Under the pieces are notes generated by a model. That model ran no database searches, had not been told where the DNA came from, and worked only from the letters and a program-made list of their open reading frames with translations. This document shows, piece after piece, positions 1-34,206 of a DNA stretch of 34,206 nt. The translations under genes were made by a program, and so were the position numbers. The stretch lies in contig JAKLKD010000063.1 of assembly GCA_023150845.1 (NCBI GenBank), positions 1-34,206 on the forward strand, in the 5' to 3' direction. Position 1 is the stretch's first letter. Each line of letters starts with the position of its first letter. This stretch comes from Myxococcota bacterium. GTDB lineage: Bacteria; Myxococcota_A; UBA796; CAJQPC01.

Positions 1-867
1 TGGGCGCCGACCTTGGCCACGATCTGGCCCGAGCACAGCCCGCGGGCGCGCGCCGCGGCCCTGGGCGCCTGGCTGCGCGACGACCCGGAGGCCTTGCCGA
101 GGGTCACCCACCTGCACCTCCTCGGGCGCCTCATCGAGCGGGCGGCGATCTCCGGCCCAGACGCCTTGGGTGACGCCGAGCTGCGGGCGATCTGCCGCCA
201 GAACGTCGCCCGCACCCGCGCCCGCCTCCGGGCCACCCTCGCCGCCCGACCCGCCGCGGTGCTCGACGCGCTCCTTGGCCTCGACGCCCTCCACGCCCGC
301 ACCTTAGACGCCGCCGGTCGTTACGCCTACGCCTGGGTCAACCGTGAGCTGACCTTCGGGCTGAGCATGGGGCGCGGCCCCCGGGTGACGCCGCGTTGCG
401 ACGCCCCGGCCCCGGCGCCCGAGGGGGACGCGGCGGCCTGGTCCCTCGACGAGGTGAAGGGCTGGGTCTTGCTTGTGATCTTCCGCGGCCGCCTCGACCA
501 CCTCTGGCGCTGGGTCTACGCGGGCACCACCGGGGACCGGGACTCGGTCTGGGGCGCCTTGCTCAAGGACGAGCTGCCGCCGTCGCTCTCGGAGCCCGAT
601 CACCACCGCCCCCGCCTGCGGCAGACCCTACGCGCCGAGCTGCCGGAGCTGCTCTGGGAGCTTGAGCCTACCCTCGTCGCCTGGGCCGCCCAGGACCTCT
701 CTAAGCCCCGGGCCCTCAAGGCGCGGGTGTTGCCTTTGCTTCAAGCCGCCGCGCCTGCGACGGCACGCTGGCCCTCCCGGGGCTACGCGGAGTCCGTCCA
801 GCACGCCATGGAGACGCGCCGATTGACGCGGCGCTGGTCGCGCCCCCTCGCGACCGACTTGCCCTGA
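1..867 (+). CDS. Hypothetical protein, 5' end outside the window
   Basis: The reading frame is open from base 1 to a TGA at 865-867, so the visible 288 codons are the C-terminal part of a longer gene; the TTG at 13 is in frame but nothing marks it as the start. The protein is rich in Ala, Leu, Arg and Trp and looks mostly helical and cytosolic. I see no signal peptide, membrane segment or catalytic motif. Its stop lies 19 nt before the anti-sigma-like gene at 887, whose Shine-Dalgarno sequence begins 5 nt after this stop, so the two are probably co-transcribed. With the sigma-like gene at 1562 it may belong to a small regulatory group, but that is inference from position only. I do not recognise the family. 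Confidence 0.6.
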   Translation, partial: WAPTLATIWPEHSPRARAAALGAWLRDDPEALPRVTHLHLLGRLIERAAISGPDALGDAELRAICRQNVARTRARLRATLAARPAAVLDALLGLDALHARTLDAAGRYAYAWVNRELTFGLSMGRGPRVTPRCDAPAPAPEGDAAAWSLDEVKGWVLLVIFRGRLDHLWRWVYAGTTGDRDSVWGALLKDELPPSLSEPDHHRPRLRQTLRAELPELLWELEPTLVAWAAQDLSKPRALKARVLPLLQAAAPATARWPSRGYAESVQHAMETRRLTRRWSRPLATDLP

Positions 868-872
868 CCATG

Positions 873-882
873 AAGGAGGTGA
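873..882 (+). promoter_or_regulatory. Near-perfect Shine-Dalgarno that fixes a TTG start
   Basis: AAGGAGGTGA matches the anti-16S consensus over its full length. Its GGAGG core ends 7 nt before the TTG at 887. An ATG at 870 in another frame overlaps this site and opens only a 102-codon frame, so the TTG at 887 is the better start for the downstream gene. Confidence 0.8.
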
Positions 883-886
883 ACCC

Positions 887-1492
887 TTGCCGGAGCATGG
901 AATCTCGGAGTTTGAGCTCAGCGCGTGGCTCCTCGACGCGCTGGATCCCGACCGCGCCGCGGAGCTCGCCGAGGCCGTCGCGCGCTCCCCCGCCCTCGCC
1001 GAGCGCGCCCGCGCCCGACGGGAGCTGCTGGCCCGCCTGCCGCCGCTTCTCGCCCGGCCGATGCCGATCCCCGGGAGCGACTGGCGCGGTCAGCTCATGG
1101 CCCGGCGGGCGGCCGGGGGGCAGCTCGGCGAGGCCCTGCGCCCCGGCGACCGGGTGGAGCTGCGTGTGGGCACCTTGACCGAGCCCGAGCGCCGGGAGCT
1201 CGTGGCGATGACCCGGGACGCCGAGGGGCGCTGGGACGTGGTCTGGCCGGAGCACCCTGATGAGCGCACCCCCGTCGTGGACCTGGAGCGTGACGAGGAC
1301 GGCGCGCTGAAGGTGAGCCTCTCGGCCTCGCCGATGCTCGGCACCCAGCGCTGGCTCTTGGTGTTCCCCGAGACCCCTTGGCCCGTGGACTGGAGCCTCC
1401 CCCAATCCACCCGCTGGGACGCCCTCCTAGCGCGCATCTCAGCGGGCACCGTGCCGTTGTTCACCTTTGAGCTGGAGGTTCAGGCGATCTGA
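887..1492 (+). CDS. Zinc-free anti-sigma-like regulatory protein (tentative)
   Basis: 201 residues starting at a TTG chosen because of the strong ribosome-binding site at 873-882. Residues about 8-50 resemble the N-terminal helical domain of anti-sigma factors: an 'LSAWLLDALDP' opening followed by a helix where zinc-binding anti-sigma factors carry HxxxCxxC, which here has no Cys or His. Residues about 85-195 look like a beta-rich domain of unknown role (the segment near 'DRVELRVGTL' recalls DUF4384-type modules). There is no clear transmembrane segment, so it would be cytosolic. A sigma-like protein is encoded 69 nt downstream, which supports a sigma/anti-sigma pairing, although anti-sigma genes more often follow than precede their partner. 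The family call is inference; the gene itself is well supported. Confidence 0.55.
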   Translation: MPEHGISEFELSAWLLDALDPDRAAELAEAVARSPALAERARARRELLARLPPLLARPMPIPGSDWRGQLMARRAAGGQLGEALRPGDRVELRVGTLTEPERRELVAMTRDAEGRWDVVWPEHPDERTPVVDLERDEDGALKVSLSASPMLGTQRWLLVFPETPWPVDWSLPQSTRWDALLARISAGTVPLFTFELEVQAI

Positions 1493-1561
1493 TCAGGATC
1501 GTCGTTCGGCGGGACGGGGCGACAGAGCGTTCAGAGGGGCACCCCCACGCCGGAGCCCCCC

Positions 1562-2107
1562 ATGTCCCGCGACCTCACCACCTGGCTGCACGCCTCACGA
1601 CCCGCGCTCCTCCTCCAGCTTCGCGCCCGCTTCCCCAAGATCTGCGGGTCGGGGCTTGAGGACGCCGCCCAAGACGCCGCCCTCACGACCCTCCGCCTGA
1701 GCGTCGTCCAGGGCTCCTGCGTGCAGCGGGCCTGGAGCCGCTCGGTGGCGGACCTGGAGCGCCTCGTCTTCACCTTCGCCTGGCGCGCGCTCCGCGGGGA
1801 GCTCCGGCGCGGCGCCCGGCGGTCTCGGCTCCTGCCGCTGACCGCCCCGAGCAGCCGCGACGCCACCCGCCTCGTCGAGGCCCACGACACCCTGCGCCGC
1901 GCCCACCGCCTCATCCCCGACGCCGCCGCGCTCTACGCCCCCCGCGGCGCCGTCAGCCTGCGCGCGGCCCTGGACGACCGCCTGCGCACCGGCGATGACG
2001 ACCTCGCCGTCGCCCGCCGCCACGGCGTACACCGCAGCGTGCTCTGCCGTGCACGACGCTGGATCTTGGCGAGCCTGAGCGGCGAGGCGCCGCGCGCTCG
2101 GGTATAG
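1562..2107 (+). CDS. Small sigma-70/ECF-like or helix-turn-helix protein
   Basis: 181 residues. Residues about 31-45 (GLEDAAQDAALTTLR) follow the region 2 pattern of ECF sigma factors (D-x-x-Q-[DE]-x-x-x-x). The Arg-rich stretch at about 78-95 could be region 2.4. Residues about 143-172 (DDDLAVARRHGVHRSVLCRARRWIL) fit a helix-turn-helix in the position of region 4. The linker between them is unusually loaded with Arg and Ala and shows little consensus, so this may be a degenerate or specialised sigma-like regulator rather than a standard ECF factor. It follows the anti-sigma-like gene by 69 nt and is followed 29 nt later by the MYXO-CTERM protein gene, a possible target or operon partner. It would act at RNA polymerase in the cytosol. 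Confidence 0.5.
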   Translation: MSRDLTTWLHASRPALLLQLRARFPKICGSGLEDAAQDAALTTLRLSVVQGSCVQRAWSRSVADLERLVFTFAWRALRGELRRGARRSRLLPLTAPSSRDATRLVEAHDTLRRAHRLIPDAAALYAPRGAVSLRAALDDRLRTGDDDLAVARRHGVHRSVLCRARRWILASLSGEAPRARV

Positions 2108-2136
2108 TGTCGAGAGGTCAGGGCCAAGGAACCTCT

Positions 2137-2751
2137 ATGAACCGCGTCACGTCGCTCCTTCGCGCTGGGTTTCTGCTCTGCGCCGCCTCCTCCGCCCCTG
2201 CCTTCGCCTGCAGCTTCATCGACAACGAGGAGCACGTCATCGACGACACCCTCGAGGATGAGGTCGCGCCCAGCGTGCCGACGCTCGTCGACATGAGCGT
2301 CACCCGCGGCGTCGGGCCCACCCGGGCGGGCTTCGGCTCCCAGATGTCGACCTCCTGCGACGACCTCGGCTGGATCTCGCTGCAGCTCAGCGCCGAGGAC
2401 GACCTCAGCGCGCCGGAGAACCTCGGCTTCGTGTTCGCCTTGGACAGCGGCACCTTGCCCTTCAGCCTGCCGACCGAGGCCGTGCGGCCCTTCGACGGCA
2501 GCTTCACCTTCGTCTGGATCGACGGCGCCACCGACGAGCAGGAGCCCTTCGAGGCGACGGTCACGGCGAACACCATGGACGAGGCGGGCAACCTGAGCGC
2601 GGAGTCTTTGCTCCTGACCCTGAGCGACGAGGGACGCGAGGAGGGCCTCAAGAGCTGCTCCACGGGCACGGGCGCGCCGGGCCTCGGCCTCGGGCTGCTC
2701 GGCGCCTTGGCTCTGGGCCTCACCCGGCGAGGCGCCCGCCGCGCGGCCTGA
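2137..2751 (+). CDS. Secreted protein with MYXO-CTERM-like sorting tail
   Basis: The start is the ATG at 2137, 6 nt after AAGGA at 2126-2130; an in-frame GTG at 2107 gives a charged extension in front of the signal peptide and is less likely. The 204-residue product has an N-terminal signal peptide (about residues 1-23, ending PAFA before CSF). The central region is acidic and Thr/Asp-rich without a recognised fold, possibly Ig-like. The C-terminus has Cys-Ser (KSCSTGTGAPG), a short Leu/Gly/Ala hydrophobic segment and a basic end (TRRGARRAA). That Cys/hydrophobic/Arg tripartite tail is the pattern of MYXO-CTERM domains, which direct surface anchoring in Myxococcota. It is one of the best taxonomic clues in the window. 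Function beyond surface display is unknown. Confidence 0.75.
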   Translation: MNRVTSLLRAGFLLCAASSAPAFACSFIDNEEHVIDDTLEDEVAPSVPTLVDMSVTRGVGPTRAGFGSQMSTSCDDLGWISLQLSAEDDLSAPENLGFVFALDSGTLPFSLPTEAVRPFDGSFTFVWIDGATDEQEPFEATVTANTMDEAGNLSAESLLLTLSDEGREEGLKSCSTGTGAPGLGLGLLGALALGLTRRGARRAA

Positions 2752-2779
2752 GCCGGAGCGGCGAGCGCGCGGGTCGGGG

Positions 2780-3505
2780 CTACTTCTTCTTCTTGCCCTT
2801 CGCGGCGGCGGCGGCGGCGGCCTCTTCAGCGGCCTTCGCGGCGGCGGCGGCCTCCTCAGCGGCCTTCGCGGCGGCGGCGGCCTCCTCAGCGGCCTTCGCG
2901 GCGGCGGCGGCCTCTTCAGCGGCCTTCGCGGCGGCGGCGGCGGCCTCCTGCTCACGGAGCTTGGCCTCCTGGGCCTCGGCGATGACCTTGAGCTTGTTCA
3001 GGTTGGCGTCGAAGTCAGCGCCAACGGCGGCCTCGATCTTCTTGGCGAAGAGCTTGGAGATGCCCTTGAGCTGGCCGTCATCGGACCAGGTCACCTGGGT
3101 GCCGCCCTCGGCGGGGGCGAAGAGGATGCTGCCCTTGTTGGCGTCGCCGCCGGGCTTCATCAGCCAGATGTCGTACTTCACGCCGCCCGTGGGGCTGACC
3201 TCGGTGAGGGTGAGCTTGCCCCAGCCCATCACCTTGCCGTCCCACTCCATGGTGTGACCGACCTGACCGGGCTCGCCGGAGAAGGTCCAGACGCACTCGG
3301 GGTCGAGCTCGGCGTTCCAGACGGTCCAGGTCGCCCAGTTGTTGAGGTCGGCGACCTGGGGGAGGAGGATCTCGGGGCGGGCGTTGATCTGCACGGTGCG
3401 ATCGACGTGCCAAGCCTTGGAGGCCGCGGCGGCGGGGGCGGCGCTAAAGAGCGCGGGGGTGGCGAGGGCGAGCCCGGCGAGCAGGCTGAGCAGACGGAGG
3501 TTCAT
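2780..3505 (-). CDS. Secreted SRPBCC/polyketide-cyclase-fold protein with Ala-Lys-Glu repeat tail
   Basis: 241 residues on the minus strand, stop TAG at 2780-2782. Residues 1-28 form a signal peptide (basic start, Leu/Ala core, AAPAAAASKAW). Residues about 30-175 look like the SRPBCC (START-like) family: 'VDRTVQINARPEILLPQVADLNNW' is the typical opening, and there are 'MEWDG' and 'GTQVTWSDDG' strands; this fold binds hydrophobic ligands. Residues about 185-235 are four near-identical decapeptides of the type KAAEEAAAAA, then GKKKK. The tail should form a long single helix like the TolA stalk and may bind nucleic acid, peptidoglycan or envelope polymers through its Lys end. The gene diverges from the PLP enzyme at 3597. 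Ligand unknown. Confidence 0.75.
   Translation of the reverse strand: MNLRLLSLLAGLALATPALFSAAPAAAASKAWHVDRTVQINARPEILLPQVADLNNWATWTVWNAELDPECVWTFSGEPGQVGHTMEWDGKVMGWGKLTLTEVSPTGGVKYDIWLMKPGGDANKGSILFAPAEGGTQVTWSDDGQLKGISKLFAKKIEAAVGADFDANLNKLKVIAEAQEAKLREQEAAAAAAKAAEEAAAAAKAAEEAAAAAKAAEEAAAAAKAAEEAAAAAAAKGKKKK
2821..2940. repeat. Four perfect-length 30-bp tandem repeats inside the SRPBCC gene
   Basis: Units at 2821-2850, 2851-2880, 2881-2910 and 2911-2940 are identical except for one C/T position (units 1 and 4 have T, units 2 and 3 have C). Each encodes ten residues on the minus strand, so copy-number change would alter tail length without breaking the frame. Flanking GCG triplets at 2801-2820 and 2941-2943 extend the low-complexity tract. 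Confidence 0.95.
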
Positions 3506-3596
3506 TGTTCTCTCTCTGTCAGGGGTGTTGGGTTAGAGGATTCGGAGGTTAGCGGCTCCCGTTCTCCTGATCAAGCGCACAAACAAAGAAGGCCCC

Positions 3597-4739
3597 ATGA
3601 CCGCTCGTCTCGACACCCTGCTCGTGCACGCCGGAGCCCTTCATCCCCGGCCCGAAGGCGCCGTCGTGACGCCGATCTTCCGCTCGGCGAACTACGAGGC
3701 CGGAGAGGAGGGCGCCGCCGATGAGGTGCGGTATGTGCGCTATAGCAACACGCCGAACCACCGGGTGCTCGGCGCGCGCCTCGCCGCGGCTGAAGGGGGC
3801 GAGGCCGGCCTCGTCACCGCGAGCGGCATGGCGGCGATCTCCGCGACGCTCATGAGCGCGCTCTCCGCCGGGGACCACCTGCTCTGCCAGAGCGGGGTCT
3901 ACGGCGGCACGACCTCCTTGATGCTGCGGCACCTCCCCCGCTGGGGGATCGAGGTGACCTTTGTGGACCTCGACGCCCCCGAGACCTGGGCCGCGGCGCT
4001 GCGGCCCCGCACCCGGATGTTCTACGCCGAGTCCGTGTCCAACCCCCACATGCGGGTGGGGGCCCTGGACAAGGTTGTCAGTTTCTGCCAAGCCCAAGGG
4101 CTCACCTCGGTCATCGACAACACCTTCTTGAGCCCGGCGCTGTTCCAGCCCTTGCCCTTCGGTTTTGACGTCGTGGTGCACTCCGCGACGAAGCTGCTCA
4201 ACGGGCACTCCGACCTCAGCGCCGGGGCGATCATCGCCGACGCCGCGCGGGTCGAGGCCGCCCGGCGCACCCTAAACCACCTCGGCGGCAGCCTCGATCC
4301 CGACGCCTGCGGGATGCTGGAGCGTGGCCTCAAGACCTTGACCCTCCGTGCGCAGCGCCAGTCGGCGTCGGCGCTGACCCTCGCCCACCGCCTGCGGGTC
4401 CACCCCAAGGTGCGCCGGGTGTTCACCCCCGGCCTCCCCGACGACCCCGGCTACGACCGGGCCTCGGCCTGGTTTCGTGGCGCGGGGCCCTGCCTCTCCG
4501 TCGAGCTCCGCGATCTCCCGACGGCGATGGGCCTCGTGGGCGGCGTGAAGGTCTTCACCCACGCCGCGAGCCTCGGCGGCGTCGAGAGCCTCATCGTGCG
4601 CCCGGCCCGCAGCACCCACGCCCACTTCACCCCCGAGGAGCGCGCCGCCCTGGGCGTCACCGACACCTTGGCGCGGCTGAGCGTCGGCGTTGAGGACGTC
4701 GAGGACCTCTGGGACGACCTCGCGGCGGCCTTGGGCTGA
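3597..4739 (+). CDS. PLP-dependent Cys/Met metabolism enzyme (cystathionine gamma-synthase/gamma-lyase type)
   Basis: 380 residues, the usual length for the trans-sulfuration family. Family marks: 'LDTLLVHAG' at the start, 'VVTPIFRSANYE', 'YVRYSNTPNHRVL' (PLP-phosphate-contacting Tyr/Arg region), 'SGMAAISATLMSALSAGD', the 'IDNTFLSP' Asp for the pyridine nitrogen, and 'VVHSATKLLNGHSD' with the Schiff-base Lys at residue 199. Substrate (cystathionine synthesis, cystathionine cleavage, methionine or homocysteine lyase, or O-acyl-homoserine sulfhydrylation) cannot be fixed from sequence. It would be a cytosolic tetramer in sulfur amino acid metabolism. The start is supported by AGAAGG 6 nt upstream. 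The gene stands alone between the divergent SRPBCC gene and the PKS, with a candidate terminator at its stop, so it is probably not part of the PKS operon. Confidence 0.85.
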   Translation: MTARLDTLLVHAGALHPRPEGAVVTPIFRSANYEAGEEGAADEVRYVRYSNTPNHRVLGARLAAAEGGEAGLVTASGMAAISATLMSALSAGDHLLCQSGVYGGTTSLMLRHLPRWGIEVTFVDLDAPETWAAALRPRTRMFYAESVSNPHMRVGALDKVVSFCQAQGLTSVIDNTFLSPALFQPLPFGFDVVVHSATKLLNGHSDLSAGAIIADAARVEAARRTLNHLGGSLDPDACGMLERGLKTLTLRAQRQSASALTLAHRLRVHPKVRRVFTPGLPDDPGYDRASAWFRGAGPCLSVELRDLPTAMGLVGGVKVFTHAASLGGVESLIVRPARSTHAHFTPEERAALGVTDTLARLSVGVEDVEDLWDDLAAALG

Positions 4740-4758
4740 GGGCCCCGCGGGGGAGCCC
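4733..4758 (+). terminator. GC-rich hairpin at the end of the PLP-enzyme gene
   Basis: GGGCT at 4733-4737 pairs with AGCCC at 4754-4758, and the enclosed segment contains the palindrome CCCCGCGGGG (4743-4752). It straddles the stop codon. No T-run follows, so if it terminates transcription it is not a classical intrinsic terminator. Confidence 0.35.
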
Positions 4759-4773
4759 GGCGACGGCCACAGG

Positions 4774-4790
4774 TAGGATCGGCGTAGGAT
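4774..4790 (+). promoter_or_regulatory. Twin TAGGAT elements upstream of the PKS
   Basis: TAGGAT occurs at 4774-4779 and again at 4785-4790, one helical turn (11 bp) apart, in the only intergenic space before the PKS. Each matches the -10 consensus TATAAT at four of six positions; alternatively they are a direct-repeat regulator site. No convincing -35 element could be placed. Confidence 0.3.
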
Positions 4791-4826
4791 GTGGGCGATG
4801 GAGGACCACGGTATCTCCTTGGCGCC

Positions 4827-4844
4827 CCTGACCCGCAGGTCAGG
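4827..4844 (+). promoter_or_regulatory. Perfect 7-bp dyad/hairpin just upstream of the PKS ribosome-binding site
   Basis: CCTGACC (4827-4833) and GGTCAGG (4838-4844) are exact inverted repeats with a 4-nt spacer CGCA. The dyad ends 5 nt before AAGGA (4850-4854), which lies 7 nt before the PKS ATG at 4862. It could be an operator or, in the leader RNA, a small stem-loop affecting ribosome access. Confidence 0.5.
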
Positions 4845-4861
4845 CGTCCAAGGACTGATCC

Positions 4862-7800
4862 ATGAGCTCCTCCGCCTTCCCGATCGCGATCATCGGCGCC
4901 GCCTGCCGTCTGCCCGGCGGCGTCCGCCAGCCCCTCGACCTCGTCGCCTTCCTCCGCGCAGGCGGCGACGGCATCATCGATGTGCCCGCCGACCGCTGGG
5001 ACGTGTCGCTGCACTACGACGCCGAGGACCGCCGTGGCCGGGCCTACGTCAAGCGCGGCGGGTTCTTACACGACGACCCCAAGCTGTTTGACCCGGCGCC
5101 CTTTGGGCTCTCTCCCCGGGACGCCGACGCCATGGACCCCCAGCAGCGCCTCGTGCTAGAGACGAGCTGGGAGGCCATCGAGGACGCCGATCTGCCCGTG
5201 GAGGCGCTGCGGGCCACGGCGACGGGGGTGTACATCGGCGGGTTCATGGGCGACGTGAACGCGCTGGTCGCGCACCCTGGCGGCCGCCACAAGGTGAGCC
5301 AGCACACCGCGACAGGCTCGACGATGACGCTCTTGTCCAACCGCGTCTCGTATGTGTTTGACCTGCGCGGCCCGAGCTTGACCGTCGATACGGCCTGCTC
5401 CTCGTCGATGGTGGCCGCTCACCTCGCCTGCCAGGCGATCCGTGAGGGCGCCTGCGACCGGGCGCTCATCGGCGGCGTGACGATGATGCTCTCGCCGCAC
5501 TCCCCGATGATGATGTCCAAGGGCCGCTTCTTGGCGAAGGACGGGCACTCCAAGAGCTTCGAGGCCGACGCGGACGGCTATGGCCGGGCCGAGGGCGTAG
5601 TGATGCTGCTCGTAGAGCCCCTGCACGTCGCCTTGGCCGCGGGTCGGCGGGTGCTCGCGGTGATCCGCGGCACGGGCATCAACCAGGACGGCCGCACCGA
5701 CGGCATCTCGTTGCCCAGCGGCGAGGCCCAGGCGCGGCTCTCCCGCGAGGTCTGCGCCCGGGCCGGGGTGAACCCCGTCGAGGTGGGGCTCATCGAGGCC
5801 CACGGCACGGGCACCCGGGTGGGCGACCCCATCGAGACCCGCGCCTTGGGTGAGGTCTACGGCGTCGGGCGCCCGGCAGACCGGCCGCTGTACATCGGCT
5901 CGGTGAAGTCCAACCTCGGCCACACCGAGGCCGCCGCCGGGCTCGCGGGGATGCTCAAGGCGACCTTGTCCTTAGGCGCCGAGGAGATTCTGCCCCAGCG
6001 CCCGCTGCGCGCGGCGAACCCCGACATCCCCTTCGAGGCCCTGCGCCTCAAGGTGGTCGAGGCGCCGACGCCCTGGCCCCCGGGCCGACGCCTCGCGGCG
6101 ATCAGCTCCTTCGGGTATGGCGGCACCAACGCCGTCGCGCTCCTGGAGGCCGCGCCCGCCGCCCCGACGACGACGGCGGTGGAGGCCCCCGCCGAGCCGG
6201 TGCGTATCCTCGCCGTCTCCGCGGACAGCGCCGGGGGCCTGCGGGCCCGAGCGGCGCAGCTCTTGGAGGTGCTCGCGGGCCCCGAGGCCGACCTCGACCG
6301 CCTCGCGGCGACCCTCGCCCGCCACCGCTCCTTACGCCCGGAGCGCGGCGTGCTCACCGTGGAGGGCCTCGACGAGGCCCGGGCGGCGCTCACGGCCCTG
6401 CGCGACGGGCTCCCCGACGAGCGCGCGCAGCTCGGCCGCGCCTCGACCCGCCGCCGCCTCGTGTGGGTGTTCACGGGCATGGGGCCCCAGTGGCCGGGCA
6501 TGGGCCTGCAGCTCCTCGACCAAGGCGGGGCCTTCGCCGAGGCCGTGGAGCGCGCGGCGGCGGAGTTCACGCGCCTCTCGGGGCGGTCCATCCTTGAGGA
6601 CTGGCGCCAGAGCGCCAAGACCGGGCGGATGGCCCGGAACGACCTCGCCCAGCCCGTGAACCTGCTCGTGCAGATCGGCCTCATCGCCGCGCTCCGCGCC
6701 CGGGGCCTGGAGCCTGACGCCATCCTCGGCCACAGCGTCGGGGAGGTCGCGGCGGCCCACGCGGCGGGGGCGCTCACCCTGGAGCAGGCCGTCGAGGTCG
6801 CGTGCCACCGCTCGTCGCTGCAGCAGGAGGTCGCCGGTCGGGGCGGGATGCTCGCGGCGTCTCTGGCGCTCGACGAGCTCGACCGCTTCGTGCCCCCCGG
6901 CGCGGACGTGGCCGTGGCGGCGATCAACGCCCCGGGCTCCATCGCCTTGGCGGGCAGCCCCGCGGACCTGGACCGTGTCGAGCGCGCCTTGACCGAGGCC
7001 GGGCGCTTCGCCAAGCGGATGACCGTCGAGGTCGCCTACCACAGCCCCCACATGGATTCGCTCCAGGAGGGCTTCTTCACCCGCCTCGGCCACCTCAAGC
7101 CCGCCGCGCCTACCCTGCCCTTGTACTCGACGCTCACCGGCGCCCGCGTCGAGGGCGCCACCCACGACGCGGCGTACTGGTGGGGCAACGCCCGGCAGCC
7201 CGTGCGCCTGCAAGACGCGGTCAACGCGGCCCTGGGCGACGGCATGGAGCTGTTCTTAGAGGTCGGCCCGCACCCCGTCCTCGGCGCGGCGATCAAGGCG
7301 AACGCCGCCGCCGCCGGTCGCTCGGTGGTGAGCCTCTTCACCCTCAAGCGGCAGACCGACGAGCCCCGCGCCGTCGCCCGCGCCGTCGCCCAGGCCCTCG
7401 CCGCCGGGGCTGAGGTCGATCGGGAGCGCCTCGCCCCGGCCCGGGCCCCGCTGCGCCTGCCGACCTACCCCTTCCAGCGCGCCTACCACTGGATGGAGTC
7501 CCGCACGTCCCAAGAGGAGCGCCTCGGCGTGCCCGGCGCCCACCCCATGCTGCGCCGCCCCGTCAGCCGCCTCACGCCGGGCTGGCGCTGTGAGCTCGCG
7601 GGCCCGCCCTTGGCCTGGACCTCAGACCACGTCGTCGCCGGTCAGACCGTGCTCCCGGCGGCGGCCCAGCTCGAGATGATGCTCGCCGCGGCGGCCACCC
7701 AAGGCGCGGCGACGGTGCGTGAGGTGCGCCTCGCCCGGGCCTTGGTGATCGACCCCGACGCCATCAACACCCTCACCTTAGACATCGGCGAGGGCGGCGA

Positions 7801-10800
7801 GCTCACCTTGGCGGGCGTCACCGACGACGACGCCCCCGTGGAGCTCTCTCGGGCGATCCTCGGCGGCGCCGCCGGGACCGCACCTCGCCAAGACCTGCCG
7901 TCGCTCACCGCGCAGATGCCGCTGAGCGCGCCGACGGGCCTCTACGACCGCCTCACCGCCATGGGGCTTCAGTACGGCCCGGCCTTCCAGACCGTGCGCC
8001 GCGTCGGCCGCGCGGGCCGCAGGCTGCTCGTCGAGCTGGTCCCCCAGGTGGAGCTCGGCCGCTTCTTCTTGCACCCGACGCTGCTCGACGGCGCCTTCCA
8101 CGCCATGCTCTCGCTCCTGCCCGAGGAGGTGAGCCAGCCGGTGATCCCCACGGGCCTTCGGAGCCTGCGCCTCTTGCGGCCCGCCCGCGGCGCCCTCTAC
8201 GCAGTCGTGGACAGCGCGCCGATGGCCGCGGACGGCTCGATCCGCGCGGACCTCGGGCTCTACGACATCACCGGCGAGGCCGTGGCGATCCTGCGGGGGC
8301 TGGAGTGCCGCCCGATCCGCCCGGCCCTGGAGGGCCTCACCGCTGAAGAGAAGGACTGGGCCCACGTCGAGACGACGACGCCCGTGGCCCCGCGGGAGGC
8401 GCCCCCGGCGGTGTGGGCGAGCTGGGTAGACGACGCCGCGCTCCGGGCCCGCCTCGCCCAAGGCGCCCTCGCCCGGGGTGAGCCCCTGACCGAGCTCGAC
8501 CCGGCGAAGCCGCAGCCAAACCCGCCGAGCCACCTCATCCTTCAGGTGGACCCCGGCGAGCAGGTAGACGGCTCCGACGGCCTCTGCGCCCTCTTGGACC
8601 GCGTGCGTGACGCCCAACGCCGCCTCCCCGGCGCTGCGCTGCGCCTCATCACCCGGGGCGCCGTCCCGCTGCCCCCCGAGGCCGGGGCCTCCCTCGGCGC
8701 CGCGGCCCAGCTCGGCCTGGCCCGCGCCCTGCAGAACGAGCACCCCGAGCTCGACCTGCGCCTCCTGGATCTGCCCCAGGACACGCTCCCCGAGGGTGAG
8801 GCGCTCCTCGACGCGCTCCGCCGCGACGACGAGGAGGAGCTCATCTGGCGCCCCGCCGGGCTCAGCGCCCGCCGGATCACGCGCCTCGACCTCGACGCCC
8901 TCGCCAACCCGGGCCACCTGCGGCACACGTCGTTAGTTGAGGCGCCCCCGGCGGAGCTCGTCGTCGGCAACCCGGGTGACCTCTCGACCCTGGCGTTCCG
9001 CCCCATCCCCGCGCCCATCGTGGGCCCCGGCGAGCTCCTCGTGCGCATGGAGCAGGTGGCGCTGAACCTCAAGGACGTCGCGAAGGCGCTGGGCCGCCTG
9101 CAGACCGAGCACAGCGACGGCACCTACACCGGGGCGGCGCTGGGCCTGGAGGGGGTCGGCGTGATCCTGGCGACGGGCGACGGCGTAGACCCCGCCCGGG
9201 TCGGCGAGCGGGTGCGCCTGATGACCGGCGGCGCCTTCGCGACGGTGGTTCAGGTCCGGGCCCACGAGGTCTTGCCGCTCGGCGACCGCGACCCCGTCGA
9301 GGCGGCCTGCGACTTCGTGCACATGACCGCCTGGCACAGCCTGCTGCGGGTCGCCCAGCTCCAGCCGGGCGAGCGGGCGCTCATCCACCAGGCCGGGGGC
9401 GGCGTCGGCCTCGCGGCGACCCAGCTCGCCCTGAGCCTGGGGGCCGAGGTCGTCGCCTTGGCGGGCACCGAGGCCAAACGTGCGGCGCTGCGGGCCATGG
9501 GGGCGCGCTGGGTGTTCAACAGCCGCGATCCCGCCTGGGCTGAGGCCGTCCGGGAGGCGCTGGGGGAGGCTTGTCTTGACGTGGTGCTCGGATCGAGCGA
9601 CCTGCCGTTCATGCGGGAGGCGCTGCCGCTCCTGCGCCCCCTGGGGCGGTACATCGAGCTGGGCAAGTCCGGGCTCGTCGCCGACAAACGCCTCGCCTTG
9701 GGCGTGTTCAACCGGGCGATCACCCTCTCCGCCGTCGATCTTGACCGCCTCGGCGCCGCGCGGCCTGAGGCCATCGTGCAGCTCAACGCCGCCGTCGCCG
9801 ACGCGCTGCAGCGCCGAGCGCTCGCCCCCTTGCCCGTCGAGGTCTTCTCCGCGGGTGAGGTCGCCGACGCCATGCGCCGCCTGGCGAGCGGCGAGGTCTT
9901 GGGCAAGGTCGTCGTGGACCTCACCCGAGGGGAGCTGCCCGTGCTCAGCGCGCCGACGCCCCCGGCGCCGGTTCGGCCCGACCGCGGCTACCTCATCACC
10001 GGGGGGCTCGGCGGCTTTGGCCTGCGCAGCGCCCGCTGGCTCGTCGATCAGGGCGCGCGGCACGTCGTGCTCGCCAGCCGCCGGGGCGTGGGTGAGGACC
10101 CCGCGGCGGTGGAGGTCCTGCGCGCCCGCGGCGCGGTGATCGTCGAGGTGGCCCTGGACGTGGCGGACCTCAGCGCGGTCAGCGCCCTCGTCCGCCGCTT
10201 CGGCGCGGAGTGGCCGCCCTTGGCCGGGGTGCTCCACGCGGCGATGGTGCTGCACGACGCCCCGGCCCTCACCCTGGACCGCCCGAGCCTGCGCCGGGTG
10301 CTGCGCCCCAAGGTGGACGGCGCCTGGAACCTCCACGTCGCGACTGAGGGCCTGCCCTTGGAGCACTTCATCGTCTACAGCTCGATCTCCGGCTGGCTGG
10401 GCAACCCCAACCAGGGCGCCTACGCGGCGGCGAACGCAGCGATGGAGGCCCTGGTGCACACCCGGCGCGCGGCGGGCCTGCCCGGAAACATCGTGGCCTG
10501 GGGCGCCATCGGCGCGGTCGGCGTCGTCGCCCGGGCCCAAGGCACCGAGCGGCACCTGCAGAGCATCGGCCTCAGCCCCATCGCCCCAGGGCGGGCGCTG
10601 CACCTCATGGGCTACGCCCAGCGCCTCGGCGTCGTGAGCCTCTGCGCGGCGAGCGCGCGCTGGGATCGTTGGCGTGAGGCGGTGCCGGGCGTCGGCTGGC
10701 GGCGCCTGGAGGCGCTGCAGGATCGTCGCCGTGAGGATGACGACGCCGGCGTCGCCGCCGCCTTGGCCCGATCCTTGGCCGAGGCGCCCCCCGCCGAGCG

Positions 10801-11068
10801 TCTGGGGCGCCTGCTCCGCCCGTTCAGCGCCGCCGCCGCCCGGGTGTTCGGCCTCGCCGTGGACCAGCTCGATCCCGCCCTGCCGCTGCGTGATCATGGC
10901 CTGGACTCCCTGATGGCCGCCGAGCTACAAGCCGAGCTGCACGCGGCGTCCGGCGTCGAGCTCTCCCTGTTGGAGCTGCTCAGCGGCCGGTCCTTACAGT
11001 CTCTCGCCGAGCGGGCTCTCCCTGGCCTGCTCCGCCTCAACCCATCCTCCCCCGAGCAGAGCCAATGA
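4862..11068 (+). CDS. Single-module fully reducing type I polyketide synthase (KS-AT-DH-ER-KR-ACP)
   Basis: 2068 residues, all catalytic domains apparently intact. KS about 5-430: Cys179 in DTACSSS, His314 in EAHGTGT, His354 in GHTEAAAG. AT about 535-835: Ser625 in GHSVGE and His727 in VAYHSPHM; the GHSV and xAYH pattern is closer to malonyl- than methylmalonyl-specific ATs. DH about 890-1170: His923 in HxxxGxxxxP and Asp1076 in DGAFH. About 1180-1340 is a structural pseudo-KR/linker. ER about 1350-1690: NADPH-binding HQAGGGVG near 1509. KR about 1705-1890: GGLGGFG, Ser near 1841, Tyr1854, Asn1858, and LHD in the LDD position, suggesting B-type. ACP about 1975-2055: Ser2016 in GLDSL. There is no thioesterase, reductase or built-in methyltransferase domain. 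One such module usually works iteratively to make a saturated acyl chain. A methyltransferase gene overlaps its stop by 4 nt. Product unknown; a lipid-like chain is inferred. Confidence 0.93.
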   Translation: MSSSAFPIAIIGAACRLPGGVRQPLDLVAFLRAGGDGIIDVPADRWDVSLHYDAEDRRGRAYVKRGGFLHDDPKLFDPAPFGLSPRDADAMDPQQRLVLETSWEAIEDADLPVEALRATATGVYIGGFMGDVNALVAHPGGRHKVSQHTATGSTMTLLSNRVSYVFDLRGPSLTVDTACSSSMVAAHLACQAIREGACDRALIGGVTMMLSPHSPMMMSKGRFLAKDGHSKSFEADADGYGRAEGVVMLLVEPLHVALAAGRRVLAVIRGTGINQDGRTDGISLPSGEAQARLSREVCARAGVNPVEVGLIEAHGTGTRVGDPIETRALGEVYGVGRPADRPLYIGSVKSNLGHTEAAAGLAGMLKATLSLGAEEILPQRPLRAANPDIPFEALRLKVVEAPTPWPPGRRLAAISSFGYGGTNAVALLEAAPAAPTTTAVEAPAEPVRILAVSADSAGGLRARAAQLLEVLAGPEADLDRLAATLARHRSLRPERGVLTVEGLDEARAALTALRDGLPDERAQLGRASTRRRLVWVFTGMGPQWPGMGLQLLDQGGAFAEAVERAAAEFTRLSGRSILEDWRQSAKTGRMARNDLAQPVNLLVQIGLIAALRARGLEPDAILGHSVGEVAAAHAAGALTLEQAVEVACHRSSLQQEVAGRGGMLAASLALDELDRFVPPGADVAVAAINAPGSIALAGSPADLDRVERALTEAGRFAKRMTVEVAYHSPHMDSLQEGFFTRLGHLKPAAPTLPLYSTLTGARVEGATHDAAYWWGNARQPVRLQDAVNAALGDGMELFLEVGPHPVLGAAIKANAAAAGRSVVSLFTLKRQTDEPRAVARAVAQALAAGAEVDRERLAPARAPLRLPTYPFQRAYHWMESRTSQEERLGVPGAHPMLRRPVSRLTPGWRCELAGPPLAWTSDHVVAGQTVLPAAAQLEMMLAAAATQGAATVREVRLARALVIDPDAINTLTLDIGEGGELTLAGVTDDDAPVELSRAILGGAAGTAPRQDLPSLTAQMPLSAPTGLYDRLTAMGLQYGPAFQTVRRVGRAGRRLLVELVPQVELGRFFLHPTLLDGAFHAMLSLLPEEVSQPVIPTGLRSLRLLRPARGALYAVVDSAPMAADGSIRADLGLYDITGEAVAILRGLECRPIRPALEGLTAEEKDWAHVETTTPVAPREAPPAVWASWVDDAALRARLAQGALARGEPLTELDPAKPQPNPPSHLILQVDPGEQVDGSDGLCALLDRVRDAQRRLPGAALRLITRGAVPLPPEAGASLGAAAQLGLARALQNEHPELDLRLLDLPQDTLPEGEALLDALRRDDEEELIWRPAGLSARRITRLDLDALANPGHLRHTSLVEAPPAELVVGNPGDLSTLAFRPIPAPIVGPGELLVRMEQVALNLKDVAKALGRLQTEHSDGTYTGAALGLEGVGVILATGDGVDPARVGERVRLMTGGAFATVVQVRAHEVLPLGDRDPVEAACDFVHMTAWHSLLRVAQLQPGERALIHQAGGGVGLAATQLALSLGAEVVALAGTEAKRAALRAMGARWVFNSRDPAWAEAVREALGEACLDVVLGSSDLPFMREALPLLRPLGRYIELGKSGLVADKRLALGVFNRAITLSAVDLDRLGAARPEAIVQLNAAVADALQRRALAPLPVEVFSAGEVADAMRRLASGEVLGKVVVDLTRGELPVLSAPTPPAPVRPDRGYLITGGLGGFGLRSARWLVDQGARHVVLASRRGVGEDPAAVEVLRARGAVIVEVALDVADLSAVSALVRRFGAEWPPLAGVLHAAMVLHDAPALTLDRPSLRRVLRPKVDGAWNLHVATEGLPLEHFIVYSSISGWLGNPNQGAYAAANAAMEALVHTRRAAGLPGNIVAWGAIGAVGVVARAQGTERHLQSIGLSPIAPGRALHLMGYAQRLGVVSLCAASARWDRWREAVPGVGWRRLEALQDRRREDDDAGVAAALARSLAEAPPAERLGRLLRPFSAAAARVFGLAVDQLDPALPLRDHGLDSLMAAELQAELHAASGVELSLLELLSGRSLQSLAERALPGLLRLNPSSPEQSQ

Positions 11069-11724
11069 CGACGGCGACCCACGCTGGACAGGCGGTCTAC
11101 TCCGCCTCCTTCCTCAACATCTACGACCTCTGGGTCCATGGCGTCTCCAACCGGGTGCTCTGGCGCTGCCCCACCGAGCGCCTCGTCGCCCACTACGACC
11201 AGCACGTCAGCGGGAGCCACCTCGACGTCGGCGTCGGCACCGGGCTCCTGCTCGATCGCTGCACCTTCCCGAGCACCAACCCCCGGATCGTGCTCTGCGA
11301 CCTGAACGAGAACAGCCTCGCCCACTGCGCCGAGCGCATCGCGCGCTACAACCCCAGCACCGTGCGCGCCGACGTGCTCCAGCCCTTGCCCGCGGCGCTG
11401 CCTCCGGGCTCGTTTGACTCCGTGGGCCTCAACTACCTGCTCCACTGCCTGCCTGGCGACATCCCCGGCGGCAAGTGGGCGGCGTTTGACAGCCTCAAGG
11501 CGGCGTTGAGCCCCGAGGGTGTGCTGTTCGGCTCGACGATCTTAGGCGCGGGCATCTCCCCGAACCTCGCCGCCCAGGGGGTGCTCAAGCTCTACAACAG
11601 CCGGGGCATCTTCGGGAACGATCACGATGACCTCACCACGCTGCGGGCGGAGCTGGAGCGCCGCTTCACCCGGGTGAACATCGAGGTCGTGGGCCTCGTG
11701 GCCCTGTTCACCGCCCGCCGCTGA
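11065..11724 (+). CDS. SAM-dependent class I methyltransferase coupled to the PKS
   Basis: 219 residues; its ATG overlaps the PKS stop codon (ATGA, 11065-11068), so translation is coupled. The Rossmann SAM-binding motif I is 'LDVGVGTGLLLDR' at about residues 53-65, with an acidic residue ending strand 2 in 'IVLCDLNENSL' and a motif near 'ADVLQPLP'. A Tyr-Asp segment (IYDLWVHGVSNRVLWRCP) at about 14-31 is typical of small methyltransferases of the UbiE/BioC type. Because the PKS lacks an internal methyltransferase domain, this enzyme may methylate the growing or finished polyketide in trans (C- or O-methylation undetermined). No membrane segment. Convergent with the lipoprotein gene, which ends 15 nt away. 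Confidence 0.85.
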   Translation: MTTATHAGQAVYSASFLNIYDLWVHGVSNRVLWRCPTERLVAHYDQHVSGSHLDVGVGTGLLLDRCTFPSTNPRIVLCDLNENSLAHCAERIARYNPSTVRADVLQPLPAALPPGSFDSVGLNYLLHCLPGDIPGGKWAAFDSLKAALSPEGVLFGSTILGAGISPNLAAQGVLKLYNSRGIFGNDHDDLTTLRAELERRFTRVNIEVVGLVALFTARR

Positions 11725-11739
11725 GCCCGCGCCGCGCGC

Positions 11740-12492
11740 TCAGCGCACGACCATGCTCTCCAACCAGACATGCACGGCCTTCACCGGCAGGGGCGGCCTG
11801 GGGGTCGTCGCCTCGACGAGGGGGCAGTCGGCGTCGGGCGGCAGGCGCTTCACCTCCAGCACCGCCCCGCTGCGCCGATCGCGCAGGGTGACGTCTACGG
11901 CGGGGCGCGGCGCCGGGTCGTCGGGGCAGAGGAGCTCCTGGAGCGGATCGGCGACGGGGGTGACGACGGCGACGAGATCGAGCTGGTAGAGCGCGCCTTT
12001 GTGGCCAACCCAGCGCGTCTCGGCGGGGCCGCCGGGCCAGAAGATGCTGTCCCCTTTGCTCGGGTCGTTGGGCTCGGTCTCAAAACGGAGGCCGCCCTCC
12101 TGCAAGAGCCGCGCGACGACGGCGTCCTGCACGTCGAGCTTGGGCACGGCGGCCTCCCCTACCCCGCCATCGGGGAAGCTCACGCGCAGGCTGAGGCCGG
12201 GGTCATGCGCGGTGAGCTCCTCAAAGGTCACCCGGGCGAGGCTCTCGGTGTACGGCGCGGTGAGCGCCCCCGGGCCGACGGACACCCCGCCCATGCTCAG
12301 CACGACCCCTTCGGGCAGGCCGTTGACCTCGATCCGCAGGGCGTCTCCGCCGGGGGTGAGCAGGCCCTCGTAGCGGGCCTCGCCGTGGGTGATCTGGAGC
12401 TCGGCGGACTTGCCCAGCGCCGTCGGGGTGAAGGCGACGGTGACCGGCGCGGGGCCGCCGCAGGCCAAGGAGAGCAGCAGGAGGGAGGTCAT
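11740..12492 (-). CDS. Hypothetical lipoprotein
   Basis: 250 residues. The ATG at 12490-12492 is chosen because it places a compact lipoprotein signal at the N-terminus: MTSLLLLSLAC followed by GG, with Cys11 as the lipid-modified residue. An upstream in-frame start would add an Arg/Pro-rich leader and overlap the divergent gene at 12626. The mature part looks beta-rich with many Val, Thr and Gly residues, no His-x-His or protease motif, and two conserved-looking stretches (FETEPNDPSKGDSIFWPGG and CPDDPAPRPAVDVTLRDRR). It may carry a carbohydrate- or metal-binding beta-sandwich, but I do not recognise a family. GGAG lies 9 nt upstream of the start. Expected location: inner leaflet of the outer membrane or inner membrane. 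Confidence 0.7.
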   Translation of the reverse strand: MTSLLLLSLACGGPAPVTVAFTPTALGKSAELQITHGEARYEGLLTPGGDALRIEVNGLPEGVVLSMGGVSVGPGALTAPYTESLARVTFEELTAHDPGLSLRVSFPDGGVGEAAVPKLDVQDAVVARLLQEGGLRFETEPNDPSKGDSIFWPGGPAETRWVGHKGALYQLDLVAVVTPVADPLQELLCPDDPAPRPAVDVTLRDRRSGAVLEVKRLPPDADCPLVEATTPRPPLPVKAVHVWLESMVVR

Positions 12493-12625
12493 CGGGAGGG
12501 CTCCGAGGCAGGGGGCCTCAAGGTAACCCGAGGGAGGCCGCGTCCGCCTAGGTGGGAGCCCGCGGCGCGGTCGGTTAGGGGAGCGTCCCCGCCGGAGAAC
12601 CCCGGCCACCCCGGAGCAAGGGCGT
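12493..12625. other. Divergent intergenic region
   Basis: 133 bp between the lipoprotein gene and the deoxyhypusine-synthase-like gene. It must hold both promoters, but apart from a weak TTAGGG-type element near 12575 I see no clear -35/-10 pair or dyad. Confidence 0.3.
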
Positions 12626-13663
12626 ATGTCTGATCCCAAGCTGTCTGAGCCGAGCCTCCCGATCCTCCAGTTCCTGCTGCACAACTACAAGAACTTCAAC
12701 TCTCGGGCCACCCGGGACGCGACCTTGGCTTACTGGCGGCACATTCAGGACGGCGGGCGCATGTTCTGGGCCGTGGCGGGGGCCATGTCGTCCGCGCAGC
12801 TCGGCATCAGCCTCGCCCCGGCGATCCGCGAGGGCCTCATCCACGGGCTCTCCGTGACCGGCGCCAACCTGGAGGAGTCCCTGTTCCGCCTCGTGGCCCA
12901 CCACAGCTACAAGGACTTCCCGGACTACCGCTACTTCACCAAGCAGGACGACACGCGCATCTTGGAGGACCGGATGCGCCGGGTCACCGACACGAGCATC
13001 CCTGAAGACGAGGCCTTCCGCGTCGTCGAGAAGACCATCGTGCCGATGTGGAAACGTGCGGACGAGTCCAACACCCGCCGCTTCTGGCACGAGTACTTCT
13101 ACGAGCTCATCACGACCTTGCCGCCGGAGACCTACGAGGGCGACCCCACCCAGTGCTGGCTGCTCGCCGCCGCCCGGGCCAAGCTCCCCATCGTCGTGCC
13201 CGGCTACGAGGACTCCACCTTCGGCAACATCTTCGCGTCTCACGTGAAGTTCGGCGAGGTCGGCGCCCAGATCGCGAAGTCGGGCATCGAGTACATGGCC
13301 GCCTTCTACGACGAGTACCAGAAGCTCAGCGAGGGCGCGGGCGTCGGCTTCTTCCAGATCGGCGGCGGCATCGCGGGCGACTTCCCCATCTGTGTGGTGC
13401 CCTCGATCAAGTACGACCTTGAGCAGCCCGTGAAGCCCTGGGCCTACTTCTGCCAGATCAGCGACTCCACCACGTCGTACGGCAGCTACTCCGGCGCGAC
13501 CCCCAACGAGAAGATCACCTGGGACAAGCTCACGGAAGACACGCCGATGTTCGTGATCGAGTCCGACGCCACCATCGTCGTGCCGCTCATGCTCCAGGCG
13601 CTCTTGGAGTGTAAGCGGAACCCCGAGGCCGCCAACGCCCTCATCGCGCGTTACGGCCGCTGA
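12626..13663 (+). CDS. Deoxyhypusine-synthase-family protein, probably a polyamine enzyme
   Basis: 345 residues, about the length of eukaryotic and archaeal deoxyhypusine synthase (DHS). The C-terminal half carries the family signature: IGGGIAGDFP in the NAD-binding glycine region, 'SYGSYSGATPNEKITWDKL' matching the SGARPDE..WGK block of DHS, and 'ESDATIVVPLM' matching DASLVFPLL. The catalytic Lys that forms the enzyme-aminobutyl intermediate (Lys329 in human DHS) is conserved here as Lys301. The KHH following GGG in human DHS is absent (GDF instead). Bacteria lack eIF5A, so hypusine formation is unlikely. From memory, some bacterial members have been reported to make homospermidine or related polyamines by the same aminobutyl-transfer chemistry; that role is inferred here. 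Its stop is 5 nt before fdhD, suggesting co-expression. Confidence 0.85.
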   Translation: MSDPKLSEPSLPILQFLLHNYKNFNSRATRDATLAYWRHIQDGGRMFWAVAGAMSSAQLGISLAPAIREGLIHGLSVTGANLEESLFRLVAHHSYKDFPDYRYFTKQDDTRILEDRMRRVTDTSIPEDEAFRVVEKTIVPMWKRADESNTRRFWHEYFYELITTLPPETYEGDPTQCWLLAAARAKLPIVVPGYEDSTFGNIFASHVKFGEVGAQIAKSGIEYMAAFYDEYQKLSEGAGVGFFQIGGGIAGDFPICVVPSIKYDLEQPVKPWAYFCQISDSTTSYGSYSGATPNEKITWDKLTEDTPMFVIESDATIVVPLMLQALLECKRNPEAANALIARYGR

Positions 13664-13668
13664 GCGTC

Positions 13669-14487
13669 GTGCCCCCGACGCGCCGCGCTCAAGTCTCCCG
13701 GGTCCGCGCCGAGGGCTCGTCCTTCGTCTGCGCGCTAGAAGACGACGAGCTGGCCGTCGAGGAGCCCCTGGAGCTGCGGATCGAGGGCGAGAGCTTGCTC
13801 GTCACAATGCGCACCCCGGGCCATGACGAGGAGCTGGCGGCGGGGCTGCTCTACACCGAGGGCCTCATCGACGGCGCCGACGACCTCGTCGCCATCGCCC
13901 ACATCGACGACCCGCGGGACCCCCGGGGCAACACCCTCGACACCCGCCTCGCGGGCGGGGTGCGGCGCGGGGCGACCAACCTGCTCTCCTCCCAGCGGGC
14001 GATGTTCGCCTCCTCCGCCTGCGGGATCTGCGGCGGGGCGACCGTGGACCGGGTGCTCAGCCGGGTGGGCCCCCTCGTAGCACCCCGCCGGGCGAGCCCG
14101 GACCTGCTCTTGTCTCTGGCCGCCCGGATGCGGGAGGCCCAGGCCACCTTCGCCAAGACCGGCGGCCTTCACGCCGCGGCGCTGTTTGACCTCGACGGCG
14201 GCCTGGAGGTGCTCCGGGAGGACATCGGGCGCCACAACGCCGTCGATAAGGCGCTCGGCTGGCGGCTCCTGCGCGATGAGGTGCCCGTGGACGACCGCGT
14301 GCTCCTCGTGAGCGGCCGCGCCGGGTTTGAGCTCGTGCAGAAGGCCCTCGTGGCCCGGGTTCCAGTGATGGCGGCCATCGGCGCGCCGAGCTCTCTGGCC
14401 GTGGAGCTCGCCCGGGCGGGGGGCATGCAGCTCGTCGGCTTCTTACGCGACGGGCGCTTCAACGACTACTCCGCGCCGAGCCCCTGA
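13669..14487 (+). CDS. fdhD: FdhD-type sulfurtransferase (formate dehydrogenase accessory protein)
   Basis: 272 residues from a GTG start 5 nt after the upstream stop. FdhD transfers sulfur from IscS to the molybdenum/tungsten bis-MGD cofactor before insertion into formate dehydrogenases. Diagnostic features: 'EEPLELRIEG', 'MRTPGHDEELAAGLLYTEGLI', the CxxC loop in 'SSACGICGG' (Cys118 and Cys121), 'KTGGLHAAALFD', 'REDIGRHNAVDKALG' and 'VSGRAGFELVQKA'. All expected family blocks are present and in order. No formate dehydrogenase or molybdopterin gene is in the window, so its client lies elsewhere or the gene has been co-opted. Coupling to the DHS-like gene is unexpected. Confidence 0.93.
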   Translation: MPPTRRAQVSRVRAEGSSFVCALEDDELAVEEPLELRIEGESLLVTMRTPGHDEELAAGLLYTEGLIDGADDLVAIAHIDDPRDPRGNTLDTRLAGGVRRGATNLLSSQRAMFASSACGICGGATVDRVLSRVGPLVAPRRASPDLLLSLAARMREAQATFAKTGGLHAAALFDLDGGLEVLREDIGRHNAVDKALGWRLLRDEVPVDDRVLLVSGRAGFELVQKALVARVPVMAAIGAPSSLAVELARAGGMQLVGFLRDGRFNDYSAPSP

Positions 14488-14547
14488 GCGACCCTTGCCC
14501 GCGGCGCCGCGCTGTGCGAGCATCCCGCTCCGCCCGAGGCTCACGCC

Positions 14548-15849
14548 ATGAACGCCGCTGTCACCCGCTGGCTCGCTCGCGCCCCTGACGCCGTGTTCTC
14601 GGCCTGGGCCATCGTCGCGGCGTTCTCTTGTTACTTCGCGATGTACGCCTACCGGAAGCCCTTCGCCGCGGGCAGCTTCGCCGGGGTCGTGGACCTCCCG
14701 CTGCTCGGTGAGCTGGACTACAAGATCCTGCTCATCTTGAGCCAGGTGATGGGCTACGCGCTCTCAAAGTTTATGGGCATCAAGATCATCTCCGAGATGA
14801 CCGCGCCCCGACGCGCGGCGGCGATCTTGGCCACCATCGGCTCGGCCTGGGCGGCGTTGGGCCTCTTCGCCATCACCCCGGCGCCTTGGGGCGCGGTGTT
14901 CTTGTTCGTGAACGGCGTGCCCTTGGGCATGGTCTGGGGCCTCGTCTTCGGGTTTCTGGAGGGGCGGCGCAGCTCGGAGCTGCTCGGCGCGGGGCTCTCG
15001 GGCTCGTACATCGTCGCCAGCGGCTTCGTGAAGAGCGCCGGGCTCATGACGCTCGGCTGGGGCGTGAGCGAGACGTCCATGCCCTTCGTGACCGGGGCGC
15101 TGTTTTTGCCGCTCACCCTCGTCTCGGTGTGGATGCTCGCTGTGCTGCCGCCGCCCAACGAGGCCGACATCGCGCTGCGCACCGAACGAAAGCCGATGGA
15201 CGCCGAGGCCCGGGCCGACTTCTTGCGTCGCTTCGGGCCTGGGGTGGCGCTCCTCACCGGGCTCTACGTCTTGCTCACGGCCTACCGCGACTTCCGCGAC
15301 AACTTCGCCCGGGAGCTCTGGGGGGCGCTGGGCTACGACGGCTCGCCGGAGATCCTCACCACGAGCGAGCTGCCCATCACCGTCGCCGTGCTCGTGGCCT
15401 TGGGCGCCTTGATGACGGTGAAGGACAACCGCCGGGCGCTGCTCATCGTGCACGGCCTCATGCTGGCGGGGACGGCGCTCATCGGCGTCTCGACCCTCTT
15501 GTGGGAGGCCGGGCTCCTCGGCCCGGCGCCCTGGATGATCCTCGTCGGGCTCGGGCTCTACATCGGCTATGTGCCTTACGGCTGCGTGCTCTTTGACCGG
15601 CTCATCGCCGCCGTGGGGTTCCCGGGCAACGCGGGGTTCATGATCTACCTCGCGGACAGCTTCGGGTACCTGGGCTCCGTGGCCCTGCTGCTGTACAAAA
15701 ACTTCGGCCAGGGCGAGCTGTCCTGGCTGGAGTTTTTTACGCGCTTCTCCTACCTCTGCGCGGTCGTATGCAGCGCGGCCTTCTTGAGCTCGGCGCTCTA
15801 CTTCTGGCGGAGGTTGGGCTCACACGATGAGCCCGCGGCCCCTAGATGA
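14548..15849 (+). CDS. DUF5690-family MFS-like membrane transporter
   Basis: 433 residues with about 10-12 hydrophobic segments spread over the whole length (for example near residues 20-35, 60-72, 88-108, 112-130, 150-170, 178-200, 228-245, 270-290, 297-315, 325-345, 360-380 and 400-420). The opening 'SCYFAMYAYRKPFAAGSF' and 'GYALSKFMGIKIISEM' are characteristic of DUF5690, a major-facilitator-like family related to sugar-phosphate/organophosphate transporters. Substrate unknown. It starts 60 nt after fdhD on the same strand and may share its transcript. The last 8 nt overlap the 3' end of the convergent lipoprotein gene. Inner-membrane location. Confidence 0.8.
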   Translation: MNAAVTRWLARAPDAVFSAWAIVAAFSCYFAMYAYRKPFAAGSFAGVVDLPLLGELDYKILLILSQVMGYALSKFMGIKIISEMTAPRRAAAILATIGSAWAALGLFAITPAPWGAVFLFVNGVPLGMVWGLVFGFLEGRRSSELLGAGLSGSYIVASGFVKSAGLMTLGWGVSETSMPFVTGALFLPLTLVSVWMLAVLPPPNEADIALRTERKPMDAEARADFLRRFGPGVALLTGLYVLLTAYRDFRDNFARELWGALGYDGSPEILTTSELPITVAVLVALGALMTVKDNRRALLIVHGLMLAGTALIGVSTLLWEAGLLGPAPWMILVGLGLYIGYVPYGCVLFDRLIAAVGFPGNAGFMIYLADSFGYLGSVALLLYKNFGQGELSWLEFFTRFSYLCAVVCSAAFLSSALYFWRRLGSHDEPAAPR

Positions 15850-16273
15850 CCACGTTGAACTCGACGGTCTCGGTGCCTTGATCACCTGTGATGGACAGGG
15901 TGATCACCCACACGCCGCTCATGCTAAAGAGCATCCCCGGCGTGGTGTAGGTGCCGTCGCCGTTTGAGGTCGTCGTCGGGGTGACGGTCATGCCGTGGCC
16001 GTGGCTGGGCATCTCCGCGCTCACGCTCACCGTGGCGTCGGTGACCGGGGCCCCGGCGCCGTCCACGATGGAGGCGGTGAGGTCGAAGTAGTCGTTGAAG
16101 GGGATGGGGTCGGGGCTCGGCGTGATCGTGACGGTGTAGCTCGCGCTTGAGGCCTCACGAGACTCGTCCACCTCGGCGAGGCTGTCCATGGCGCTGTGGT
16201 GGTTCTTGTGGCCGTCCATGCAGCCAGCGGACAAGGCCAAGGCGAAGAGGGCGATCGAGACGACGCGGGTCAT
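15842..16273 (-). CDS. Small His/Met-rich lipoprotein with YtkA/FixH-like beta domain
   Basis: 143 residues. The ATG at 16271-16273 is preceded by GGAGGAG at good spacing and gives a clean lipoprotein signal: MTRVVSIALFALALSAGC, with Cys18 in the LSAGC lipobox. Just after the Cys lies MDGHKNHHSAMDS, a His/Met cluster that could bind metal. Residues about 47-143 form a predicted Ig-like beta-sandwich with 'FDLTASIVDGAGAPVTDATV', 'AEMPSHGHGM' and 'YTTPGMLFSMSGVWVITLSI', the pattern of YtkA-like/FixH-like domains, often linked to copper handling or cytochrome oxidase assembly. No oxidase gene is nearby. Divergent from the MbtH-like gene across 85 bp. Confidence 0.7.
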   Translation of the reverse strand: MTRVVSIALFALALSAGCMDGHKNHHSAMDSLAEVDESREASSASYTVTITPSPDPIPFNDYFDLTASIVDGAGAPVTDATVSVSAEMPSHGHGMTVTPTTTSNGDGTYTTPGMLFSMSGVWVITLSITGDQGTETVEFNVVI

Positions 16274-16358
16274 GGTTCTCCTCCGAAGGGACGCACGGTA
16301 ACATATGCCCGAGGGGGTGGTCCCCGAGACATGCTCAGTCAGAGATGTGGAGGCCAAG

Positions 16359-16556
16359 ATGAGCTTTGAAGGTGATGACGGCGCGCAGTACCAGGTCGTC
16401 GTGAACCCGGAGGACCAGTACTCCATCTGGCCCGCGGACCGCGCGTTGCCCCTGGGCTGGCGGGCAGAAGGCAAGACGGGCACCAAGCAGGAGTGCCTCG
16501 ACCACATTGCGGCCCTGTGGACCGACACGATCCCGAGGGGCCCGCGCGGTCGGTAA
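16359..16556 (+). CDS. MbtH-like protein
   Basis: 65 residues from the ATG at 16359, which has GGAGG (16349-16353) 5 nt upstream; the in-frame ATG at 16305 lacks such a site and would add a non-conserved leader. The whole protein matches the MbtH signature: N-x-E-x-Q-x-S-x-W-P (NPEDQYSIWP), then P-x-G-W (PLGW), G-K-x-G, E-C-L-x-x-I and W-T-D. MbtH proteins bind and activate adenylation domains of nonribosomal peptide synthetases and are normally encoded inside NRPS clusters. No adenylation domain is visible here. The only megasynthase in the window, the PKS ending at 11068, has none. The protein probably serves an NRPS elsewhere in the genome. It reads in the same direction as the Lgt-family gene 74 nt downstream. 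Confidence 0.9.
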   Translation: MSFEGDDGAQYQVVVNPEDQYSIWPADRALPLGWRAEGKTGTKQECLDHIAALWTDTIPRGPRGR

Positions 16557-16602
16557 GGGCAGGCCAGGCGCCGAGGCGACCGCGGCGGCACCACCGCTCA
16601 CT

Positions 16603-16616
16603 CCGCCGCGCGGCGG
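16603..16616. promoter_or_regulatory. Perfect 14-bp palindrome before the lgt-family gene
   Basis: CCGCCGCGCGGCGG is its own reverse complement. It ends 14 nt before the ATG at 16631 and abuts the DnaA box at 16618-16626. In such GC-rich DNA short GC palindromes occur by chance, so the weight comes from its position. Confidence 0.3.
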
Positions 16617-16617
16617 G

Positions 16618-16626
16618 TTATCCACA
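16618..16626 (+). promoter_or_regulatory. Consensus DnaA box (TTATCCACA)
   Basis: TTATCCACA matches the strict DnaA box TTATNCACA exactly. It sits 4 nt before the ATG at 16631, where a ribosome-binding site would be expected and none is seen. It is a single box without a visible cluster or AT-rich unwinding region, so it is not an origin. Confidence 0.45.
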
Positions 16627-16630
16627 GACG

Positions 16631-17554
16631 ATGTTCCCCGACCTGCTGACGCTCCAGACACCCTTCGGCGTGCAGGCCCTGCACACCTACGGGCTGCTCC
16701 TCATCCTCGGCTTCTTCGCCGCGACGCTCGTGACCGGCGCGCGCATGCGGCAGGTCGGCATGAACAGCGACCGCCTCGTGCCGCTGATGCTCATCGCGAT
16801 CCCCTCGTCGATCTTGGGCGCGCGGCTCTTGCACTTCTTGGGCTCGACGGATCGTGACGCCTTCTTGGCGGCGCCCTGGATCCTCTTTGACCTCACCCAA
16901 GGCGGCATGGCCTTCTTGGGCGGCGCCATCGGCGGCGTGATCTCCGGGAGCCTCTTCGCCCGGCGCGCGGGGCTCAACGTCTGGAAGATGGCGGACGTCG
17001 GCGCCCCGTCGATCATGCTCGGCCTCGCCATCGGCCGCCTGGGCTGCTTCGCCGCGGGCTGCTGTCACGGCATGGCCTGCCCGGCCCCCGTCGAGGGCAT
17101 GATCACCGGGGACCTCTTCCCCGGCGGCCAGCTCGTCACCGTCGAGGGTTTCCCCTGGGTGGCGATGGTCTTCAACAAGGGCGTCGGCGTCGGCAGCATC
17201 ATCGGCCACCCGGTCTACCCCACCCAGCTCTGGGAGTCTCTGGGCGCGCTCACGCTCTTTGGGGTGCTGAGCCTCTTGTGGCGTTACGCCCGGCGTTTTG
17301 ACGGGCAGATCCTCGCCGCGACGATGATCCTCTACCCGCCGATGCGCTACACCATCGAGACCTACCGCGGCGACGAGCTCCGGGGCACGAACCTCCTGGG
17401 CATGTTCTCGACCTCCCAGCTCACGGGGCTCATCCTCTTGGCGATGTCCTTCGCGCTCATCGCCTGGCGCTGGCCCAAAGGACTCGCGCCGGAGACGCCG
17501 CTCACCGAGAGCGACCTCGACCCCGACCTTGACCCCGACCTGCTGAAGCGCTGA
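16631..17554 (+). CDS. lgt: Lgt-family protein (prolipoprotein diacylglyceryl transferase)
   Basis: 307 residues with about seven hydrophobic segments. Lgt transfers diacylglycerol from phosphatidylglycerol to the lipobox Cys of prolipoproteins in the inner membrane. Supporting motifs: 'LHTYGLLLILGFFA' near the N-terminus, 'GGMAFLGGAIGG', the signature region at 135-147 (GRLGCFAAGCCHG) and 'YPTQLWESL', 'MRYTIETYRGDELRG' near the C-terminus. In E. coli the signature reads GRxGNFxNxExxG; here Arg136 and the flanking glycines remain but the Asn and Glu positions carry Cys, a divergent subtype. The start at 16631 is chosen because upstream in-frame sequence is Arg/Pro-rich; it lacks an obvious ribosome-binding site. 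Its 3' end is an acidic Asp-Leu-Asp-Pro repeat overlapping the convergent GT2 gene by 53 nt. Confidence 0.8.
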   Translation: MFPDLLTLQTPFGVQALHTYGLLLILGFFAATLVTGARMRQVGMNSDRLVPLMLIAIPSSILGARLLHFLGSTDRDAFLAAPWILFDLTQGGMAFLGGAIGGVISGSLFARRAGLNVWKMADVGAPSIMLGLAIGRLGCFAAGCCHGMACPAPVEGMITGDLFPGGQLVTVEGFPWVAMVFNKGVGVGSIIGHPVYPTQLWESLGALTLFGVLSLLWRYARRFDGQILAATMILYPPMRYTIETYRGDELRGTNLLGMFSTSQLTGLILLAMSFALIAWRWPKGLAPETPLTESDLDPDLDPDLLKR

Positions 17555-18515
17555 GCTGGGCGGCGCGGAGCTGACCGAGCAGCTCGGCGACCTGGTTGAC
17601 CAGCTCACCGGGGCCACCCCGGAGCGCCGGGGCGACCACACCGGGCAAGGCCGCGACCAAGGCGGCGGCGTCGGGCACGCGGGGCGCCTCCCCCAAGGCG
17701 ATGTGCTGGGCGTGGATGTCCCGGGTGCGGCGGTAGAGCTCGCCGGGGCGCCGCGGGTGGGCGTGGAGCACGACGGCGCCGGGGACGTAGCCGATGCGGC
17801 GACCTTGGCGCCAGAGCAGATCCTCGGCGGTGGGCGCGTCGGGGAGCGGGTTCTGGAGCAAGAAGTCCCGGCGGGCCAAAGCGAAGACGTGGTCGAGGCG
17901 CTGGCTGAGGTGGTGCTCCCGGCCGCCGGGCGTCCAGGCGGCGAGGCGATCCCGGGTGATGGCGTCGCTCGTCGGCCAAGGCGCCTGACGGCCAAAGACG
18001 GCGTCGTAACCCCCTTCCTCCAGGGCCTCGACGAGCTGCCGGACCACGCCGCGCCCCCGGGGCAAGGCGTCATCGACGGTGAACAGGATGTAGTCCCCCT
18101 TCGCCAGCTCGACGCCACGCTGCCGGGTGGCGCCGTGGCCGCGCCACTCAAGCGCGTAGACCCGATCGCCGTCTACGATGCCTTTGGGGCGGCCGTTCTG
18201 GAGCACGACCACCTCCATCTGCACGTCCTGGGCCCGCAGGGCGGCGAGGCCGAGGGGGGTGCCCCGGTTGGTGGGGATGACGGCGCTCACCCGGAGCGGC
18301 GGGGCGTCGGGGCGCCCTGGGGTGGGCAGGTAGCCGCGCAGGGCCTCTTGGAGCGACGGGGAGCGGGCCGAGACGGCGTCGAACCAAGGCGCGACCTGCT
18401 CGACGCGCAGCTCCCGGGGCAGCTCACCGTCGAGCTGCAGGCTCACGGGCTCCCCACGTCGCAGGGCCTCCTCGATCTCGCGGCGCGCTCGGGGGCCTAA
18501 GCTGGTGATGTTCAT
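17502..18515 (-). CDS. Family 2 glycosyltransferase
   Basis: 337 residues. Residues about 75-300 form a GT-A fold: 'LRVSAVIPTNRGTPLGLAAL' at the start of the Rossmann-like part, 'VVVLQNGRP', 'GATRQRGVELAKGDYILFTVDDA' with the acidic DD at the DxD-equivalent position, and 'LLWRQGRRIGYVPGAVVLHAHPR' in the acceptor half. Residues 1-70 are a separate helical extension. It uses a nucleotide-sugar donor to build a surface glycan; donor and acceptor are unknown. The start codon overlaps the rmlB stop by 4 nt, making it the last gene of an epimerase-rmlB-GT2 operon. The last 17 codons are antisense to the end of the Lgt-family gene and encode a low-complexity Gly/Arg tail. Confidence 0.8.
   Translation of the reverse strand: MNITSLGPRARREIEEALRRGEPVSLQLDGELPRELRVEQVAPWFDAVSARSPSLQEALRGYLPTPGRPDAPPLRVSAVIPTNRGTPLGLAALRAQDVQMEVVVLQNGRPKGIVDGDRVYALEWRGHGATRQRGVELAKGDYILFTVDDALPRGRGVVRQLVEALEEGGYDAVFGRQAPWPTSDAITRDRLAAWTPGGREHHLSQRLDHVFALARRDFLLQNPLPDAPTAEDLLWRQGRRIGYVPGAVVLHAHPRRPGELYRRTRDIHAQHIALGEAPRVPDAAALVAALPGVVAPALRGGPGELVNQVAELLGQLRAAQLSASAGRGQGRGRGRSR
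17513..17542. repeat. 12-nt tandem repeat in a region coding on both strands
   Basis: Two and a half copies of GACCYYGACCCC-type units (17513-17524, 17525-17536, 17537-17542) encode DLDPDLDPDL at the end of the Lgt-family protein. On the minus strand the same bases encode the Arg/Gly-rich end of the glycosyltransferase. Confidence 0.7.
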
Positions 18516-19456
18516 TCGAGGGCGACACGGCGGGGGTCTTCTTGGGCCCAGGTGACGGTCGCGGCGAGGCCATCGCGCAGGTTGACCCGCGGGGACCAGC
18601 CCAGGGCGGCGCGGGTGTTGTCGTCGTTGAGCGCGTAGCGGCGGTCTTGGCCCGGGCGCTCCTCGACGTGGGTGAGGCGCCCGCCGCCGCAGAGCGCGGC
18701 GAGCTGGGCGGCGAGCTCGGCGTTGGTGCGCTCGTTGCCCCCGGCGAAGTGGTGCACGTCACCAGGCCGACCCCGGCGCAAGAGCGCGACGACCCCCGCG
18801 GCGAAGTCATCCACATGGAGCCAGTCGCGGCGGGCGAGGCCGTCGCCGTGCAGGGTGAGGGGCTCCCCGGCCAAGGCGAGGCGGATCCAGGTGGGGATCG
18901 CCTTCTCGCCGTGCTGCCGAGGCCCGTAGTTGTTCGTGCAGCGCACGACGGAGACGGGGAAGCCCCGGGTGTGGCGGATGGCGTGCACGAGGGCCTCAGC
19001 GGCGGCTTTGGTCGCCGCGTAGAGGTTTCCCGGCCGCAGGGGCGCGTCGGGGCCAAACCGACCCTCGGCCGGGGCCTCGCCGAAGACCTCGTCCGTGCTG
19101 AGGTGAACGGCGTGGGCCACGCCCGCGGCGGCGGCGGCCTCCAGCACGACCCGGGCGCCCTCGATGTTGGTGCGTAAGAACGGCGCGGGGTCGATGAGGG
19201 AGCGGGCGACGTGGGACTCGGCGGCGGCGTGCACCACGGCGTCTTGGCCGGTCATGAGGCGGCGGACCAGGGCCGCGTCGCAGACGTCACCGACGACGAG
19301 CTCAGCGTCTACGCCGTCGAGGTGGGCGCGCCGCCCGGCGTAGGTGAGCAGGTCGAGCACGGTGACGGTCCAGCCATCGGCGACGAGCGCCCGGGCCAAG
19401 GCCGAGCCGATGAAGCCCGCGCCGCCGGTGAGCAGGATGCGCCCAGGCCCCGCCAC
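18512..19456 (-). CDS. rmlB: dTDP-glucose 4,6-dehydratase (RmlB type)
   Basis: 314 residues, somewhat shorter than typical RmlB (about 340-360). It is an extended short-chain dehydrogenase: GGAGFIGS (residues 11-18) binds NAD, the catalytic triad is Thr121 (with Asp122-Glu123 in STDEVFGE, the RmlB/dehydratase signature) plus Tyr146 and Lys150 in YAATK, and 'CTNNYGPRQHGEKAIP' and 'RDWLHVDDFAAGV' form the sugar-nucleotide pocket. It oxidises C4 and removes water to give dTDP-4-keto-6-deoxyglucose. The gene lies 2 nt after the RmlC-like epimerase gene and overlaps the GT2 start. RmlA and RmlD are not in this operon, so the final deoxysugar is undetermined. Confidence 0.88.
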   Translation of the reverse strand: MAGPGRILLTGGAGFIGSALARALVADGWTVTVLDLLTYAGRRAHLDGVDAELVVGDVCDAALVRRLMTGQDAVVHAAAESHVARSLIDPAPFLRTNIEGARVVLEAAAAAGVAHAVHLSTDEVFGEAPAEGRFGPDAPLRPGNLYAATKAAAEALVHAIRHTRGFPVSVVRCTNNYGPRQHGEKAIPTWIRLALAGEPLTLHGDGLARRDWLHVDDFAAGVVALLRRGRPGDVHHFAGGNERTNAELAAQLAALCGGGRLTHVEERPGQDRRYALNDDNTRAALGWSPRVNLRDGLAATVTWAQEDPRRVALE

Positions 19457-19458
19457 GC

Positions 19459-19920
19459 TCAGCTGTCCCGCCGCGACCAGTCGAAGGACAACACGCCGTG
19501 GGCTGGCGCGCGCTCCTCGTCAGGGCGCTCCCGGTCGTAGGGGGCGGAGACGACGTTGACCACCAGGGCCTCTTCTTCGCCGATGTTCTTGAGGCCGTGC
19601 CAGATGCCCGGCGGGAACATCACGAGGTTGAAGCTGCGGTCTCCCAAGATGAAGGACATCTGCGCGCCGTAGGTCGGCGAGTCCGGGCGATCGTCGATGA
19701 GGCCCAACATCACCCGCCCCTTGAGGCAAGACATGCGGTCCCACTGGCGGGCGTGGCGGTGCCAGGCCTTCACGACGCCGGGGTAGAGCGTCGTGACGTA
19801 GACCTGCCCGATCGGCGCGGCCATGAGCGCGTCGTCATCGGCCCGCACGAGCTCCGCCAAGGAGCCGCGCTGGTCGTTGTGCCAGGTCAGGGGCTTACAC
19901 AGCACGCCATGAATCGACAT
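19459..19920 (-). CDS. RmlC-like sugar-nucleotide 3,5-epimerase/cupin
   Basis: 153 residues from the ATG at 19918-19920; the frame remains open further upstream but that part runs antisense through the next gene. The protein is a double-stranded beta-helix: 'HGVLCKPLTWHNDQRGSLAELVR' is the usual RmlC-family opening, 'GVVKAWHRHARQWDRMSCLKGRV' holds the HxHxxQ cluster that takes the place of the catalytic His region, and 'VMFPPGIWHGLKNIGEEEALVVN' closes the barrel. It is shorter than classical RmlC (about 180 residues) and resembles the epimerase-like subgroup acting on dTDP-4-keto-6-deoxy sugars. It is the first gene of the operon with rmlB and the GT2, and is divergent from the hydrolase operon across 69 bp. 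Epimerase versus isomerase activity is unresolved. Confidence 0.75.
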   Translation of the reverse strand: MSIHGVLCKPLTWHNDQRGSLAELVRADDDALMAAPIGQVYVTTLYPGVVKAWHRHARQWDRMSCLKGRVMLGLIDDRPDSPTYGAQMSFILGDRSFNLVMFPPGIWHGLKNIGEEEALVVNVVSAPYDRERPDEERAPAHGVLSFDWSRRDS

Positions 19921-19989
19921 GGCCGCGTTTGTAACCCAGAAGACCCCTCTTCGCTCGGATCCTGGCGCCGGGTGAGTTAGGGTGCGGAC

Positions 19990-20727
19990 ATGGGTATGCT
20001 CCTCGCCTTGTTCGGCGCCGTCGCCTTCGCCGCGCCGACGCCGACGCTGACCGACGCCGGTCGGGCGCGGCCCGACGCCCGGCCCGCCATGCTCGTGGTG
20101 ACGCCTGGGGTGAGCCCCGCGGCCTACTCGGTCTGGGTCGACGCCGTCGAGGGCGCGGGCCTCGACGCCTGGCTGCTCACCTTCCCCGGCGTGACCTGGA
20201 CCGTTGACGACGCCGTCGCTGGGCTCAAGAGCGCGTTCTCCACCCTGTCTGGGGGCCGTGAGGTGCCGGTGATCGCCGCCCACGGATACGCCGGGGTGCT
20301 CGTGCTCCTGAGCGCCGTCGAGCCCGCCGCCTTGGCCCTCGTCGGCACCCCGCTGGGCCCCCAGCCCGTGCCTGTGCTCACCCGTCCGCCCGTCGGCGGC
20401 GCCGCCTTGGGCCTGCCTTGGGCCCCGGAGCTCCTCGGCCCCCTGGCCGTCGAGCCTACCTCCGGGGAGCTGGGCCGGGCCTACGCCGCTTGGGCGGTGA
20501 GCCTCCCCGACTATGCGCCTCCGCGCTGTCCGAGCCTCGTCGTCAGCTCGGGGATCGACCCCGTCGCCCCGCCCGAGGTGGTGCGTCTGCCCTCCCAGAG
20601 CTGGCCCGACCGGCGCTGGGTGCGCGTCGGGATGCTCGGCCTCGACCCAAAAGAGCTGAGCCACAGCGAGCTGCTCTCCGACCCCGACCTCGCCGCCGAG
20701 GTCGCGGCCTTCTTGAGGGCGCCATGA
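19990..20727 (+). CDS. Exported alpha/beta-hydrolase-fold protein lacking the nucleophile Ser
   Basis: 245 residues. MGMLLALFGAVAFAAP is a short signal peptide. The rest follows the alpha/beta-hydrolase layout: 'PAMLVVTPGVSPAAYSVWVDAVEGAG' (strand with oxyanion loop), 'GLDAWLLTFPGV', the nucleophile-elbow strand 'VPVIAAHGYAGVLVLL', 'CPSLVVSSGIDPVAPP' (acid turn with Asp) and 'LSHSELL' (His turn). The usual GHSxGG reads AHGYAG, so Gly99 stands where the catalytic Ser should be. I infer a non-catalytic or re-purposed hydrolase, perhaps a ligand-binding or chaperone partner for the intact hydrolase whose ATG overlaps its stop by 4 nt. First gene of the 19990-23504 operon. Confidence 0.7.
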   Translation: MGMLLALFGAVAFAAPTPTLTDAGRARPDARPAMLVVTPGVSPAAYSVWVDAVEGAGLDAWLLTFPGVTWTVDDAVAGLKSAFSTLSGGREVPVIAAHGYAGVLVLLSAVEPAALALVGTPLGPQPVPVLTRPPVGGAALGLPWAPELLGPLAVEPTSGELGRAYAAWAVSLPDYAPPRCPSLVVSSGIDPVAPPEVVRLPSQSWPDRRWVRVGMLGLDPKELSHSELLSDPDLAAEVAAFLRAP

Positions 20728-21785
20728 GCCCTCGGCGCTGGGCCGCCCTCGCCGCCTTGGCCTACGGGGGCGGGACGATGATGTCCGAGGCCGCCCCGCA
20801 GCCCACCGAGGCGCCCTGCGCGGCCGCCGAGCGCCACCTCGTCAAGACCGAAGACGGCGCCACCATCGCCCTGCACCGCCACCCCGGCGAGGGGCCCCCC
20901 GTGCTCATCGTGCACGGCATCTCCTCCAACCACCGCTGCTGGGACCTCAGCCCCGAGCGCAGCGTCGCCACGGCGCTCGTCGCCGCGGGCTTTGACCCTT
21001 GGCTCCTCGACCTGCGGGGCCACGGCGACGCGCTCACCGACGCCGAGGGCCGACGCCAGTGGGGCGGCTGGACGATGGACGACTACGGGCTCCGGGACGT
21101 GCCTGCCGCCGTGGACTACGTCCTTGAGCGCACCGGGGCGGCGCGGGTGGGCTACGTCGGCCACAGCCTCGGCGGCATGATCGGCGCGGTCTACGCGAGC
21201 TCCGCGCCCGGCGCCCAAGACAAGCTCTACGCCCTGATCGCCGTGGGCAGCCCGCTGGACTTCTCCGACCCCGACCCGCTCGTGAGCGGCGCCTTGGGCC
21301 TCGCCCGGTGGTCCTTGCCCGTCGTGCCCACGGACCAGCTCGCGAAGGTGCAGGCCGCGATGGGCGGCCGCGCGACGCCGATCAACGCCATGGTGGACGC
21401 CGCCTTACTCAACGACGTGTCCCCCGAGCTGCGGCCGATGATGTACCGGGCGATCACGAGCCCCATGACCGGCGGGGAGCTGCGCCAGCTCGGCGCCGCG
21501 GCCCAAGAGGGCGGCTTCGTGGACGCCCAGGGCCTCGTGGACTACCGCGGCCCCCTCGCCAAGGTCACCGTGCCGACCCTCGTGATCGCCGGGCGGGCCG
21601 ACCAGATCGCCCCGGTGGACCGGGTGATGGCGTTCTACACCGCCGTCGGCGCGCCGGAGCGCCGCCTGGTGATCGCCGGGCGGGCGACGGGCTTCGCGGT
21701 AGACTACGGCCACCTCGACCTCACGCTGGGCGACCACGCGGCGACCGAGATCTTCCCCCTGATCGCCGAGTGGTTACGCCGATGA
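20724..21785 (+). CDS. Exported alpha/beta-fold hydrolase, triad intact
   Basis: 353 residues from the ATG at 20724 (ATGA overlap with the preceding stop). The N-terminus (MSPRRWAALAALAYGGGTMMSEA) is a signal peptide or anchor. Fold markers in order: 'PPVLIVHGISSNHRCWDL' oxyanion loop, 'DPWLLDLRGHGDA', nucleophile Ser148 in GHSLGG, Asp293 in 'GRADQIAPVD' and His330 in 'YGHLDL'. The HGISSNHRCWD loop is of the kind seen in lipase/esterase and polyester-synthase relatives, so a lipid-like ester or thioester substrate in the periplasm is plausible. It follows its Ser-less relative and overlaps the next gene by 4 nt, indicating a co-translated set. Substrate not determinable. Confidence 0.82.
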   Translation: MSPRRWAALAALAYGGGTMMSEAAPQPTEAPCAAAERHLVKTEDGATIALHRHPGEGPPVLIVHGISSNHRCWDLSPERSVATALVAAGFDPWLLDLRGHGDALTDAEGRRQWGGWTMDDYGLRDVPAAVDYVLERTGAARVGYVGHSLGGMIGAVYASSAPGAQDKLYALIAVGSPLDFSDPDPLVSGALGLARWSLPVVPTDQLAKVQAAMGGRATPINAMVDAALLNDVSPELRPMMYRAITSPMTGGELRQLGAAAQEGGFVDAQGLVDYRGPLAKVTVPTLVIAGRADQIAPVDRVMAFYTAVGAPERRLVIAGRATGFAVDYGHLDLTLGDHAATEIFPLIAEWLRR

Positions 21786-22237
21786 ACAACCCGCCCCGTC
21801 TGCTCCAGCTCCAGAGCGGCGTCGCCGTGCTCCACGCCGAGGCGACGGCGCTCGTCGGCTGCGGCGACGGCCTGATGTCCGAGTGGCTCTCCCGGGGCCT
21901 GCCCCGCCGCGGCCCCGACGTCGTGTACCTTCCCGAGACGAGCCCTCTTCAGGTCGCCGGGCTCTACGCTCTGCTCGCCTTCGCCCAGCGCGCGGGTCGG
22001 AAGGCGCCGATGCGGGTGGTGAGCGCGCTGGACGACGAGGCGGCCCCGGCGCTCGTCGCGGCCTGGATTCAGACCGAGCGCGACGGCTTCCCCGTAGAGA
22101 TTGAGGGGGAGCTGCCCGGCGCGACCATCGATGTCGGGCCTTTTGCGCTCCGCGCCGCGCCCGCCGCCGAAGGGCTCGGCTTCGATCTGAGCGTCGGCGG
22201 CGAGGTCCACAGCTTCAGGCCCGGCCGTGGCCGCTGA
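21782..22237 (+). CDS. Small protein resembling a metal-site-less metallo-beta-lactamase fold (tentative)
   Basis: 151 residues, ATG at 21782 overlapping the hydrolase stop. The N-terminal half follows RNase Z-type metallo-beta-lactamase (MBL) topology: 'ALVGCGDGLMSEWLSRGLP' sits like the DCGEGTQxxL strand and helix, and 'DVVYLPETSPLQVAGLYALLAFAQRAGRKAPMRVV' like the 'ITHxHxDHxxGLPxLL' segment. The HxHxDH metal ligands are absent (LPETSP in their place). The C-terminal half gives further predicted beta strands and ends in GRGR. If the comparison holds, this is a second pseudo-enzyme in the operon. The comparison rests on pattern only, and the protein is shorter than a full MBL domain. It overlaps the flavoprotein gene by 11 nt. 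Confidence 0.5.
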   Translation: MNNPPRLLQLQSGVAVLHAEATALVGCGDGLMSEWLSRGLPRRGPDVVYLPETSPLQVAGLYALLAFAQRAGRKAPMRVVSALDDEAAPALVAAWIQTERDGFPVEIEGELPGATIDVGPFALRAAPAAEGLGFDLSVGGEVHSFRPGRGR

Positions 22238-23504
22238 TCCTCAACGCCCCGACGTGCTCATCGTCGGCGCGGGGACGGCCGGCGCGGCGGCGGCCTTGTT
22301 CTGCGCCCGGCGTGGGCTCGCCGTGGTGTGCCTCGACCGCCGCCCCCTCGACGAGGCCGGTGCGCGCTGGGTGAACGGTGTGCCTCTGTGGGTCTTCGGC
22401 GCCGTCGGCCTCGCCCCGCCGCTGCCGCCCGAGGAGCGCAGCCGCGGCGTGCCCTTCCGCATGGTCGCGGGCTGGGACGGCCCCCAGGTGCTCCTCGACG
22501 ACCACGACCTCCTGGAGGTCGACATGCGCGCCTTGGTGCGTAGGCTCCAGGCCGAGGCCCGCGCCGCCGGGGCGACCCTGACCGGCGAGGCCAAGGTCGA
22601 GTCTTGGGACGGCGAGACCGCCCAGACCACCGCCGGGGCCTTCACCCCCAAGGTCATCGTCGACGCGAGCGGCCTCGGCGGCACGATCTGGCCCCACGCC
22701 GCGCCCCGGGGCACCCTCTGCGCCGCCGCCGCCGAGGAGCGGATCTTGCTCGACGAGCAGGCCGCCCGGCGCTTCTTTGAGTCCCGCGGGGCCCAGCTCG
22801 GCGACACCTTGTCCTTCACCGGGGTCGCCGGGGGCTACTCCATCGCGAACGTGCGGGCGGCGGACGGCCACGTCTCCTTGCTCACGGGCTCGATCCCCGC
22901 CTTGGGCCACAAGCCCGGCGTCGTGCTCCTGAACGAGCTCGTGGCGGCGGAGCCCTGGATCGGCCCCAAGGTCTACGGCGGGGCCCGGGCGATCCCCCTC
23001 GACCTCCCGGCGGCGGTCGTCGGGGAGGGCAACCGGGCCCGGCTCGGCGACGCGGCGGGCCAAGTGTTCTCCAGCCACGGCTCTGGCATCGCCCAGGGCC
23101 TGCTCGCGGCGCACCTGCTCGCCGAGTGCCTGGCCTCGGGCGGCGGCGTCGCGGCGTACAACCTCCAGTTTCAGCGCGGCGCGGCGGCGGCCTTGGCCTC
23201 CCAGGTCGTCTTCCGGCGCTTCTCGATGTCCCTCACCCCCGAGGACACCCGCGCCTTGTTCTCCTCCGCCGTGGTCCACCCCGCCGTCGCCAAGCTCGTG
23301 CTGACCCAGCGCCCGCCGTGGCGCGCGCCGCTGGGCCTCCTCGCTGGGCTGCCGGGCCTCGTCCGGGCGCCGGGCCTCAGCGCGCGCCTCGCCCCGGCCT
23401 TCGCGCGTATGGCCGCCGTCGAGGCCCTGCACCGCGTCTACCCGCGTGACCCGGCCAAAGTGGCGGCTTGGGAGGCGCGGCGGCGGGCCGTCGTGGGTGA
23501 CTGA
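22227..23504 (+). CDS. FAD-dependent oxidoreductase of the geranylgeranyl-reductase-like group
   Basis: 425 residues from a GTG start inside the end of the preceding gene (11-nt overlap). An FAD-binding Rossmann motif, GAGTAGAAAALFCARRG, is at about residues 15-31 with an acidic residue ending strand 2 (CLDRRP). The 'VIVDASGLGG' strand and 'ARLGDAAGQVFSSHGSGIAQGLLAAHLLAE' (GD motif, residues about 270-300) are characteristic of group A flavoproteins such as geranylgeranyl reductases, halogenases and PHBH-type monooxygenases. The halogenase GWxWxIP motif is absent, which favours a reductase or hydroxylase on a lipid or isoprenoid. No signal peptide; probably membrane-associated on the cytosolic side. 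Last gene of the operon, ending 3 nt from the convergent GT2. Confidence 0.8.
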   Translation: MAADPQRPDVLIVGAGTAGAAAALFCARRGLAVVCLDRRPLDEAGARWVNGVPLWVFGAVGLAPPLPPEERSRGVPFRMVAGWDGPQVLLDDHDLLEVDMRALVRRLQAEARAAGATLTGEAKVESWDGETAQTTAGAFTPKVIVDASGLGGTIWPHAAPRGTLCAAAAEERILLDEQAARRFFESRGAQLGDTLSFTGVAGGYSIANVRAADGHVSLLTGSIPALGHKPGVVLLNELVAAEPWIGPKVYGGARAIPLDLPAAVVGEGNRARLGDAAGQVFSSHGSGIAQGLLAAHLLAECLASGGGVAAYNLQFQRGAAAALASQVVFRRFSMSLTPEDTRALFSSAVVHPAVAKLVLTQRPPWRAPLGLLAGLPGLVRAPGLSARLAPAFARMAAVEALHRVYPRDPAKVAAWEARRRAVVGD

Positions 23505-23507
23505 GCC

Positions 23508-24167
23508 TCAGCCACCCCGCCGAATCGTCCGCACACACCCCAGGCCGTACCGGATCGACCGCCACAGCGAGATGGACTGCACGCTCTCGTCGTAGCGCAC
23601 CCGCGCCGGGCGCTCGGTGAAGCGGAAGCCCGCCACGGCGAGGCGCACCAAGACCTGCTGGTCAAAGACGTAGTCGTCGCTGAGCTGGTCCAAGGGCAAG
23701 GACCGCAGGGCCTCGGCGCGAAAGGCCCGGGCCCCGGTGTGCAGCTCCGTCGCCTGCACGCCCAGGCGCCGCCGGGCGTAGGCCGTGAGCGCGCGGTTGC
23801 CCAGACGGCGCCAGGACGGGATCACCGCGCCGCCGTCCGGGGCCAAGAAGCGGGAGCCCAAGGCCACGTCCGCGTCGTCCAGGGCGTCCAAGAGCGCCAA
23901 CACGTCGCTGATGTCGTACTGGCCGTCGCCGTGCACCAGGGCGATGCGGGTGGCCCCCGCCGCCAAGGCGGCCTCGTAGCCCGTGCGCTGGGCCGCGCCG
24001 TAGCCGCGGTTCTTGGGGTGGCGCAGGAGGGTCACCCCGGCGGGGGCGCTGAGCGGAGGTTCGCTGCCGTCGTCCACGACGAAGGTGGGCAGCTCCGGCG
24101 GCAAAGCCGCGAGCACCCCGGGCAGGGTGGCGTGAACGTTCAGCCCGACGACGACGGCGACCCTCAT
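23508..24167 (-). CDS. Family 2 glycosyltransferase, dolichol-phosphate-mannosyltransferase-like
   Basis: 219 residues from the ATG at 24165-24167 (4-nt overlap with the upstream GT2 stop); an earlier in-frame start would lie inside that gene. Motifs: 'VAVVVGLNVHATLPGVLAALP', 'FVVDDGSEPP' for the nucleotide, 'HPKNRGYGAAQRTGYEAAL', 'LVHGDGQYD' in the position of the DxD metal site, and 'HTGARAFRAEALRSLPL' with 'YVFDQQVLVRLAVAGF' in the acceptor half. This arrangement is typical of polyisoprenyl-phosphate-linked sugar transferases and related synthases. It may charge a lipid carrier used by the GT-C protein at 26085, but this is inferred from proximity. There is no C-terminal membrane domain. 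Confidence 0.83.
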   Translation of the reverse strand: MRVAVVVGLNVHATLPGVLAALPPELPTFVVDDGSEPPLSAPAGVTLLRHPKNRGYGAAQRTGYEAALAAGATRIALVHGDGQYDISDVLALLDALDDADVALGSRFLAPDGGAVIPSWRRLGNRALTAYARRRLGVQATELHTGARAFRAEALRSLPLDQLSDDYVFDQQVLVRLAVAGFRFTERPARVRYDESVQSISLWRSIRYGLGCVRTIRRGG

Positions 24168-25156
24168 CGCAGCACGTCCCGCAGCCGGACCCGGTGCTTG
24201 AGCAGGTGGCCCCACATCGCCCACTCCCCGAGCGCCCAATGATCGGCGTCCGCGCGGCGTTTTGCCAAGGCGTCTGGCGCGGCGGCCACCCCGGCGAAGA
24301 GGCCTCGCAAAGCCGCCCGTTTGGCCCCGGACTCGACCCGGGCGCTCCAGCCCCGCCCTGAGGCCGAGGCCGCCGCTAAGCCGCCGAGGCGCAGGGCCGT
24401 CCAGGCGGGCATGGTGAGCACGGCGCTCATGGGCAAGGAGCGGATCGCCGCCCGCACCCGGTTTCGTTCGACGAGGAAGACCTTCCGCGGGGTGTAGCGC
24501 CCATAGGTCGCGCCGAGGTCATGCACGATGCGGGCCTCGGGCACATAGACCAGCGGAAAGCCCCGGCGCCGGGCGCGTAAGGAGAGGTCCACGTCCTCGC
24601 CGAAGGCCTCCAGATCCTCATCAAAGGGCCCGATGGCGTCGAGCACCTCACGGTGAACCAAGAGCGCCGCGCCCGAGCAGGCGCCGACCTCGCCGGGGAG
24701 GTCATAGGCCGGGCTGTCCTGGTCTTCGCGGCCTCGGGCCCAGTTGAAGCCGTCGGGGAAGAGGCCGTGGCCGGTGTTGTCCAGGCGCCCGCTGCCGTCG
24801 CTGAGCAAGATGCGCGGCTGGTAGAGCCCGGGGCGGGTGGAGGCGGCGGCGCGCAGCGCGTCCACGAAGCCCGGCAGCGGCGCCGTGTCGTCGTTGAGCA
24901 GGAGGATGAGCGCCCCCGAGCAGGCGGCGAGGCCGAGGTTCGCCGCCCGGGCGAAGCCGACGTTCTCCCCGAGCTGGGTCACCTCGGCGTCGTGGGCCGC
25001 GCAGGCCGAGACGTCGGCGGCGCCGGGCAGGTTGCTCACCACCACCCGCAGGGTGTCCCCGGGCCGGAGCTGGGGGCGCAGCGCGGCGAGGCCCCGGGCG
25101 AGGAGCGCGCCGCCGCGGTGGGTGATGATCAAGGCGGAGAGCGGCGTCTCGGGCAC
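24164..25156 (-). CDS. Family 2 glycosyltransferase, rhamnosyltransferase-like
   Basis: 330 residues. The GT-A core has 'LSALIITHRGGALLARGLAALR', 'GENVGFARAANLGLAACSGALILLLNDDT' (NDD as the metal-binding DxD equivalent), 'GACSGAALLVHREVLDAIGPFDE' and 'FGEDVDLSLRARRRGFPLVYVPEARIVHDLG', the block sequence shared by WbbL/rhamnosyl-type GT2 enzymes. The last 80 residues are helical and basic and could lie along the membrane. It is the middle gene of an operon with the APH-like kinase (26 nt upstream) and the DPM-like GT2 (4-nt overlap). It would add a sugar to a lipid-linked glycan in the cytosol. Sugar identity unknown. Confidence 0.85.
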   Translation of the reverse strand: MPETPLSALIITHRGGALLARGLAALRPQLRPGDTLRVVVSNLPGAADVSACAAHDAEVTQLGENVGFARAANLGLAACSGALILLLNDDTAPLPGFVDALRAAASTRPGLYQPRILLSDGSGRLDNTGHGLFPDGFNWARGREDQDSPAYDLPGEVGACSGAALLVHREVLDAIGPFDEDLEAFGEDVDLSLRARRRGFPLVYVPEARIVHDLGATYGRYTPRKVFLVERNRVRAAIRSLPMSAVLTMPAWTALRLGGLAAASASGRGWSARVESGAKRAALRGLFAGVAAAPDALAKRRADADHWALGEWAMWGHLLKHRVRLRDVLR

Positions 25157-25182
25157 GGCGGGCCGGGGAGCGGGGGGCGGGG

Positions 25183-26037
25183 CTAAGGCGAGTATGCCAC
25201 GCCCTGACGCCGCGTGAGCCGCGCGCCGAGCGCGATCAGCGCCGGATCGCCGTGGCGGAGGCCGTAGACCAAGGTGTTCAGCGCGTGTAAGGCGCTGAGC
25301 GCGCCCAAGGCCTCGGCCTCAAGGGCCGTGAGCGCGCCGTAACCCTCCAAGAAGGCCGCGCTGTCCTCGGGATCCGGCAGCTCCCCGACGATCTTCACGA
25401 GGTCCGCGAGGGTGAGGTCGACCCGCGCGTGCTCCCAGTCGAGCACGGAGAGGCCCTCAGCGCCGAGGCGCCAGTTGCGCGGGTGAACGTCGCGGTGGCA
25501 GCGCCCCCGCCGCCACACGGACTCGGGCAGGTCACAGCCGAGGCGGCTCTGGGCGCACAAGGTGGTGATGACCTCATCCGGCGCGAGGCCCTGGGCGCGG
25601 CGGGCGGCGGCGGACACCCGCAGAGACAAGGCCTCGGCGGCGGGCTCCCCGAGCGCCGGGGCGCCCTCATGGAGGGCCCGGTGCCAAGCCCCCGCGGCGA
25701 TGAAGGCCCGGCGCCGGGCCTCCCCCTGGAGCGCCTCGACGGCCTCGCCGGGCCGATCGCTGAGCAAGAGCCAGCCCCCCTCGGCGGCCAAGAGCGTCGG
25801 CGCGCCGCGGAGCCCCCAAGACGTCAGCGCCTCGCGCTCCTGGGAGAAGCCGCGCCCCGGACGCGGTCGTTTGGCCCAGACGATGAAGCCCTCCCCCTCC
25901 AGGCGCCAGACCTCGGCGGATCCAACCCGGCGCTCCACCCGGCGCGGCGGGCCGGGCAGACAGGCCCAGAGCCCCGTCGGCAGCGGCGGCGACGGAGGGG
26001 ACGGCGGAGGCGACGACGGCGTGGGTCCGAGACGCAT
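25183..26037 (-). CDS. APH-like phosphotransferase/small-molecule kinase
   Basis: 284 residues from the ATG at 26035-26037; an upstream in-frame start at 26094 would run into the divergent gene. The aminoglycoside-phosphotransferase fold is supported by 'CHRDVHPRNW' (the HxDxxxxN catalytic loop) at about residues 178-187 and 'LSVLDWEHARVD' (the metal-binding Asp of the DFG-equivalent) about 15 residues on. The N-terminal lobe is degenerate, with 'FIVWAKRPRPG' near the expected ATP-binding Lys. The first 25 residues are Pro/Ser-rich low complexity. Within an operon with two glycosyltransferases it more likely phosphorylates a sugar, lipid headgroup or choline-like group than an antibiotic. That role is inference. 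Confidence 0.72.
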   Translation of the reverse strand: MRLGPTPSSPPPSPPSPPLPTGLWACLPGPPRRVERRVGSAEVWRLEGEGFIVWAKRPRPGRGFSQEREALTSWGLRGAPTLLAAEGGWLLLSDRPGEAVEALQGEARRRAFIAAGAWHRALHEGAPALGEPAAEALSLRVSAAARRAQGLAPDEVITTLCAQSRLGCDLPESVWRRGRCHRDVHPRNWRLGAEGLSVLDWEHARVDLTLADLVKIVGELPDPEDSAAFLEGYGALTALEAEALGALSALHALNTLVYGLRHGDPALIALGARLTRRQGVAYSP

Positions 26038-26084
26038 CGCCGCCCCCACTAACCGACGAGGCGCCGCCGGAATAGAGCGTCCAG

Positions 26085-27443
26085 GTGACCCCAAGCCCCG
26101 CCGCCGCGCCGACCCCCGACGAGCCCTCCGGAAGCCTCCGCGCGGCCGCCCTCTGCGCCCTCCTCGCCCTCGGCGTTCTTGGTTGGATGACCAATCAACA
26201 TCCGAGCTTACGCCAGGTGGACTTCATCGGCTTCTCGGCGCGGGCCGAGCGCCTCTGGGGCGGCGGGGCCATGGACTCCGACCTGCTCAACACGCTCTAC
26301 CCCGTGGGGTACCCCGCGCTCTTGGGCCTCGGGCAGCGGCTCTGCGGCGACGCGCTCTGGGCGGGCAAGGGCCTCGCGGCGCTGTTCGGCGCGTGGCTCA
26401 TCGGCGCGGCGGCGCGCTGGCTCGGCGTCGGGGCCGCGCTCTGGCTCTTGGCGACGCCGATGGTCCTGGAGTTCGGCGCCGTCGAGGGCACAGACATGCC
26501 CGCCGCCGCGCTCTCTCTCGCCGCGCTCTCCGTCGCCGCCCGCCGCCCGGCCCTCGCCGGGGCGCTCCTCGGCGCGGCCTGCCTCTGCCGCTACACCGCC
26601 CTCGCCGCCCTGCCCGCGGCGCTCTGGCTGAGCCCCGCCCGGGGCCGCCTGCTGCTCTCCTTCGTCGTGGCCACGGCGCCGCACTGGGGCGTCGCGCTGT
26701 GGCAAGGCCGCTCTCCCCTCCCCGACCAGTCGATCAACATGGCCATCGGGGCGGGCGGCCCGGGGGAGGCGCCGTCCCGGGCCGAGGCCTTCGTCCGGGC
26801 CCTGCGCGGCGCCTGGGAGCCCTGGACGGCGAAGCTCGGCGGCCTGGGGCTGCTCGTCGGCCTGTGGCGCCGAGACCGCCGGGCCGTCGCGCTCAGCCTG
26901 TGGGGCCTCGCCCACGTCGCCGGGATCTCTCTGGCCTTCTCGACGCCGCGCCTCGCCTTGCCCGCGAGCCTCTGCGCCGCCGCCGGCCTCTGCTTCGTGC
27001 TGCGTGGTCCCGCGCTCTGGGCCGCGGCCTTCGGCCTCTTCGCCTGGAGCGCGCCCCGGCTCGCCACGCTGAGCCCCCAAGAGGAGCAGCTCGCCCCCTT
27101 GCAGGACCTCACCGAGGGCCTCGACGGCCCCTTCGCCTCCTCGACCCCCTGGTTCACCGCCCGCCGGGACGGCTGGCTCGTCGAGAGCCTGCCGCTGCGC
27201 GCCTTGGAGCGTGACCCCCGGCAGCTCACCCCGGCGCGCCTCGTGCAGCGCGCCCGGGAGCGGGGCCTCAAACACATCGTCTTGGAGCCCGGCCGGGTGA
27301 CCGCCTCCAACCCCGGCCTGCGCCCTTTGCTCTCTGGCGCCCCCGTCGAGGGCCTGCGCCTCGTCGTTCGTAAGCGCGGTTGGGTGATCTTCGCCGTCGA
27401 GCCGGTCACCGGGACGGCAACACCACGTCCACCCCCAGGCTGA
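26085..27443 (+). CDS. Multispanning membrane protein, GT-C/PMT-like glycosyltransferase
   Basis: 452 residues from a GTG. About 8-10 hydrophobic segments occur between residues 20 and 330, followed by a soluble C-terminal domain of about 120 residues. The first periplasmic loop reads 'VDFIGFSARAERLW..DLLNTLYPVGYPALLGL', the D-x-x-x-x-x-x-A and Y-P-x-x-Y-P-x-L arrangement seen in ArnT/PMT/DUF2029-type GT-C enzymes that use polyprenyl-phosphate sugars. 'EGTDMPAAALSLAALSVAARRPALAGALLGAACLCRYTAL' is the usual second block. It diverges from the APH-GT2-GT2 operon across 47 bp and probably works with it, taking lipid-linked sugars on the periplasmic side. Its last 38 nt overlap the convergent frameshifted gene. 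Confidence 0.75.
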   Translation: MTPSPAAAPTPDEPSGSLRAAALCALLALGVLGWMTNQHPSLRQVDFIGFSARAERLWGGGAMDSDLLNTLYPVGYPALLGLGQRLCGDALWAGKGLAALFGAWLIGAAARWLGVGAALWLLATPMVLEFGAVEGTDMPAAALSLAALSVAARRPALAGALLGAACLCRYTALAALPAALWLSPARGRLLLSFVVATAPHWGVALWQGRSPLPDQSINMAIGAGGPGEAPSRAEAFVRALRGAWEPWTAKLGGLGLLVGLWRRDRRAVALSLWGLAHVAGISLAFSTPRLALPASLCAAAGLCFVLRGPALWAAAFGLFAWSAPRLATLSPQEEQLAPLQDLTEGLDGPFASSTPWFTARRDGWLVESLPLRALERDPRQLTPARLVQRARERGLKHIVLEPGRVTASNPGLRPLLSGAPVEGLRLVVRKRGWVIFAVEPVTGTATPRPPPG

Positions 27444-27932
27444 GCGCCAGGCCCGCGTAGCGCGGCGACATCGTCGCCTCGTAGCCGAGCACGGTCTGGT
27501 AATGCAGCCCCGCCGTCGGCCTCACAAGCCCGGCCCCGGCCCAGGAGGCGCGCAGGCCCACGTTCGCCTCCACGCCGAAGGCCGCGTCCGCGTCGGCGAG
27601 CAGCTCGTTCTCCCACTCCGAGGGCTTCCGGCCGCGCCGTCGCTGCGGAGCTGGAGGGTCTCTTGGCCCTTGTAGTCCCCGCTGGGCACGTCCAGCGCGA
27701 AGGTGTGGGGGTTCATGGGGCCCGGCCGGGCCGTCCCGGCGACGCCGATCCGCAGGTGGTCATCCCAGAGGCTCGCCCCGGCGGCGAAGGCCGGGCCGTG
27801 GGAGAGGTGCTCCGCGATGGCGTAGCCGCGCCACTCCAAGGCGACGAAGGCCCCGGCGTGGGCGGCGCCGCTCCAGGCAGAGAGCAGGGCGACGATCGGG
27901 GTGAAGAGGGCGAGGTGTTTGGGGGAAGTCAT
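27406..27932 (-). pseudogene. Secreted beta-barrel-like protein with an apparent 1-nt frameshift
   Basis: Starting at the ATG 27930-27932, the frame gives a signal peptide (MTSPKHLALFTPIVALLSAWSGAAHA) and beta-rich sequence as far as GQETLQLRSDGAA. It then turns into Ser/Arg/Pro/Thr-rich sequence without character and stops at 27522. In the -1 frame from about 27630 the sequence continues sensibly: KPSEWENELLADADAAFG, then VEANVGLRASWAGAGLV, LHYQTVLGYEATMSPRY and AGLALSLGVDVVLPSR with a TGA at 27406-27408. These alternating beta strands match the paired upstream protein. Adding one G on the plus strand near 27630-27631 would restore a product of about 175 residues. This is either a real frameshift (decay or phase change) or a sequencing error in a short G run. 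Confidence 0.75.
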
Positions 27933-27961
27933 GGGCGAATCTCCGAGTGGGTGGGGCAAGA

Positions 27962-28651
27962 TCAGTGGTTGAGCCAGCTCGCGGCCTGGCCGGGGACGAG
28001 GCGCACGCCGACCGTCCCTCGGGCGAGCACCTTGGCGCCGTCTCCGTCGAAGCCGTAGAGGCCGCCGGTCTCCATGCGCAGGTGAACCTGGACGTCGTCG
28101 GTGACGGCGAGGGTGTAGCCGCCGACGAGCACCTGCCCGAGCGTCTCCGTCGCCGCCCGGGGAGAGCGCTGCTGCGCGTAGATCGCCGTCCAGCCGAGCT
28201 GCGCCGCGCCGCGGTCGCCGACGGGCAAGGTGGCCATCGGGGTGACCTCGACGAGCCAGCCCCAGCTCTGCTCGGGGATCACCGCCCCGGCGGCCTCGTC
28301 GGGGGTGGGCACCTCGGCGCTGAGCGTCCGTAAGCCGCCCGCGACCTGCAGGTCGATGGAGGCGCCGCCGACCGAGGTGAGCGGCGCGCTCCCGCCGATC
28401 AGGGCGGTCAAGGTCCGCCCCTCGGAGACGGGCCAGCCGTCGAGGTAGAGCGCGCGGGCGTCCCCCAGCCGGAGCTCGGCGCCGAGCCAGGCCGAGGACG
28501 GCGTCCGCCAGCGCGCCTGGGCGGCGAGGCGTGGCTCCGCGGCGGAGAGCGCGCCGTTGAGCCCGACGGCGAGGCCGGGCTCCGCGGGCTCGGCGTAGGC
28601 GGTGGGGGCGAAGAGCGCCAGAAGAAGCAGGGCGAAGCACGTTTGAGACAT
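27962..28651 (-). CDS. Exported outer-membrane beta-barrel-like protein
   Basis: 229 residues from the ATG at 28649-28651, with GGAGG 5 nt upstream. The signal peptide is MSQTCFALLLLALFAPTAYA, cleaved before EPAEP. The mature protein alternates hydrophobic and polar residues in short strands (for example 'GLAVGLNGALSAAEPRLAAQARWR', 'SAWLGAELRLGDARALYLDGW', 'QVLVGGYTLAVTDDVQVHLRMETGGLYG', 'VLARGTVGVRLVP'), the texture of a small outer-membrane barrel; its final residues are not the usual aromatic ending. The frameshifted gene follows 29 nt downstream and encodes a protein of the same texture, so the two were probably made together. It diverges from the LysR gene across an LysR-box dyad, so LysR control is likely. 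Confidence 0.65.
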   Translation of the reverse strand: MSQTCFALLLLALFAPTAYAEPAEPGLAVGLNGALSAAEPRLAAQARWRTPSSAWLGAELRLGDARALYLDGWPVSEGRTLTALIGGSAPLTSVGGASIDLQVAGGLRTLSAEVPTPDEAAGAVIPEQSWGWLVEVTPMATLPVGDRGAAQLGWTAIYAQQRSPRAATETLGQVLVGGYTLAVTDDVQVHLRMETGGLYGFDGDGAKVLARGTVGVRLVPGQAASWLNH

Positions 28652-28718
28652 CGGACCTCCGGGATGTTGGCCCACTATCTCCGCGCTCTGAGCATGATTA
28701 GGGCCACCCAACCCCGCC

Positions 28719-28741
28719 ATTCATGCGATACTCGCAACAAT
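28719..28741. promoter_or_regulatory. LysR-type operator dyad
   Basis: The core TGCGATACTCGCA at 28724-28736 is a perfect 5+3+5 inverted repeat and fits the T-N11-A rule for LysR-family boxes. The dyad extends to ATT..AAT at 28719-28741, with 8 of 10 positions paired. It lies in the most AT-rich part of the divergent region, 42 bp from the LysR ATG and 67 bp from the ATG of the exported protein. Confidence 0.65.
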
Positions 28742-28783
28742 CAGCGCGGAGGCCACGGTCGGCTCCCCCGATGGAGGTGCGTC

Positions 28784-29629
28784 ATGGATCTGGAGGGCCT
28801 CGACGCCTTCTTCGCGGTCGTCCAGCACGGCAGCTTCACCGCGGCGGCGCGGTCCTTAGGCGTGGAGCCCAGCGCCACCTCTCGCCGGGTCGCGAAGCTG
28901 GAGGCCGATCTCGGCGTGGCGCTCCTCTACCGCACCACACGCCAGGTGAAGCTCACCGAGGCCGGGCGTGAGCTCCTCGACCAAGGAGGCCCGGCGCTCC
29001 TCCGGCTCCGGGAGGCCGCCGAGGAGGTCCGCGCCGCCGACGCCGCCCTGCGGGGCCTCATCCGGCTCTCCGTCCCCGGCGCGTTCGGCCGCCGACGCAT
29101 CGCGCCGCTCCTGTTCGGCTTCTTGGAGCAAAACCCCGAGGTGAGCATCGACCTCCGCGTCTCCGACCTGCGCCTGGACCTGCTCGCCGAGGGCATCGAC
29201 CTCGCGCTGCGTGTGGGGGTCCCCCGGGAGCCCAGCTTCACCCGCCGCCTCTTGGGCAGCTCCCCCCAGGCCTTCTACGCCGCGGAGCGCCTCTTCTGCG
29301 GCGCCGCCCTCCCCGAGCAGATGGAGGACCTCAACCAGCACCGGCTCATCCTGCGCCGCGAAGGGAGCCAGGTGCTGGCCCCGCCGGAACGTGCCGCCGC
29401 GCCGCTCACCTGTGACGACGTCGAGACCGTCGCCCGCGCCGTCTGCGCCGGGCTCGGCGTGGGGCTCTTGCCGGTGTGGCTGGCGGAGGAGCTGCCCGGG
29501 CTCATCCGCCTGCCCATTCAGAGCCCGATCCCGCCCGCCCAGATCTTCGCGGTGCTCCCCGGCGGGCGTCGTCCGCCGCGCCGGGTGCGGGCGCTCCTCG
29601 ACTGGCTCATCGCGGCGCAGGCCGCCTGA
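28784..29629 (+). CDS. LysR-family transcriptional regulator
   Basis: 281 residues from the ATG at 28784, with GGAGG (28773-28777) 6 nt upstream; earlier in-frame starts add a non-homologous leader. Residues 1-60 are the winged helix-turn-helix: 'DLEGLDAFFAVVQHGSFTAAARSLGVEPSATSRRVAKLEADLGVALLYRTTRQVKLTEAG', the standard LysR pattern. Residues about 90-280 form the effector-binding domain ('IRLSVPGAFGRRRIAPLLFGFLEQNPEVSIDLRVSDLRLDLLAEGIDLALRVG' is typical of the CrgA/DsdC-like subgroup). The effector is unknown. It is divergent from the two exported barrel-like proteins with an LysR box between them, so it most likely controls them and itself. Confidence 0.9.
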   Translation: MDLEGLDAFFAVVQHGSFTAAARSLGVEPSATSRRVAKLEADLGVALLYRTTRQVKLTEAGRELLDQGGPALLRLREAAEEVRAADAALRGLIRLSVPGAFGRRRIAPLLFGFLEQNPEVSIDLRVSDLRLDLLAEGIDLALRVGVPREPSFTRRLLGSSPQAFYAAERLFCGAALPEQMEDLNQHRLILRREGSQVLAPPERAAAPLTCDDVETVARAVCAGLGVGLLPVWLAEELPGLIRLPIQSPIPPAQIFAVLPGGRRPPRRVRALLDWLIAAQAA

Positions 29630-29632
29630 GCC

Positions 29633-31051
29633 TTAGTCGTCCTCGCCGTGGGTGAACTTCGCCCAGCGGTGGCGAAACGAGCGGAAGGTGATGTGGCAGA
29701 GCTCGGCGGCGCGGGTCTTGTTGCCCCCGGCGGCGGAGAGCGCCGCGCGTAGGAGGCGCTCCTCGTAGGCGCTGAGCAAGGCGTCAAGGTCGATGCCGTC
29801 GGCGGGGAACTCCTCGGCGCTCACGAGGCCGAGCGACGCGGCGGCGCCCCCGGCGGCCCGGGCGGCCCGCGCCTCCAAGGGGAGGTCTTCAGGGCGCACG
29901 ACCTCCCCCTCACACATCGCGACGGCGGCCTCCATCACGTTGCGCAGCTCACGCACGTTGCCCGGCCAGGCGTGCGCGTAGAGCCGCTCCAAAGCGTCGG
30001 GGTGCAGGGCCCGCACGCGCTTCTCGTACTCCCGGGCGTACTCCCGCAAGAAGTGCTCGGCGAGCAGCCGCACGTCCTCGCCGCGCTCCCGCAGGGGCGG
30101 CAGCTCGACGCTCACGACCTTGAGGCGGTAGTAGAGATCCTCGCGAAAGCGCCCGGCGCGCACGTCCTCGGCGAGGTTTCGGTTCGTGGCGGTGACGAGG
30201 CGCACGTCCACCTCGACCTCCTTCACGTCGCCGACGGGGGTGACCTTCCGCTCGGCCAAGGCCCGCAGGAGCTTCACCTGGGCGCTCGGCGGCATGTCGC
30301 CGACCTCGTCCAGAAAGAGCGTGCCGCCATGCGCGGCCTGCAAGAAGCCGATGCGGTCGCTCACCGCCCCGGTGAACGCCCCCCGCTTGTGGCCGAAGAG
30401 CTCGGACTCAAAGAGGCCCTCGGGGATCGCCGCGCAGTTCACCGCCACGAAGGGCTGGTCCGCCCGGGAGCCGCTGTAATGAATCGCCCGGGCGACCATC
30501 TCTTTGCCCGTGCCGCTCTCGCCCAACAACAGGCAGCTCACCTTCTGGTCCTTCACCCGCCGGATCACGTCGTAGACGGGCATCATGCGCTCCGACGCGC
30601 CGATGAGCTGGCCGAACCAGAACTTCTGCTTGAGCTCGGCGCGGAGCGCCTGGTTCTCCTGAATCAGGCTGCGGGTGCCCAAGGCGCGCTCGATGACGAC
30701 GAGCAGCTCCTTGTTGTTGTAGGGCTTCTTCACGAAGTCCGCGGCCCCGGCGCGCACGGCCTCGATGGCCTCTTCAGTGTCGCCGAAGCCGGAGATCATC
30801 ACGATGGGCACGTCCGAGTGGGGCGCGCCGCCCTCCCGCAGGCGGCGGATGAGGTCGAGCCCCGAGAGCCCCGGCAGGTTGAGGTCGGTGATGATGAGGT
30901 CCACCGTCTGGGTCTTGAGCAGGCGCAGGCCCTCTTCAGCGCTCGCCGCCGTGGCGGTCTGGTACTTGTTGCGCTCCAGGAGCATCGCCAGGGTCTTCCT
31001 GACGTTGAGCTCGTCGTCGATGACCAGCACGCGCGGCTCAGCGGGGGGCAT
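29633..31051 (-). CDS. pilR: Sigma-54-dependent response regulator, PilR type
   Basis: 472 residues. The receiver domain at about 7-122 has Asp12-Asp13, phospho-acceptor Asp56 and Lys109. The AAA+ sigma-54 interaction domain at about 145-370 has Walker A GESGTGK (177-183), GAFTGA at 224-229 (the loop contacting sigma-54), Walker B 'GGTLFLDEVGDM' and arginine fingers in 'REDLYYRLKV'. The C-terminal Fis-type helix-turn-helix at about 435-468 (NKTRAAELCHITFRSFRHRW) resembles PilR. As PilR it would activate pilin gene transcription with RNA polymerase-sigma-54. Its ATG overlaps the pilS stop region by 14 nt, and it follows pilC-pilS in the order common to Myxococcota and gamma-proteobacteria. All key residues are present. 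Convergent with LysR, 3 nt apart. Confidence 0.92.
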   Translation of the reverse strand: MPPAEPRVLVIDDELNVRKTLAMLLERNKYQTATAASAEEGLRLLKTQTVDLIITDLNLPGLSGLDLIRRLREGGAPHSDVPIVMISGFGDTEEAIEAVRAGAADFVKKPYNNKELLVVIERALGTRSLIQENQALRAELKQKFWFGQLIGASERMMPVYDVIRRVKDQKVSCLLLGESGTGKEMVARAIHYSGSRADQPFVAVNCAAIPEGLFESELFGHKRGAFTGAVSDRIGFLQAAHGGTLFLDEVGDMPPSAQVKLLRALAERKVTPVGDVKEVEVDVRLVTATNRNLAEDVRAGRFREDLYYRLKVVSVELPPLRERGEDVRLLAEHFLREYAREYEKRVRALHPDALERLYAHAWPGNVRELRNVMEAAVAMCEGEVVRPEDLPLEARAARAAGGAAASLGLVSAEEFPADGIDLDALLSAYEERLLRAALSAAGGNKTRAAELCHITFRSFRHRWAKFTHGEDD

Positions 31052-32579
31052 CTTGATCCTCAGTCGGCGCGTTGGGGGACGCAGGGTTCAGCGGCAACCA
31101 TATCGCGAAGGTGGTGCCTTGCTGAAGCCTGGAGCGAACCCGAATCTGGCCGCCGTGGGCGCGCACGATGCGGTCCACCACGGCGAGGCCCAGCCCCGTC
31201 CCCCCGGTTCGTTTGGTGAAGAAGGGGTCGAAGATGCGGGCGAGGTCCGCCTCGGAGATGCCGACGCCCTCGTCGCGCACCATGACGGTGACCCCCTCGC
31301 CCTCGACGCCGAGGCGCACCTGCACGACGCCGCCGTCGGTCATGGACTGCGCGGCGTTGCTCAGGAGGTTCCAGATGACCTGGCGGAGCTGGTCCGGGTC
31401 GGCGCGTAGGGTCGGGACCGGGTTGAGCCGGGTCTCTAAGCTGACGCGCCCGGCGAGGCGCGGGTCGGCGCCCATGGCGGTGACGACGGCGGAGATGATG
31501 GCGCCAAGCTCCGTGGGCTGGAGCTGCGGGGCCTGGGGCCGGGCGCTCTCCAAGAGGTCGGTGATGAGGCGCTCGATGCGGGCGACCTCGTCGAGCACGA
31601 TCTCCCGGAGCGGCTGGTCCTCCTGGGCGACCTCCATCATCTGCACCGCGCCGGACAGCGCCGTGAGCGGGTTTCGCACCTCATGGGCGATGCTCGCCGC
31701 GAAGCGCCCGACCGCGGAGAGCCGCTCCTGCTGGCGCACCTCCTGCTCCATTCGGCGGAGGCGGCTCACGTCCTCAATCGTGAGCACGGCGCCGCCGTCC
31801 TCCATCGGCGAGCGCGCCAGGAGCAGGTGCCGGGCCCGGTCGTCCTCTCCGCGCTGCACGACCTCCCAGGCGCCGTCGGCCTGCTCCTCCCAGCCGGAGA
31901 TGACCTCCGAGGCGGGGCGCTCGGCCAGGGCCGGGAAGAGGTCCAGGGCCATGGGGTTCGCCGAGCGCAGGCGGCCGTCGCGGTTGATGAGCACGATGCC
32001 CGAGCGTAAGGCGCCGACGACCTGGCTCAGATCTTGCTCAAGCGCGTAGGTGCGGGAGGCCTGGCGGTCGAGCTGCTCCTCGGCGGCGCGCAGGTTCTCG
32101 GTGAGCTTACCCGCCAACAAGGCGGCCAAGAAGAAGCCCATGACGCGGATCGCCACGTCGGAGATGAGCCCGGGCAGACGCTCCAAGGCCCCGACGCTCA
32201 CGAGCTCCCAGCCTTGCCAGGCGCCCATGAGCCCGAGGATCAGCGCGTAGACCGCGGCGACGATGAGCGAGCCCCGGCCGTCTACGAGGTAGGCCGAGCC
32301 GACGACGCTCAGCACATAGAGCCCGCCGAACACGCTCGACGCCCCGTTGGTGAGGAGCGTCACCGCCGTGATCGCCGCGCAGTCCATGGCGAGCTGCAGC
32401 CAGGCCACGCGGCGCACGTCCACGCGCCGGTTGAGCCCGATGGCCGAGAGCCCCATCGCCGCGCAGACCAAGATGGCGATGAGCGTGAAGCGCTCCCGCT
32501 CGGCCACCTGGGACTGGCCGACGGTGAGCCAGCGCAGCACCAGGCTGCCGAGCAGCACCACGGTGAGGCCGAGCCGCAC
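31038..32579 (-). CDS. pilS: Sensor histidine kinase, PilS type
   Basis: 513 residues from a GTG at 32577-32579. The N-terminal about 160 residues hold six hydrophobic segments, the PilS membrane sensor layout. A PAS-like domain follows at about 190-275 ('GALRSGIVLINRDGRLRSANPMALDLF'). Then come the DHp H-box with phospho-acceptor His299 in 'SIAHEVRNPLTALSG' and the HATPase domain with N-box 'QVIWNLLSNAAQSM', G1 'VRDEGVGI', F-box 'IFDPFFTKRTGGTGLGLAVV'. It phosphorylates PilR and in other bacteria senses pilin level in the inner membrane. The frame stays open upstream of the GTG with coding-like sequence, so the true start may lie nearer 32660 (see findings). Confidence 0.92.
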   Translation of the reverse strand: MRLGLTVVLLGSLVLRWLTVGQSQVAERERFTLIAILVCAAMGLSAIGLNRRVDVRRVAWLQLAMDCAAITAVTLLTNGASSVFGGLYVLSVVGSAYLVDGRGSLIVAAVYALILGLMGAWQGWELVSVGALERLPGLISDVAIRVMGFFLAALLAGKLTENLRAAEEQLDRQASRTYALEQDLSQVVGALRSGIVLINRDGRLRSANPMALDLFPALAERPASEVISGWEEQADGAWEVVQRGEDDRARHLLLARSPMEDGGAVLTIEDVSRLRRMEQEVRQQERLSAVGRFAASIAHEVRNPLTALSGAVQMMEVAQEDQPLREIVLDEVARIERLITDLLESARPQAPQLQPTELGAIISAVVTAMGADPRLAGRVSLETRLNPVPTLRADPDQLRQVIWNLLSNAAQSMTDGGVVQVRLGVEGEGVTVMVRDEGVGISEADLARIFDPFFTKRTGGTGLGLAVVDRIVRAHGGQIRVRSRLQQGTTFAIWLPLNPASPNAPTEDQDAPR

Positions 32580-32694
32580 CGAGATGTAGACCTCGACGTG
32601 CTGGCGCAGGCGCGCCGGGGTGAGCCAACGATCCTGGCCGGTGTTCAGGGCGGGCGACGTGTGAACCTCCGGGACGTGAGGGCGCGTCCCGCGC

Positions 32695-33912
32695 TCAGCC
32701 GACCGCCTGGGCCATCGAGAAGATGGGCATGTACATCGCGATGACGAAGCCGCCGACGACGATGCCCAAGAAGAGCATAATCAGGGGCTCCATCATGCCC
32801 GTGAGGGCCTCGATGGCCTGATCGACCTCCTCGTCGTAGAAGTCGGCGATCTTGTTGAGCATGACGTCGAGCGCGCCGGTGCTCTCACCGACGGCGATCA
32901 TCTGACAGACCATGGGCGGGAACACCCCGGCCTCCGTGATGGGCTCGGCGATGGTGCGGCCCTCCGAGATCGCGGTGCGGGCGCCCATGACGGCGTTCTC
33001 GATGACGACGTTGCCCGCGGTCTTCGCGCAGATCTCCAGGCCGTCGAGGATGGGCACGCCGGAGGAGATCATCGTGCCCAAGGTGCGGCAGAAGCGCGCC
33101 ACGGCGACCTTTCGGATGGTGTCGCCGAGCACGGGGATCTTGAGGAAGAAGGCGTCGAGGGCGAGATGGCCCTTGGGCGTGGCGTAGAACGCCTTGAGGC
33201 CGTACCAGATGCCGCCCAAGATGCCGAGGATGATGTACCAGTTGCCCTGCACGAAGTAGGAGAGGTTCACGACGAACTGCGTCGGCGCGGGGAGCGCGCT
33301 GCCCATGTCGGCGAACATCTTCTCGAAGGTCGGCACGACCTTGAGCAAGAGCACGAGGGTGACGAGACCACCGACCGCGAAGACGATGACGGGGTAGGTC
33401 ATGGCGCCCTTGACCTTCCGCTGGAGCGCCTGGTTCTTCTCCATGAACTGCGCGAGGCGGTTCAAGATCGTGTCGAGGATACCGCCGATCTCACCGGCCG
33501 CGACGAGGTTCCGGAACAGCTCGTCGAAGGTCTGGGGGAACTTCTTGAGCGCCTCCGCGAAGGTCGTGCCGCTCTCGACCTGCTCCTTGATCGAGGTGAG
33601 CTGCTCCCGAAGGGTCGGGTTCTCCGACTGCTCCGAGAGGATCGTGAGGCACTGAATGAGGGGCAAGCCCGAGTCGATCATCGTGGCGAACTGGCGCGTG
33701 AAGACGACCAGGTCCTTGATGGTGACCTTGGGCTTCATCATCGCGGTGAGCGGCCCGAGGTTGATCTCGATTCCCCCCTTGGGCTTTACCTCGGTGGGGT
33801 TGATCTTCATCAGGCGGAGACGCGACTTCGCGGCCTCCAGATCAGCAGCCTCGATGCTGCCCTTCTTCGCTTCGCCGTTCGCGGCGCGGCCTTCATAGGC
33901 GAATACTGGCAT
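32695..33912 (-). CDS. pilC: Type IV pilus inner-membrane platform protein PilC
   Basis: 405 residues from the ATG at 33910-33912, preceded by AGGAGG; an in-frame frame upstream to 34011 has no such site. Two T2SS_F/GspF domains are visible: about 68-190 ('LVVFTRQFATMIDSGLPLIQCLTILSEQ', 'LFRNLVAAGEIGGILDTILNRLAQFME') and about 270-395 ('VARFCRTLGTMISSGVPILDGLEICAKT', 'MIAVGESTGALDVMLNKIADFYDEEVDQAI'). Hydrophobic segments lie at about 170-190, 220-245 and the C-terminus (LFLGIVVGGFVIAMYMPIF). PilC links the PilB/PilT motor ATPases to pilin assembly in the inner membrane. It is followed by pilS and pilR on the same strand, giving pilus-based (in myxobacteria, social) motility as the likely role. 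Confidence 0.95.
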   Translation of the reverse strand: MPVFAYEGRAANGEAKKGSIEAADLEAAKSRLRLMKINPTEVKPKGGIEINLGPLTAMMKPKVTIKDLVVFTRQFATMIDSGLPLIQCLTILSEQSENPTLREQLTSIKEQVESGTTFAEALKKFPQTFDELFRNLVAAGEIGGILDTILNRLAQFMEKNQALQRKVKGAMTYPVIVFAVGGLVTLVLLLKVVPTFEKMFADMGSALPAPTQFVVNLSYFVQGNWYIILGILGGIWYGLKAFYATPKGHLALDAFFLKIPVLGDTIRKVAVARFCRTLGTMISSGVPILDGLEICAKTAGNVVIENAVMGARTAISEGRTIAEPITEAGVFPPMVCQMIAVGESTGALDVMLNKIADFYDEEVDQAIEALTGMMEPLIMLFLGIVVGGFVIAMYMPIFSMAQAVG

Positions 33913-33954
33913 CGCGGAAGCGGCCTCCTGCTGCTTTGCTCCGAACCGAGCCCT

Positions 33955-33984
33955 AGTGTACCTGCCATGGGCATCATCCTGCAA
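33955..33984 (-). promoter_or_regulatory. Candidate promoter for pilC-pilS-pilR
   Basis: On the minus strand TTGCAG (33979-33984) and TACACT (33955-33960) are separated by 18 bp, matching the -35/-10 consensus at three and four of six positions. It lies 42 nt before the pilC start, after the hairpin that follows the upstream gene. No sigma-54 GG-N10-GC element was convincing here. Confidence 0.3.
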
Positions 33985-34015
33985 GCCCCCAGGATCTTTG
34001 GAGGCCCACACCGGG

Positions 34016-34053
34016 CGGGGCGGACAGCCTCGGGCTCAGCCCGGGCCGCCCCG
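34016..34053 (-). terminator. Nested GC hairpin between the upstream gene and pilC
   Basis: CGGGGCGG (34016-34023) pairs exactly with CCGCCCCG (34046-34053), and an inner inverted repeat CGGGCT/AGCCCG (34031-34036 and 34038-34043) lies inside. It begins 1 nt after the stop of the upstream minus-strand gene. No T-tract follows on that strand, so it may terminate with Rho or attenuate read-through into pilC. Confidence 0.5.
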
Positions 34054-34054
34054 C

Positions 34055-34206
34055 TCAGTCTTCGTAGCCCAGCTCCTCCATGGGCTGGCGGTCTTGCTCG
34101 TCGGCGGGGAAGGGCTCCTCACGGAGGGCGTCGTCGGGGCGCGGCGGCGGATCCCCCTCACCCGGCGGCAGGTCCTCGTCGTCGGGGAGGTTCATCGGGC
34201 CGTTGA
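34055..34206 (-). CDS. C-terminal end of an unidentified gene upstream of pilC (partial)
   Basis: The minus-strand frame is open from the window edge to a TGA at 34055-34057, giving 49 visible residues. They are very acidic and Pro-rich (DDEDLPPGEGDPPPRPDD, then ELGYED at the end) and look disordered. In many genomes the gene before pilC is pilT or pilB, so this may be a C-terminal extension of one of those ATPases, but no ATPase sequence is visible. An internal ATG near the right edge could instead start a short separate protein. Family unassigned. Confidence 0.45.
   Translation of the reverse strand, partial: NGPMNLPDDEDLPPGEGDPPPRPDDALREEPFPADEQDRQPMEELGYED

Follow-up and report, generated by a model that had tools for sequence, protein, structure and literature searches.

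Arrangement of the four genes and their maintenance

The analysed window comprises a stretch of 34,206 nucleotides from a Myxococcota bacterium (genome G000). Its ORF list contains four genes on the + strand with successive overlaps of 4, 4 and 11 nt, and the coordinates agree with the tightly coupled arrangement described in the original prediction. The products are termed P1 to P4 in the following. The lgt gene found upstream lies outside the operon here.

19990-20727, + strand: P1, putative pseudo alpha/beta hydrolase, 245 aa, with a hydrophobic leader and Gly99 at the nucleophile elbow (ORF, family alignment, family profile)
20724-21785, + strand: P2, intact acid-lipase-like alpha/beta hydrolase, 353 aa, predicted to be exported (ORF, profile matches to PDB entries, invariant triad, leaders)
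21782-22237, + strand: P3, putative truncated pseudo metallo-beta-lactamase of the RNase Z type, 151 aa (ORF, profile to ELAC2/RNase Z, absence of HxHxDH)
22227-23504, + strand: P4, FAD flavoprotein, distant relative of geranylgeranyl reductases, 425 aa, GTG start (ORF, NCBIfam matches below cut-off)
16493-17554, + strand: lgt, prolipoprotein diacylglyceryl transferase, 2.4 kb upstream (PF01790)

A second genome of the same genus (G001) carries the same four genes with identical overlaps of 4, 4 and 11 nt, and the proteins P1 to P4 share 82, 89, 78 and 85% amino acid identity with their counterparts. Pairwise dN/dS values against G001 are 0.26 for P1, 0.19 for P2, 0.40 for P3 and 0.19 for P4, with flanking genes ranging from 0.08 to 0.34. 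Since G001 keeps both the genes and the overlaps and the dN/dS values are low, all four genes are real and are maintained under purifying selection, which rules out a chance arrangement or a decaying operon.

Further ORFs of the window encode a type I polyketide-synthase-like protein of 2068 aa (4862-11068) with ketosynthase and acyltransferase domains in its first 879 aa, followed by a methyltransferase gene (11065-11724) which overlaps it by 4 nt. A deoxyhypusine-synthase-like protein (12626-13663; PF01916, E 4e-34) is encoded next to fdhD in this bacterial genome. Near the cassette a DUF5690 gene occurs in G000, G001 and G002 (window 14548-15849; L047:14070-15377; L048:3889-5313).

Catalytic residues and family relationships

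The intact triad originally read in P2 was borne out by the family comparison: Ser148, Asp293 and His330 are invariant, being kept in all 17 members compared. Together with the GxSxG motif, the Ser-Asp-His triad places P2 among the acid-lipase-like alpha/beta hydrolases, and the closest solved structures by sequence are lysosomal acid lipase and gastric lipases (6v7n, 1hlg, 1k8q; E 1e-13 to 4e-12). Many P2 orthologues start with a clear lipoprotein signal, e.g., LLLAGC, LIALAAC or LGLAGC, and the protein is predicted to be a lipoprotein in most relatives; the window's own P2 has a leader with no obvious lipobox.

Homologues of P1 were detected in 18 of the 63 genomes of the order, to which the family is restricted. 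P1 had been described as a dead alpha/beta hydrolase with the motif AHGYAG and Gly99 at the nucleophile elbow, and a homologue with Ser at this position had been named as the finding that would refute this description. The nucleophile position is occupied by Gly in all 18 family members and by Ser in none of them, so that a recent Ser to Gly mutation was rejected. An alignment of 11 members with a mean column identity of 40% has ten invariant columns; Gly99 is among them, as are Asp190 (the acid residue), Glu196, Arg212 and T38-P39-G40. Four of the 18 homologues have another residue in place of the catalytic His; P1 therefore lacks the elbow nucleophile throughout and the catalytic His in part of the family, both of which are expected of an alpha/beta-hydrolase enzyme. 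The oxyanion-side HG of P2 corresponds to TPG in P1, and no alternative nucleophile is conserved. Because Gly stands at the nucleophile position in all homologues, P1 is best read from the alignment as an old, specialised and conserved pseudoenzyme.

The relation of P1 to the alpha/beta-hydrolase fold is weak for the single protein, for which Pfam evidence is weak, and clear for the family. The family profile matches alpha/beta hydrolases (6qe2, E 6e-6), and comparison of the P1 family with the P2 family by hhalign (E 5e-8) aligned the HG.G motif of P1 with GHSMGG of the P2 family. An AlphaFold2 model of P1 with two relatives was poor (pLDDT 49), and nothing significant emerged when this low-confidence model was searched with Foldseek (best E 0.1). 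Among GTDB contigs, P1 as the only query retrieved nothing, and the alignment of P2 retrieved a single record that includes P1 and has the same gene content as the contig of G033.

The assignment of P3 to the RNase Z-type metallo-beta-lactamases is supported by sequence profiles. The family profile has its best PDB matches to the tRNase Z ELAC2 (E 1e-10, with both ELAC2 halves) and to other RNase Z-type structures, and a full-length homologue matches PF12706 (E 1e-9); the AlphaFold2 model of P3 alone, calculated without an alignment, was too poor to bear on the fold (pLDDT 46). The profile matches thus relate P3 to the metallo-beta-lactamase superfamily. P3 homologues in other families are mostly 220-230 aa long, the family of the window having a C-terminally shortened form. 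The absence of the HxHxDH ligands noted in the window extends to all 16 family members, whereas the weaker matches of a phylum-wide P3 search are canonical metallo-beta-lactamases, and the motif is present in 14 of 14 of these examined. Aligned with these 14 proteins, the P3 family shows SSGR-like residues in place of HxHxDH. As judged from these residues, P3 cannot be an ordinary zinc hydrolase or a catalytic RNase Z, and no export signal was found in its sequence.

The geranylgeranyl-reductase-like character attributed to P4 survived only as a distant relationship. A FAD Rossmann motif is found at the N-terminus, an export signal is absent from the sequence, and the protein reaches 49.9 bits against TIGR02032 (geranylgeranyl reductase), for which the curated cut-off is 158.8. 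Its best curated NCBIfam matches, to digeranylgeranylglycerophospholipid and menaquinone reductases, are likewise far below the cut-offs (52 of 580 and 26 of 700 bits).

Gene order and genomic neighbourhood

P1 and P2 are same-strand neighbours in 14 of the 18 genomes bearing P1 (in G033 at a distance of about 2 kb on the same strand), and the exact 4-nt overlap between them recurs in nine genomes of eight genera. G019 and G053 have the two genes at unlinked sites, and P2 occurs without P1 in many genomes, so that P2 does not always depend on P1. P2 and P3 are neighbours in ten genomes, and P1, P2 and P3 occur together in seven (G000, G001, G015, G026, G035, G047 and G326); beside P1-P2, P3 is absent in the families f3, f5 and f6.

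A conserved four-gene order, the lack of which the original prediction had listed among the findings that would refute it, was not found. All four genes occur together only in G000 and G001, i.e., within one genus. G002 and G003 of the same family (f1) retain the order 2-3-4; no P1 was found in either genome (G003 is 73% complete and its contig ends at P2). Other families keep 1-2 or 1-2-3. Relatives of P4 were detected in 16 of 58 genomes; they lie beside genes 2 and 3 only in the window's family (G000 to G003) and apart from the other three genes in 12 other genomes, and P4 is a late addition to the cassette in this one family. It is thus the modules 1-2, 2-3 and 1-2-3 that are conserved, and not a four-gene system. 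Because these modules recur in other families and the full set is confined to G000 and G001, the four-gene set is a local assembly on an older module of two to three genes. The original prediction knew of no described system with this composition, and none was found in the open-access literature.

In nine genomes of three families (G002, G009, G013, G027, G033, G036, G039, G050 and G056) the P2 gene lies just past spoVR and a small gene, and yeaH, joined in several genomes by prkA, is found further along; in family f5 it is accompanied there by P1. In nine other genomes, all of family f2 (L283, L285-L290, L292, L293), P2 is arranged tail-to-tail with lgt, and in G003 lgt follows P4. One of the tail-to-tail pairs of family f2 overlaps at the stops. 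In E. coli, yeaG and yeaH take part in adaptation to starvation and stress (PMC4664914), and Salmonella strains without yeaH or ycgB (spoVR) are sensitive to antimicrobial peptides, the ycgB result being given there as unpublished data (PMC2375023). That linkage of the P2 gene with prkA-yeaH-spoVR and with lgt is conserved suggests a role of P2 in the homeostasis of envelope lipids or lipoproteins under starvation or stress.

PrkA and SpoVR were both undetected in the window's genome and in six others with the module (G001, G015, G019, G026, G317 and G021). The module can therefore persist without the PrkA-YeaH-SpoVR system, and a dependence of P1 and P2 on PrkA was dropped. Many relatives have PrkA and SpoVR, so that the whole stress operon appears to have been lost repeatedly while P1 and P2 were retained.

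The small gene following spoVR encodes a protein of 150-180 aa without a Pfam or NCBIfam match (L069:9202-9741, - strand, and equivalents) and was found in 39 of the 63 genomes of the order. It is a candidate for a fourth conserved gene of the PrkA-YeaH-SpoVR operon.

Proposed function and comparison with known systems

We propose, and rate at an even chance, that P2 is an exported acid-lipase-like ester hydrolase which is made together with a dedicated dead relative, P1, as partner or regulator. Both proteins would most likely be exported, P2 being tethered to a membrane as a lipoprotein in most relatives, and translation of P1 would probably be coupled to that of P2 via the 4-nt overlap. P1 may then bind P2 or its substrate and in this way stabilise or regulate the enzyme, which would cleave an acyl ester in an envelope lipid or an acylated envelope component. 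A role of the P1-P2 pair in envelope lipids appears likely. P3 would be a cytoplasmic pseudo-metallo-beta-lactamase which joined the operon in two families and probably has a binding or regulatory function, and P4 is probably cytoplasmic as well. Related bacteria have retained the dead proteins for a long time, so these probably help or regulate the live enzyme at the envelope of the cell.

It is rather unlikely, and still deserves weight, that P1 and P2 contribute to the same pathway independently of each other, with P1 as a hydrolase-derived periplasmic binding protein and the coupling serving to set equal expression without any contact. The two genomes with unlinked genes and the frequent occurrence of P2 without P1 fit such a division of labour, but a closer relation is favoured by the fact that the genes are neighbours in 14 of 18 genomes and that the 4-nt overlap recurs. 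The invariance of Asp190, Glu196, Arg212 and T38-P39-G40 would also suit an active P1 which uses these residues instead of a Ser nucleophile; we consider such an enzyme improbable, given that His is missing in four of 18 homologues, that TPG replaces the oxyanion-side HG of P2 and that the family offers no conserved alternative nucleophile.

That all four proteins form one complex for lipid or isoprenoid modification at the envelope, as the original prediction had suggested, is highly improbable in our view. The overlap of all four genes in G000 and G001, the order 2-3-4 in G002 and G003 and the distant relation of P4 to geranylgeranyl reductases speak for it. Against it stand the separate location of P4 in 12 genomes, the absence of P3 beside P1-P2 in three families and the scores of P4 far below the reductase cut-offs; moreover, because P3 and P4 lack export signals and P1 and P2 have them, membership of all four in a single complex seems unlikely from the predicted localisation. 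We give very little credence to the view that the genes are decaying or recently mutated and the dead copies functionless: the window's family has a shortened P3, whose dN/dS of 0.40 exceeds those of the other three genes, but the same losses are found in all homologues and the values are well below 1. For P1, decay is refuted.

A more far-reaching form of the proposed pairing, in which P1 and P2 are an obligate pseudoenzyme-lipase heterodimer serving in this myxobacterial order as the envelope output of PrkA-YeaH-SpoVR and of lgt-linked lipoprotein metabolism, is doubtful; if true, it would provide a biochemical handle on a widespread and unexplained operon. What makes the locus interesting is the conserved pair of pseudoenzyme and lipase, together with its neighbourhood. 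Two families of pseudoenzymes are documented here as conserved across genera and under selection, one of dead alpha/beta hydrolases encoded next to a live lipase-like enzyme and one of dead RNase Z-type proteins. The linkage of P2 to prkA-yeaH-spoVR and lgt provides a lead, open to testing, on a widespread stress operon of unsettled biochemistry.

Among known systems, the gastric and lysosomal acid lipases (LIPF, LIPA) share with P2 the Ser-Asp-His triad and the ERSLA...DLRGHG and YVGHSLGG regions. Unlike these, P2 is bacterial, often a predicted lipoprotein and encoded beside a dead partner, and its putative lipase activity is deduced from sequence. The PrkA-YeaH-SpoVR (YeaG-YeaH-YcgB) operon is directly followed by the P2 gene in the nine genomes mentioned above, with P1 in family f5, but as described it does not include P1 or P2, and it is absent from the window's genome. 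The digeranylgeranylglycerophospholipid and menaquinone reductase flavoproteins are the best curated counterparts of P4, but only at scores far below their cut-offs. P3 resembles the N-terminal domain of the long form of tRNase Z (ELAC2), metal ligands being missing in both; in tRNase ZL only the carboxy domain has kept the metal-binding residues (PMC3714273). In contrast to the ELAC2 domain, P3 is encoded as a separate protein within a lipase operon and not fused to an active tRNase Z. For P1 a parallel is found in DPP10 (DPPY), which has a hydrolase fold without the catalytic Ser and acts by partner binding (PMC4350108). DPP10 is an animal multidomain channel partner, and its likeness to P1, a hydrolase fold without Ser in both, is taken here as an analogy.
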